Notes under the pieces: model-generated
Told to the model about the DNA's origin: nothing
The model's database searches: none
The model's input: the letters and a program-made list of their open reading frames with translations, nothing else
Shown here: positions 1 through 43,991 of the stretch, in pieces
Position numbering within the stretch: the stretch's first letter is position 1
Layout: the number at the start of each line of letters is the position of its first letter
Translations under genes and position numbers: made by a program
Virus record (IMG/VR): IMGVR_UViG_3300009168_000027
Location: 1-43,991 of that record
Strand: one strand, 5' to 3'
Length of the DNA: 43,991 nucleotides
From: a virus

Positions 1-99
1 CAGGTCATTGTCTATTAGGCTACTTAATTCGTCGGGATCGATGCCTAACTGAGTGGCAGTAGCCAACAGGGCCGCCCTCTGCTCATACGATAATGCCAT
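1..99 (-). CDS. Small putative virion protein, 5' part (duplicate copy)
   Basis: This is the first 33 codons of the 111-residue gene found whole at the right end of the window (43632-43967). The ATG is at 97-99 and the reading frame runs off the left edge because the circular genome was opened inside the gene. It is not a second gene. Its start follows the stop of the next upstream gene (101-103) by one base, with GGAGCAG serving as ribosome binding site. Confidence 0.85.
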   Translation of the reverse strand, partial: MALSYEQRAALLATATQLGIDPDELSSLIDNDL

Positions 100-123
100 T
101 TTACTGCTCCTGCCCCTCCATCA
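1..123. repeat. Terminal direct repeat, left copy
   Basis: These 123 bases are identical to 43869-43991. An exact overlap at both ends of an assembled phage contig normally means a circular or circularly permuted genome, with the overlap created by the assembler. A real short terminal repeat is possible but not distinguishable here. The repeat lies inside coding sequence. Confidence 0.95.
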
Positions 124-1450
124 AACCCTCAGCACCGCCACCCAAGAAAAGCCCGAGCAAGCCGTACTTTGTCAAATTCTTCTTAATCTTATTAATGGGG
201 TCCCACTCATACGATTGCAAAATTTCCACGTCCTTCTCGGGGTTGTACATCACGAAATTCCTGGAACCAGTGTCTTTATAGTGCCCCTCTGCAGGCATAT
301 ACTCATGACCCGGAATGCCAGCTTCCCTAAAGGCTATGCTGGCAGCTTTAGAAGCATCAATCCTGGCGTCTCTAAGATTAAGATTTCTTGCATTTTGTAT
401 GGACTCTGGAGAAGCTTCTGATGAAAATTTGGGCATAGCGGGTTCATTTTTACTTATATAACTAGTGTTCATAGCATGCCGCACGTCCCGGAAGGTGGTT
501 TCATCGTCTATTAAATCATCAATCGGCCCCATCCCTGGCCAATCACGAATAACTTCTAATAAATTCTTCTTAGCCTTAGGCTTTAAAAAATCATCCGACA
601 TAGGCTTGTCGAGCGACGGTAAAATTTCAGGGTCAACGTCTAAATTTAAGTCATAAGTAGTGGACCTAGGAATATCCGGCACACCCTCTGTTTTAAACCT
701 TTCTAATTCTGATTTAACATTTTTATAATGATTCACCGTCCTAGACAAAGATGTTACCATTGCATCAGTACCAGGAAGATGACCGTCTTTAGCAGCATCC
801 TCTATCTGCTTAGTATAAAGATTTATATTTTTATCTATATAACTTATAGCTTTGTTAAAATTTCCCTTGTTAATCTCTAAAAAGTTTAAAGCTTGAATCC
901 CAGCTCCACCAGTTTTTCCAAGTATAACTCTATCGTCAAATTGCTTTTGATAATACCTCTGGGCCTTTTCCTCATTACTAGAATAATGACCCCACTCCTC
1001 GTCTACCGTTCCCTCCCCCTTGTCGGTGGCTATGTATTTTTCCTCAAACTTCTTGATGCCAGGTTGCGGCGACACATGAGTTGCCGCTATACCGCCTTTG
1101 GGAGTACGGAACTTAGGAACGTGCAACCCCCTCGCGGCGGGAAGGAAAAATGCAGCATCCACGATATTCTCTCGCCAACCTTTGTCTTTTATCCGATCGA
1201 CGGTAGGACCAGGGTTGTTTAGCACCGTAACTGCGTCGTGGCCGAGATTTCCCAGCCATGGCAACATAGACAGATTCGTCATTTTTTCGGCCATGTCGGT
1301 CTTATTTTGGAGCCCAACTTGGTCTTGGCCGTCCTCTGTGGCAAAGTAGTCCAGCAGCCACCGACGCAATTTTTCGGTGGGCCGTGTTGGTTCAAACGAC
1401 GACAGCAGACCTTGTTTATCAAAATCTACTGGCTTAAACTTTTCAGCCAT
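101..1450 (-). CDS. Putative ejected virion protein with ART-PolyVal-like domain
   Basis: 449 residues. Two segments recall the ADP-ribosyltransferase-like domain found in phage polyvalent proteins. About residues 124-170 read THVSP, then KFEEKYI, GEGT, WGHYSS and a Tyr-rich helix, matching the usual HGSP...KF...GEG...GHGLYF...A..Y pattern. About residues 375-425 read FREAGIPG...SRNFVMYNPEKDVEIL, matching the usual closing strand (AGIPGI...RNYVVF...IL). The candidate NAD-contact residues are His125 and Tyr156. A Gly-rich hydrophobic stretch lies near the C-terminus. It is the penultimate gene of the leftward virion block, where podoviruses keep proteins ejected with the DNA, so an enzyme delivered into the host is a reasonable inference. 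Homology is judged by eye from the motif pattern. Activity is unproven. Confidence 0.6.
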   Translation of the reverse strand: MAEKFKPVDFDKQGLLSSFEPTRPTEKLRRWLLDYFATEDGQDQVGLQNKTDMAEKMTNLSMLPWLGNLGHDAVTVLNNPGPTVDRIKDKGWRENIVDAAFFLPAARGLHVPKFRTPKGGIAATHVSPQPGIKKFEEKYIATDKGEGTVDEEWGHYSSNEEKAQRYYQKQFDDRVILGKTGGAGIQALNFLEINKGNFNKAISYIDKNINLYTKQIEDAAKDGHLPGTDAMVTSLSRTVNHYKNVKSELERFKTEGVPDIPRSTTYDLNLDVDPEILPSLDKPMSDDFLKPKAKKNLLEVIRDWPGMGPIDDLIDDETTFRDVRHAMNTSYISKNEPAMPKFSSEASPESIQNARNLNLRDARIDASKAASIAFREAGIPGHEYMPAEGHYKDTGSRNFVMYNPEKDVEILQSYEWDPINKIKKNLTKYGLLGLFLGGGAEGLMEGQEQ

Positions 1451-2275
1451 TTATGGAAACCCTAGATTCCTTGTTACGGCTGCCTTAGCGAACTGACGAC
1501 GTAGTCCGACAGCCCTATCTCTGGGATTGTGCGGAGTGACATAACCGCCGCCACCGCGATTCATACGAAGCGTTTCGGGGCCGTTCTCACCGACCGTGTA
1601 GGTCTTGCCGGGCTCAGCAGGCCCGCCGAACTGGAGACGACTCTGGTCCTTGGTGCTACCGGTCTTGCCTTGAACTGAGCCTGGGCCGGGAGGCCCACTT
1701 CCATAAGGACCCTCTGTGTTTCGTAAACCCTTCATTCCAGTATAACCAGGATGAACTCCAGGGCCATATTGCCCAGAACCGTATGGCCCTGAGTAATAAT
1801 TACCCATCCCTAGTTGCCCTAAATACATGTCCTTTGGGTGAATGGGCACATCCCACGGTGACGGTGGTGACGGTGGTTGCGGTTGTGGTGGTGGCTCTGG
1901 TGGAACAGGTACTTGAATTACCTCTGGAATGCCCGTCACAGGGTTGCGGCGCCTTATAGTCTGTACTCGTGGAGGTTGACCGATGGTGCCGGGACTTGGG
2001 TTTCCATTATTAGTGCCGTTGCCGAAGTCGGTGCCAACCATGCCGCTGCCCAAGCGCCCGAACTGGCGGTCCTGCAAGGTCTGGTCGCGCCGTGGCACGT
2101 TGAAACCTGTGATGCCATAGGGTCGCCCAAGCGCGTTCTGGCTCGCTGATCTGGTATTAAAATTCTGAACCCGACCCTGCTGGTTGCTATTGCTACCAGT
2201 CTGGCCACTACCACTAAGGCCGCCGGTTCTGCCAGCGCCACGATCAGCAAGACCGCCTTCGTTATTCTCAGACAT
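1451..2275 (-). CDS. Pro/Gly-rich virion protein
   Basis: 274 residues, mostly low complexity: an N-terminal Gly/Gln/Asn-rich half, a Pro-rich linker around residues 120-145, then Gly-Pro-Tyr-Ser repeats. Near residue 225 it carries YTVGENGPETLRMN, a VGE-GPE motif often seen near the ends of phage tape-measure and tail proteins. There is no transmembrane segment. The ATG at 2275 is preceded by AAGGAG. It lies one base upstream of the ART-like gene and downstream of a GC-rich spacer, so it may head its own small transcript. Function unknown; a disordered structural or internal virion component fits composition and position. Confidence 0.6.
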   Translation of the reverse strand: MSENNEGGLADRGAGRTGGLSGSGQTGSNSNQQGRVQNFNTRSASQNALGRPYGITGFNVPRRDQTLQDRQFGRLGSGMVGTDFGNGTNNGNPSPGTIGQPPRVQTIRRRNPVTGIPEVIQVPVPPEPPPQPQPPSPPSPWDVPIHPKDMYLGQLGMGNYYSGPYGSGQYGPGVHPGYTGMKGLRNTEGPYGSGPPGPGSVQGKTGSTKDQSRLQFGGPAEPGKTYTVGENGPETLRMNRGGGGYVTPHNPRDRAVGLRRQFAKAAVTRNLGFP

Positions 2276-2449
2276 AACCGTTCTCCTTGGTTAAAGTTGT
2301 GTGTATTCTCCAGGCCCGCGCGTGTCCGTGTGCGCCACCCCCGGCCCGGCGCATGCCCCGCCGTGCCCGTCCGGGGGCCGTCCGTGGGGTGTGCGTGGCC
2401 GGGCGGCACCCCCATACCCCCGCACACACATGGGTATGACAGAATTCAA
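2276..2449 (-). promoter_or_regulatory. GC-rich intergenic spacer with inverted repeat
   Basis: The only sizeable gap in the leftward virion block. About 2310-2430 is far richer in G+C than its neighbours and carries an inverted repeat, CATACCC (2413-2419) and GGGTATG (2432-2438). The same CATACC/GGTATG words recur in the 28.3-28.7 kb control region. No good sigma70 hexamer pair was found. It could hold a terminator or a promoter for the last virion genes, or bind the protein that recognises the 28.3 kb repeats. Confidence 0.4.
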
Positions 2450-4018
2450 TCAATTTTGCCCCCTATTAAACCGCTCGAATGCGGACAACAGACCGGGTGC
2501 TCCCGTTATAGCCTTAGGTGGTTTGTAGTCCCAAAGAGGATCGTTGGGGTCGGCCAAAGCCCTTACCAACTTGTCGGCCCTCTTTCCCTCAGAACCCTTC
2601 GTAATACTCCTAACTATGTCCTTTATGCCCGACCAGCCCAAGGCCGAAGCGGCAAAAGGATGCCCGGTGGCAGCAGCAGCAGCAGAACCAGCGACCTTTG
2701 CCCCAGGATGGGTAGGAGTTTCAACTCTCATAATTCGCTCGCCGCCAGCAGCCTCGTTGGTCCTGGCCATCCTCTGCATATCCCGAATATTCTTTATCAA
2801 ATCCTGAGAAGGAGCTTTTCCAGTAAGGTCCTTAAGGTTTTTAACCAGATCAGTGTCGTTCATCTTGGGACTAAGAACAGAGCCTATGTTTCTCTCGGCG
2901 TCCCTGACAATAAGGTCCCGCTGAGACAATTTTACCGCCGCCGACCAATCTTTGTCCTTGGTAGACGCGACGAGAGTATTTGCTAGCTTCCTAAGATGAC
3001 GCTGCTCGGCTGGATTAGTAGCAGAGGAGGCCGCGCCCGACAAATGGCTACGAACTCTTTCCAGGAACGCCGTCGACACATTTTTGCTGTTCATAGCATG
3101 GCGCTGTTCGTAAGGTGTCATGCCACCTTTAATCTTCTTAACGATAGAGGCCACTACTGGAATTTTTAAAGTTCGATCCAGTTGTTTATTGTACGGCACA
3201 TTGGGCTTTTTCCTAAAATCGCCAAATGCTGTGTCTGCCGCGCCCTTCAAATCTTCAACTCTTCCTAAGCCCGGCGCCACCTCTCTGCCAACGTCTAAAA
3301 CGGCCTGGTCCTTCACCGGCCTCTTGGTGAACGGTATTCGTCCGGTTTCTGGGTCGGTCGACCGCTTCATGGCAGTTTCAAGTAGGCTGGCGCCTTTCTC
3401 AGTAACATCGGCTGGCAACAGCCCCCGGTCGTGAGCAAGGGCTTTCACCTTTTGGCTGTTAAGCCCGGCTTCTTTTAAATTGTCGAGTGCGGTAGTGCTG
3501 GCCCTATTTGCATACCTCGCGACCGCTCGTGGAGTGGCCAACCCCGTTATGGTTCCAATAAGCTTCCCCCACGGTCCGCCAATTTCTTCGCCAATAAAAC
3601 TACCACCACCACCAAGGACTGTCTCGGCTACCTTGAGAGGAATCTTGCCAGGGTTCAGAGCAACGCTGGGCGCCACCTCTCCAATTGCGTTAACAAGTTT
3701 GCCCGGCCCAGTTTCCGCTTCTGGCAAGCCCCCGGTCAGAGCCGCACCAACGTCTTTTATGTCATATGGGTTGGCACCAATATACGGCTTCGCTAATTCT
3801 CCTAATTTCATAAGAGGATCAGGAATAACACTGTTGATAAGGTCGCCAGTACCACGTAATAGCCCAGACGGGGCCTGTTCAGCAACATCCTGCATCACAC
3901 CCTTGGGTTTAGCATAATCACCAGCCCTAAATTTGGCAGCAGCCTCCGTGCTGGAACCCGCTTCAACGGAAACCTTCTGGCCGGTCGCTGGGTCCTTCAC
4001 CCAATACTTCGTCGCCAT
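2450..4018 (-). CDS. Putative internal virion (ejection) protein
   Basis: 522 residues. The N-terminal segment (about 1-40, YWVKDPATGQKVSVEAGS...A.AKFRAGDY) looks like a short beta-rich interaction module. The remainder alternates Gly/Ala-rich stretches (residues 125-165, GGGGSFIGEEIGGPWGKL) with charged helices and ends in an Ala-rich segment followed by a basic region. It shares the word RHAMN(S/T) with the ART-like gene downstream. Size, Ala/Gly richness and position beside two similar genes fit podovirus ejection proteins, which are assembled in the head and injected with the genome. No enzymatic motif was recognised. Confidence 0.6.
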   Translation of the reverse strand: MATKYWVKDPATGQKVSVEAGSSTEAAAKFRAGDYAKPKGVMQDVAEQAPSGLLRGTGDLINSVIPDPLMKLGELAKPYIGANPYDIKDVGAALTGGLPEAETGPGKLVNAIGEVAPSVALNPGKIPLKVAETVLGGGGSFIGEEIGGPWGKLIGTITGLATPRAVARYANRASTTALDNLKEAGLNSQKVKALAHDRGLLPADVTEKGASLLETAMKRSTDPETGRIPFTKRPVKDQAVLDVGREVAPGLGRVEDLKGAADTAFGDFRKKPNVPYNKQLDRTLKIPVVASIVKKIKGGMTPYEQRHAMNSKNVSTAFLERVRSHLSGAASSATNPAEQRHLRKLANTLVASTKDKDWSAAVKLSQRDLIVRDAERNIGSVLSPKMNDTDLVKNLKDLTGKAPSQDLIKNIRDMQRMARTNEAAGGERIMRVETPTHPGAKVAGSAAAAATGHPFAASALGWSGIKDIVRSITKGSEGKRADKLVRALADPNDPLWDYKPPKAITGAPGLLSAFERFNRGQN

Positions 4019-4019
4019 T

Positions 4020-5519
4020 CTACTGCTCCTCGACTTCTAAACCGTCGACGATTTCAGGTGTTTTCGGCTCCGGGAACTCTGACTTTAAGTCGCTGGTGTC
4101 GATTTCGCTCTCCAGCGGCCCGAATATCAGAGATTCTCTAATCCCGTTCTCCTTGGCCCTTATTGAATATTCTTTGCGAATTTGGAACGCCCTCTTTTCA
4201 GCAAACCTGCCCAAGTCTGTAGTCGCCTTGAGCATTTCTTGAACTGCTTGTTCGGGAAGAATCTCGCCGTTCTTGACTCTGTTAAGATACATTTCGAACT
4301 GCGCCACATAACTGGCCGTTTTCCCGCCCAGAGCGACTTCACCTTCTCTAACAGCACTGTCAGAGTCCAAAACCTTAACGTAGTTGTACAGCACCTGCAT
4401 CTGCTGTGCCGCTGACAAATTCTCCTGCTTTACAAGCTCCATAGCCTGACGACCGGCGTCCAGCGCCTTGTTATACCCTTTAGTCCTTCTATCGTAGTCG
4501 TCCCTAAACTGACCGGCTGTCTTAATCTCAAATTCAGACTTAATACGGTCCTGAACAGCTTGAGTTTCCAGCTTCTTTGCCTCGTTGGTATCCTTCGCCG
4601 TTATCTCGTCTCTAATCTGGTTTATAGTTTCGCCAAGCTTCTCTTCGCCGTTAGCATAAAGCCGGTTGGCAATATCCTGGTCAACCACTGGCAACCCGGT
4701 GCGGGTCTTGATTGTAGCCAACTCGACGTCTGAAAACTCCCTCTCGTCCCCCGGCTCTCTGGTACCAAATATATCGCGGTAAGTCTGAACCTCTGGAAGT
4801 TGGCCCTTGCTGTATTCTTTTTCCATCAACTCCACAGCCTTATCTGGTTGGCGACGGAGCGCCGCTGCCAAAGCTGGGTCTTTTTCTTCAATGCTCTGTA
4901 TAAACGGTTCTACAGAATCCAACTTTGCCTGCTTCTCTGCCTCTGCTTGGTCAAGGGAAGATTGTTGCCTACGGTTGTCAATAATAGCGTTTAAAGCAGA
5001 AGAGAATGCATTGCCCCCGGCCAGGGCTGCCGAAGCTAATTGAGTAAGCTCTGTCTCAGTTGGGTCAAGAAGCCCAGACCTCTTGGCAATGTTGCTCATA
5101 AACGCTTGATTGTCGGGAGAGGCGTCACCACCGCCCAACATGGCCCTAGCGAATTGCGCCTCCGGGTCCATCATATCGTCAATCTGCTTACCCATGATCT
5201 TGTCAATATAATCCGGGTTAGCATCAATCATGTCCGCTAGTTCAGGGTTGCTCCCTCTGATCTTGTCAGCATAAGAACGAGCCATCCTCATCTTTTTGTC
5301 TTGTTTAGCACGCTGGTCTCGCAACATACGGTTATACGATAGAGTGCCCATGTCGACAGGCTTGCCATAGGCCAGCCCAGACAGGATGCCACCTATCTCC
5401 TGCAGGCTAGAAGATTGGTCGGGGCTGAACAGTCCAAACAAACCAGAATTTGGAGATTCCGCGTACGGGTCCGCATCCTCTTCTGGCTGCTGTCCCCTTA
5501 AAAAGTCTAGTAACGCCAT
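4020..5519 (-). CDS. Putative internal virion protein, helical
   Basis: 499 residues, acidic, predicted largely alpha-helical. The N-terminus (MALLDFLRGQQPEEDADPYAESP) is acidic and probably disordered; residues 180-420 are rich in Glu, Lys, Gln and Ala and likely form coiled coils. No catalytic motif was seen. It lies one base from the start of the preceding large gene and nine bases from the Gln/Gly-rich protein upstream, so the three are almost certainly co-translated. The best guess is an internal core or ejection protein, by position and composition only. Confidence 0.55.
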   Translation of the reverse strand: MALLDFLRGQQPEEDADPYAESPNSGLFGLFSPDQSSSLQEIGGILSGLAYGKPVDMGTLSYNRMLRDQRAKQDKKMRMARSYADKIRGSNPELADMIDANPDYIDKIMGKQIDDMMDPEAQFARAMLGGGDASPDNQAFMSNIAKRSGLLDPTETELTQLASAALAGGNAFSSALNAIIDNRRQQSSLDQAEAEKQAKLDSVEPFIQSIEEKDPALAAALRRQPDKAVELMEKEYSKGQLPEVQTYRDIFGTREPGDEREFSDVELATIKTRTGLPVVDQDIANRLYANGEEKLGETINQIRDEITAKDTNEAKKLETQAVQDRIKSEFEIKTAGQFRDDYDRRTKGYNKALDAGRQAMELVKQENLSAAQQMQVLYNYVKVLDSDSAVREGEVALGGKTASYVAQFEMYLNRVKNGEILPEQAVQEMLKATTDLGRFAEKRAFQIRKEYSIRAKENGIRESLIFGPLESEIDTSDLKSEFPEPKTPEIVDGLEVEEQ

Positions 5520-5528
5520 GTCATTCTC

Positions 5529-6464
5529 CTAGAGCGCCCCAAGGATACCAGCAACACCGCCGATAGTCCCAAGAATGCCAGGGTTTGAAGACCCAGAAGT
5601 CTTAGTAGTACCATAACTACCCGGATTAAGAATCGAGGCCATGTATTGCGCCAACGAATTTTGGGGCTGACCTGTCGCTCCCGTATACTGACCCTTGATT
5701 GCATCCATTAACATTTGCTGTTGTTGTTGTTGCAGGGCACCCGCTGCCAACTGGTTCTGCTGCAACTGATTGCCAAATCCAAAACCCATGTTAGACAAGG
5801 CGCCTAAATTGCTAGCGCCGTACTGAGACATGCCAGAACCAAGGTTGCCGTAGAGGTTGGCAAGACCCCCCAATCCAGCGGCACCGCCAGAGAACATGTT
5901 GGCATTCATGCCCTGGTTTGTAGTGTCGGCTTGGAAGGTACGGTTTATGTCGTTAGTGCCCATTTGCTGGGCGTTGAGAAAGTTGGCGCTGTTCAGCCCA
6001 GCCAGAGTTTGTGCCTGGGTGTCGGCGTATTTTCCACCCAACACGCCCTTTTGCAAATACATACGATCGCCGCCAAAAGCATTCTGGCGTTGGGAAGCGT
6101 CGTTAATCCCCTGTTGCTGGACAGACTGCTCCTGATTTAGCCTATTCATCGTAGTGTCAATGACACTATTCTGATAGGGATTCATGTACGGCGATAAGTC
6201 AGTGTCAGACAGTTGACCAGCCGTAATGTTTTGCGGAACATAACCGGTCATCTGGCCATAGACGTCACCAGCCTGACCGCCATACTGATCGGCTTGACCT
6301 AAAGCTTGATCACCGGCAGCGCCAATGTTCGAGGTCTGGCCAAGAGCAGAAGTATAAGCATTAGCCGAATTCTGGGCAAGGGGGTTGCCCGCATAAGGAT
6401 TGTTGGCCGTGTTAAGCATAGGATTAACGGCGGGGCCAGTACCAGCGCCAGTTGTTCCGCCCAT
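5529..6464 (-). CDS. Gln/Asn/Gly-rich virion protein
   Basis: 311 residues, strongly biased to Gln, Asn, Gly, Ala and Met, with a run of Gln near residue 245 and repeated QAGD/QADQYG-type words. This composition is common in podovirus internal virion or ejection proteins. The C-terminus is a hydrophobic Gly/Ile segment (PGILGTIGGVAGILGAL) that could insert in a membrane. It sits between a Gly-rich virion gene and a helical internal protein. No enzymatic signature; function inferred from context only. Confidence 0.55.
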   Translation of the reverse strand: MGGTTGAGTGPAVNPMLNTANNPYAGNPLAQNSANAYTSALGQTSNIGAAGDQALGQADQYGGQAGDVYGQMTGYVPQNITAGQLSDTDLSPYMNPYQNSVIDTTMNRLNQEQSVQQQGINDASQRQNAFGGDRMYLQKGVLGGKYADTQAQTLAGLNSANFLNAQQMGTNDINRTFQADTTNQGMNANMFSGGAAGLGGLANLYGNLGSGMSQYGASNLGALSNMGFGFGNQLQQNQLAAGALQQQQQQMLMDAIKGQYTGATGQPQNSLAQYMASILNPGSYGTTKTSGSSNPGILGTIGGVAGILGAL

Positions 6465-6473
6465 TATACTCTC

Positions 6474-7190
6474 CTAACTAGCAAAACCATGATTAAAACC
6501 ACTACCGCCGCCAGAACTAAAAGCACCAAGAAGCCCGCCTCTGGGGTCTAACGGCCCACCAGAGTTAATGTTGGTTGGCCCACGTTGCATGCCACCCCGC
6601 GCAGCCAATCCACCGCTGCCCATGCCACCCTGACCCATACCCATTCTATTAAAAGCAGGACCATTAAAATTAATACCGTTGCCGTTGCCGCCGCCGTTAT
6701 TATGACCAAAATTACCAGTACCAGTGCCGTTACCAGTGCCGTTACCAGTGCCAGGGTTGTTACCAGTGCCAGGGTTGTTACCAGCCCCTGGCATATTACC
6801 GGTAACAGGGTCTATGAAGAACGACTTAATAAGGTTTGCTATGCCGGGATAAGTTTCTTGGAGTTGGCCCATTTGCTCCATAAAACCAGGGTAGCTAGAA
6901 TATCCCATCATGCCGTTGCCATAATCAGTGGCTGGCATTAGGCTGGACGCTACATTCGGCGCAGCTTGGCCTGGAGTATTAAACGCTGCTGACCAGTCTG
7001 CCGACTGCTGGAAAGCATCGACCATCTGCGGGGTAAAAGCCGCAATCTCCGGCCCCATATAAGGGACATAACCGATTTTAGCGGAATCTTTACCCCACTC
7101 GATCGCGTCCTTAGCAGCACCTTCCCACCACGCAGGAGGAGTAGATACCTGTTTTTGCTTCTCTTTAGCGCCTAACGAACCGCCCATCAC
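6474..7190 (-). CDS. Virion protein with GTGN repeat region
   Basis: 238 residues. The N-terminal half (about 1-125) has an ordered look, with AWWEGAAKDAIEWGKDS and a Pro/Met/Tyr-rich stretch. The C-terminal half is low complexity: GNNPGTGN and GTGNG repeats around residues 134-165, then Gly/Asn/Met-rich sequence. The start overlaps the end of the GNAT-like gene by four bases (ATGA). Its role is unknown; position and composition suggest a head-internal or tail-associated structural protein. Confidence 0.55.
   Translation of the reverse strand: MMGGSLGAKEKQKQVSTPPAWWEGAAKDAIEWGKDSAKIGYVPYMGPEIAAFTPQMVDAFQQSADWSAAFNTPGQAAPNVASSLMPATDYGNGMMGYSSYPGFMEQMGQLQETYPGIANLIKSFFIDPVTGNMPGAGNNPGTGNNPGTGNGTGNGTGTGNFGHNNGGGNGNGINFNGPAFNRMGMGQGGMGSGGLAARGGMQRGPTNINSGGPLDPRGGLLGAFSSGGGSGFNHGFAS
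6716..6785 (-). repeat. In-frame tandem repeat encoding GTGN / NNPGTG
   Basis: Short tandem copies of TTACCAGTGCC with two longer units containing AGGGTTG lie inside the 6474-7190 gene. On the minus strand they encode GNNPGTG and GTGNG units. Such repeats readily change copy number by slippage without breaking the frame. Confidence 0.8.
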
Positions 7191-7579
7191 AGGCTCCTTT
7201 CGAAATATACCATCGGCTCTGTCCAGCCTAATGCCGGTAGCCGTTTCTTGAACCCCTTGCGACCAAGTATGGTCATCTTCTTAACGCCAATCATTCTGAA
7301 AAAACCATCAAACGAATTTTGAAGCTTAGCGATGCCGTCGAACTCGCCTCCAGAAAGAAAAACATGAGCAACCCTGTAATTGGGATGGTCCACAAGCTCT
7401 ACCACGGCAAAGGCGCTATCATTTTCAAAAAATATCTTTCGGCCTTCCATGACGCTGCTCTCAACATCGTCATAACTCATAATTCCCCCGCCAGACGACA
7501 GGGCGGTCTCCATTTGGGGACGCCACTTGCGCATGTTATCAACAATCTTGTTGACGGGAATCTTTGAAAATTCGTTCAT
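7187..7579 (-). CDS. GNAT-fold-like virion-block protein
   Basis: 130 residues. The order of elements resembles a small acetyltransferase-like fold: N-terminal helix, FAVVELVDHPNYRVAHVFLSGG as paired strands (residues 55-80), a helix ending at FFRMIGVKKMTILGRKGF, and the closing strand LPALGWTEPMVYFERSL. The GW..P..YFE ending is typical of GNAT C-termini. The acetyl-CoA P-loop (R/QxxGxG/A) is not obvious, so it may be a non-catalytic structural relative, as is common in podovirus virion blocks. It is linked by ATGA overlaps to both neighbours. Confidence 0.5.
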   Translation of the reverse strand: MNEFSKIPVNKIVDNMRKWRPQMETALSSGGGIMSYDDVESSVMEGRKIFFENDSAFAVVELVDHPNYRVAHVFLSGGEFDGIAKLQNSFDGFFRMIGVKKMTILGRKGFKKRLPALGWTEPMVYFERSL

Positions 7580-7728
7580 TTTTTTCTCATTAGCGGTGCC
7601 GTTGGCAACTTGTCTTTTTTAACCTTAACATTAGGACGCTGCTTTAGTTCTTCACGTTTTTTGATGTTCTCAATAGCGTAGGGACCAGTGCCAGTAAGAT
7701 TCATTAAATAATCCAGTATACCTTTCAT
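7576..7728 (-). CDS. Small basic hypothetical protein
   Basis: 50 codons read from the gap between two larger genes. The ATG at 7726-7728 overlaps the stop of the upstream gene, and its TGA (7576-7578) overlaps the ATG of the GNAT-like gene, so it is linked at both ends by ATGA junctions. The peptide starts MKGILDYLMNLTGTGPYAI and ends in a Lys/Arg-rich tail. The double coupling makes it a credible gene. Function unknown. Confidence 0.65.
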   Translation of the reverse strand: MKGILDYLMNLTGTGPYAIENIKKREELKQRPNVKVKKDKLPTAPLMRKK

Positions 7729-7982
7729 AGCTTCACCATCAACGCACCAGTTGCTGTTCGGTAGATTGTCCCTTGCGTGAGACCACCAACGCCCGCCGCC
7801 GTGTCGTCGGCATAGACTTCGAGGTTTGCGAAAGAGAGAGCCGCTGCAACCGCACCCGCCGCCGTTGACGCATTAGATGCAATATTCTCAGCGTTCTGAA
7901 TGTTACGCCGTGACCATTCACGAAAGAGTTGCTCCTCTCGACGATCGTATCTGTCCTTGGCAAGTGGAACAACCGCAGTCAT
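7725..7982 (-). CDS. Small tail-associated protein
   Basis: 85 residues: a charged N-terminal helix (about 8-33, DRYDRREEQLFREWSRRNIQ), an Ala/Ser-rich middle, and a beta-like end (LTQGTIYRTATGALMVKL) seen in short phage virion proteins beside tail genes. It overlaps the tail hub gene upstream and the 50-residue gene downstream by four bases each. Probably a small tail or internal virion component; not recognised further. Confidence 0.55.
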   Translation of the reverse strand: MTAVVPLAKDRYDRREEQLFREWSRRNIQNAENIASNASTAAGAVAAALSFANLEVYADDTAAGVGGLTQGTIYRTATGALMVKL

Positions 7983-9526
7983 CGTCTACCTGCCTGCTTA
8001 ATTCGCAATCTGACTTTGCCCAATTTCCAAACAACGTCCTTGTTTTGGCTAACTCGTACAACGGCCTGACGAGCCTTCATTCTAACTGTAGTGTACCCCT
8101 TCGGATTAGCTAGTCGGATCGGTCCGACCAACCGCTCCGGTGCCCCTGGAGCTTGCTGTAGCTTAAACGTGAGAGTGAAGGCGTCGGGATCACCTATAGA
8201 AAAGCCTGGGCCTTCTGCACCAGCATCTTGGTAGATGCGGTCAACCCACATGCTAGTGTCGCCCTCGCCAATTTCCAGCGCCCCGGTCTCGGCATAAATT
8301 TCGCTGCTGCGGCTCTCACCGTCAGCCAGTGAACCATACTCCTGTTCATAGAGGATCGTGCCATTGCATCCCAGGGGCCGGGGTTGCCAGACAGGATGTA
8401 TCCATGCCGTGCGCGGCATCTGGCCCTGTGTCCAGTAGCTGTCTTTCGAATAGGACAGCGCAACGTATCGATCCGGGTCTGAGCTGTCTCTGTTCGGGTA
8501 GAACAACCACAATTCCTGGGCGAACTCGTTCAAGCCCATATGAACTTTGTGAGACGCCGTCAGATTGGAATTGTAAAAGAGTTCTGTGTGGAGCGTGCAA
8601 GGAACTTTTTCAATAGCACCACCGGAATAGGAGAACAAATTTGCGTGATCCATCCAAATGGCGTCACCGCGAACAGCGACGAGGGTGTTAGAACCAATAA
8701 CGCCACCTTCGTCGGAAATTTTGCGGCGACCGTAATACTCCGGGGGGCCTACATATTCAATTAGATGTACATCGCTGTCAGTAACAACGAGAATGCCAGA
8801 CTGCACTTTGCAGGCAGCAACAATCGCGCCGTTGGATTTAAGGTCCCAGCCACCAGCGGAATTGTCTTCAGTGGCTACCCAAGTATTAATCTCTCTGCGT
8901 GAACACCACTGAACCCGGCGCGGATTGTTCTTACCACCCAGGAGCATCAGATGTTCTTCTTCGGTGGCTAGGACCAGAGTATTATCAATTGGAGCACCAG
9001 TAACAGCAGTACTGACAGTAGCAGGAGTAAGAGGGTCCCACGATACAAGGCGGCCATCCTGCGAATGAACACCAACCAGAAGCTTGCCAAAGTTATCCAG
9101 TGACCACAGCGCCGTCTGGTCGAAGACGACACTGGAGCCACCACCATCGATGCCGAAGGGGCCGGAGCCAAAGCCGCGACGGCCAAAGCCGACCACACCA
9201 CCAGGGTTCCAAGCCAGCGAGGCTGGTGTGATGTCGTACTGCGTGAAGACACCGTTAATATAGGAAGCACCGATCAGCTTGTCTTCTGACCCCGCAGCCA
9301 GCCAGGGCGCTTTCAGATCGTCGCGCCAAGTGAACAGCTTTCGGATGGACGTGGTGGAAATGCCGCCGAAGTCCAAAAGCTGACGCCAGCCCCCCACCGG
9401 AATCATGACATTATTGACCCAACGGACCTGATTGGCCGAATACCACTTCTTGCCTACCGCATATTGCGTGCTGTCCTGGAAAATTCCAGGCGGCAGATCG
9501 AGGAGTGAGACGTTCTGACCGCTCAT
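7979..9526 (-). CDS. P22 gp10-like tail hub protein
   Basis: 515 residues from ATG 9526, which overlaps the preceding stop as TGATG and follows AAAGG. An in-frame start ten codons upstream lies inside the previous gene and is less likely. The N-terminus (SLLDLPPGIFQDSTQYAVGKKWYSANQVRWVNN) and the following beta-propeller-like sequence with repeated Gly/Trp/Asp words (LATEEEHLMLLGG, WCSRREINTW, DSDVHLIEYVGPPEYYG) are typical of the P22 gp10-type hub family. These proteins close the portal-tail channel and anchor spikes. It lies among tail fibre and ejection genes, as expected. Confidence 0.75.
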   Translation of the reverse strand: MSGQNVSLLDLPPGIFQDSTQYAVGKKWYSANQVRWVNNVMIPVGGWRQLLDFGGISTTSIRKLFTWRDDLKAPWLAAGSEDKLIGASYINGVFTQYDITPASLAWNPGGVVGFGRRGFGSGPFGIDGGGSSVVFDQTALWSLDNFGKLLVGVHSQDGRLVSWDPLTPATVSTAVTGAPIDNTLVLATEEEHLMLLGGKNNPRRVQWCSRREINTWVATEDNSAGGWDLKSNGAIVAACKVQSGILVVTDSDVHLIEYVGPPEYYGRRKISDEGGVIGSNTLVAVRGDAIWMDHANLFSYSGGAIEKVPCTLHTELFYNSNLTASHKVHMGLNEFAQELWLFYPNRDSSDPDRYVALSYSKDSYWTQGQMPRTAWIHPVWQPRPLGCNGTILYEQEYGSLADGESRSSEIYAETGALEIGEGDTSMWVDRIYQDAGAEGPGFSIGDPDAFTLTFKLQQAPGAPERLVGPIRLANPKGYTTVRMKARQAVVRVSQNKDVVWKLGKVRLRIKQAGRR

Positions 9527-10176
9527 CAGGTACCTTTCACGGCGAGAGTGAAACAAATCCAGTCACTCGCTGGAGAAATAGCGAAAGCACCTGGATCATC
9601 CGAAGTAGCAACCGTGACTTCTTTAGCAGCAAAAACTGACTGAGCGCCCGAACCAGTGTTCACCTGGTGAAACAAATCATAGCCAGCGGGGTACCCAGAA
9701 ACAGTGGCACTAGACTCGTCAAGCAAAGTTACAGCAATAAGTAGAGCCTTAAAATCAGCCCATGGTGGATCAATAGCCGGGGGATTTGGTGCCGTACTAG
9801 AACCTGTAGCTGTAGCTGTTTTCTGTGGACCAATGGCAGTATCGGCTCCCGTTATACGCAGTACTGTCATCATAATAGAGAGTGCCGAACCGCTGGCAGG
9901 AACAGTTATAGAATCGCCATCTTCTGTTCCATCAGCCCATTTGTAAAAGACGCCAATATTCGACGTTTGTTCCAGTTCTGTCCAACCCGAAGGCGTGCCT
10001 GTAATACCACCTGAAATAGAGCTATGGCGATCGGCAATAATAAATAACAAATCACCCGCATCGACTATCGCAGGCATAATAGCAACGTAAGGCCCGCCAA
10101 CACTGTTGAAAATGTTGTCAGCGATAACCGGGGCAGTTCCACCACCATACATGTGCTGACGTGATCTGCGGGTCAT
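9526..10176 (-). CDS. Putative tail surface protein
   Basis: 216 residues, predicted all-beta, Gly/Ser/Thr/Ala-rich, without transmembrane segments or catalytic motifs. The pattern (DAGDLLFIIADRHSS...PSGWTELEQTSNIGVFYKWADG) resembles the jelly-roll or Ig-like folds of phage tail decoration and receptor-contact proteins. It sits between the fibre-like gene and the tail hub, overlapping both. The role is inferred from fold pattern and position. Confidence 0.5.
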   Translation of the reverse strand: MTRRSRQHMYGGGTAPVIADNIFNSVGGPYVAIMPAIVDAGDLLFIIADRHSSISGGITGTPSGWTELEQTSNIGVFYKWADGTEDGDSITVPASGSALSIMMTVLRITGADTAIGPQKTATATGSSTAPNPPAIDPPWADFKALLIAVTLLDESSATVSGYPAGYDLFHQVNTGSGAQSVFAAKEVTVATSDDPGAFAISPASDWICFTLAVKGT

Positions 10177-10883
10177 GTCTTCAAATCACCCCATACCCAC
10201 CACTCGCCAGCCGCGATCTTCTTGACCGAAACGCCACCATACTGGTCGGAGATTCGGAGCTTGGCGCCAATTGAACGCATAATGGCGCCAGCTATAGTCA
10301 CTTCCCCAGCCGCATAGCGACCGACATTGACAATGGTGCCAATTGGAATAGCTGCGTCAGCCGCAAATGTAATAACAGCCGCCGCCGTGCAGCGGATCAG
10401 TTTGCCGGAATGCGTGTTCGTCACCGTTAGGTTGCCACCAGTATCGACCGTCGCTTCTGTAGCAATCAGCGCTGGCACATCGACCGCCGCGATATTGTCA
10501 ATCGCTGCCTTCACAAAGGCCGTCGTCGAAAGCTGCGTTGTGTTGGTACCAAGCGCTGCAGTCGGTGCGGTCGGGATACCGGTCAAGGCCGGGGCTGCCA
10601 GCGGCGCCTTGAGCGCCAGGGCAGCAGCCAAATCAGTGATATTAGCCATGACGTGGGTATGGCTAACAGCCGCTTTGCCATCGATGGCCGCTTGCAGACC
10701 GGTGACGTCGGCAATGATGTGGGTGTGGACCAGAGGTGCCTTGGCAGCAGCTGCGTCGGCATTGAGCTTCATACGGGTGTCAATAATGTCCATGCCGGTA
10801 TGATAGTCGTCGCCCCAAGCATCAACCTCGGTCCCCACCGCTGGCTTGGGGATCAAATAGTTGGTAGTGTAGGTGAAGCTCAT
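10173..10883 (-). CDS. Tail fibre-like protein with HTH-spaced repeats
   Basis: 236 residues. Residues 52-90 hold two copies of a fibre repeat, HTHIIADVTGLQAAIDGKA and HTHVMANITDLAAALALKAP, a common phage fibre shaft motif in which paired His residues can coordinate metal in a trimer. An Ala/Thr/Pro-rich shaft follows (ALTGIPTAPTAALGTNTTQLSTTAFV, also typical of tail fibres), then a C-terminal beta domain ending EWWVWGDLKT. It is downstream of the lysis genes, which is unusual for a fibre but fits this compact block. Confidence 0.7.
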   Translation of the reverse strand: MSFTYTTNYLIPKPAVGTEVDAWGDDYHTGMDIIDTRMKLNADAAAAKAPLVHTHIIADVTGLQAAIDGKAAVSHTHVMANITDLAAALALKAPLAAPALTGIPTAPTAALGTNTTQLSTTAFVKAAIDNIAAVDVPALIATEATVDTGGNLTVTNTHSGKLIRCTAAAVITFAADAAIPIGTIVNVGRYAAGEVTIAGAIMRSIGAKLRISDQYGGVSVKKIAAGEWWVWGDLKT

Positions 10884-11146
10884 TTCTTCTCTTCCTTCTC
10901 AGGCAGCTTGGGTGGGGGCAGAGACGGTGCGCTCATACGCCCACCGGCAAAAGCAATAGCTGCCGTAAAAGCCATCGTAATTAGCTCCTTCCCAAAGTCC
11001 TTCAAATCCGTGCAGACGGGCATTGCACGACCGGTCACAGCGAGATACGTACACGTTCCCATGCCGAGCAGCAGAATGATCATCATCGTGCCAATGATCA
11101 TCGCCACCATCAGGAAGGCCCCCTTGACTGTGTCGAACTGTGCCAC
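10880..11146 (-). CDS. Putative holin
   Basis: 88 residues from a GTG that directly follows the endolysin stop (TGAGTG). Two hydrophobic segments are visible: about 9-38 (FLMVAMIIGTMMIILLLGMG) and about 53-67 (ELITMAFTAAIAFAGG), followed by a charged Pro/Lys/Glu tail. This size, the two-segment topology and the position next to the endolysin fit a small class II-type holin, which would permeabilise the inner membrane at lysis. No family was recognised by sequence, so a spanin-like or other membrane role is possible. Confidence 0.65.
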   Translation of the reverse strand: MAQFDTVKGAFLMVAMIIGTMMIILLLGMGTCTYLAVTGRAMPVCTDLKDFGKELITMAFTAAIAFAGGRMSAPSLPPPKLPEKEEKK

Positions 11147-11866
11147 TCATCTTTTCCGTTTCCAAACGATCATATTTGTTAGTTCCCAACAATCTTCCAC
11201 CGCAGCTCCGATAGGAGTTACAAGAAACGAATACTGCGGCGGATGCTCGCCTTCTTCCGGCGTAACACCACTCTCCGGAACTTCTGGAACCTCTGGAGCA
11301 GTCTCTTCTTCACCGTAACTGGCAGCACGTAGCGCCTGTTCAAAACTCTCGGCATAGTCCGCAAGCATATCCGCCTTGTCGGTCCCATTAACAACCCTTC
11401 GAGCATTGTAGTAGTCAGTGATGGTATCATTGACATAATCGCCTAGCTTTTTTCCCGTGAACCAGCCTTCAAGCATCCCTCGGAAGATGATCTGAGACGC
11501 CACGACAGGGTCGAGGGCAAGGTCGAAGTCGTCAAGTAAGGCACCATTGAGGGAACACTCGGTATCGGCTTTTTCGTAATTGTAATCCCATGTGAGTTGA
11601 ACGTAACCTCTGCCATAAGCCACTTGATTGTCGTATTGGGAGCAAGGTTCCCCATACTCATGACCTTCTCCTTTTCCATACTCGGCAATCGGCGTCATCG
11701 TCGCCGCCGTCTCGTGCCAGCTTGTCGAGAGCACGTAAGCAAGCTGGTTCATCGGCAGCGAATACTCCTCCGCCGCATCGAGCAATGCCTCAGTGCCGTT
11801 AACCTGATCCTGTGACAGGCTGCCGAACTCATCTCTCATCACATCGAAGAATGCTTCTCTGTTCAT
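11147..11866 (-). CDS. GH19-type endolysin
   Basis: 239 residues. The family GH19 (chitinase-like) muramidase signature is clear: AYVLSTSWHETAATMTPIAEYGKG at residues 43-66 with catalytic Glu52 in the HET motif, and YGRGYVQLTWDYNYEKA around residues 84-100, the usual substrate-cleft segment. In phages such proteins cut peptidoglycan for host lysis. The C-terminal 50 residues are acidic and then hydrophobic/basic, and are not part of the catalytic core. The ATG overlaps the stop of the tailspike gene (ATGA), and a holin candidate follows. Confidence 0.85.
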   Translation of the reverse strand: MNREAFFDVMRDEFGSLSQDQVNGTEALLDAAEEYSLPMNQLAYVLSTSWHETAATMTPIAEYGKGEGHEYGEPCSQYDNQVAYGRGYVQLTWDYNYEKADTECSLNGALLDDFDLALDPVVASQIIFRGMLEGWFTGKKLGDYVNDTITDYYNARRVVNGTDKADMLADYAESFEQALRAASYGEEETAPEVPEVPESGVTPEEGEHPPQYSFLVTPIGAAVEDCWELTNMIVWKRKR

Positions 11867-14800
11867 GGGTCGATGGCTCCAAAAGGCTTAAACACCGGCG
11901 TAGTATTGCCGACATATTTCCAAGCATGACCATCCGTCTCTGTAGGTATCACCCCGCCGCCATCCCCAATAGCATGTGAGGGTTCCACAACCGATGCAGG
12001 AGCCGCCGCTCCGACAGCGGCTATTGCCGGAGGATCGACCTCGCACTGATAATAATCACCCAAGGCGGTTATTATTTTAGCCCCTTTGGCATAATCATTA
12101 TAAGGTGCCCAGCGAATGGGTATCGGAACCAAGTTAACTGGATTGCTTACATATGCCCATTTATAGCCATCTGCTCCCGCTGAATAAACGGGGGCGCAAG
12201 TAACAGACGTTCCAACAGCGTAGTTAGTACCACTTATCCACTCGAAAACAGGTTTAGCCTTAGCTGCCCAAGTGTAGCCATCCTCCCCTGTAACGGAACC
12301 CGAAAAATGATCCGGCTTTACACTAGCTGCACCGGGTCCAGCCACAGTGCAAGTGTAGAAAAAGCCCGTATCATTCTTAACTAGTGTGGCTGCTGTGTAG
12401 CTAGCCCCACTTGTCCACAAAACCGTCGTATTGGGATTAATCCATACCGTCCAAGCATAGCCGTCTGCTCCGGTTACTTTGCCGCTTGTGTGAGTTGGCT
12501 TAGTTGTAGACAACATAACGGGATCAATGGTGACTTTATAATCATGTCCGTTGGAAGCCTTACGAAGATCATTAATGGCGTAATTAGTACCTGTTACCCA
12601 ATCTAAAGCAGTTGATGTGGCTTGATACGTCCATTGATAGCCATCTGCCCCTGTCACCGCACCCGAAAGATGCACTGGCTCAACTGTTGACAAGGCATTG
12701 GGTTTATCGGCTATAGCAGCAAGTATATAGTGAATATTAGTATGTGTTGGCTCAACCGTAGACAAGGCCGGTACAGCTTCAGAAACTTTAGGCGGATCAA
12801 GCGTAACCTGATAATGACGGCCATTCGAAGCAATAACATGACCGCCATTAATATAATCAACACCTTCCGCCCAAGGCATAACCACTGTGGCCCCCGGCGA
12901 AAGAAACAGCCAAGCATAGCCATCGCCATTGTCCACTGTCCCGCTTAAATGTTCGGGCTCAAAACGAGATAAACGTGGATCAGGTGGCGGAACTGGATCA
13001 GTTGTCAAACGGTATGACAGCCCAACTGAATTAATAACTACCGCATTAAGCACATAATCTGTATCTTCTACCCAAGGAGTACCGCCGGAATTACTTAAGA
13101 AAGTCCAACCATAGCCATCCGCACCTATCACCAAGCCAGCCGTATGTATAGGCTCGTTCCTTGCTGGTACAGGAAGCAGGTCATCCCCCGGCATTGTGAT
13201 AGCTTCTGAGGGGTCAACATCGCAACGATAGGACCTACCTGCGAATGTTCGCACATTTTGGTTTATAAAATAATCATTACCATTAACCCACGGAGTATCC
13301 ACACCCGACGCAGTGATATACCTCCAAGAGTAACCATCAGGATAATATTTACTGGCAATACCGAGAGAAGTTTGATGGCTAGGGACGGTAGAAACTGGGC
13401 CTAAACCAACACCAACACATTCGTAGTAATAGTTCCGCGAATATTGGCCCGCAACTGGGCTAAAAGCTGTTGCCCTTACTATAGTACCAACAGTATAAGA
13501 GTTGCCTATTGTCCATAGGTCCACATCCGGGGGATTTAACAAATGCTTCCATTTATAGCCATCCCCACCCGGCAATGGAACAACTACCTCGCCGGTTGTA
13601 TGAACGGGCTCACATCCAGCCTTTGATAGGAAGGGACCAAGAGGCGCGGCTGGGTCTATCTCTAATTTATACTTTTTGCTGGCCGCCGTAGTTATATAAG
13701 TACCGCGAATATAATTAGTGCCTGTCGCCCATGTTGCACCAAATGCTCCACCAGTAGTGCAGACCCAGCCCACTTTTCCACCCGCAACTGCACTCTGGTT
13801 CCAGACTATATCCCCCTGCGCCCACACTCCCGTTGTTGGTGCAGCGGCGGCGCCCGTATGTCTGCGTTGCCCAATAGCAACCTGATTAAACTGAACCTTA
13901 TAAGGTTGATACTCCATCGTACCAAACAAGGTAGTTGTGGCATGGCCCGTTAGAGCCATAGCTACCAGAGAGTCGGCATTAGCATAATCAATGCGCCAAT
14001 TGCCCCCCTTATAGTGAAAGCGATAGGCTGGCGCCCCGTTAGGCATATAGCCCCAATTCAGCACATCGCCATTAATATCATTACCGCCGATATTAACACC
14101 AATAGTTGAGCCTAATACCTGAAAACCAACTCTTGAAGTAAATTTACCTGTTACTGCCCCGATAGACCCGCCGTAGCCACCTATATTAAGAGTTTGGTCG
14201 CCAATGAACGAGAAATTCTGATTGCTCTCGATATACGTATTTAGGAACAGATTAGGGACAGAATTTGCTGAATAAATAGGCCCACCGGCAAAATAAGTAC
14301 CAACCGGCTGATTAGCCAGCCAATTAGGATGCTGCGGATGCTTGGGGCCAGTTCCCCACTGTCTCCACACGCTAGTGTTAGTGCCCGGAGTCACCGTCAC
14401 AAAATCTACCTCGGACGCGGTAGCAACTGCGCCATAGGTAATACCTTCGTAGTAAACAACAGATGACCTATTTGCGCGGTTCTGAGCAACATTGGCAATT
14501 CCGTTACTATCAAAGTGTAAGCTGCCCCAGAAATTACCAATAAAACTACCTTCATAGATGCCATAGCGACCGTTGCTTGAACAATCAATAAACTGGCCGC
14601 CGCCCGCCTGACTATCAGCACCTTCAATAAAAATACCATTCATGGCATTGGAGCCAGAACGAATAGAATTCATGCGGACAACGTTAACGTTACCTCTTCG
14701 AGTACCGTCACCATCATTGACGCCCGCCCACACATGAATGCCATCGCCGCCAAAGCTACCGACAAGTATATGATCTAATGTAATGGCGCATTGAGCACGG

Positions 14801-15579
14801 ATACCATGTGCTTCGCGGTTATTTCCAAAACCTCCCGTTAGCGTGAGATAGCGAACAGAGCTACCAAAAGAAGAGCCCGTATTAGTTCCGGGGTAATAAA
14901 TATCATCAAGCGTATCCCAATATTCAAAAACAATACCGGGGGCATCTGGTGGAAAAACAAGTTCCGCTCCCTGTGTGGCATTGCTCATGCCCGCAGCATC
15001 ACCAATAAAGTGCGTTTGCGCCTTTACTCGAATGCCATTAAAGCAGCTTAGTAGCCTGTATTTGGCCGGAGGAAAATAGATCGTCGGGCCTTTAGGATAT
15101 GTCGGAAGCTTAGAATTGCCCATACGCATAGAAACAGCTTGTTTAAGCGCGGGCCAATCGTCAAAGCTACCATCGCCTTTGGCGCCAAACATTTGCGGGG
15201 TGAAGATATACTCCCCATTAGCCCACCACGCCCCATCAGCCGATTGAACACCGCCCGGACCCGGATCGCTAGCTACTCTTTTATATATGGCACCGCCAAA
15301 ATCACCGGGGCTATAATACCCCATAGTGATTACACCCATGATGCCGGGGTCTATATGGCTCCCAATAATGCCGGCAAAGTTATCAAAGTACCTACCGGAG
15401 TCCGGTCCCGGAGGACCAGGAACGCCACCACCAGCGCCAGGAATGCCCTGCGGCCCTCTTGGACCCATAGGCCCCATAGGACCAACATCACCTTCCGGCC
15501 CTACAGGACCAGGAAACCCCATCTCACCTTGCGGGCCGGTCAAACCGCCCGGCAGTATGACTTCTACAACTTCAGTCAA
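11863..15579 (-). CDS. Large tailspike with collagen-like stalk and C-terminal modules
   Basis: 1238 residues from a TTG codon at 15579 preceded by GGGAGGGG; no nearer ATG has a comparable site. Residues about 10-55 are collagen-like Gly-Pro-x triplets. About 130-560 look like a right-handed beta-helix spike domain, beginning with the pectate-lyase-type motif FGAKGDGSFDDWPALKQAV and rich in N-G-I-x-I strand words. The last ~640 residues contain about nine repeats of a roughly 60-residue module: W..G..Y..G, then Y.c..dP, then P.H..G.v...DGY.W.y. The modules probably bind or decorate surface glycans. The protein would recognise and perhaps degrade host polysaccharide. Confidence 0.8.
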   Translation of the reverse strand: MTEVVEVILPGGLTGPQGEMGFPGPVGPEGDVGPMGPMGPRGPQGIPGAGGGVPGPPGPDSGRYFDNFAGIIGSHIDPGIMGVITMGYYSPGDFGGAIYKRVASDPGPGGVQSADGAWWANGEYIFTPQMFGAKGDGSFDDWPALKQAVSMRMGNSKLPTYPKGPTIYFPPAKYRLLSCFNGIRVKAQTHFIGDAAGMSNATQGAELVFPPDAPGIVFEYWDTLDDIYYPGTNTGSSFGSSVRYLTLTGGFGNNREAHGIRAQCAITLDHILVGSFGGDGIHVWAGVNDGDGTRRGNVNVVRMNSIRSGSNAMNGIFIEGADSQAGGGQFIDCSSNGRYGIYEGSFIGNFWGSLHFDSNGIANVAQNRANRSSVVYYEGITYGAVATASEVDFVTVTPGTNTSVWRQWGTGPKHPQHPNWLANQPVGTYFAGGPIYSANSVPNLFLNTYIESNQNFSFIGDQTLNIGGYGGSIGAVTGKFTSRVGFQVLGSTIGVNIGGNDINGDVLNWGYMPNGAPAYRFHYKGGNWRIDYANADSLVAMALTGHATTTLFGTMEYQPYKVQFNQVAIGQRRHTGAAAAPTTGVWAQGDIVWNQSAVAGGKVGWVCTTGGAFGATWATGTNYIRGTYITTAASKKYKLEIDPAAPLGPFLSKAGCEPVHTTGEVVVPLPGGDGYKWKHLLNPPDVDLWTIGNSYTVGTIVRATAFSPVAGQYSRNYYYECVGVGLGPVSTVPSHQTSLGIASKYYPDGYSWRYITASGVDTPWVNGNDYFINQNVRTFAGRSYRCDVDPSEAITMPGDDLLPVPARNEPIHTAGLVIGADGYGWTFLSNSGGTPWVEDTDYVLNAVVINSVGLSYRLTTDPVPPPDPRLSRFEPEHLSGTVDNGDGYAWLFLSPGATVVMPWAEGVDYINGGHVIASNGRHYQVTLDPPKVSEAVPALSTVEPTHTNIHYILAAIADKPNALSTVEPVHLSGAVTGADGYQWTYQATSTALDWVTGTNYAINDLRKASNGHDYKVTIDPVMLSTTKPTHTSGKVTGADGYAWTVWINPNTTVLWTSGASYTAATLVKNDTGFFYTCTVAGPGAASVKPDHFSGSVTGEDGYTWAAKAKPVFEWISGTNYAVGTSVTCAPVYSAGADGYKWAYVSNPVNLVPIPIRWAPYNDYAKGAKIITALGDYYQCEVDPPAIAAVGAAAPASVVEPSHAIGDGGGVIPTETDGHAWKYVGNTTPVFKPFGAIDP
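11900..13780 (-). repeat. Tandem ~60-residue modules in the tailspike
   Basis: About nine diverged copies of one protein module make up the C-terminal half of the tailspike. Landmarks in each copy are an opening W-x2-G-x-x-Y, a central Y-x-C/V-x-x-D-P, a P-x-H-x-S-G, and a closing DGY-x-W. One copy is shortened (EWISGTNYAVGT runs almost straight to GADGYKWAYV) and one carries an extra partial unit (ALSTVEPTH and ALSTVEPVH close together). Confidence 0.75.
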
Positions 15580-15946
15580 GGGTTGCCCCTCCCTTACCTA
15601 CCAGATCGCCCCACAGCACCGTCTCCTGAGACGTGCCTGCGTAGACTTCCAATTCGTATTTCATATTCTCTTCGGCAGGAATCAACCGCGTCTCAGCCGG
15701 AATCAAAGTAAGTTCGACCGTGCCATTGGTGGGTGTCGCCATAACCATCGAACCATTCTCGGTAGTCTTCTGAAGAACCACATCGCCATAGACACCGCGC
15801 CACCGGACATTGAAATCAGTCAAATCGACTGGCGAACCGTCTGCGGCCTTAAGCTGGTATTGCCGTTGGAAAGTATTACCGCGCACTGCGGCGTCCCGGT
15901 AATAAGCAGGCCCTGACGCCATACTGCCCACTAGAGTATTAGTCAT
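15572..15946 (-). CDS. Ig-like tail/baseplate protein
   Basis: 124 residues, predicted all-beta. The sequence (GNTFQRQYQLKAADGSPVDLTDFNVRWRGVY...YELEVYAGTSQETVLWGDLVGKGG) resembles the N-terminal Ig-like module of phage upper baseplate or fibre-adaptor proteins, in particular the DGSPVDLTG....R....G and ETVLWGDLVV patterns. It overlaps the next tail gene by four bases and the tailspike TTG start by eight. A spike adaptor is a reasonable inference. Confidence 0.6.
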   Translation of the reverse strand: MTNTLVGSMASGPAYYRDAAVRGNTFQRQYQLKAADGSPVDLTDFNVRWRGVYGDVVLQKTTENGSMVMATPTNGTVELTLIPAETRLIPAEENMKYELEVYAGTSQETVLWGDLVGKGGATLD

Positions 15947-16554
15947 AGCACAGTCACCCCATTACTAGAAGCTGACGCTGAGCCCGCCTCATTCTTGGCA
16001 GTTTCAATGCAGGTCAACGTGTGGCCGCGATCCAGCAAATTGGCCGTGTGATTGGGGGTAATCGCTTGATTGATTTCTGCTCCGTCACGCAGCCACTGAT
16101 AGGTTACTAGATCAGGGTTACCAGACCACACACCCGGAGCGCAAACTAATAGATCACCCAAATTCGCCGTGATCATACTTATGAAGGGCAACAAAATAAC
16201 AGTTGGTTCCGGCTGAGGTATGTCCTCCGCAAAGTAATCCATGCCTCCGAACCAGATACGATACGGAGAGGTTACAATTTCAGGAGGCACCCATTCCGTG
16301 CCTGTGGCCGAATGCGGCTTATATCTCTTTGACCTGATAAACTCGCGTTCTACTGTGTCACCAGACACTCTCAAATTCACGTGAAAGCGAAGGTCCGATC
16401 CTATGGGGCCAATATGATCCGCATAGTAGCCTTCATTGTAGACAAGCGTCAGCATTCCAGTTTCTGGGTCAGTTTCGGCGCGGGCAATGCCTTGGGCTAT
16501 CGCAGCTTGCCGCCACGCATCCTTGGTTTCTGCCACATACATGAAGTCCTTCAT
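15943..16554 (-). CDS. Ig-domain tail protein
   Basis: 203 residues from ATG 16554, whose ATGA overlaps the stop of the upstream gene; an in-frame ATG four codons further upstream has no better binding site. The N-terminal half has beta-rich sequence with MYVAETKDAWRQ and FHVNLRVSGDTVEREF. The C-terminal 80 residues are a bacterial Ig-like module (ANLGDLLVCAPGVWSGNPDLVTYQWLRDGAEI...LTCIETAKNEAGSASASSNGVTV). Such modules often attach phage tails to cell-surface sugars. Tail surface role inferred. Confidence 0.6.
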   Translation of the reverse strand: MKDFMYVAETKDAWRQAAIAQGIARAETDPETGMLTLVYNEGYYADHIGPIGSDLRFHVNLRVSGDTVEREFIRSKRYKPHSATGTEWVPPEIVTSPYRIWFGGMDYFAEDIPQPEPTVILLPFISMITANLGDLLVCAPGVWSGNPDLVTYQWLRDGAEINQAITPNHTANLLDRGHTLTCIETAKNEAGSASASSNGVTVL

Positions 16555-18572
16555 GGCGTGGACCATGCTTTCAAAGTATCATCGGGCTGTCGTGTGGTGG
16601 AATATAAACCTTCCAGTACCCACCCTTCTGCTGCAATAAGACCGTTGTTACGATTACCCAAGACTATTAAATTGAACGGCTGCGTTACCGGAGGGCTCCA
16701 AGCTACATCCATTAGGGGTACTTCACCCATACTAGACAGAGCGCAGTCATTCAGCTTATACCCTACTGATAATTTACACGTTCCCAATAATGGTATAATA
16801 GTTTGTGTCGCTGCCCAACTCATAGTAAGTCCACCATTATCATAACCAGTCACAGTCAATTTACCGTAATTTGCTCCTCCTGATGTACCAGTTCTTATCC
16901 CATTTACTAAAGTAGTGGTTGCTGTAGCATCTAAATTCATACTACCACTAGTACCTCCAACACCAACAGGATCTCCCTGAGTTATGAATTTTGAATAAAG
17001 AGTGCCTTCTGCATTATTTATTGAGCATTGTGAAGTTGTTAATTTAGGTATATCTGCGAAGCGTGTCGCAGTAGCAGTAGTTGTCAGTATGGGGCTAGAG
17101 ACACATAGAGCCTCATTCTGAACACCCCACACAGCAATTCTATCGGGGAAAGCGAGACGAAAACCCACTACCGGATTAGCTAGCGTCTGTGTGGGTATCG
17201 TAAACCGTGCCCATGAAGTTGTTGGACTAATGGCTACCCATGTAGTGCCACCATCCGTAGTCATTTCAATAAGGCCAGTACCTGCTATTGATCGTTTTAC
17301 ATATGCCGACATAAATCGAGCAGACGATGCTATTGTGGTAGTTTGTAAGATTGTACATGGACCGGGGCCGGGTACTAAATCAGTGGCCGATAAAGTCTTG
17401 CCATCTGGACCTGTTTGGTTTTTGGCGACCCCAAACATAGTGGATACCCATACAGGGGTAGACCCTGTAATATTTCTGGTAGCTCCGCTTGTGGCACCCG
17501 TCAAAGTGCCTGTGAATGTTCCAGTGCCGCCAGAGATAACATAAAATGTAGCGGTTGTTCCATTAAGTATAATCTTACCCGTGCCACCACCGGTAGCATT
17601 AACTGTTTCCCCATCAGTAAATCCACCTGCAATATTTGTCCCGGTGAGATGGTGAGTTATCGACAAATCATTGCTTTGAAGAACAACGTTGGTATGGGCG
17701 TTCTCTATTAAATACCCCGGCTGACTAATGCGCCTGTCATAGTCCCGGCGAAGCCCGTTCCATGTCGAAGAAGTAGTGGGCTTATAGAATGTGGGAGTGT
17801 AAGGAGCCGGAATACGCTCGAACTGATAGCCCCATAAATGATATGTAGCATTGGGGACACGAGTAGTAAGGCTATTTGCAGTACAGGCAAGTAACAACCC
17901 CCGAGAAGTTAATTCTTTGCCGATAATGCCTGTAACGGAAAGACGATAAAAACCATTGGCGGCTGGCTCAATTGTAGCGTTTAGCCATAGTTGTCCGGTA
18001 GTTCCTGGAGTTAATGGGGAGCTAACCCCCATAGTTCCCGTAGCCAGATTAAACCACTGACTTACAGTAACCGATGCCGGGGTCCAATGCTGGAAAAGAA
18101 ACCAATCATTCAGTGGCCCTTTTTTTACATAGCAAGAGATAGTGCATACATCCCCAGCCATAATCGTTCTACCGGCTGTAGGCTGAACAAGCGCATTGCC
18201 CGCACTACCTGTAGTTATTAAATCAGCCGTCATCGTGCCGTCAGGCGCTAGAGTATCATTAACTGTAGCTGTCCAGTCGGTATGCTGCCATGCGGCATTG
18301 CTAAAATCATCCGACCATAGGTCTAGGTTTTCAGGACCATAGCCTACAGTGCCATCCTGATTGTTGAGCATTGCTATGCCGTTTCTGACATTACCGAATT
18401 TAGGACCGGGAGGACCCTCATAGGCATTGGCAGGAGTAATACTATCATTTATTTTTAATATATCGGTAGCAGCATCTAACAACACACCGTTACCCAAAAG
18501 CGGAGGAGGACCACCACCACCACCACGCGTTGGCCGCGACCTAATCGAAAGCTCAAGAGCGAGCGCTGGCAT
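16551..18572 (-). CDS. Lectin/CBM-like tail surface protein
   Basis: 673 residues. The N-terminal part (residues about 1-70) has the phage words ILKINDSITPANAYEGPPG and ENLDLWSDDFSNAAW. Two related beta-sandwich modules follow: W...TVNDTLAPDGTMTADLIT...CTISCYVKKG..DWFLFQHW, and NQTGPDGKTLSATDLVPG...FMSAYVKRS. Both have the pattern of carbohydrate-binding (CBM-like) domains. The C-terminal ~150 residues look like a laminin-G/concanavalin-type lectin module (EGTLYSKFITQGDP...LSVGYKLNDCALSSMGEV). It probably sits on the tail and binds host glycans. It lies directly upstream of the Ig-like protein. Confidence 0.6.
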   Translation of the reverse strand: MPALALELSIRSRPTRGGGGGPPPLLGNGVLLDAATDILKINDSITPANAYEGPPGPKFGNVRNGIAMLNNQDGTVGYGPENLDLWSDDFSNAAWQHTDWTATVNDTLAPDGTMTADLITTGSAGNALVQPTAGRTIMAGDVCTISCYVKKGPLNDWFLFQHWTPASVTVSQWFNLATGTMGVSSPLTPGTTGQLWLNATIEPAANGFYRLSVTGIIGKELTSRGLLLACTANSLTTRVPNATYHLWGYQFERIPAPYTPTFYKPTTSSTWNGLRRDYDRRISQPGYLIENAHTNVVLQSNDLSITHHLTGTNIAGGFTDGETVNATGGGTGKIILNGTTATFYVISGGTGTFTGTLTGATSGATRNITGSTPVWVSTMFGVAKNQTGPDGKTLSATDLVPGPGPCTILQTTTIASSARFMSAYVKRSIAGTGLIEMTTDGGTTWVAISPTTSWARFTIPTQTLANPVVGFRLAFPDRIAVWGVQNEALCVSSPILTTTATATRFADIPKLTTSQCSINNAEGTLYSKFITQGDPVGVGGTSGSMNLDATATTTLVNGIRTGTSGGANYGKLTVTGYDNGGLTMSWAATQTIIPLLGTCKLSVGYKLNDCALSSMGEVPLMDVAWSPPVTQPFNLIVLGNRNNGLIAAEGWVLEGLYSTTRQPDDTLKAWSTP

Positions 18573-18805
18573 TAAGAAAGACCGATCATCAAAGTTGCAG
18601 TTGACGCCGCTTTAACTTTAGTGCATTGGCATAAAACATAGCCGCCAGCCGGGACCGTAAAATTAACCGTTGTTCCAGGTTTACCTACCGGCTCTATAGC
18701 AACGATTCCAGCGCCACCCACAAAAATTGACGAATATCCAACTTCTGTGGTATCTGACGGAACAACAGCTACCGCACTCCTAGCCAAGCCATCATTAATA
18801 GCCAT
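18572..18805 (-). CDS. Spike base protein, RCAP_Rcc01079-like
   Basis: 77 residues. The sequence AVVPSDTTEVGYSSIFVGGAGIVAIEPVGKPGTTVNFTVPAGGYVLCQCTKVKA matches the very common small phage family known as spike base protein (RCAP_Rcc01079 type), with its PSDTT, R/SxIFVGGAG and VPAG words. The family forms beta-structured trimers at the base of head or tail spikes. It overlaps the adaptor gene by one base (TAATG). Confidence 0.75.
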   Translation of the reverse strand: MAINDGLARSAVAVVPSDTTEVGYSSIFVGGAGIVAIEPVGKPGTTVNFTVPAGGYVLCQCTKVKAASTATLMIGLS

Positions 18806-19449
18806 TATGATAACCCCGTAATTTGACGCTTCAAAGGCGTCGAGCCCATCTTGATTCTGTTCGGAAGATCGTTAGCCACCGCCACCGATTCTACGTACTT
18901 CTTTTCCCACACCTGAATTCGCTCATCTTCAACCATATAGGGAGCCGCTTCCATGCATGCCGCATAAAGAAGTGTGTCTGGATGGTGGACAGTAAATGTG
19001 TTAGTACTTACACTGTCAGACAGCGGTATAATTTTCTCGTAGTAAAACACATCAACAATCGAGTCTTTCCCTACCCAAGGGTATATATGCAAAACATCGG
19101 CGTCTATTGCATAAAATTTTGGGTCCCCACCTGGGAAAGGGTCTTCTTCGATAAATTCCTGCATCTCGTTAATAGCGGACACGTCTAACGGTCCCACTCC
19201 ACGAACTGACACCAACCTAATCCTGTTAAAGGATGGGATGTTCAACGACAGAGAAATCGGGTTGCCAACCATGGCTTCCAAAATGGTAATGGGGAAGCGC
19301 TGCTCCATATGGTAAGAGGACAATTCCCGGTTCATGCGCATCTGCGCCAAATCCAGGAACTGCCCCACCTGAGCATCAGAATACTCGTCCGCGCCTATCC
19401 AGTTGCGAACGTAGGCTATCCAACCGTTATATGTAGTTGGAAAACTCAT
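18805..19449 (-). CDS. Head-tail adaptor (gp4-like)
   Basis: 214 residues. The helical N-terminus (NGWIAYVRNWIGADEYSDAQVGQFLDLAQMRMNRELSSYHMEQ) and the later VFYYEKIIPLSD...HHPDTLLYAACMEAAPYMVEDERIQVWEKKY match the adaptor that podoviruses use between portal and tail (P22 gp4-like / phage connector family). It would assemble as a ring below the portal. It starts at an ATG overlapping the stop of a 20-residue peptide and lies between capsid and spike genes. Confidence 0.7.
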   Translation of the reverse strand: MSFPTTYNGWIAYVRNWIGADEYSDAQVGQFLDLAQMRMNRELSSYHMEQRFPITILEAMVGNPISLSLNIPSFNRIRLVSVRGVGPLDVSAINEMQEFIEEDPFPGGDPKFYAIDADVLHIYPWVGKDSIVDVFYYEKIIPLSDSVSTNTFTVHHPDTLLYAACMEAAPYMVEDERIQVWEKKYVESVAVANDLPNRIKMGSTPLKRQITGLS

Positions 19450-19511
19450 TAGCAGAAAATCGGCTTTGGTTTGCCAGGCTTGCCCGGCTTAGCTGGTTTC
19501 GGTTTGCCCAT
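19449..19511 (-). CDS. Tiny Lys/Pro/Gly peptide
   Basis: A 20-residue reading frame, MGKPKPAKPGKPGKPKPIFC, preceded by a perfect AGGAGG five bases upstream of the ATG. Its TAA overlaps the ATG of the adaptor gene, so both ends look adapted for translation. Nearly every second residue is Pro or Lys and there is a terminal Cys. It may be a small basic virion or nucleic-acid-contacting peptide, or simply a leader that couples translation to the adaptor gene. Confidence 0.55.
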   Translation of the reverse strand: MGKPKPAKPGKPGKPKPIFC

Positions 19512-19520
19512 CATAGCCTC

Positions 19521-19691
19521 CTAGTGAACAGGTGCGCCAAACGACTGCCACCCCAAGAGCAGCAGCAGGATGAATAACATGACGTTGCCGCCAATCATGA
19601 AGTGATTCGGCTGCCCGGCATTCCAGTTAACCCAGATGCCTAGTACCAGCCACAATAGCATGAGAACCCAAAAAATCAAGCCCATAGACAT
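19521..19691 (-). CDS. Small two-helix membrane protein
   Basis: 56 residues read from the gap upstream of the adaptor genes. The ATG at 19689-19691 follows AGGAGGG by four bases. Two hydrophobic segments are clear: residues 4-21 (GLIFWVLMLLWLVLGIWV) and 37-49 (VMLFILLLLLGW), separated by NWNAGQPNHFM. Similar short membrane proteins starting with a GLxFWxLMLLWLVxG segment are common next to capsid genes in podoviruses. Role unknown, possibly membrane attachment during assembly or lysis. Confidence 0.75.
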   Translation of the reverse strand: MSMGLIFWVLMLLWLVLGIWVNWNAGQPNHFMIGGNVMLFILLLLLGWQSFGAPVH

Positions 19692-19700
19692 TGCGCCCTC

Positions 19701-19994
19701 CTATATTTTGTCAACAGTCATCAGTTTCTTGTTATTCTCCAGAAACCTTCTGACATACTTCTGAGCCTCTGGAGAGCCATCCATAATATTGACTCCGTGT
19801 TCTCGAAGTATTTTCTCTACTACAACGCACGGAATCGACCCTATTTTTCGCCAATTCCTGCTAGGAGAGAAGCCGTTCATTCCGCTATTGCGAATGGCAG
19901 CGTTCTCATCAAGCAGGGGCTCTACGTCCTCAACATGCTGAATCCGTAAGGTGTCAGTGTCTCGGTCGTAGAACTCCTGCGAGATTCGTGTCAC
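19701..19994 (-). CDS. Hypothetical head-region protein
   Basis: 97 residues, soluble, with TRISQEFYDRDTDTLRIQHVEDVEPLLDENAAIRN at the start and a helical C-terminal half (IPCVVVEKILREHGVNIMDGSPEAQKYVRRFLENN). Proteins of this kind are commonly found between capsid and adaptor genes in podoviruses. No enzymatic motif. Its start overlaps the stop of the upstream gene. Confidence 0.6.
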   Translation of the reverse strand: MTRISQEFYDRDTDTLRIQHVEDVEPLLDENAAIRNSGMNGFSPSRNWRKIGSIPCVVVEKILREHGVNIMDGSPEAQKYVRRFLENNKKLMTVDKI

Positions 19995-20293
19995 TTGTGC
20001 TTACCGTGTTTGTCGTCTTCGTGCTTGTCAAACAAATCTTTTTGCTTAGACGTACCAGCCTTGATAGCTTCCGAAACCGCTACCGCAACAGCCTTCGCTT
20101 CCATACTGGACCGAGTTGGCTGCTTGACAGGAGGATCAGACAACTTGTCTGAGGCTTCAGCCTTTTCAGCATCACGCATGGCAATCAGGAATTTTGCTCG
20201 GCCCTCTTCAACTTCAATCACTTTGCCGGGTGTATAAATTTCGTCGTCTTCTCCTAAAACGGTATTCTTTGTAACGATTTTCATGGTGGCCAT
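19991..20293 (-). CDS. Small head-associated protein
   Basis: 100 residues from ATG 20293 after GGAGGG; an in-frame ATG further upstream would overlap the capsid stop and lacks a good site. An N-terminal beta segment (MKIVTKNTVLGEDDEIYTPGKVIEVEEGRAKFLI) resembles small SH3-like head-completion or decoration modules. The rest is Ala/Lys-rich helix with a His/Lys/Asp-rich tail. Directly downstream of the major capsid gene, so a head role is likely. Confidence 0.55.
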   Translation of the reverse strand: MATMKIVTKNTVLGEDDEIYTPGKVIEVEEGRAKFLIAMRDAEKAEASDKLSDPPVKQPTRSSMEAKAVAVAVSEAIKAGTSKQKDLFDKHEDDKHGKHK

Positions 20294-20304
20294 AATACCC
20301 TCCA

Positions 20305-21279
20305 TCAACCGTTGGTATCAGCGACGATGCCAAGGGCCTTCTCGTTGCCTACTTCCAGAGTATACTCACCCTGGATCAGTCGGTTTTCCGTATGGCCGGT
20401 ACGGGCCAAGGGAAGTTGCCGAGTCGGCATCAAAGTACTGATCTTGACGTATTCCGGATCGATGATGAAGACATCGCGACCGGCAATGAAACGATCCGGG
20501 ATGATCTGTAGCTGACCAAAATCCGACTCGTAGACATCGATCGAGTTAACCAACTTCTTGTCGTCGGCTGACTTGTACTTGGTAGCATATCCGGTAAACA
20601 CCTTGCTGATCACCCGCTTGTTAACGGGAGACACCAAGGCATACTTAGGATCACCGCCCTGTGTCCACACCATCTGAATGACAGTGTTAAACAGGTCCTC
20701 TGTCAAGTCACGGTTGACGCCATTGACAGCCGCCGTTGCCGGATAACCATTCGGAGCCGCCGACAAAATCGGAGCAGCACCGGTAGTAATACCGTGAGAG
20801 TGGTTGGTGATAATAAACGCAGCAAGACCAGCTGCCACTCGGGTCGTTGCACCAACTGCCGCACCCGGCACCGCCGCGATGTTAGCAGTAAGCATTCCTT
20901 CTTTGTCGCGCTTCAGCTCTTTCAGCTTATAGCTGATCTGCTTGGCAATGTCTTCAACATTGGCCGCGCCGTCAACAAACTGCGAAGTATCGGACACCTT
21001 GACAACCTTATCGGAAATCTGGGTGTAGTTGCTCCGCCTGAAAGCCAGGGTCGGTGTATCGACTGCCGGGGCGTCTTCGCCTTCAGGAACTCGGTTTGCG
21101 GACGGGGAAGCCAACTCGACCAGCGGCCACTCGTGCAATGTCTTGGTCGCCTTATTTTTACCGGCGATCATAGAAATGAACGGAGTTTCCGTGGGCGAAA
21201 TCATGTTTTCAGCGTTGGACAGGTCCTCTCGGAGCGTCACACTGTCGTAGGTTTCGAGTGTAGCAGCAGCTACAGCCAT
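20305..21279 (-). CDS. Major capsid protein (SU10/DUF5309-like)
   Basis: 324 residues. Landmarks of the SU10-type/DUF5309 HK97-fold capsid family are visible: NAENMISPTETPFISMIAGKNKATKTLHEW near residue 21, RSNYTQISDKVVKVSDTSQFV near residue 81, QISYKLKELKRDKEGMLTANIA near residue 114, and a C-terminal IDPEYVKISTL...LPLARTGHTENRLIQGEYTLEVGNEKALGI. It would form the icosahedral shell. It lies between the scaffold gene and small head proteins, the usual order. Confidence 0.85.
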   Translation of the reverse strand: MAVAAATLETYDSVTLREDLSNAENMISPTETPFISMIAGKNKATKTLHEWPLVELASPSANRVPEGEDAPAVDTPTLAFRRSNYTQISDKVVKVSDTSQFVDGAANVEDIAKQISYKLKELKRDKEGMLTANIAAVPGAAVGATTRVAAGLAAFIITNHSHGITTGAAPILSAAPNGYPATAAVNGVNRDLTEDLFNTVIQMVWTQGGDPKYALVSPVNKRVISKVFTGYATKYKSADDKKLVNSIDVYESDFGQLQIIPDRFIAGRDVFIIDPEYVKISTLMPTRQLPLARTGHTENRLIQGEYTLEVGNEKALGIVADTNG

Positions 21280-21291
21280 TGTCTTAGTCCT

Positions 21292-22263
21292 TTATTTGGC
21301 TCGCACCAGCAACGTGGCAGCGACATCTTCGGCCCTACCGGTTCGTTGGGCGCGAGCGAGTGCGTTTTTATCCAGGCGTCGTGTTGCCTGAACAGCGGGT
21401 TTGGCAGCCGATGGGCGAAGCATAAGCTTCTTTTCAACCGGCGTGTTTGCTGAGTCACGTTGCTTCTTCACCAACGCGCGGTATTTAGCCGCATCGTTGA
21501 GAACAAGCAGAGCCCGATGGTCCATAACTTGACCAAGCTCTTGTTTCGTGTACCCGTAATAGGCTGCCGCGTCCGTGAATTTCCCCATAAGCTCAGGAGC
21601 CTTTCTGGGGTCACGCATTTCTGGCAGTTTGGCAGCGAGTGCGTCGGCTTGATCACTTAGGTAGCGGGATTGAGCGTCGGCCTGTAACTGAGCCTGCTCT
21701 TCCTGTACCCGTTGGATTTCCATCTGCACGGCGTACTGCCTATCCTGAGCATCTCGGACTTCCTCTTTTTTGAGGATGTATCCTTGAGGATCAGTAGCTT
21801 TCAACTTCACCCAGTCTATCTGGGGTTCAGTGACTGTGCTTAAAACGGCGTCGATCTGCTGGAGCTTCGCCATTGCCTGTTGATTGGATTGGTACAGGCT
21901 ATACGCCTGCGCCTCAACATGCTTTCGGGTCTCGACAGCTTTCGTAATGTTCTGTTCGACAAATTTGTTGCCCGAGAAGGTCTTTTTCAGCTCTTTCAGG
22001 GATACTTCGACCGGCTTCCCGTCTACCGTGACTTCAACAAGGTAGTCGTCGATGTTATCTTCGGGCTCTGCGGCGGCCTCTACGTCATCTTCGCCCTCCG
22101 GAACGGGCTCGTCTGGCCCCCCGTATGGCTGGTCATCCGGCTCGTCGGGCTCCGGCTCTTTCGAAGGCGTTCTAGGAACAGGTTGAGACGCCTTTGGAGC
22201 TTCCGGGTCCTTCCCCATAATCTCCGACAATACGTCTGAACTAATCTCGGGGTCGTCAGCCAT
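21292..22263 (-). CDS. Scaffolding protein
   Basis: 323 residues. The first ~75 residues are very acidic and Pro-rich (EPEPDEPDDQPYGGPDEPVPEGEDD). A module VDGKPVEVSLKELKKTFSGNKFVEQNITKAVE follows, a common start of phage scaffolds, then a long Gln/Ala/Glu-rich coiled coil, and a basic C-terminus (PSAAKPAVQATRRLDKNALARAQRTG). Acidic, helical, basic-tailed proteins directly upstream of the capsid gene are the standard form of a scaffold. Confidence 0.8.
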   Translation of the reverse strand: MADDPEISSDVLSEIMGKDPEAPKASQPVPRTPSKEPEPDEPDDQPYGGPDEPVPEGEDDVEAAAEPEDNIDDYLVEVTVDGKPVEVSLKELKKTFSGNKFVEQNITKAVETRKHVEAQAYSLYQSNQQAMAKLQQIDAVLSTVTEPQIDWVKLKATDPQGYILKKEEVRDAQDRQYAVQMEIQRVQEEQAQLQADAQSRYLSDQADALAAKLPEMRDPRKAPELMGKFTDAAAYYGYTKQELGQVMDHRALLVLNDAAKYRALVKKQRDSANTPVEKKLMLRPSAAKPAVQATRRLDKNALARAQRTGRAEDVAATLLVRAK

Positions 22264-22507
22264 GTCTCTGTCCTTCCGTCATCATCGTGTAATTTCCGGC
22301 GTATACCGCCAATCTCCCCAAAACCCTCTCAAGGGCTTTCGACTCGCTATAGAGGCTCTCCCGCAATTCCGATTGCTCTGGTTTAGAATTCATAATGTCG
22401 TCTCGGATGTTATCCTTGACCTCTTCGATGGCCGAATTGAACAACGGCCCGTCCAGCATATCCTTTATGGCTTTGCAGCGCCGGTATGCGAGGTCGTCCA
22501 GTATCAT
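22256..22507 (-). CDS. Small head-region protein
   Basis: 83 residues, helical and charged (LDDLAYRRCKAIKDMLDGPLFNSAIEEVKDNIRDDIMNSKPEQ...ESLYSESKALERVLGRLAVYAGNYTMM). Short proteins of this type are often encoded between portal and scaffold. It overlaps the portal stop by four bases and the scaffold start by eight. Function unknown. Confidence 0.6.
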   Translation of the reverse strand: MILDDLAYRRCKAIKDMLDGPLFNSAIEEVKDNIRDDIMNSKPEQSELRESLYSESKALERVLGRLAVYAGNYTMMTEGQRHG

Positions 22508-24699
22508 GCCGGAGTCCTCTTTGCCGCTGTTTGTTTCGCCACCTGTAGTTTTGTCTTAGCGTCCAGTTCCACTTTTTTGGCAGCAACTGCGTAATCCATG
22601 TCTTGCTTGTCCCGCTGCCTGTCGTCCTCTTGTACGGCCTTGTCGCGTTCCAACTGGTTGTCCATCAGGTGCTTCTGCATGTCTGCCGTGGACCTGATTT
22701 GCAGCTGCTTCGATTCGATCTGGCCCTTCTGTATCAATTCGGCGGACTTCAGTTGACCTTGCTGCTTGAGCTTTGCCCCCTCTGTCTGTATCTTGACCTG
22801 CCCCTTGATCTTTTCGGCTTCGATGATTGCCTGTGTCGGGTCCGGCGCCGTCTGTTTCTCCTGCTTCATGGCTTCGGCCTTAGCCTGGTCCATCTGCTGA
22901 AGCATCTTCGGGTCCACATACGGGAAGTAGTCGTTGATGTTATTTATCCCGGAGAGCCTCATTAACTTTTTGTATGTATTCCTTAATTGAATATAACCGG
23001 AGAGGGGATTTGAAAGGCCATATTGCCCGATGGCTAGTTTTTGGGCTTCCGCCACCATCGTCAGTATCGCCTGTTTCTCCTCGATCTTCCCATTCCCCAA
23101 ACCTACGTTCATCTGGATCGACATGTGGTCGTGCCATTCAGAAGTATCTATCTCCCTATAGCCTTGTTCACCTTTGTCGTCTTGAATCCTCGCCGGTCCT
23201 TTTTTGTCGTGTATGGCGCATCGCAGGATTGCCATGAACAGTTCTTTGCACCCGGTCTCTCCAATATTCCGGGCCATCATTTCGATACGAGCCTCGGCGG
23301 ATTGGGCTATCTGATTGGCGGCCACCCTCGAAGTTGACTGGAGTGCGTCGGCGTCCATGCCCTGAGACATTTTGGTGACACCGGACCTGGCTTCTGATAT
23401 CTCGTTGAGTACTTGCAACACCGGCAGGGTCTGCCCCGCCACGAACGGCGTTGCCAGTTCTTCTATCTGCCCCATCTGCCGGGCTCTAATAATTGCCCCA
23501 ATCTCGTTGTTCTTGGAGTCGTCCAGGTTCACCGCCTGTTCGTTCACCACCGTTCTCGGGCTGTTCACTAGCGCGGTGTTATCGAGAATGCTGCGCAGGA
23601 GCGCCGTCATGGCGTCTTGGTCTTGCTGGAGGTCCTCTGCCAGGCTAATTGGAAAGAAGACGTTCGGCATCATGTCTGATTTGAATATCGCCAACGGGCA
23701 GTATTTTGCCGGTTCGTCCACCACAATTTTATACCGGTTGCCCACCGTCATTATGTGCCGGAATTCCGCTATGCCGTCCCCGTCGGCGTCTATCCGCATC
23801 CATACTTCGCACAACAGGGCCTCTCTCGACGTGGGGTCTTCCGGCACCTCTTCTTCTGGAATGTCAAACCCTAAGCGGTTTACGCGCTCTTGCGCCAGTG
23901 GACTTGAATCTTCGTCGTCCAGCCCGCTGTCCAGTATGGTTTGGTAGTCAATCCCGAGCGCTGTGAGTTCGTATATGCGCTTCATTGAACGGAGACCAAA
24001 CAACCTGGCGTCCTGTGTCGTTAGCGCCTCTGAACTTATGATGAATTCTTCCGGAGGTACACAGTATATTTCCCATGTGTCCCGTGTTACCTTCCGGGTG
24101 ATCACTGCCTCTCTAACGTTAGAATCGAACCCGTCCGGCCCTGTCGCAACTTGGGGCTCCCCGAGTTCGGTCAGCGTGATGTCGTCCATTTCGTCAATTT
24201 GGTCGAGGTCCTCCTGAGTCAACATGGAGGTTTTGGTCTGCTCTGCTATCTGTTCCTTGCGATAACCGACCCTGATGATCCCGATTCTTGATTTTAGTGC
24301 GCACGTGACCGCCTCTATAAACGCCTTGTAACCCTCGTACCGCCAGAATACGCGGTTACAATATATCGTGGCGTCTGTGCACAGCTTTTCGTCCTCTTCG
24401 TCGTCCGACTGGAATTCTGCCACGGTGTCCGATTGTGTGAATATTCGCGCTATGCTCGCGATCACCGACTTTATGGCGTCTCGGACCTTGGTTACTACAA
24501 CCTGCGACCTACCTTTGACTGATTTTAGTGACGTCCCACCTTTGTAATATAGTTCTGCCCTCATGCGCTTTGGGCTGATTTCGGCCTCTATGAAGTCTGT
24601 GGCTTTGTCAATTTCGTACCGAACAATTTTCTCCAGGTCCTCTCTGGAGATTGGCTTCAACCGTTCTTTTTTGTGGAGAGTGCTGTCAAACATGTTCAC
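22504..24699 (-). CDS. Portal protein (P22 gp1-like)
   Basis: 731 residues, the right size for the P22-type portal. The N-terminus (KPISREDLEKIVRYEIDKATDFIEAEISPKRMRAELYYKG) and VVTKVRDAIKSVIASIARIFTQSDTVAEF...YCNRVFWRYEGYKAFIEAVTCALKSRIGIIRVGYRK are typical. The last ~140 residues are a long Gln/Lys/Glu helix (IQTEGAKLKQQGQLKSAELIQKGQIESKQ...), like the P22 barrel that projects into the head. The dodecameric ring forms the DNA entry and exit channel and binds the terminase encoded just upstream. Confidence 0.85.
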   Translation of the reverse strand: MNMFDSTLHKKERLKPISREDLEKIVRYEIDKATDFIEAEISPKRMRAELYYKGGTSLKSVKGRSQVVVTKVRDAIKSVIASIARIFTQSDTVAEFQSDDEEDEKLCTDATIYCNRVFWRYEGYKAFIEAVTCALKSRIGIIRVGYRKEQIAEQTKTSMLTQEDLDQIDEMDDITLTELGEPQVATGPDGFDSNVREAVITRKVTRDTWEIYCVPPEEFIISSEALTTQDARLFGLRSMKRIYELTALGIDYQTILDSGLDDEDSSPLAQERVNRLGFDIPEEEVPEDPTSREALLCEVWMRIDADGDGIAEFRHIMTVGNRYKIVVDEPAKYCPLAIFKSDMMPNVFFPISLAEDLQQDQDAMTALLRSILDNTALVNSPRTVVNEQAVNLDDSKNNEIGAIIRARQMGQIEELATPFVAGQTLPVLQVLNEISEARSGVTKMSQGMDADALQSTSRVAANQIAQSAEARIEMMARNIGETGCKELFMAILRCAIHDKKGPARIQDDKGEQGYREIDTSEWHDHMSIQMNVGLGNGKIEEKQAILTMVAEAQKLAIGQYGLSNPLSGYIQLRNTYKKLMRLSGINNINDYFPYVDPKMLQQMDQAKAEAMKQEKQTAPDPTQAIIEAEKIKGQVKIQTEGAKLKQQGQLKSAELIQKGQIESKQLQIRSTADMQKHLMDNQLERDKAVQEDDRQRDKQDMDYAVAAKKVELDAKTKLQVAKQTAAKRTPA

Positions 24700-26162
24700 G
24701 GCGCTGACCCCTCAACGTATCTGCTGATTGGGGTCTTCCAGTTTGACAGGGTTGATTTGCTGATACCGGCCCCCACTGCACTTTGGTACGCGAAGGTTAG
24801 TACGAAGGCGTCCGCCACGTCTGGCGACCGGTTGCCGCGTTTCTTGTAGTCGTCCTTGGATTCCAGCCGCATCTTCCCAGACGAAGTGTAACTCTTTCGT
24901 ACCGATGTGAGTTCCCCTATCAGCGGGGTGTGATTGATTACACAGACTTGGCGGGATTCGAACCACCGCAGGGCCGTCATCCACAGTTCGTCTCTCAGCC
25001 TGAACACGTTGTCCAGTGTGAATGCGGGGGATTCCGACACGTTTACCGCCACCACCGGTAGGTTGAGTTCAGCCAAACGGTCGAAGACCCCGGCCCCCAG
25101 CCCGATTACGTCCACGTATATTGTTGTCGGTTTCCGGGGCTCCGGAGCATCTTCATACTCCTTTACCACCCTTCCGCACAACTCCATTGTATCGAGACCT
25201 TTGTAGATTACGGGTTCTCGAAGGATTGCCCTAGGGTACCGCTCCACCAGGCAACTTCTATCTTGCCCGTACCGTGCTACGTCCAGCCCCCACACTGGCT
25301 TTTCGTTCCACGCTGTAAATACCTCTCTATTCACGGCGGATTCAACGAGAAACAGCGGTATCAACACTTCGTCGTCCTGGCTAGGAAATTCACCTAAGAC
25401 GCGAACCTTAAACACACTTGAGTCTTCGCCGTACTCTTCCCTCATGGATTCGATGTATTTAGGATCTACTCGGGTGCTATCGTGACAGCTGACCTTCATT
25501 TTGTAAAAGGGAGAATCTGGTCTTTGCGAACGGGCGAAGTACCCCTTGGTGTTGGTTGGATTCCCTGTCAGTATTTGTTTCGCCGACCGGGTGGACATTG
25601 CGCCCCCGGCCACTTCGAATATAATGTCGTCTACGCCAGACGCTTCGTCTACGATAAACAACATGTGTGGTGAATGAAAGCCTTGAAGGGCGTCTGGGTT
25701 CTCTTTTCGCGATGTACGCGCGACCGCGAAGGTTTCAGAACCGCCCCCAACCAGTTCTATCATGTCGGATTTCACGATGAATTGATTCGCTACTGCTGGG
25801 ATGGCGCGGCGGAGCCAGTACCGCACCTCCGACCACAGAACGTCGTACAGTTGGTGCGCACTGGGGGCCGTTGCCGCCACTTTAACCGGATAGCGCGTTG
25901 CCATAAACCAAATGATGGTCCACGCCAGGAAGGCGGACTTGCCGACACCGTGACCGGAGCGGATGCTCAGCCGGTCTTCAGTGACTACGGCAGTGAGAGC
26001 TTGCTTTTGCCAATTCTCAATTTCAACCGGGTCTGCTGCACCAAAGACTTCCTCAACGAAGGCGACGGGGTCGTTACGCCAGCGGAGGATGGTTTGCTCG
26101 GGGGACGGCAACTCCACCGGTGAAACCAAATCAGGGGCGGCAAAAGACGCGGCGTCAAGCAT
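24696..26162 (-). CDS. terL: Terminase large subunit
   Basis: 488 residues. ATPase motifs: Walker A G-HGVGKS at about residues 70-76 and Walker B MLFIVDEAS at about 168-175. Nuclease motifs: GLDVARYGQDRS near 292, TIYVDVIGLG near 350, and NRSPDVADAFVLTF near 460, giving the Asp triad of the RNase H-like nuclease. It packages DNA through the portal and cuts the concatemer. It overlaps the small subunit gene by eight bases and the portal gene by four. The packaging strategy (headful or site-specific) cannot be read from these data. Confidence 0.9.
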   Translation of the reverse strand: MLDAASFAAPDLVSPVELPSPEQTILRWRNDPVAFVEEVFGAADPVEIENWQKQALTAVVTEDRLSIRSGHGVGKSAFLAWTIIWFMATRYPVKVAATAPSAHQLYDVLWSEVRYWLRRAIPAVANQFIVKSDMIELVGGGSETFAVARTSRKENPDALQGFHSPHMLFIVDEASGVDDIIFEVAGGAMSTRSAKQILTGNPTNTKGYFARSQRPDSPFYKMKVSCHDSTRVDPKYIESMREEYGEDSSVFKVRVLGEFPSQDDEVLIPLFLVESAVNREVFTAWNEKPVWGLDVARYGQDRSCLVERYPRAILREPVIYKGLDTMELCGRVVKEYEDAPEPRKPTTIYVDVIGLGAGVFDRLAELNLPVVAVNVSESPAFTLDNVFRLRDELWMTALRWFESRQVCVINHTPLIGELTSVRKSYTSSGKMRLESKDDYKKRGNRSPDVADAFVLTFAYQSAVGAGISKSTLSNWKTPISRYVEGSAP

Positions 26163-26571
26163 CTACAGCCTCCCTATTAAAAGGAGGGGGCTGGCGGGCC
26201 ATGTTAGACAAAATATTTACTAAGTTGTAGTTGTTGACGGTGTTGTTGGCCTGCTGCGGAGACTTGTCTGAACCCAGAAGGGCGGCACGCCGCTCCATCA
26301 GCTTCAAAACCACAACGGCGGACTTATGACAACCCTGGGTAGCCTGGTCGAGGAACGGCGGCTCCATCTCTTCTAACTTGAGGAGTTCGGCCTCCCTAAC
26401 AATACTCGCCCTGTGCTCGTCGGCGGTAGAAGCGGCTGCCCTATCAATTTTCCGGTTAACGGTGGTAACTTTGATCTGAAGGGCGTGCGCTATGTCCTCC
26501 GGCTCATAACCCTGGTAACGCATTGCGAGAATACGCCGGGTTAAAGAAGGCAGAACTTGAAGGTCCCCCAT
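26155..26571 (-). CDS. terS: Putative terminase small subunit
   Basis: 138 residues from ATG 26571. A GTG six codons upstream lies inside the promoter spacer and -10 region, so it cannot be the start. Residues 10-40 (TRRILAMRYQGYEPEDIAHALQIKVTTVNRKIDRA) form a helix-turn-helix of the kind that binds the packaging site. A helical oligomerisation region follows. It is the first gene of the leftward block, directly before terL. The predicted transcription start falls on or beside the A of the ATG, so the mRNA would be leaderless. Confidence 0.75.
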   Translation of the reverse strand: MGDLQVLPSLTRRILAMRYQGYEPEDIAHALQIKVTTVNRKIDRAAASTADEHRASIVREAELLKLEEMEPPFLDQATQGCHKSAVVVLKLMERRAALLGSDKSPQQANNTVNNYNLVNILSNMARQPPPFNREAVDA

Positions 26572-26577
26572 ACGGGT

Positions 26578-26606
26578 ATGATAGCACACCGTGGGGGGCG
26601 TGTCAA
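26578..26606 (-). promoter_or_regulatory. Sigma70 promoter of the late/virion block
   Basis: On the minus strand: TTGACA (26606-26601), a 17-base spacer, then TATCAT (26583-26578). The -35 is a full consensus match and the -10 misses by one base. It is the best sigma70 site seen in the window. Transcription should start about seven bases after the -10, at 26571-26570, which is the ATG of terS. It differs from the GTGG-TA promoters of the early region, so host RNA polymerase could read it unaided. Confidence 0.85.
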
Positions 26607-26852
26607 TATGACGTAAAGTAAATTGAGAATGACGAGAAACTTAAGAAGGGGAGAAGAGATATGAGAATCAAAAATATAGAATAGCGACACGCGCACACCT
26701 CCGTCTTACCTCCCCTGGGTCCCATCAAAACGATGCGGCGGGGGTTTCCGCGACGGAAATACCCCCCCACCCCCCTATTTCCTTTACGACAAACGCGACC
26801 CCAGGAACGAAACGTGAACGCCAACAGAACGAAACAAGAACAAGCCTAAACA

Positions 26853-26868
26853 TAGGAAAGCCCTCCTA
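26853..26868. repeat. TAGGAA-type palindrome 1
   Basis: TAGGAAAGCCCTCCTA, a 16-bp imperfect palindrome. One of six related sites between 26.85 and 28.69 kb. Dyad sites of this size usually bind a dimeric regulator. Confidence 0.7.
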
Positions 26869-26884
26869 TTCCCTCTTGTTGGGC

Positions 26885-26900
26885 TAGGAAGGCGTTCCTA
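26885..26900. repeat. TAGGAA-type palindrome 2
   Basis: TAGGAAGGCGTTCCTA, 16 bp, 32 bases (about three helical turns) from palindrome 1. Possible paired operator. Confidence 0.7.
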
Positions 26901-26912
26901 TGTTGGGTGGGT

Positions 26913-26928
26913 GGGGGCTTGCGCCCCC
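26913..26928 (-). terminator. GNRA-capped hairpin after the leftward gene
   Basis: On the minus strand the sequence reads GGGGGC-GCAA-GCCCCC, a six-pair all-GC stem with a GCAA tetraloop, five bases after the TAA of the 26934-27386 gene. There is no T-run after it, so termination may be weak or factor-assisted. Confidence 0.6.
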
Positions 26929-26933
26929 GTCCC

Positions 26934-27386
26934 TTACGCGAGGTGAACTGGCTCGCCGCGCTTGATCCGTCCGCGCAGGACGTTGCCCAGGTTCATGCGC
27001 TTCATGCCGACGTTGCGAGCGCCCCAGCGCAGATCGACGTCGATGCTGTTCGCCGCGCCGAGCGCCCTGATCTTGGCGAGATCGGCTTTGCCGTCCGTCT
27101 TGGTGATCTCGTCGAGCTGGTAAGCGATCTGGTCGCCGCACGTGCCCTTGAGCTGGCTCTTGGCGTACGCTTTGACCCAGCGAGTGGGGACGACGGACCG
27201 GTTCGGCGTCAGCTCGGTCTCGACGGGGGCGACGCCTTCGATCTGCATCGATGCGCCGTTGATCTCCTGCTCCATTTCCTCGGTCATGCCGGGAATCTCG
27301 GCTTGAGCGGCGGCGTGCGCTGCTGCAACATTGGCTTCGGCTGCGCGCTGGGCGCGGGTCTTGCGAGCGGTGTTCTTGCGTGCCAT
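26934..27386 (-). CDS. Basic protein with shared C-terminal domain (paralogue 1)
   Basis: 150 residues from ATG 27386, seven bases after AAGGAG; an in-frame start 16 codons upstream has no such site. The N-terminus is basic and Ala-rich (MARKNTARKTRAQRAAEANVAAAHAA). The C-terminal ~70 residues carry a domain also found in the proteins at 29780 and 35312: CGDQIAYQL, then L..I..LGAANSID, then GMKRMNLGNVLRGRIKRGEPV. G+C content is clearly higher than in neighbouring genes, and the gene points opposite to the early genes. The domain is not one I can name; basic charge and its place in the control region suggest DNA binding. Confidence 0.75.
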   Translation of the reverse strand: MARKNTARKTRAQRAAEANVAAAHAAAQAEIPGMTEEMEQEINGASMQIEGVAPVETELTPNRSVVPTRWVKAYAKSQLKGTCGDQIAYQLDEITKTDGKADLAKIRALGAANSIDVDLRWGARNVGMKRMNLGNVLRGRIKRGEPVHLA

Positions 27387-27432
27387 TGGTCTTCTCCTTG
27401 GTGTCGGGGGCGGAATGCCCTCCGATCTGTCC

Positions 27433-27468
27433 ACTCTACCACGGCCAGATGCGGCGGTCTATGTGACA
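27433..27468 (-). promoter_or_regulatory. GTGG-TA class promoter, leftward
   Basis: Minus strand: TGTCAC-AT, 18 bases, GTGG-TAGAGT. It has the same 36-bp layout as six other sites and points at the 26934-27386 gene, about 40 bases before its ATG. Confidence 0.7.
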
Positions 27469-27523
27469 GACTGTCGCACCCTTCCGCACGGTAAGCTAAC
27501 GCAAGGAAACGCATGCGACAAGC

Positions 27524-27559
27524 TGCCACATGGTGCCTGCTGCTCGCCTGTGGTAAGGT
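27524..27559 (+). promoter_or_regulatory. GTGG-TA class promoter, rightward
   Basis: TGCCAC-ATGGTGC, then GTGG-TAAGGT with 24 bases between the outer hexamers. It precedes the 54-residue gene at 27589 by about 30 bases. Confidence 0.7.
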
Positions 27560-27588
27560 GGGCGGGTAGCACAGAGGAGAACACCGAC

Positions 27589-27753
27589 ATGGACGAACAC
27601 GATACCGCCTACTGCGCCCAGCTCGCCTACGTGCAGGGCATGGTGCAACAGATAGCAGACAAAACAAAAAAGGGCACGCCAGAATACGACGCGCTCGACG
27701 CGATCCTCGAATTCCTCGTCAACGAGCGAGACGCCAAAAGCGACCAAGGATAA
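27589..27753 (+). CDS. Small acidic hypothetical protein
   Basis: 54 residues from ATG 27589, after AGAGGAGA at 27573-27580. The same frame is open further upstream, but that part contains the promoter at 27524-27559 and has no binding site. The peptide is soluble and helical (MDEHDTAYCAQLAYVQGMVQQIADKTKKG, then EYDALDAILEFLVNERDAK). It is the only gene of its transcript, which ends at the hairpin 27773-27802. Function unknown; short promoter-proximal phage genes are often host-takeover factors. Confidence 0.7.
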   Translation: MDEHDTAYCAQLAYVQGMVQQIADKTKKGTPEYDALDAILEFLVNERDAKSDQG

Positions 27754-27772
27754 CAAAACGCAGAGACCAGAG

Positions 27773-27802
27773 CGCCCCCGCCAGCGCAAGCCAGCGGGGG
27801 CG
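27773..27802. terminator. GC hairpin between convergent genes
   Basis: CGCCCCCGC (27773-27781) and GCGGGGGCG (27794-27802) form a nine-pair perfect stem with a 12-base loop, exactly between two convergent small genes. No T-run on either side. Probably a bidirectional terminator or transcription block. Confidence 0.6.
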
Positions 27803-27807
27803 AAACC

Positions 27808-27981
27808 TTACGCGTCCACTCGCCAGAACGAGCGAGACAACGGCGAACGCGAAACCCCGGCAGGCCACGCGAACCAAGAGCCGCCGATCGCCCAAGCCAA
27901 CAACGGCGAAGCGACCAAGAACCAAACGGGGGCAGGCAAAACACCCCAACGACGCGTTGCAACCCAAACACGAAAACCCAT
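27808..27981 (-). CDS. Trp-rich small membrane peptide
   Basis: 57 residues. The ATG (27981) stands five bases after AGGAGG within AAAGGAGG, one of the strongest binding sites in the window. The N-terminus is basic (MGFRVWVATRRW), followed by a hydrophobic segment at about 15-40 (LPAPVWFLVASPLLAWAIGG). There are eight Trp residues in 57. A GTGG-TA class promoter (28006-28041) lies just upstream and a hairpin lies just after the stop. The coherent signal set argues for a real gene although the peptide is short. A single-span inner-membrane peptide is inferred; function unknown. Confidence 0.7.
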   Translation of the reverse strand: MGFRVWVATRRWGVLPAPVWFLVASPLLAWAIGGSWFAWPAGVSRSPLSRSFWRVDA

Positions 27982-28005
27982 GACTTCCTCCTTTGTTTAC
28001 CCCCC

Positions 28006-28041
28006 ATCGTACCACAGCCGAAGCACCAACTCAATGCGGCG
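28006..28041 (-). promoter_or_regulatory. GTGG-TA class promoter, leftward
   Basis: Minus strand: CGCCGC-AT, 18 bases, GTGG-TACGAT. A TTGAGT lies 17 bases before TACGAT, so it also reads as a weak sigma70 site. It drives the Trp-rich peptide gene; the leader is about 20 bases. Confidence 0.65.
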
Positions 28042-28074
28042 GGGTGTCGCATCTGGTGTTTCATTTCCTTTAAT

Positions 28075-28109
28075 TAGGAAGCCGCTCCTATTTTAAGAAA
28101 CTTTTCCTA
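28075..28109. repeat. TAGGAA-type palindromes 3 and 4
   Basis: TAGGAAGCCGCTCCTA (28075-28090) and the more degenerate TAAGAAACTTTTCCTA (28094-28109), 19 bases apart start to start. Confidence 0.65.
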
Positions 28110-28320
28110 TTGTATTTCATTCGATTGGCTCCAGTCTTGTTGCGTTCAACCAATGCAAGGAAACCAGGGATTCACAGACTGGTTCCCAAATACCGTAGGT
28201 CCAAATATTGTTGCGGGACGGGAGATGGAAGTCAAGGAAACAAAAGACCCCAGTTTAGGTCAACGGCGGGTAGACTTAAGTTATAGCAACAAGCCGCAAG
28301 CCGCGACCCCTTTAGCTCCA

Positions 28321-28336
28321 TAGGAAGAGCTTCCTA
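28321..28336. repeat. TAGGAA-type palindrome 5 (left flank of repeat block)
   Basis: TAGGAAGAGCTTCCTA. It is the exact reverse complement of the site at 28678-28693, so the two bracket the octamer-rich block as a 16-bp inverted repeat. Confidence 0.8.
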
Positions 28337-28359
28337 GTCCTGGGTCCGACGCATACCGC

Positions 28360-28676
28360 CACATACCCCCCCCGCCGGGGGCATATGTACGGCCCCCGGT
28401 ATGTGCACACACGTATTCCCCTTGACAGCGTTCTTCCCTCGTTCACATCACACCCCCAATTTTTATGTGTGTGTATGTATGGGACAAGCAGGTGTGTGGA
28501 TGACGTCGCGTCCGCCGTTGTCGCCGTGCCGTGCCGTATCCACATACCCCGGTATACGGGTATGTGCGTGCCCCTGTTGGTATGTGGTTACGCGACGTCA
28601 TGACGCGACGTCACTTTGTCACATACCTGCTTGACGTATACATACACACGCGGGGGGGTATGTGACTTGGTATGTG
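28360..28676. repeat. Eight CACATACC/GGTATGTG octamers (iteron-like)
   Basis: CACATACC occurs at 28360, 28541 and 28620; its reverse complement GGTATGTG at 28398, 28559, 28579, 28657 and 28669 (start positions). Three sets form inverted pairs: 28360/28398 around a nested GC hairpin (CCGGGGGC and GCCCCCGG), 28541/28559 with nine-base arms, and 28620/28657. Eight copies in 317 bases resemble iterons of a replication origin or a dense operator array. Confidence 0.75.
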
Positions 28677-28711
28677 ATAGGAAGCTCTTCCTATCTTCTA
28701 ACGCGACGTCA
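28501..28711. repeat. Four ACGCGACGTCA repeats
   Basis: ACGCGACGTCA occurs at 28590-28600, 28603-28613 and 28701-28711, and inverted at 28501-28511. The pair at 28590 and 28603 is separated by two bases. Each contains the palindrome GACGTC. These are interleaved with the CACATACC octamers. Confidence 0.75.
28678..28693. repeat. TAGGAA-type palindrome 6 (right flank of repeat block)
   Basis: TAGGAAGCTCTTCCTA, exact reverse complement of 28321-28336. It lies 30 bases before the first rightward promoter, so a bound protein could also control that promoter. Confidence 0.8.
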
Positions 28712-28723
28712 TATGCGTCACTC

Positions 28724-28759
28724 TGTCGCATGGTGCGGCACCCCGTCTGGTGGTATACT
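28724..28759 (+). promoter_or_regulatory. GTGG-TA class promoter of first rightward operon
   Basis: TGTCGC-ATGGTGC, then GTGG-TATACT with the usual 24 bases between outer hexamers; the -10 (TATACT) is close to consensus and preceded by TGG (extended -10). It drives the genes from 28801 onward. Confidence 0.8.
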
Positions 28760-28765
28760 CTTCTG

Positions 28766-28783
28766 GTGGGGTGCAGTCCCCAC
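28766..28783 (+). promoter_or_regulatory. 5' leader hairpin
   Basis: GTGGGG-TGCAGT-CCCCAC in the leader, just before the AGGAG site at 28789. Likely protects the mRNA 5' end or controls access to the ribosome binding site. Confidence 0.55.
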
Positions 28784-28800
28784 TCTTTAGGAGACTACCA

Positions 28801-29022
28801 ATGATCTACACAATGCAGATAGAACGTCGTGTCCACAATTCTGGTTGCGTGGTCGGCGAGATTAAGCAACACCCTTTCCACTTAGGGTCTGACTTGGCAG
28901 TGGCTGAGTCTTTCGTAATGGAGATGTTGTTGCAGCCGGATGTGGTGTCTGTCGCTCTGCGTGGGTGCGGTGCCGTTCTGCGCATCTATGACTATCGCGA
29001 CTTAGGAGGGTCAGATGACTAA
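28801..29022 (+). CDS. Small hypothetical early protein
   Basis: 73 residues from ATG 28801, seven bases after AGGAG. A mixed alpha/beta soluble protein (MIYTMQIERRVHNSGCVVGEIKQHPF, then SFVMEMLLQPDVVSVALRGCGAVLRIYDYRD). It is the first gene behind the 28724-28759 promoter and overlaps the next gene by eight bases. No family recognised. The promoter-proximal position suggests expression soon after infection. Confidence 0.75.
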   Translation: MIYTMQIERRVHNSGCVVGEIKQHPFHLGSDLAVAESFVMEMLLQPDVVSVALRGCGAVLRIYDYRDLGGSDD

Positions 29023-29200
29023 AGATCAAGTTGATGCTGAACTTAAGAGGTACACCAACAATATAATAAGGGCTGTTGCGCTGGCCGCCATAGAGATTGT
29101 GGCGGAGTCCGTCTCGAAAGAGGAGGCTCTCATAGAGTTGGGCAAAATGGCTAACGCGGAGGTGATTCCGGTGCACATGGGTTCGGATGGAATACACTGA
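29015..29200 (+). CDS. Small helical hypothetical protein
   Basis: 61 residues, with AGGAGGG four bases before ATG 29015. Predicted mostly helical (DQVDAELKRYTNNIIRAVALAAIEIVAESVSKEEALIELGKM). Its start overlaps the previous gene by eight bases and its stop overlaps the next ATG (TGATG). Function unknown. Confidence 0.75.
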   Translation: MTKDQVDAELKRYTNNIIRAVALAAIEIVAESVSKEEALIELGKMANAEVIPVHMGSDGIH

Positions 29201-29340
29201 TGATAACCATATCGATCTTCTCATGGGTTGTTATAACCGCGTTCGCCGCCCTGTGGTTGATGATGGCGCCGTGGCTCATATATTCCGCGTATCGCCACAT
29301 AAGGAAACTGTTTGGGTGGCCGCCGCCACCGCCATTCTAG
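29200..29340 (+). CDS. Small single-span membrane peptide with poly-Pro tail
   Basis: 46 residues, found by reading the gap. The ATG overlaps the preceding TGA by one base (TGATG), so translation is coupled. Residues 2-29 are hydrophobic (ITISIFSWVVITAFAALWLM and on), then a basic segment YRHIRKLFGW and a PPPPP run at the C-terminus. A one-pass membrane protein with a cytoplasmic basic/Pro tail is likely. Function unknown. Confidence 0.7.
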   Translation: MITISIFSWVVITAFAALWLMMAPWLIYSAYRHIRKLFGWPPPPPF

Positions 29341-29353
29341 GAAGGGTATTGAC

Positions 29354-29548
29354 ATGTCAACTAGCAAAATATTTGGTCATGATTGGGACGACATTCAACG
29401 TGCGCAACAGCGCGGCAGTCTTCATCGTCCAATCAAGATGACAGCCGGCGATTACGGTGCCGATCCTATCGGAGACGGTACGTTCCGCATGGTGCCGTCT
29501 GGCGACATAGTGAACTTGGTTGAGCGCAACAAGAGGTTAAATAAATGA
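29354..29548 (+). CDS. Small hypothetical protein
   Basis: 64 residues from ATG 29354 after GGAAGGG; in-frame starts upstream lie inside the previous membrane gene. Sequence MSTSKIFGHDWDDIQRAQQ, then GDYGADPIGDGTFRMVPSGDIVNLVERNKRLNK. Soluble, no known motif. Its stop overlaps the ATG of the next small gene (ATGA). Confidence 0.7.
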   Translation: MSTSKIFGHDWDDIQRAQQRGSLHRPIKMTAGDYGADPIGDGTFRMVPSGDIVNLVERNKRLNK

Positions 29549-29679
29549 TCGCCATTTTAGTAGTCTACATACACTGTACACTGGCGTATGACAAATGCGA
29601 CTCAGGCGGGTTCCTAACGTTCCAGTTGTGTATGGACGCAGTCAAGCCTGGGTACGAATGTGTGGCAGTAAATTACTAG
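29545..29679 (+). CDS. Small Cys-rich peptide with signal-like N-terminus
   Basis: 44 residues, coupled to the upstream gene by an ATGA overlap. Residues 2-14 are hydrophobic (IAILVVYIHCTLA), resembling a short signal or anchor, and four Cys residues (12, 19, 30, 39) are spaced as if to form disulfides or bind metal. The stop TAG at 29677-29679 is ten bases before the next promoter. Probably a periplasmic or membrane-attached peptide; function unknown. Confidence 0.65.
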   Translation: MIAILVVYIHCTLAYDKCDSGGFLTFQLCMDAVKPGYECVAVNY

Positions 29680-29689
29680 TGCGGCACCG

Positions 29690-29725
29690 TGTCACATGGC
29701 GCTCCTTCGCACCCTGTGGTACACT
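29690..29725 (+). promoter_or_regulatory. GTGG-TA class promoter
   Basis: TGTCAC-ATGGCGC, then GTGG-TACACT with 24 bases between hexamers. It drives the 29780 gene and those after it. Confidence 0.75.
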
Positions 29726-29743
29726 TCGAGTATGGCGGCTGGA

Positions 29744-29761
29744 GGTGGTCTCCAGACCACC
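29744..29761 (+). promoter_or_regulatory. 5' leader hairpin
   Basis: GGTGGTCT-CC-AGACCACC, an eight-base perfect inverted repeat four bases before the AAGGAG at 29766-29771. It parallels the leader hairpin at 28766-28783. Confidence 0.6.
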
Positions 29762-29779
29762 ACTAAAGGAGTTTTAAAG

Positions 29780-30439
29780 ATGACGATCCACCACGCAGTA
29801 CAGAAAAAAGCCACCACCCTCGGGTTCACACTGATTGAGGTCGATGGTGCCGTCAAGGCAGAATCCGACAGAGTGACTGTCTTTGCAGATACCGCAAAGG
29901 AAGCACTCAACTTGGTGCAACAGGCCCATGCCTTTATAGCAGAATACCCCTGGTTCATTCTAGAACTGGACGCCGACGAATATGTGGTCTTTGTTGGGGA
30001 GGACGAGATAAGCCGCAGCCAGGACCTTGCAGAGGCCATCGCAACGGCCCTGGAGGAACAGCCGGAGGCTCCGGAAGACTTCGACGCCCCAGCAGACGAA
30101 CTCCCAGGTACGATCGTGCCCGAGAAGTACAAGAATGAGTACAAAGCACGGGGCGATGCCACCCGGTGCGGCGACTGGCTTTGCGAAAACCTAGACCCGT
30201 ACGTGACCAACACCACGGGAAAAAGGCGGAATACGAACTTGACACTTCTGAAAGAAGTGGCATTAGCGAACGGGATAGATCGCGACTGGCCAAACCTTAA
30301 CAATGGGCAGCAAGCGATGAACACCCGGAACATGATCCGGTCCAAAGTGAAAAAGACCGGCCAGCTGGTAATACCGGGATCGGTCGTCCATTCTAAAGAG
30401 GACCTCACCCTCAAGAATCCCGAATGGAGCCCCGAATGA
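29780..30439 (+). CDS. Protein with shared C-terminal domain (paralogue 2)
   Basis: 219 residues from ATG 29780, eight bases after AAGGAG. Residues 1-90 are an alpha/beta region (FTLIEVDGAVKAESDRVTVFADTAKEAL...WFILELDADEYVVFVGEDEISRSQDLAEAIATALEE). An acidic Pro-rich linker follows (~91-115). The C-terminal domain (about 125-195) matches the proteins at 26934 and 35312: RCGDWLCENL, LTLLKEVALANGIDRDWPNLNNGQQAMNTRNMIRSKVKKTGQLVI. It is first in its transcript, behind a leader hairpin. Function unknown. Confidence 0.75.
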   Translation: MTIHHAVQKKATTLGFTLIEVDGAVKAESDRVTVFADTAKEALNLVQQAHAFIAEYPWFILELDADEYVVFVGEDEISRSQDLAEAIATALEEQPEAPEDFDAPADELPGTIVPEKYKNEYKARGDATRCGDWLCENLDPYVTNTTGKRRNTNLTLLKEVALANGIDRDWPNLNNGQQAMNTRNMIRSKVKKTGQLVIPGSVVHSKEDLTLKNPEWSPE

Positions 30440-30633
30440 CCGTTCGGGAGTTGATAAACAAACTCCTGGACTTTGACCCCAACCTGCCGGTTCTCATACT
30501 GGCGGGTTGGGACGGTCTACACGAAATTAACGACATAAAGGCAGGGGACGGCCCGCCGTGGAACAAAAGCATAACCGTAGAGATAGACTGTGAACCGGTT
30601 GGATCGGGCGCGGGAACTACGAGCGCTCCGTAA
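30436..30633 (+). CDS. Small phage protein (TVRELINKLLDFDPNLPV motif)
   Basis: 65 residues from ATG 30436, whose ATGA overlaps the stop of the previous gene. An in-frame ATG four codons earlier has no advantage. The motif TVRELINKLLDFDPNLPVLI followed by a short beta region is widespread in small phage and plasmid proteins of unknown role. It overlaps the next gene by 44 bases in another frame. Confidence 0.7.
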   Translation: MTVRELINKLLDFDPNLPVLILAGWDGLHEINDIKAGDGPPWNKSITVEIDCEPVGSGAGTTSAP

Positions 30634-30985
30634 GGTGTTCAATAGGGGGCCGTGCCTGGTGTGCGGCCTTCCTTGCGAACAGCCCAGCCCACGCATCCTG
30701 GTGTGCAGCGAGCGCTGCCGAGAAACCTACCGTATGCGACAACACACAGCGAGGGTGCAACGTTGGAGGTATCGTAAGTTAATGACACCGGACCAGTACT
30801 TGGCTAAATTCAGACGACGAGAATACAACAGAATGAAGGGCACCTTGGAAAGGAGAGGGCTATGGCCGGAGGAAAAGGACAACGTTATAATAGCGCTGAA
30901 CGCACTGATGGAACAAGAGAAAAGGCGGGTCCTGCTGTACGACGAGTACAACTTCCAAAGAATGATACGTGGGGAGATACCATGA
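30590..30985 (+). CDS. Zinc-finger protein
   Basis: 131 residues from GTG 30590, inside the end of the previous gene. Residues 22-42 hold two Cys pairs (CLVCGLPC and VCSERC) followed by RETYRMRQHTARVQRWRYRK, a zinc knuckle leading into a basic helix. This is a common layout in small phage regulators that bind nucleic acid. The C-terminal half is helical and charged. The start is uncertain: the overlap with the upstream gene is long, but no later start keeps the first Cys pair with a better site. Confidence 0.65.
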   Translation: MNRLDRARELRALRKVFNRGPCLVCGLPCEQPSPRILVCSERCRETYRMRQHTARVQRWRYRKLMTPDQYLAKFRRREYNRMKGTLERRGLWPEEKDNVIIALNALMEQEKRRVLLYDEYNFQRMIRGEIP

Positions 30986-31056
30986 TGGTACTGCTCTGTA
31001 TAGCGGCTCTGTTGCTGATATGCTGGGTGGCAGCAGACGCTTATCTGTGGATGTGA
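30982..31056 (+). CDS. 24-residue transmembrane peptide
   Basis: The ATG at 30982 overlaps the TGA of the zinc-finger gene (ATGATG). The peptide is a single hydrophobic span (MVLLCIAALLLICWVAADAYLW). It is too short for standard gene callers. The coupling and the position before a promoter make it plausible but not proven. Confidence 0.45.
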   Translation: MMVLLCIAALLLICWVAADAYLWM

Positions 31057-31061
31057 CGCCC

Positions 31062-31097
31062 CGCCACATGGTGCCCCCCACGCCCCCATGGTAGTAT
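31062..31097 (+). promoter_or_regulatory. GTGG-TA class promoter (ATGG variant)
   Basis: CGCCAC-ATGGTGC, then ATGG-TAGTAT with 24 bases between hexamers. Six bases after the stop of the preceding peptide. It drives the operon from 31129 to the PrimPol-helicase. Confidence 0.7.
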
Positions 31098-31128
31098 GGT
31101 GCGTATACCCCACATGGAGAAGCCGTTC

Positions 31129-31407
31129 ATGAGCGGTCTGAAAGATAACGCTAAAAAAGTTGCCGACTCCATAGCCGAGACCCGGTTGAAGGAGATCGCC
31201 GAATTGGGCTGGAACGACGCCCACGAACGCATCCCCAACATCACGGAGCCTAAAGAGATATGGCTACAGCCCTGGTGTTCAGACTGCGAGGCCGAGTACC
31301 TGGATGGCGATGAGAACCGGTTCTGGTCTGAAGCTAACCACGGCGATTGTGAAGTGTGTGGAGCCAAACCAAGCCACTACGTATTAGCAAAGGAAGACAA
31401 CAAATGA
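31129..31407 (+). CDS. Small protein with two Cys pairs
   Basis: 92 residues from ATG 31129, nine bases after GGAGA at 31116-31120. An ATG at 31114 would overlap that site. Two Cys pairs (WCSDC and CEVC) about 30 residues apart in the C-terminal half suggest a zinc-binding ribbon. The N-terminal half is helical (KDNAKKVADSIAETRLKEIAELGWNDAHERI). Its stop overlaps the next ATG (ATGA). Function unknown. Confidence 0.7.
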   Translation: MSGLKDNAKKVADSIAETRLKEIAELGWNDAHERIPNITEPKEIWLQPWCSDCEAEYLDGDENRFWSEANHGDCEVCGAKPSHYVLAKEDNK

Positions 31408-31754
31408 GCAGCGCAATGATGACCATAGCCGATCACATGGCGAGCGACTTTCGCGATGCCGTGATGGAGGCGGAGAAGACAGACATGGACACCATCGACA
31501 AGATACTCAAGGAAATGAACGGCGCGTACACCGACTACACCAACCGTGACGCGGTGCTGAGTACGCAGTCTGAGCAGGCCATCAAGACACTGGATGAGAT
31601 CAGCAATCTCCGGGATGTGAATTTCACAGCCTACCAGCGCCGCATGAATGCGCTGCGGGACATGCTGACACAGTTCAAGGAAACCAAGGCCCCGGCGCTG
31701 GACCCTGAGGCTCAGGCGAAGATGCCCCCCAACGTCGTGAAGCTGGGCGGATGA
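31404..31754 (+). CDS. Helical hypothetical protein
   Basis: 116 residues from ATG 31404 after AAGGAAG, overlapping the previous stop. Mostly helix and probably coiled coil (MTIADHMASDFRDAVMEAEKTDMDTIDKILKEMNG; TAYQRRMNALRDMLTQFKETKAPALDPEAQAKMPPNVVKLGG). No known family. It overlaps the following coiled-coil gene by four bases. Confidence 0.7.
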   Translation: MSSAMMTIADHMASDFRDAVMEAEKTDMDTIDKILKEMNGAYTDYTNRDAVLSTQSEQAIKTLDEISNLRDVNFTAYQRRMNALRDMLTQFKETKAPALDPEAQAKMPPNVVKLGG

Positions 31755-31969
31755 CCGGCGAATACACGATTGTCCGCATACAGGAAGATTTGGCCTTTCT
31801 CGGTCATGAGATTGCCAAGCTGACTGACCGGGTGACTGCGTTTGAGGCTGGCCTTGGCCGGATTGAAACCCAGCTACAGGCCATAGAGCGATACACCACG
31901 CCACACCATGTGCAGGTTGAGGCGGCTCAACGGCTAATACAGCAAGCATACGGAAAGATGCCACGATGA
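31751..31969 (+). CDS. Small coiled-coil protein
   Basis: 72 residues. Heptad pattern across most of its length (IVRIQEDLAFLGHEIAKLTDRVTAFEAGLGRIETQLQAIERY). Linked by ATGA overlaps to both neighbours. Function unknown; may oligomerise or bridge other early proteins. Confidence 0.7.
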   Translation: MTGEYTIVRIQEDLAFLGHEIAKLTDRVTAFEAGLGRIETQLQAIERYTTPHHVQVEAAQRLIQQAYGKMPR

Positions 31970-32313
31970 TTGTCACCGATGAAATGGTGAAGAAAGCATA
32001 TGACGCAGCGATGGGTGAGAAATATCTTATCCACGGTACCCGAGCAGCCCTAGAAGCCGTGGCTCCTATGCTGATCGCACAAGGGCTGCGAGAGGCGGCG
32101 GAAATTGCAACCCAAGAGTTTGATCCTTGGCGTTTCATCCTTAAGCGCGCTTATGAACTTGACCCGAGCGGAGCGGACGAACTAGAGGCGAAAATTGCAC
32201 AGGAGCTTGAAGGGATTAAGAAGCCCCACGGCCTTACCGTAGATGACCACGATGGCAGTGAATTGATTGTCGATAATGGGGGCGGGTTTATATGCGATCC
32301 CAGAACGATTTAA
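31966..32313 (+). CDS. Tandem paralogue A
   Basis: 115 residues. Its core, RAALEAVAPMLIAQGLREAAEIA (about residues 26-48), recurs in the next two genes. The N-terminus (MIVTDEMVKKAYDAA) matches the next gene as well (MITDEMVEKALEAA). The C-terminal ~45 residues are unique and acidic. It is joined to the next gene by TAATG. This motif is common in small phage proteins of unknown function. Confidence 0.75.
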   Translation: MIVTDEMVKKAYDAAMGEKYLIHGTRAALEAVAPMLIAQGLREAAEIATQEFDPWRFILKRAYELDPSGADELEAKIAQELEGIKKPHGLTVDDHDGSELIVDNGGGFICDPRTI

Positions 32314-32570
32314 TGATTACTGATGAAATGGTGGAGAAGGCGCTGGAGGCAGCCGAAGACGCCTATCCCGAGTCCAAGCGCAGCGACATGCGAGCCGCCC
32401 TAGAAGCCGTGGCGCCACTGCTGATCGCGCAAGGAATGCGGGAGGCGGCAAGTGTTGCCCGAGACAAGGCGTCATACCTGAACAATATGGGCTGGCAATC
32501 ACAATGCGACAGTGTGGTCGATACTATGTACACCATCCTCGCCCGCGCACAGGAGCTTGATCCGAAATGA
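32313..32570 (+). CDS. Tandem paralogue B
   Basis: 85 residues from ATG 32313, overlapping the previous TAA by one base. An in-frame ATG seven codons upstream lies inside gene A. It shares MITDEMVEKALEAA and RAALEAVAPLLIAQGMREAASVA with gene A and ends in a helix (VVDTMYTILARAQELDP). Function unknown. Confidence 0.75.
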   Translation: MITDEMVEKALEAAEDAYPESKRSDMRAALEAVAPLLIAQGMREAASVARDKASYLNNMGWQSQCDSVVDTMYTILARAQELDPK

Positions 32571-32791
32571 CCCATGAAGAGATAGAACGGGAGTTCGAGA
32601 AACGCTTCGCCTACAACCTTGAGAGTAGTGGGGCAAAGGACGCAGCGGTTCATGCGTTGTGGATTGTTGCCCCAATTCTGATCGCACAGGGAATACGGGA
32701 GGCCATTGAGGTTATAGACGCCTCCGAAGGTGATGTGGACTATGCCAAGTTCAAATTGCGGCGGCGCATAGAGGAGGTTAGTCCAAAGTGA
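32567..32791 (+). CDS. Tandem paralogue C
   Basis: 74 residues. The third and most diverged copy: VHALWIVAPILIAQGIREAIEVIDASEG in place of RAALEAVAPxLIAQGxREAAxxA. Charged N-terminus (THEEIEREFEKRFAYN). ATGA overlap with gene B. Likely formed by tandem duplication. Function unknown. Confidence 0.7.
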   Translation: MTHEEIEREFEKRFAYNLESSGAKDAAVHALWIVAPILIAQGIREAIEVIDASEGDVDYAKFKLRRRIEEVSPK

Positions 32792-32973
32792 CAGTTAAAG
32801 AAATAAGAGCCTTACGTAAAAAATTGAAGGTGGTAGACGACAAGGAGGCTGCCGCCCTCTTGTCTTATATAGCACGTCTAGAATATGATTTGGCAAGGGT
32901 ACGAGCGACTTGCCGTGGATTAGAGATAAGGTTGTTAGACATAGAAGCAATTGACGGCCCCGGGGGAAATTAA
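32788..32973 (+). CDS. Small coiled-coil hypothetical protein
   Basis: 61 residues from GTG 32788, overlapping the preceding TGA. Basic at the N-terminus (KEIRALRKKLKVVDDKEA), then a helix (LLSYIARLEYDLARVRATCRGLEIRLLDIEA). Its stop shares a base with the ATG of the PrimPol-helicase gene (TAATG), so it may set translation of that gene. Confidence 0.65.
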   Translation: MTVKEIRALRKKLKVVDDKEAAALLSYIARLEYDLARVRATCRGLEIRLLDIEAIDGPGGN

Positions 32974-35249
32974 TGACCAGTATGACGGTTTTGCAGGCAA
33001 GCCCGGTGCGGCCCCTGACCAAGACAATAGTCGGTAAAGTTAATGCTACGAATGGCAAGACTGAGTACCAGATAGGTCAGTACGACCAAAAAATATTACA
33101 GTTCTCGTCGAAAGAGGTGGCGGTATCCAATTACGCGGACATGTGCCTGGTACTGAACAAGCTGATCACCGACAAGACTAGTTGCGTGATACGCGGTATG
33201 CTCAAAACGGGCACTGACAAAAGTTTCTTTATGCGCCGTAAAGCGTCTAATCCAGTGGGCGGTTGCATAGAGGACGTTGATCAAAAGTGGGTGTGTCTTG
33301 ATTTAGACTCAATCCCGTTGGCTGCCGTTGGCAACGACCTTAAGAAAGCGCCTGCAATACTACGGGGTATGCTGCCCAAGTGCTTCGCGGACGCCGCATG
33401 CTGGTGGAACTACTCAGCCAGTCAGGGGTTCAAACCAGAGGCCACGGTATCCATCCACATGTGGTTCTGGATGGACGACGAAATTTCAAATACCGAGTTG
33501 AAGCGGTACTTTGATCTATTTAACGAATCCATAAAGGAACTGTACGGGATCAACAAGCTGGTGGACCTCGTGCTGTTCGACAGTATACAGATACACTACA
33601 CCGCACCCCCGGACCTGCAGGGAGTGGCGGACCCTCTGTCGGATGGCCGCTACGGAGCCCTCCCAGGTCTACCAGAGGTACGGATCACCGAAGACTGGCT
33701 ACGGGACGACCGGTTGGACACAGGCGCCGTACTGAAGTATGTCAACAAGATCGGGGACGACAAAGAGGGGTTTCACAACCCTATTCTGTCAGCCTCCGCC
33801 GCGTGGGTGCGGTCGTATGGAGCGTCGGCGCGAGCCACAGCAGAATTCAAAGCATTGATCCGAGATAGTATAGAACGTGCAGACAAAAGCGCACACACCC
33901 CAGAACAGGTGGAGAGATACAAGTCCGACTCTTTTCTGGATTCTTTAATAAAGTCCGCCTCGGCTAAGGGCTTCGACAAGGACAACGTTCAGTTAGACGG
34001 CCAGGCACTAGAATTTTTCAAAGACCACGTGTTTTCATCGTCCGCTGGCAAATTTTACTGCATAAAGTCCAGAGAGTGGATAAGCACAGCCTCGTTCGAC
34101 CTAGTGGCGCGGCCCCATATTAAGATGGCCGGTGCCGCTAAGGTGTTTATGGACGCTGGCGGGACCATAGTGGACAATGTGTTGATAATACCGGGGCAAA
34201 ACCCGATGGCTACCACGGTGTTCAACGGTAAAAAGGTCTTTAACAGGTGGCAGGGCAGAAAAGGAGTGCTGCTAGATGAATACGACGTGGGGCCGTGGCT
34301 AAAGCACATAAGCTTCCTGTGCGACGGAAGGGAAAATGTCGCAACTTTGCTGCAGGACTACTTCGCCTTCATAATCGCGAACCCAGGAAAGAAGGTGATG
34401 TGGGCTCCGGTGCTAGGGTCAAGAATAGGCGGCACCGGGAAGTCAATGTTGAAGATACCGTTGCGAGCGATATACGGCGAGGGGATGGTAGAAATAGGGA
34501 CCGATGACGTAAGGAACAACTTCAACACGTATATGGAATACGAGTTAGTAGTGGTGGAAGAGATATACGGTCCCGACAACCGAATGATGGTGAACCAAAT
34601 CAAGGCCAAAATTACGGAGACCATGAGCCGTATCAACATGAAGGGTATTCCGCAGTACGACGCCCCGAACTTTGCTAACTTTATAATGTTCACCAACCAC
34701 CGGGTGCCGTTCCCAATAGAGACAGGAGACCGCAGATTCTTCTTTATCTTCAGCGAGAGCCTGCCGCGCGAACAAGAATACTACCGCCAATTCGGAGCAT
34801 GGATGGCCGCCAACGCCAACGGGTTGTACACTTGGGCAATGCAGAGGGACCTGACAAAATTCAGTCAATACCAAGCGCCGCTGGAGACAGATGAAAAGAG
34901 GAACATACTAGAATCGTCAATGTCAATGATAACTCAGAAGTTGGTATACGCAAAAGACCACATAACGTGGCCGCTCCAGCACGATTTAATAAACCCACCA
35001 GAACTGCTGCAGGCCATCAACAGCGGCTCCAAATACCAAATGTCGCTAAACTCATTGTCTGAAGAACTAAGAAAGATAGGCGCTAAGAAACTGGGGCGGA
35101 TGATGGCAAAAGACCGCAGCAGCATCACAGTGTGGGCAATTAGGGATTTTGAGAAATACGAAAATATGGCACAAAGTGATATTGTAGAAGAGATAAAGGG
35201 GAAGATGATTGGTGCGGAGCGGGACTATTACAACGGCATGAAAATCTAG
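32973..35249 (+). CDS. Primase-polymerase / SF3 helicase
   Basis: 758 residues. N-terminal archaeo-eukaryotic primase signatures: WVCLDLDSI with Asp110 and Asp112 (metal-binding DxD), SIHMWFW with His162, and LVLFDSIQIHY with Asp203. C-terminal superfamily 3 helicase: Walker A GGTGKS at 486-491, Walker B VVEE at 527-530, sensor FTNHRVPFPIETGDRRFFF near 572-592. It would prime and unwind, and possibly also polymerise, phage DNA. Cyanophage S-2L, a Z-DNA phage, also uses a PrimPol-type enzyme. Here it co-exists with a family A polymerase 2 kb downstream. Last gene of the operon starting at 31129. Confidence 0.85.
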   Translation: MTSMTVLQASPVRPLTKTIVGKVNATNGKTEYQIGQYDQKILQFSSKEVAVSNYADMCLVLNKLITDKTSCVIRGMLKTGTDKSFFMRRKASNPVGGCIEDVDQKWVCLDLDSIPLAAVGNDLKKAPAILRGMLPKCFADAACWWNYSASQGFKPEATVSIHMWFWMDDEISNTELKRYFDLFNESIKELYGINKLVDLVLFDSIQIHYTAPPDLQGVADPLSDGRYGALPGLPEVRITEDWLRDDRLDTGAVLKYVNKIGDDKEGFHNPILSASAAWVRSYGASARATAEFKALIRDSIERADKSAHTPEQVERYKSDSFLDSLIKSASAKGFDKDNVQLDGQALEFFKDHVFSSSAGKFYCIKSREWISTASFDLVARPHIKMAGAAKVFMDAGGTIVDNVLIIPGQNPMATTVFNGKKVFNRWQGRKGVLLDEYDVGPWLKHISFLCDGRENVATLLQDYFAFIIANPGKKVMWAPVLGSRIGGTGKSMLKIPLRAIYGEGMVEIGTDDVRNNFNTYMEYELVVVEEIYGPDNRMMVNQIKAKITETMSRINMKGIPQYDAPNFANFIMFTNHRVPFPIETGDRRFFFIFSESLPREQEYYRQFGAWMAANANGLYTWAMQRDLTKFSQYQAPLETDEKRNILESSMSMITQKLVYAKDHITWPLQHDLINPPELLQAINSGSKYQMSLNSLSEELRKIGAKKLGRMMAKDRSSITVWAIRDFEKYENMAQSDIVEEIKGKMIGAERDYYNGMKI

Positions 35250-35258
35250 AATTAATAC

Positions 35259-35287
35259 TTGACAGCAGGGTGCGGGTGTGGTACGGT
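35259..35287 (+). promoter_or_regulatory. Sigma70-like promoter with GTGG-TA core
   Basis: TTGACA (35259-35264), 17 bases, TACGGT (35282-35287), with GTGG just before the -10 as in the GTGG-TA class, but without the upstream TGTCAC element. It precedes the 35312 gene. Confidence 0.7.
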
Positions 35288-35311
35288 AGGCAGTCATCAT
35301 AGGAGGTAGAA

Positions 35312-35626
35312 ATGAGTGACGAGAAAATCGTAAAGAAGCCGCAAGAGACCTTCAAGAAGTATGCCGCCAAGTACGGCAAGCTTGGTCACAACGGTGATCA
35401 GATCGCGACCCTGTTCGCTGAGAACACCAAAGAGGGTGGAAAGGTCAGCCGCGACAAGCTCCTGGCCATCGCCGAGGCGAACGGACTGGACCTCAACAAG
35501 TGGCAGCACCTCAACTTGGGGATGCAGCGCATGAATCTCGGTAACGCTTTGCGCGGTATGTACAACAAGGGGAAACCCGTGATTGTGGGCGGCGTAACAG
35601 TTGCCCCCGCCGAAAACGCCGCCTAG
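35312..35626 (+). CDS. Small protein with shared domain (paralogue 3)
   Basis: 104 residues, ATG 35312 after AGGAGG. Essentially just the shared domain: KKYAAKYGKLGHNGDQIATLF, then KVSRDKLLAIAEANGLDLNKWQHLNLGMQRMNLGNALRGMYNKGKPVIV. The same domain ends the proteins at 26934 and 29780. It has its own promoter (35259) and its own terminator (35643), so it is a single-gene transcript, likely well expressed. Basic N-terminus. A DNA-binding regulator or nucleoid-type protein is a plausible guess; I cannot name the family. Confidence 0.8.
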   Translation: MSDEKIVKKPQETFKKYAAKYGKLGHNGDQIATLFAENTKEGGKVSRDKLLAIAEANGLDLNKWQHLNLGMQRMNLGNALRGMYNKGKPVIVGGVTVAPAENAA

Positions 35627-35642
35627 TACTGCGTATGGCGTA

Positions 35643-35677
35643 GGGGGCGGGAAAGGTGTAGAGTCCTGCCCGCCCCC
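35643..35677 (+). terminator. Hairpin terminator after paralogue 3
   Basis: GGGGGCGGG (35643-35651) pairs with CCCGCCCCC (35669-35677), with AGG/CCT extending the stem inward, followed by the T-rich GTCTATTCTT. A good intrinsic terminator candidate. Confidence 0.75.
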
Positions 35678-35706
35678 GTCTATTCTTAGAATCTATGGAG
35701 ACAGAC

Positions 35707-36183
35707 ATGAAAGTTAAAGAACCTATCGGTAATAGTTTAACGACAGACGTGAAGGCACTAAAGATCATGGCCGATCGGATGGCTCATGATTCAGTCCAAG
35801 ATGCTTGTAGGGCTTACAAGCAGATGAAGGATTACAAAGAGGCGGTGGAGGCGGACTTGAAACTCCTCACAGCCGCCATCGACAAAGCCAAACAAGAAAC
35901 CATACCGACCATGTTCAAGGAGAACGGGATCACCTCGATCGCCGTGGACGGGTATCGATATGTTATATCCGAAACCGTACGTGCCTCAATACCCCCAGCC
36001 TCTAAGGAACAAGCCTACGAGTGGCTGAGGGAAAATGAACTGGAGAAGTTGATCATAGAAACTGTGAACTCCAGCACACTGGCGGCGGAAGCCCGTCGGA
36101 TGATAGAGGCCGGGAAAGAACTCGACCCAGACCTATTCAACGTGTATATCCTTCCCAACACATCAGTAACAAAGGTATCATGA
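35707..36183 (+). CDS. Helical protein, Gp157-like in layout
   Basis: 158 residues from ATG 35707, six bases after GGAGA. The first 80 residues are a long helix pair (AYKQMKDYKEAVEADLKLLTAAIDKAKQETIPTMFKENGITSIAVDGYRYVIS), followed by a short beta hairpin and a helical end (AYEWLRENELEKLIIETVNSSTLAAEARRMIEAGKELDPDLFNVYIL). Phage Gp157-type proteins have this helix-then-hairpin layout and lie next to ssDNA-binding or recombination genes, as here. Overlaps the next gene by four bases. Exact role unknown. Confidence 0.6.
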   Translation: MKVKEPIGNSLTTDVKALKIMADRMAHDSVQDACRAYKQMKDYKEAVEADLKLLTAAIDKAKQETIPTMFKENGITSIAVDGYRYVISETVRASIPPASKEQAYEWLRENELEKLIIETVNSSTLAAEARRMIEAGKELDPDLFNVYILPNTSVTKVS

Positions 36184-37025
36184 CAATGCCAGCCAAGAGC
36201 TTTATTGTTAATCCACAGGCAGTTTCAGTGGAAGTGCCGGACTTTATGAAGACCGCCAAGGCGGGACAGGGTACAGAGGGGTTGTCGCACAACGCTCTCA
36301 CTCCGCCCCGGCTAAAACTGATTCAAGCAACATCGCCGGAACTAGCAGAGAACGACAAACTGCGACCCGGTGTATTCTCAAACAACGTCACAGAGCAGGA
36401 CTACGGCCAGACTGTAGACATTATACCGTGCTATCTGAGCGAGGCGTACTTCCTGTTCGCGCCGCGCCTACCTGGGGTGCCCGGTGGACTGCTCGCCAGA
36501 GCCAACGACGGTATACACTGGCAACCAGCCAACACGAGCTTTGACGTGGTGATCGACAAGAAAGGTGCCAAGACCACCTGGACAACGGCAGACACCGTGG
36601 CCAAGTCCGGTCTGGACGTCTGGGGCACATTCGACCCCAACGACAAAAAGTCGCCGCCTGCCGCCACACATGTTCTCAACTGCGTATGTCTGGTGGTGAA
36701 CGACCTGGGGGCGGGGCCAATGGTGGTGTCGTTTCTACGGTCGGGGCTCAAGGTCGGCAAGAAATTTGCCGGTAACCTGAAGATGGCGAGAGTGCCGTCT
36801 TTCGGTAGAGTCTTCCAACTGTCCAGCTTCAAAGTGGAGGGACAGAGCGGACCGTATTACGAGCCCAGAGTCAAGGCTGCAGGGTTCGTGGGAGACGTGA
36901 ACACGTACAACGAGGCCGAGGCTATCTACCAGATGGCCAGGGCACAGGGCGTTGACGTGGATATCGCGTCGGAAGCACACGAACCGGCTAACACCACGGT
37001 AGAGGACGTGGCCGGTAAGTACTAG
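36180..37025 (+). CDS. Putative ssDNA-binding or recombination protein
   Basis: 281 residues. Sequence pattern: a disordered start with ALTPPRLKLIQATSPEL, a central beta-rich core (VDIIPCYLSEAYFLFAPR, THVLNCVCLVVND, GPMVVSFLRSGLKVGKKFAGNL), a Tyr/Phe-rich segment (VFQLSSFKVEGQSGPYYEPRVKAAGFV) and an acidic tail (EAHEPANTTVEDVAGKY). Beta core plus acidic C-terminus, and position between a Gp157-like gene and the DNA polymerase, suggest a ssDNA-binding protein. This is inference; no family signature was confirmed. Confidence 0.55.
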   Translation: MTMPAKSFIVNPQAVSVEVPDFMKTAKAGQGTEGLSHNALTPPRLKLIQATSPELAENDKLRPGVFSNNVTEQDYGQTVDIIPCYLSEAYFLFAPRLPGVPGGLLARANDGIHWQPANTSFDVVIDKKGAKTTWTTADTVAKSGLDVWGTFDPNDKKSPPAATHVLNCVCLVVNDLGAGPMVVSFLRSGLKVGKKFAGNLKMARVPSFGRVFQLSSFKVEGQSGPYYEPRVKAAGFVGDVNTYNEAEAIYQMARAQGVDVDIASEAHEPANTTVEDVAGKY

Positions 37026-37128
37026 AATACCCGATGTAATGGGCCTGCCGCACCAAAGGTCTATTATAATTCGACGGGGTTGTGGGTTATCCCTGGGTAT
37101 AAAAACCCTCATTTTATAGGAGAGGAAG
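37026..37128 (+). promoter_or_regulatory. Intergenic region with -10 box upstream of polymerase operon
   Basis: TATAAT at 37065-37070 is a perfect -10, but no fitting -35 and no TGTCAC/GTGG elements were seen. A short inverted repeat (GGGTT and AACCC, about 37085-37110) follows in the leader, then AGGAGAGG before ATG 37129. A start for the polymerase-nuclease transcript is likely. Confidence 0.55.
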
Positions 37129-37338
37129 ATGACCGAACAAGAGCACGAATACGTTAACGCCGTAGTCGACGCATTTAAGGAGGCGCCTAAGAGACTGTCA
37201 GCTTGGGAAGAGGGGTTTATGGAAGACATGGCGATGCGCCTGGAAAAATACCAGGTGGACACTTATATTAGTCCAAAGCAATGGGGCATTATCGAGAAGG
37301 TGGCAAAAAAGTTGGACATTGAAAGGTCACCGCTATAA
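37129..37338 (+). CDS. Small hypothetical protein before DNA polymerase
   Basis: 69 residues, helical (EHEYVNAVVDAFKEAPKRLSAWEEGFMEDMAMRLEKYQVDTYISPKQWGIIEKVAKKLD). The WEEGFMEDM...ISPKQW..IEKV pattern is frequent in small phage proteins encoded beside replication genes. A good AGGAGAGG site precedes it. Its stop overlaps the polymerase ATG (TAATG), so it is translationally coupled to the polymerase. Confidence 0.75.
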   Translation: MTEQEHEYVNAVVDAFKEAPKRLSAWEEGFMEDMAMRLEKYQVDTYISPKQWGIIEKVAKKLDIERSPL

Positions 37339-39179
37339 TGCTTGCCAATAAGCTGCCTATAGCGCAACTTGCGTTAAGAAAAGTTTTAGATGCTGACACT
37401 GTAGCGGTAGACGTTGAAACTTCAGGGTTGGACGCTTTTCATCAACACATAGTTGGTTGGGTGCTAACAATTGGACCGGCGCCCGACGATTCTTTCTACA
37501 TACCGGTTCGCCATGCCGGGGGTGGTAACCTGCCCTCTGGTTCCCAGGTGCCGTCCATGGCTACCAACTGGGACGGATCGATCCATCCTATTGAGATAGA
37601 GATAATAAAGGCTCTGTACGGCAAGGAGCTGGTATTCCACAACGCGGCGTTCGACATGAGGTTCATGCACCGCCTTGGATGGTCGCCGTCCGGACCAATC
37701 AGGGACACAATGATTGGTGCCTATCTGACGGACGAACTTAGGCCGTCCCTGTCGCTGGAGGCTGTATGCCGAGAGGAGAAGGTGCAGGAGAAAAGAGGCA
37801 CTGACCTATACAAAGCAATATCCGCTAGAGTTGGGTGCGCCCCCGATAGGAACTCCATGGGGTTCTTGTGGCAGATGCCTGGGGACGATGATCAAGTAGT
37901 TGACTATTCTTGCGGCGACGGCACTTCAACATGGCAACTGTGGGAGTCATTGAAGGTATCAATCTCTAAACCGTATTATGTCAGCGCTAATCGAGAATAC
38001 AGCCTAGAGGCTGTGGCTAGGGTAGAGTTTGATCTGATACCGGTCCTGCACAAAATGTCGATGCGCGGGGTTAAAATAGACGAGGAGCGGCTGGGCAGTC
38101 TAACCAAAGAAATCCTAGAGGAGTTTGACCAGTCTCTGGCAATGATAGGCGAAATGAATGTGCGGTCGCCGCTTCAAGTTAAGGATTACTTTATAAAGCA
38201 CGGCATCACTAACTGGCCAAAGACAGAGAAGGGGGCGGCGTCCTTTCCAGAGTCGTGGCTAAAGACTACCAAGGAAGGCCAGGCTATTGTTAGGGTGCGG
38301 AAGAACAGGACACTGTTAGATTCGTTCTTGATTCCCATGAGCGGCAGGTTTATGCACAACGGCAGGGTGCACACCGAGTTTCACCAAACCCGAGACGAGG
38401 AGTTCGGAACCCGCACCGGCAGGCTATCCACTACCAGCCCCAACATGGGGGCAATGCCGGGAAAGAGACAGGGGGAGCTGGGGAGGCGGTTTCGTGAAAT
38501 ATTCATACCAGACGACGGCATGGAATTCACCGAGGCGGACTATAATGTTTGCGAAATACGGATCTGTGCGCACTATTGTCAAGCTAAGGCGTGGCTGGAC
38601 GGGTTCAAAGCAGGAAAAGACCCCCATACGGCAATCTCCGATGCGTTGGGTATTCCACGTAGGCATGCAAAGACTATCAACTTGGCGCTCATGACCGGGG
38701 CTGGAAAGACCAAGATAGCGTCGGAGTTGGGAATACCACTGCAGGAAGGGTTGGCGGTAGTTGAGCAGTATTTTGACGGCTTACCCGAGTTAAAGGAGTT
38801 CCAGAGACAGGCGACACGAGCGTTCGAGAGCCGTGGCTTCATATCGACCTTGTTGGGGCGGCGGCTACAATTGGCCAAACCCGATAAGGCGTACACCGCT
38901 GTTAATCGACTAACGCAGGGCGGCAACGCTGACATAATCAAGTCCGCGATGGTGGCGCTGGACAAGGTGCCGAATATCGAGACAATGCTGACCGTCTACG
39001 ACTCCACTCTATTCCAACATGCCAAGGGAGACACTAAGGCCAGGAACGACGCTCTCGATACGATAGTTAACATGAAAGAGTTGGGAATCGACTTCTCGGT
39101 GCCGATGCGAGCGGAGTACGGCTCCGGGGCAAGCTGGGGCGAAGCCACGTTCAACGAGGAGGGGTGGTTAGAAAAATGA
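37338..39179 (+). CDS. dpoZ: Family A DNA polymerase, DpoZ candidate
   Basis: 613 residues. The 3'-5' exonuclease is intact: DVET with Asp25 and Glu27, HNAAFDMRF with Asp106, and YSCGD with Tyr190 and Asp194. Polymerase motif A is DYNVCEIRICAHY with catalytic Asp401 and the steric-gate Glu kept. Motif B is RRHAKTINLALMTGAG (441-456) with Lys445; Leu449 stands at the position of E. coli Phe762 and Thr453 at Tyr766. Motif C is VYDST with Asp555, where most family members have HDE. The purZ-mazZ-datZ genes 1 kb downstream make it a DpoZ-type enzyme that copies with 2-aminoadenine. That assignment rests on context and needs a phylogeny; family A itself is certain. Confidence 0.8.
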   Translation: MLANKLPIAQLALRKVLDADTVAVDVETSGLDAFHQHIVGWVLTIGPAPDDSFYIPVRHAGGGNLPSGSQVPSMATNWDGSIHPIEIEIIKALYGKELVFHNAAFDMRFMHRLGWSPSGPIRDTMIGAYLTDELRPSLSLEAVCREEKVQEKRGTDLYKAISARVGCAPDRNSMGFLWQMPGDDDQVVDYSCGDGTSTWQLWESLKVSISKPYYVSANREYSLEAVARVEFDLIPVLHKMSMRGVKIDEERLGSLTKEILEEFDQSLAMIGEMNVRSPLQVKDYFIKHGITNWPKTEKGAASFPESWLKTTKEGQAIVRVRKNRTLLDSFLIPMSGRFMHNGRVHTEFHQTRDEEFGTRTGRLSTTSPNMGAMPGKRQGELGRRFREIFIPDDGMEFTEADYNVCEIRICAHYCQAKAWLDGFKAGKDPHTAISDALGIPRRHAKTINLALMTGAGKTKIASELGIPLQEGLAVVEQYFDGLPELKEFQRQATRAFESRGFISTLLGRRLQLAKPDKAYTAVNRLTQGGNADIIKSAMVALDKVPNIETMLTVYDSTLFQHAKGDTKARNDALDTIVNMKELGIDFSVPMRAEYGSGASWGEATFNEEGWLEK

Positions 39180-39424
39180 GCCCGACAGGTCCTAAAATTC
39201 CTCTTAAGAAACCAGAGTCCTACCTTGATCCTATGGCTCAGGCCGGTATGAACGTGGGTTGTGGGTATGGTAATTATGGTCTTGGGAGTTATCCAGGCAG
39301 TTACCTTCCTCCATGGGCAAATGTGTATGGGCCGACCGATTGGCAGCGCCAGGCATGGATGCTCCAGCAGTGCCATCGTAAAAAGACAACGGACGACTTT
39401 GGCAACACAGGGAGAGAAGGGTGA
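39176..39424 (+). CDS. Small Gly/Tyr-rich protein
   Basis: 82 residues from ATG 39176, overlapping the polymerase stop (ATGA). Basic start (MSPTGPKIPLKKPESYLDP), then Gly/Tyr/Asn/Pro-rich sequence (GCGYGNYGLGSYPGSYLPPWANVYG) and a basic C-terminus. Low complexity, no known motif. It sits between polymerase and nuclease genes, overlapping both. Function unknown. Confidence 0.6.
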   Translation: MSPTGPKIPLKKPESYLDPMAQAGMNVGCGYGNYGLGSYPGSYLPPWANVYGPTDWQRQAWMLQQCHRKKTTDDFGNTGREG

Positions 39425-39888
39425 CTCTTCGAGAAGAAATGATAGAGGAGTGGAAACGAGAGGGGAAGCCAAAGATGCCAACAGAACTCGATATGCAAGA
39501 GAAGCTGGTGGAGGCCGTCAAGAAAGTAGAGGGTGGCTACGGGTTTAAATTGTCTAATAAGTTCCTGGCAGGAATCCCAGATTTATTTCTATCCACTCCC
39601 AGTGTCGGGCCGGTCCTTCTAGAAGTGAAGATGGTCGAGGGGCCGGAGCAACTGGTGTTATTGACACCGTTGCAGCGCCATGTTATAATAAGGCTGAAGG
39701 CAGCCGGGACAGCGGCGGGAATAGTAGTAATAAGACCGGAAGAGGAATTCAGAAGATACACGGCCTATGTAACTACCGATCACGACGTAGTTAGAGTGAA
39801 CAAAGACATGGCTAAGTTCGTTAAGGCAGTGGGAGAGCCGTGGCCGATCGAATACATGATGATGGTAGTGCGGCAGCATGTCACATAG
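39421..39888 (+). CDS. VRR-NUC-type nuclease
   Basis: 155 residues from GTG 39421, overlapping the previous TGA (GTGA). The PD-(D/E)xK core is clear: KFLAGIPDLFL with Asp54, and VLLEVK with Glu68 and Lys70, then a helix around TPLQRHVIIRLKAAG and the strand AGIVVI. This is the VRR-NUC arrangement, seen in stand-alone phage nucleases that cut branched DNA such as Holliday junctions. A role in resolving replication intermediates before packaging is inferred. Confidence 0.8.
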   Translation: MTLREEMIEEWKREGKPKMPTELDMQEKLVEAVKKVEGGYGFKLSNKFLAGIPDLFLSTPSVGPVLLEVKMVEGPEQLVLLTPLQRHVIIRLKAAGTAAGIVVIRPEEEFRRYTAYVTTDHDVVRVNKDMAKFVKAVGEPWPIEYMMMVVRQHVT

Positions 39889-39914
39889 TATCCAGATGAC
39901 AGGCGTGGTATACT
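39879..39914 (+). promoter_or_regulatory. GTGG-TA class promoter of the Z operon
   Basis: TGTCAC-AT, 18 bases, GTGG-TATACT, overlapping the end of the nuclease gene by ten bases. It drives 39933 onward, i.e. purZ, mazZ, datZ and the helicase. Confidence 0.8.
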
Positions 39915-39932
39915 GAGGAGTAGGAGGATACC

Positions 39933-40181
39933 ATGATAATACAAAAATGCACTTGCGGTGAAATCTTTGAAGACAGCAAAGACCTCATGTTCCATATACG
40001 CCAGTGGGCCAGCGCCTGTCATAGGGTGGCGTTGCAACCTAAATTAGACCCCCGAGACCCGGACTACTCAAGAGAAGGCATATTCCAGACTCACAACTGC
40101 TGGATGTGCGACCACGGCAGATTGAAGTGCGTTAACGGCAGTTACAGCCAGTGCAGCTACCCACGAGCGAGGAATGACTGA
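39933..40181 (+). CDS. Small Cys/His-rich protein
   Basis: 82 residues, after GGAGGA. Cys6 and Cys8 (KCTCGEIF), then HIRQWASACH, and a second cluster THNCWMCDHGRLKC with further Cys to the end. Likely binds one or two zinc ions. It is the first gene of the Z operon; its TGA shares a base with the purZ ATG (TGATG). Function unknown. Confidence 0.7.
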   Translation: MIIQKCTCGEIFEDSKDLMFHIRQWASACHRVALQPKLDPRDPDYSREGIFQTHNCWMCDHGRLKCVNGSYSQCSYPRARND

Positions 40182-41200
40182 TGACATTGAGCGTAATCTT
40201 TGGTGGGCAGTTTGGATCGGAGGGTAAGGGGCTAATGGCCTCTTATCTCGCCAAACACCAAAAAATCAGCCTGGCAACGACCGATGCCGGTCCGAATGCC
40301 GGGCATACGGCAATATGGGAGGGGGAGAAGGTAGTTACCTTCCACCTGCCGATGGCCGGGGTGTTATCTCCAGAGTGCTTGATTTGGCTGAACGGCGGCT
40401 CCATTATCAACCCTGACAAGTTGATCGAAGAAGTGGAGGGGTTTGACGTCCAAGGATTTAAAGTGTCGGAGCGGCTTCGAATCCACCCCGCCGCCGCTAT
40501 CATTGACAGGGAGGATATTTTATCCGAAGGTGATCCTTCTGGGGTTATGTACGAAATCTCCGGCACTATGAAGGGTGTCGGCAGGGCCGCCGCCAGAAAG
40601 GTCATGCGCAGCGCCAAAGTGGCCGACGACATACCTGGACTAAAACACTGGATAACCCCGTTCAGCAAGGACTTCTCGCTGTCCAGGGAGAACGTGGTGG
40701 TAGAAGTAGCCCAGGGGTTCTCGCTGGGCGTCAACGCTGGGTTCTACCCGTACTGCACCCACCGAGTTTGTACACCAGCGCAGGGGTTAATGAATGCCAG
40801 TATCCCTACTAACCTTCCCCATACCGTCTACGCTGTCATCCGCGTCAATCCAATCCGTGTCGGTAATACACCGTCCGGATACAGCGGAGACATTTATTCA
40901 GATCATGCTGAAACAACCTGGGAAGACCTTGGCCAGGAGCCGCAATACACCACTGTTACGAATAGGCTCCGCAGAGTGTTCACCTATTCCCACGAGCAAG
41001 TAGAACACATGATCAACTGCTGCAAGCCTGACGTAATATTGGTCAACTTCGCACAGACCACGATGAACAAGATTGTGCATAACATAACCGAGAAAGCTTC
41101 TAGAGTATACACCAACAACGGTTGGCCCGTCCCCCAGTTCTTATACGGCTATGGCCCAAAACCAGAGGATGTCACAAGTGAAATACGAGGAAACGATTGA
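40181..41200 (+). CDS. purZ: 2-aminoadenylosuccinate synthetase (PurZ)
   Basis: 339 residues, shorter than bacterial PurA (about 430) and close to phage PurZ. The nucleotide loop reads FGGQFGSEGKG: Ser13 replaces the catalytic Asp of PurA (GDEGKG), the substitution that marks PurZ. NAGHT with His42 (catalytic His), EKVVTFHLPMAGVL, and the C-terminal TTVTNRLRRVF are as in the family. PurZ joins dGMP to aspartate, giving dSMP, the precursor of diaminopurine deoxynucleotide. It is followed by mazZ and datZ with overlapping frames. A PurA-like role is unlikely given Ser13 and the neighbours. Confidence 0.93.
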   Translation: MTLSVIFGGQFGSEGKGLMASYLAKHQKISLATTDAGPNAGHTAIWEGEKVVTFHLPMAGVLSPECLIWLNGGSIINPDKLIEEVEGFDVQGFKVSERLRIHPAAAIIDREDILSEGDPSGVMYEISGTMKGVGRAAARKVMRSAKVADDIPGLKHWITPFSKDFSLSRENVVVEVAQGFSLGVNAGFYPYCTHRVCTPAQGLMNASIPTNLPHTVYAVIRVNPIRVGNTPSGYSGDIYSDHAETTWEDLGQEPQYTTVTNRLRRVFTYSHEQVEHMINCCKPDVILVNFAQTTMNKIVHNITEKASRVYTNNGWPVPQFLYGYGPKPEDVTSEIRGND

Positions 41201-41432
41201 CGCCATATGCAACGCATCCCGCCTAAAGATGCTTATCAACTCGCATAAGGGAGACATAGAGCAGCTGGACCCAAAGATGGCGATTGAGCTAGCCAAGGGA
41301 GAACTAAACGAACTGTTGGAGGCGATGGAGGCCGACAACTACGAGAAGGCCATTACGGAGTGCGGAGACGTAATGAATTTTATAATATCCGTAGGATACA
41401 ATGCCATAGAAGGATACAGGAGACGCAAATGA
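41178..41432 (+). CDS. mazZ: MazG-type nucleotide pyrophosphohydrolase (MazZ)
   Basis: 84 residues from GTG 41178, nine bases after AGAGG; an in-frame ATG at 41151 has no binding site, so the shorter form is preferred. The MazG metal-binding helices are visible: GELNELLEAME, then ITECGDVMNFII (ExxxE...ExxD pattern). In the S-2L pathway MazZ converts (d)GTP to (d)GMP, supplying dGMP to PurZ. It overlaps purZ by 23 bases and datZ by four. It is on the short side for a MazG domain, but the motif spacing is complete. Confidence 0.85.
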   Translation: MKYEETIDAICNASRLKMLINSHKGDIEQLDPKMAIELAKGELNELLEAMEADNYEKAITECGDVMNFIISVGYNAIEGYRRRK

Positions 41433-41923
41433 GATACACAGACCCAATGTTAAGAGACATGATGCATGTAAAGCGGTGGGCAATTGTGCCTACTACTAAG
41501 CAGCAATCCATAGCAGAACATCAGTACTTTGTGATGCTGTACACCATCGAATTATGCAAGCTGACGGGGCTGACACCAACTAGCAATCTGCTAACCTACG
41601 CCGCCCTGCACGATGTAGACGAAATTCACAGCGGAGACATACCAGCACCGTATAAGCACCCAAGCATAGAATACGACAGCAAGTACACGCAGAATCTTAA
41701 GTCTCTCCTGACCGGCAGCGAGATAAGTCTAGTCAAACTGGCCGACCTTATGGAAGCCACAATGTTCTTGATAGACGAGGCTAACAGTGGCAACAAGAGG
41801 ATTAAACTGTTACTTGAGAAAGTGTTCGCTGAGACTCTAAAGGCGGCTGAAAAGTTCGGGGTGGTGGCAGCGGTGACCTACATGCTCGATGAGGCTTCTG
41901 ATTACAGGGGGAGGTTAGAATGA
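41429..41923 (+). CDS. datZ: HD-domain dATP triphosphohydrolase (DatZ)
   Basis: 164 residues from ATG 41429 (ATGA overlap with mazZ, CAGGAGAC before it); the frame is open further upstream but that part lies inside mazZ. HD signature: His31 in SIAEHQ, His61-Asp62 with Glu65 in ALHDVDE, Asp106 in LADLMEA. It belongs to the YfbR-like group. Arg16-Trp17-x-Ile19 sits where S-2L DatZ has its base-contact residues. DatZ removes dATP to dA and triphosphate so that the polymerase meets dZTP instead. Position between mazZ and a helicase supports the call. Confidence 0.88.
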   Translation: MRYTDPMLRDMMHVKRWAIVPTTKQQSIAEHQYFVMLYTIELCKLTGLTPTSNLLTYAALHDVDEIHSGDIPAPYKHPSIEYDSKYTQNLKSLLTGSEISLVKLADLMEATMFLIDEANSGNKRIKLLLEKVFAETLKAAEKFGVVAAVTYMLDEASDYRGRLE

Positions 41924-43269
41924 CTACGCTATTCCCTGTACAACAGACCGCCTACGACAGAGCCAAGGGCAAAAGGAGATACGGCTACTTTTTAGAAATG
42001 GGCCTTGGCAAGACCCTGTTGGCTCTTCATGAATTTGAAGGACTTTTAAATGATGGGGACGTGGATATTATGATGATATTCTGCCCCAACTCTTTGATAT
42101 CCACCTGGAAGAGCGAGATAGAGAAGCACGGATACAAATTTAATATTCTCACCAAGCCGGATTCTCATAGGCAAGTGGAAAGGGGGTCGGTGATCCTATA
42201 CAACTATGAATCTATTATAGCTTCGCCGGGAAAGCAGATAGCCAATATCCTAACTATTCACAGAGCCTACGCTGTATTCGATGAGTCGGTGCAGATAAAG
42301 AATCACAAGGCGGCTAGGTGGAAGTTGATTGAGAAGTGGCAGCACATGCTGACGTACGCCCGGCTGCTGTCTGGGCGTCCCACGGTACAGTCGCCCATGG
42401 ACCTCTGGACGCAGCTGACTATGCTCAGGGGTGCCGTGAGCAAGAGCCCCTACGCCTTCCGCAACACCTACTGCAGGATGGGCGGCTGGATGAACAAGCA
42501 AGTCATCGGCACTATGAATCCTGATCAACTTACTAAGATTGTGAACGAGGTGGCATTCGTGGCTACTAAGAAGCAATGGACCGACCTGCCAGAAAAGTTA
42601 TACACCGACCGCACCTACGAAATGACGATGTTGCAAAAACACGCCTACGACAAAATGTTCAGAGACATGATAGTGGAGATACAATCCAGACCAATCTCTG
42701 TACAGCAGGCGGTGCACAAGTATAGCAAGCTCCAACAGGTGGGCAGCGGCTTCATGTTTGACGAAACCGGGGAGGCCGTGCCGATCATGAACTTTGACGG
42801 AGTTCCTAAGCTGAAGGTGCTGGAGGAAATACTGGAGGAGACAGACGGCAAGGTTATCGTGTTCGCACACTACCGCCCCTCAGTGGAAGCCCTGAGCAAA
42901 CACTTCAAGTGTCCGACCATTCGGGGCGGCATGAAGGAGGAGGAGATCAAGAATGTCATCGAAGAATTCAACAACGGCGACCACCAAGTGTTCGTCGGAC
43001 AACTCGCGGCCGCCAAATATGGCCTCACTCTATTGGGGCATCCCGGAATGCCGTGCCACACTACCGTATACTTTGAGAACTCATACAGTCTCGACGCCAG
43101 AATCCAGTCAGAAGACAGAAACCATCGCCACGGACAAAAAAACTCCGTCTTGTACATAGACTTAATGGGGACCGCCGTGGAGCGCAAAATAGTCAGGGCG
43201 CTCCAGCACAAAGACGACATTAGCCGATTAGTTATGGGAATGAATGAGGAGGTACAACATGCCGCGTGA
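41920..43269 (+). CDS. SNF2-type SF2 helicase
   Basis: 449 residues. Motif I MGLGKT at 27-32, motif II DESV at 121-124 followed by QIKN (SNF2-type DEXQ/H-IKN), motif III LSGRPTVQSPMDLWTQL, motif V near QVFVGQLAAAKYGLTL and motif VI QSEDRNHRHGQKNSV near 400. Family members translocate on dsDNA and in phages are thought to help replication or recombination. It overlaps datZ by four bases. Comparable SNF2 and VRR-NUC genes occur with purZ in phiVC8-like podoviruses (from memory). Confidence 0.85.
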   Translation: MTTLFPVQQTAYDRAKGKRRYGYFLEMGLGKTLLALHEFEGLLNDGDVDIMMIFCPNSLISTWKSEIEKHGYKFNILTKPDSHRQVERGSVILYNYESIIASPGKQIANILTIHRAYAVFDESVQIKNHKAARWKLIEKWQHMLTYARLLSGRPTVQSPMDLWTQLTMLRGAVSKSPYAFRNTYCRMGGWMNKQVIGTMNPDQLTKIVNEVAFVATKKQWTDLPEKLYTDRTYEMTMLQKHAYDKMFRDMIVEIQSRPISVQQAVHKYSKLQQVGSGFMFDETGEAVPIMNFDGVPKLKVLEEILEETDGKVIVFAHYRPSVEALSKHFKCPTIRGGMKEEEIKNVIEEFNNGDHQVFVGQLAAAKYGLTLLGHPGMPCHTTVYFENSYSLDARIQSEDRNHRHGQKNSVLYIDLMGTAVERKIVRALQHKDDISRLVMGMNEEVQHAA

Positions 43270-43546
43270 GGAAGCTAAAAACATTAGGACTGACATATTA
43301 AATCTTGCCATTAAGGCGTTGGGTAATCGCGGTATACAACACGGCGAAGCCCATCGAAATATGCACCACACGGCTGCTTTGTGGTCCGCCTATCTAGGAG
43401 TTGAAATTTCTAATATAGACGTTGCTCAAATGATGGTGCTCCTCAAGGCCAGCCGAATCAAGTGTGGCGATAACACCGTGCTGGATCATTACGCCGACCA
43501 GTGCGGCTACTCAGCGATTGGCGGCGAGATAGCTCAAAAGTTATGA
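43259..43546 (+). CDS. DUF6378-like protein
   Basis: 95 residues from ATG 43259 after GAGGAGGT; an in-frame start five codons upstream would sit before that site. The pattern NRGIQHGEAHRNMHHTAALWSAYLGVEISNIDVAQMMVLLKASRIKCG...DHYADQCGYSAIGGEI matches the small helical phage family usually annotated DUF6378. Often found near nucleotide-metabolism genes; function unknown. It overlaps the helicase by 11 bases and ends the rightward operon. Confidence 0.8.
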   Translation: MPREEAKNIRTDILNLAIKALGNRGIQHGEAHRNMHHTAALWSAYLGVEISNIDVAQMMVLLKASRIKCGDNTVLDHYADQCGYSAIGGEIAQKL

Positions 43547-43552
43547 ATGGGC

Positions 43553-43591
43553 GGCCCCCACCCAAGGATGACGAGTACTTGAATGGGGGCC
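43553..43591. terminator. Hairpin between convergent operons
   Basis: GGCCCCCA (43553-43560) and TGGGGGCC (43584-43591), perfect eight-base arms with a 23-base loop, six bases after the last rightward stop and 40 bases before the end of the leftward virion block. No T-run; may act on both strands. Confidence 0.55.
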
Positions 43592-43631
43592 TACGCGCCA
43601 AAGGTCGGGGAGGAGATTGACCCGGCAGCGA

Positions 43632-43967
43632 TCAAATTAGTCCAAATTTTGAGAGTATACCGACCTTGGGGCCGCCCAGGCCAAACAGACCTTTGCTAGA
43701 ACCTCCAAGCAACGACGACACCAGACCCTTAGTACCTTTAGCATCGCCAGGCTTTTTAATACCGAGGGTCTGCGCAAACAAATCCATTAAACCAGTGTTA
43801 GAAGGTTTTTCCGCGCCCGCGCCCATACCATAAATTGGGCTGGTTTGCGGAGACACTTCGGTGTCCCCCAGGTCATTGTCTATTAGGCTACTTAATTCGT
43901 CGGGATCGATGCCTAACTGAGTGGCAGTAGCCAACAGGGCCGCCCTCTGCTCATACGATAATGCCAT
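43632..43967 (-). CDS. Small virion-block protein, last gene
   Basis: 111 residues, the final gene of the leftward block once the circle is closed. N-terminus MALSYEQRAALLATATQLGIDPDELSSLID is helical; the rest is Gly/Ser/Lys/Pro-rich with a C-terminal KGLFGLGGPKVGILSKFGLI that may contact membranes. Its start is one base from the stop of the ART-like gene and the two are probably co-translated. A small ejection or head-internal protein is inferred. Confidence 0.6.
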   Translation of the reverse strand: MALSYEQRAALLATATQLGIDPDELSSLIDNDLGDTEVSPQTSPIYGMGAGAEKPSNTGLMDLFAQTLGIKKPGDAKGTKGLVSSLLGGSSKGLFGLGGPKVGILSKFGLI

Positions 43968-43991
43968 TTTACTGCTCCTGCCCCTCCATCA
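43869..43991. repeat. Terminal direct repeat, right copy
   Basis: Identical to 1-123. With the left copy it shows that the contig closes on itself. Confidence 0.95.

Follow-up and report, generated by a model that had tools for sequence, protein, structure and literature searches.

The 43,991-bp virus record IMGVR_UViG_3300009168_000027, analysed over its whole length and called the window below, contains genes resembling purZ, mazZ and datZ not far from a gene for a family A DNA polymerase (PolA). The question arises whether this phage replaces adenine in its DNA by 2-aminoadenine (Z) and whether its polymerase is one of the DNA polymerases (DpoZ) that serve this purpose. The best explanation of our data is that the locus is a functional operon for making a Z genome, carried by a sister lineage of the phiVC8/S-2L-type Z phages, with a variant PolA of its own (probability roughly 0.8).

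The phage genome and the organization of the Z operon

The record is a complete phage genome with an exact 123-bp direct terminal repeat. Structural genes (portal, major head protein, terminase) are encoded on the minus strand and replication genes on the plus strand (Table 1); a search for tRNA genes in the 43,991-base record found none. In a partial sister phage (L002, 54-80% protein identity) the gene order continues across the terminal repeat. Among named phages, Ochrobactrum phage vB_OspP_OH (MT028492; hereafter OH) is the closest: 16 of the 48 compared window ORFs have counterparts in it at 21-44% identity, including those for the portal, the capsid and the whole Z operon. A DNA-level search of the phage collection revealed no near relative. 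Upstream of the replication genes listed in Table 1, there is also a 59-nt direct repeat, whose copies are 86% identical and 350 nt apart.

Table 1. Features of the window around the Z operon.
Feature	Position	Strand	Remarks
59-nt direct repeat	32041..32099 and 32391..32449		
Primase-helicase (DUF5906)	32973..35249	+	replication module shared with polymerase and Z genes
Pam3 gp34-like protein	36180..37025	+	counterpart at the same place in OH (30%)
Family A DNA polymerase, 613 aa	37338..39179	+	best PDB match Klenow (1D8Y), then phiVC8 DpoZ (7PBK)
PolA codon Thr453	38694..38696	+	
PolA codon Tyr554	38997..38999	+	
Endonuclease of PHROG 93	39421..39888	+	VRR-NUC-like, judged by its position in OH and S-2L
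Perfect sigma-70 consensus promoter (TTGACA-17-TATAAT)	39661..39689	+	no second one in the window
Small Cys-rich ORF, 82 aa	39933..40181	+	1-base overlap with purZ
purZ, 339 aa, predicted succino-2-amino-dAMP synthetase	40181..41200	+	profile and PDB matches, tree
mazZ, MazZ-2 type, 84 aa	41178..41432	+	from GTG 41178 (93 aa from ATG 41151)
datZ, 164 aa, predicted dATP triphosphohydrolase (HD, YfbR-like)	41429..41923	+	
SNF2-type helicase	41920..43269	+	operon end; 36% to OH, 80% to L002

The initial annotation had read purZ, mazZ and datZ as overlapping genes at 39933-41923, with a family A polymerase about 1 kb away. The three genes are indeed real, lie on the plus strand and overlap as described, and purZ follows the end of the polymerase gene at a distance of about 1 kb. 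The purZ/mazZ overlap amounts to 50 nt if mazZ starts with the ATG and to 23 nt if it starts with the GTG; the GTG is the likelier start, because CAGAGG precedes it and the sister phage has ATG at this place. mazZ and datZ, as well as datZ and the helicase gene, overlap by 4 nt. That the genes stand behind one promoter, as was also proposed, is plausible: the perfect promoter, located inside the upstream nuclease ORF, is the sole one of the window, with 0.01 such matches expected by chance. The C-terminal half of the small Cys-rich ORF (CWMCD..GRL.CVN) is 76% conserved in the sister phage, and its N-terminal half is absent there.

PurZ, MazZ and DatZ

The best family match of the window PurZ is the NCBIfam PurZ model NF038379 (E 5e-71; its 239.4 bits are below the cut-off of 300), and the protein also matches the PHROG PurZ family (E 1e-61) and phiVC8 PurZ in the PDB (E 1.5e-47). 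In the phylogenetic tree, it falls inside the phage PurZ clade. As reported initially, Asp13 of PurA is substituted by serine (Ser13 in QFGSEGKG); further motifs are TTVT (257-260), NFAQ (289-292) and RV (226-227). When compared with the substrate pocket of S-2L PurZ (residue list from PMC8342488), 26 of 30 residues are identical, including the ATP residues N305, F306 and Q308 and the TTVT loop; the differences comprise Y21F, a Ser-Gly swap at 130-131 and R244T. The protein is thus predicted to be a succino-2-amino-dAMP synthetase (dGMP + Asp -> dSMP).

DatZ matches the PHROG family "dATP triphosphohydrolase" (E 5e-19) and DatZ in the PDB (E 1e-9), and all 14 tested residues of S-2L DatZ are identical, among them the HD metal residues, W20, P79 and I22, the last of which excludes the 2-amino group (PMC8065100).

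MazZ is 41% identical to phiVC8 gp26 and 39% to its ZP6 counterpart (both MazZ-2). Its catalytic ExxE..ExxD residues are E51, E54, E70 and D73 (numbering of the 93-aa form), which, together with K26, K33 and N76, are invariant across 36 homologues. The window MazZ alone had no match in Pfam, and a single-sequence search against the PDB returned only noise; among the 36 homologues, 19 match Pfam PRA-PH and 9 match MazG. The predicted model (pLDDT 92) is all-helical and closest in the PDB to AF_0060 and MazG-related proteins. The protein therefore combines the four acidic residues (ExxE/ExxD) with the MazG-type helical fold of MazZ-2, the fold matches being weak (best E 0.3, prob 0.99).

The three genes are adjacent, with mazZ between purZ and datZ. 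Profile and PDB matches, active-site residues and the MazZ-2 identity confirm their earlier interpretation as a Z cluster, and this supports the view that the phage would have Z DNA in its genome.

The polymerase of the window

The retained proofreading residues (D25, E27, D106, Y190, D194), the catalytic aspartates, Glu710 and Lys758 (Klenow numbering for the latter two) are all found in the window PolA, for which an AlphaFold2 model with a pLDDT of 92 was obtained. The initial claim that this polymerase completes the set as DpoZ is not supported: the protein scores 229 bits on the DpoZ model NF038380 (cut-off 500), whereas the model of ordinary Pol I gives 240; two of the three phiVC8-type insertions (2 and 3) and the Phe common to both DpoZ clades are missing, and the protein belongs to a clade of its own (see below). 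Insertion 1 was rejected as a mark of DpoZ, as purZ-free relatives have it too. At the position of Klenow Y766, the window PolA has Thr453; both DpoZ clades have Phe here (F459 in phiVC8), and OH has Ser. Further substitutions are Leu449 at F762, Tyr554 at H881 and Ser556 at E883. The HD motif accordingly reads YD, which occurs in only one other of 82 PolAs with Thr, Ser or Asn at position 766; the Tyr may lower the activity of the enzyme. Judged from its sequence, the protein appears to be a DpoZ of neither published type but a member of a third Z-linked clade; it may prefer dZTP over dATP.

Position 766 and the presence of purZ

We collected 180 distinct PolAs from PurZ scans, from polymerase scans with patterns outside motif B, which did not touch position 766, and from named reference phages. 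(A polymerase scan with the window PolA sequence alone gave no matches; alignments were required.) Position 766 is occupied by Thr in 79, Ser in 2, Asn in 1, Phe in 21, Leu in 1 (L186, with the polymerase at the contig end) and Tyr in 76 of them. purZ accompanies 81 of the 82 Thr/Ser/Asn PolAs (74 full genes and 7 cut by the contig end); for the last one (L225), it was not found in the only 2.8 kb present downstream. All 21 Phe cases have purZ. Among the 76 Tyr cases, 69 are without purZ in the fetched stretch and 7 possess it. PurZ scans are biased towards loci with purZ, so that a fair comparison has to use the PolAs found by polymerase scans only: among these, each of the 24 that have neither Tyr nor Phe and are followed by at least 6 kb of sequence carries purZ. 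When the complete records of 49 controls, 14 of them named phages and 35 virus contigs, were searched, PurZ was not found; the same search recovered PurZ in five of five known positives. Thirteen of the named control phages have Tyr766.

The fourteenth, Streptomyces phage LazerLemon (MH229865; L342:268-2280), has a Wayne-type Phe766 PolA beside a MazG gene, and no PurZ was found in its whole genome; it seems to possess a Z-like polymerase without a Z cluster. Phe766 is therefore refuted as a strict Z marker. Similarly, replacement of Glu883 by Ser or Ala is not diagnostic: Glu883 is absent in 99 of 102 scorable Thr/Ser/Asn/Phe PolAs, but the purZ-free PSTCR5 and Azira likewise lack it. Glu710 is retained in all 82 Thr/Ser/Asn PolAs.

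Despite the many sequences, the association between position 766 and purZ reflects few independent events, since the PolAs concerned fall into just three clades; clustering of all 180 PolAs at 45% identity yields 13 clusters.

Phylogeny of PolA and PurZ

In a PolA tree calculated without the motif B and C columns, the window-type polymerases, i.e., those of uncultivated Z-cluster phages and of OH, form one clade (bootstrap 100, SH-aLRT 100) apart from the phiVC8-type, Wayne-type and purZ-free PolAs. The PurZ tree consists of two sister clades with the same division as the PolAs. Five purZ phages of the window PolA clade (L031, L044, L046, L052, L083) retain Tyr766, and two of them have HDS for HDE; they are possible intermediates. 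As these Tyr-bearing purZ phages nest inside the clade, the sequences suggest that Tyr was lost there after purZ had been gained.

A more far-reaching reading, to which we give slightly less than even odds, is that the window PolA represents a third kind of 2-aminoadenine polymerase, found in a sister lineage of Z phages that is large and uncultivated. Helix O would then have exchanged its Tyr, a residue described as universal in family A, for Thr (rarely Ser or Asn) after the acquisition of purZ, in parallel to the replacement of Tyr by Phe in both known DpoZ clades, and a loosened closed state would favour triple-bonded pairs.

A separate PolA clade is thus established, but its origin independent of phiVC8-type DpoZ is not supported, because a tree in which the two are joined is compatible with the AU test (p 0.69) and is even slightly better. 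An earlier candidate interpretation, a third independent acquisition of a Z polymerase, was dropped for the same reason, and a sign test on independent pairs had no power with only two pairs. It is accordingly quite conceivable, if somewhat short of evenly likely, that the window PolA is a divergent phiVC8-type DpoZ-2 going back to one ancient acquisition with a later Phe/Thr split. The sister position of the PurZ clades fits this as well; the missing insertions 2 and 3, Thr instead of Phe and the low score on the DpoZ model speak against it, and the presence of Tyr-bearing members within the clade hints at separate changes to Phe and to Thr. A published NCBI survey distinguished two DpoZ groups (PMC12884076), and OH may be part of the one called DpoZ-2, a placement compatible with the AU result.

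Comparison with known Z phages and distribution of the cassette

OH is most similar to the window: it has the same order primase - PolA - nuclease - purZ - mazZ - datZ - SNF2 helicase, a PolA of the same clade, and a related capsid and portal (identities are 38% for PurZ, 31% for PolA and 36% for the helicase). It differs in Ser766, in an extra ORF between mazZ and datZ and in the low level of identity. We found no report on its base content in the openly licensed literature. phiVC8 and ZP6 (PMC8599892, PMC8515928) share the order purZ - mazZ-2 - datZ and the same enzymes and residues; unlike the window, they have a primase gene between polA and purZ, and their PolA belongs to another clade, with Phe459, insertions 2 and 3 and an intact HD motif. 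Cyanophage S-2L (PMC8342488, PMC8065100) has a purZ-mazZ-datZ operon and an identical DatZ active site, but its MazZ is of the MazZ-1 type, and it replicates by means of a PrimPol, having no PolA. Phages of the Wayne type (PMC12884076) resemble the window in their Ser-type PurZ and in a PolA without Tyr766, whereas their PurZ is PurZ0, DutZ/DmtZ replace DatZ/MazZ, and their PolA is of another clade with Phe.

The cassette itself is ordinary and belongs to an already known type, found in the same order in OH. PurZ relatives are present in 207 phage records, all of them below 60% identity. A MazZ match lies between purZ and datZ in 84 of 110 loci with both genes, and for S-2L and its relatives, mazZ has been described as lying between datZ and purZ in a conserved Z cluster (PMC8342488). 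The initial suggestion that the phage carries a fuller set than some described members cannot be upheld, as 82 examined loci hold PolA, PurZ, MazZ and DatZ together and PolA plus the cluster is known from seven named phages (phiVC8, ZP6, SH-Ab 15497, Bm1, BUCT555, PMBT28 and OH).

PurZ-like proteins with Ser at the position of PurA Asp13 are also encoded on over 70 genome contigs of bacteria and archaea (L258-L333), and most of those included in the tree fall outside the phage PurZ clade. Because of these cellular proteins, Z DNA cannot be deduced from Ser13 alone. One phage-type PurZ, which branches within the PurZ subclade of the window, was found on a 994-kb contig of a proteobacterial MAG (L255:5265-16932), in a chromosomal operon cmk - purZ - Ham1/ITPase-like - rpsA - SppA without DatZ or MazZ; another locus (L254:5811-14551) has the same ORF layout by length. 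This points to a possible cellular use of a phage PurZ.

Proposed mechanism of Z-DNA synthesis

According to the reactions of the characterised homologues of PurZ, MazZ and DatZ, MazZ would convert dGTP to dGMP, which PurZ would condense with aspartate, using ATP or dATP, to succino-2-amino-dAMP. Host PurB and kinases would complete dZTP, DatZ would remove dATP, and the phage PolA would copy the genome with Z replacing A.

In the open state of Pol I, Tyr766 is stacked against the template base, and in the closed state it forms a hydrogen bond to Glu710; its replacement by Ala lowers fidelity, and Y766F is near wild type (PMC4882331). The latter is a warning that Phe and Thr at this position may act differently. 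For DpoZ, it has been proposed that A is rejected through frequent backtracking into the exonuclease site, although the same structural study found no single cause for the choice of Z over A (PMC8599892). Thr766 combined with intact Glu710 and exonuclease would fit the backtracking model: loss of Tyr766 would destabilise the closed state, so that triple-bonded Z:T and G:C would be kept and A:T would be sent to the intact proofreading site. We infer that the loss of Tyr766 in the PolAs of Z phages is an adaptation.

Nevertheless, the polymerase of a Z phage need not be selective, because S-2L makes Z DNA with a non-discriminating PrimPol (PMC8065100). In the window phage, too, dATP depletion by DatZ and the supply of dZTP could set the base, Thr766 having another cause (fidelity, stiffer Z template). 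We consider this less likely than not, yet worth serious attention: the purZ phages with Tyr766 in the same clade are in line with it, whereas the loss of Tyr766 tracks purZ closely in our survey and DpoZs with Phe at 766 are dZTP-selective (PMC8599892, PMC8775771).

Finally, a decayed Z cluster or one used for another purpose (a change of the dNTP pool without Z DNA) is very improbable, as the purZ, mazZ and datZ frames are all intact, the catalytic residues are retained in all three enzymes and the sister phage keeps the operon at 55-80% protein identity, even though cellular Ser-type PurZ-like proteins exist where Z DNA is not known and the HD motif of the polymerase has the H-to-Y change.

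Significance of the variant PolA

The functional Z operon with its own variant PolA, our preferred reading, draws attention to a PolA branch that is so far undescribed in the openly licensed literature and in which a residue conserved in nearly all family A polymerases is replaced. As this deep clade lacks insertions 2 and 3 of phiVC8 and is yet changed at the same Tyr, the search for the cause of Z selectivity narrows to one residue, and the variant PolA offers a direct handle on how polymerases choose a modified base. Most PolAs found here beside Z clusters belong to a clade with OH as the sole cultured phage examined, which suggests that the diversity of Z phages is only partly represented in culture.
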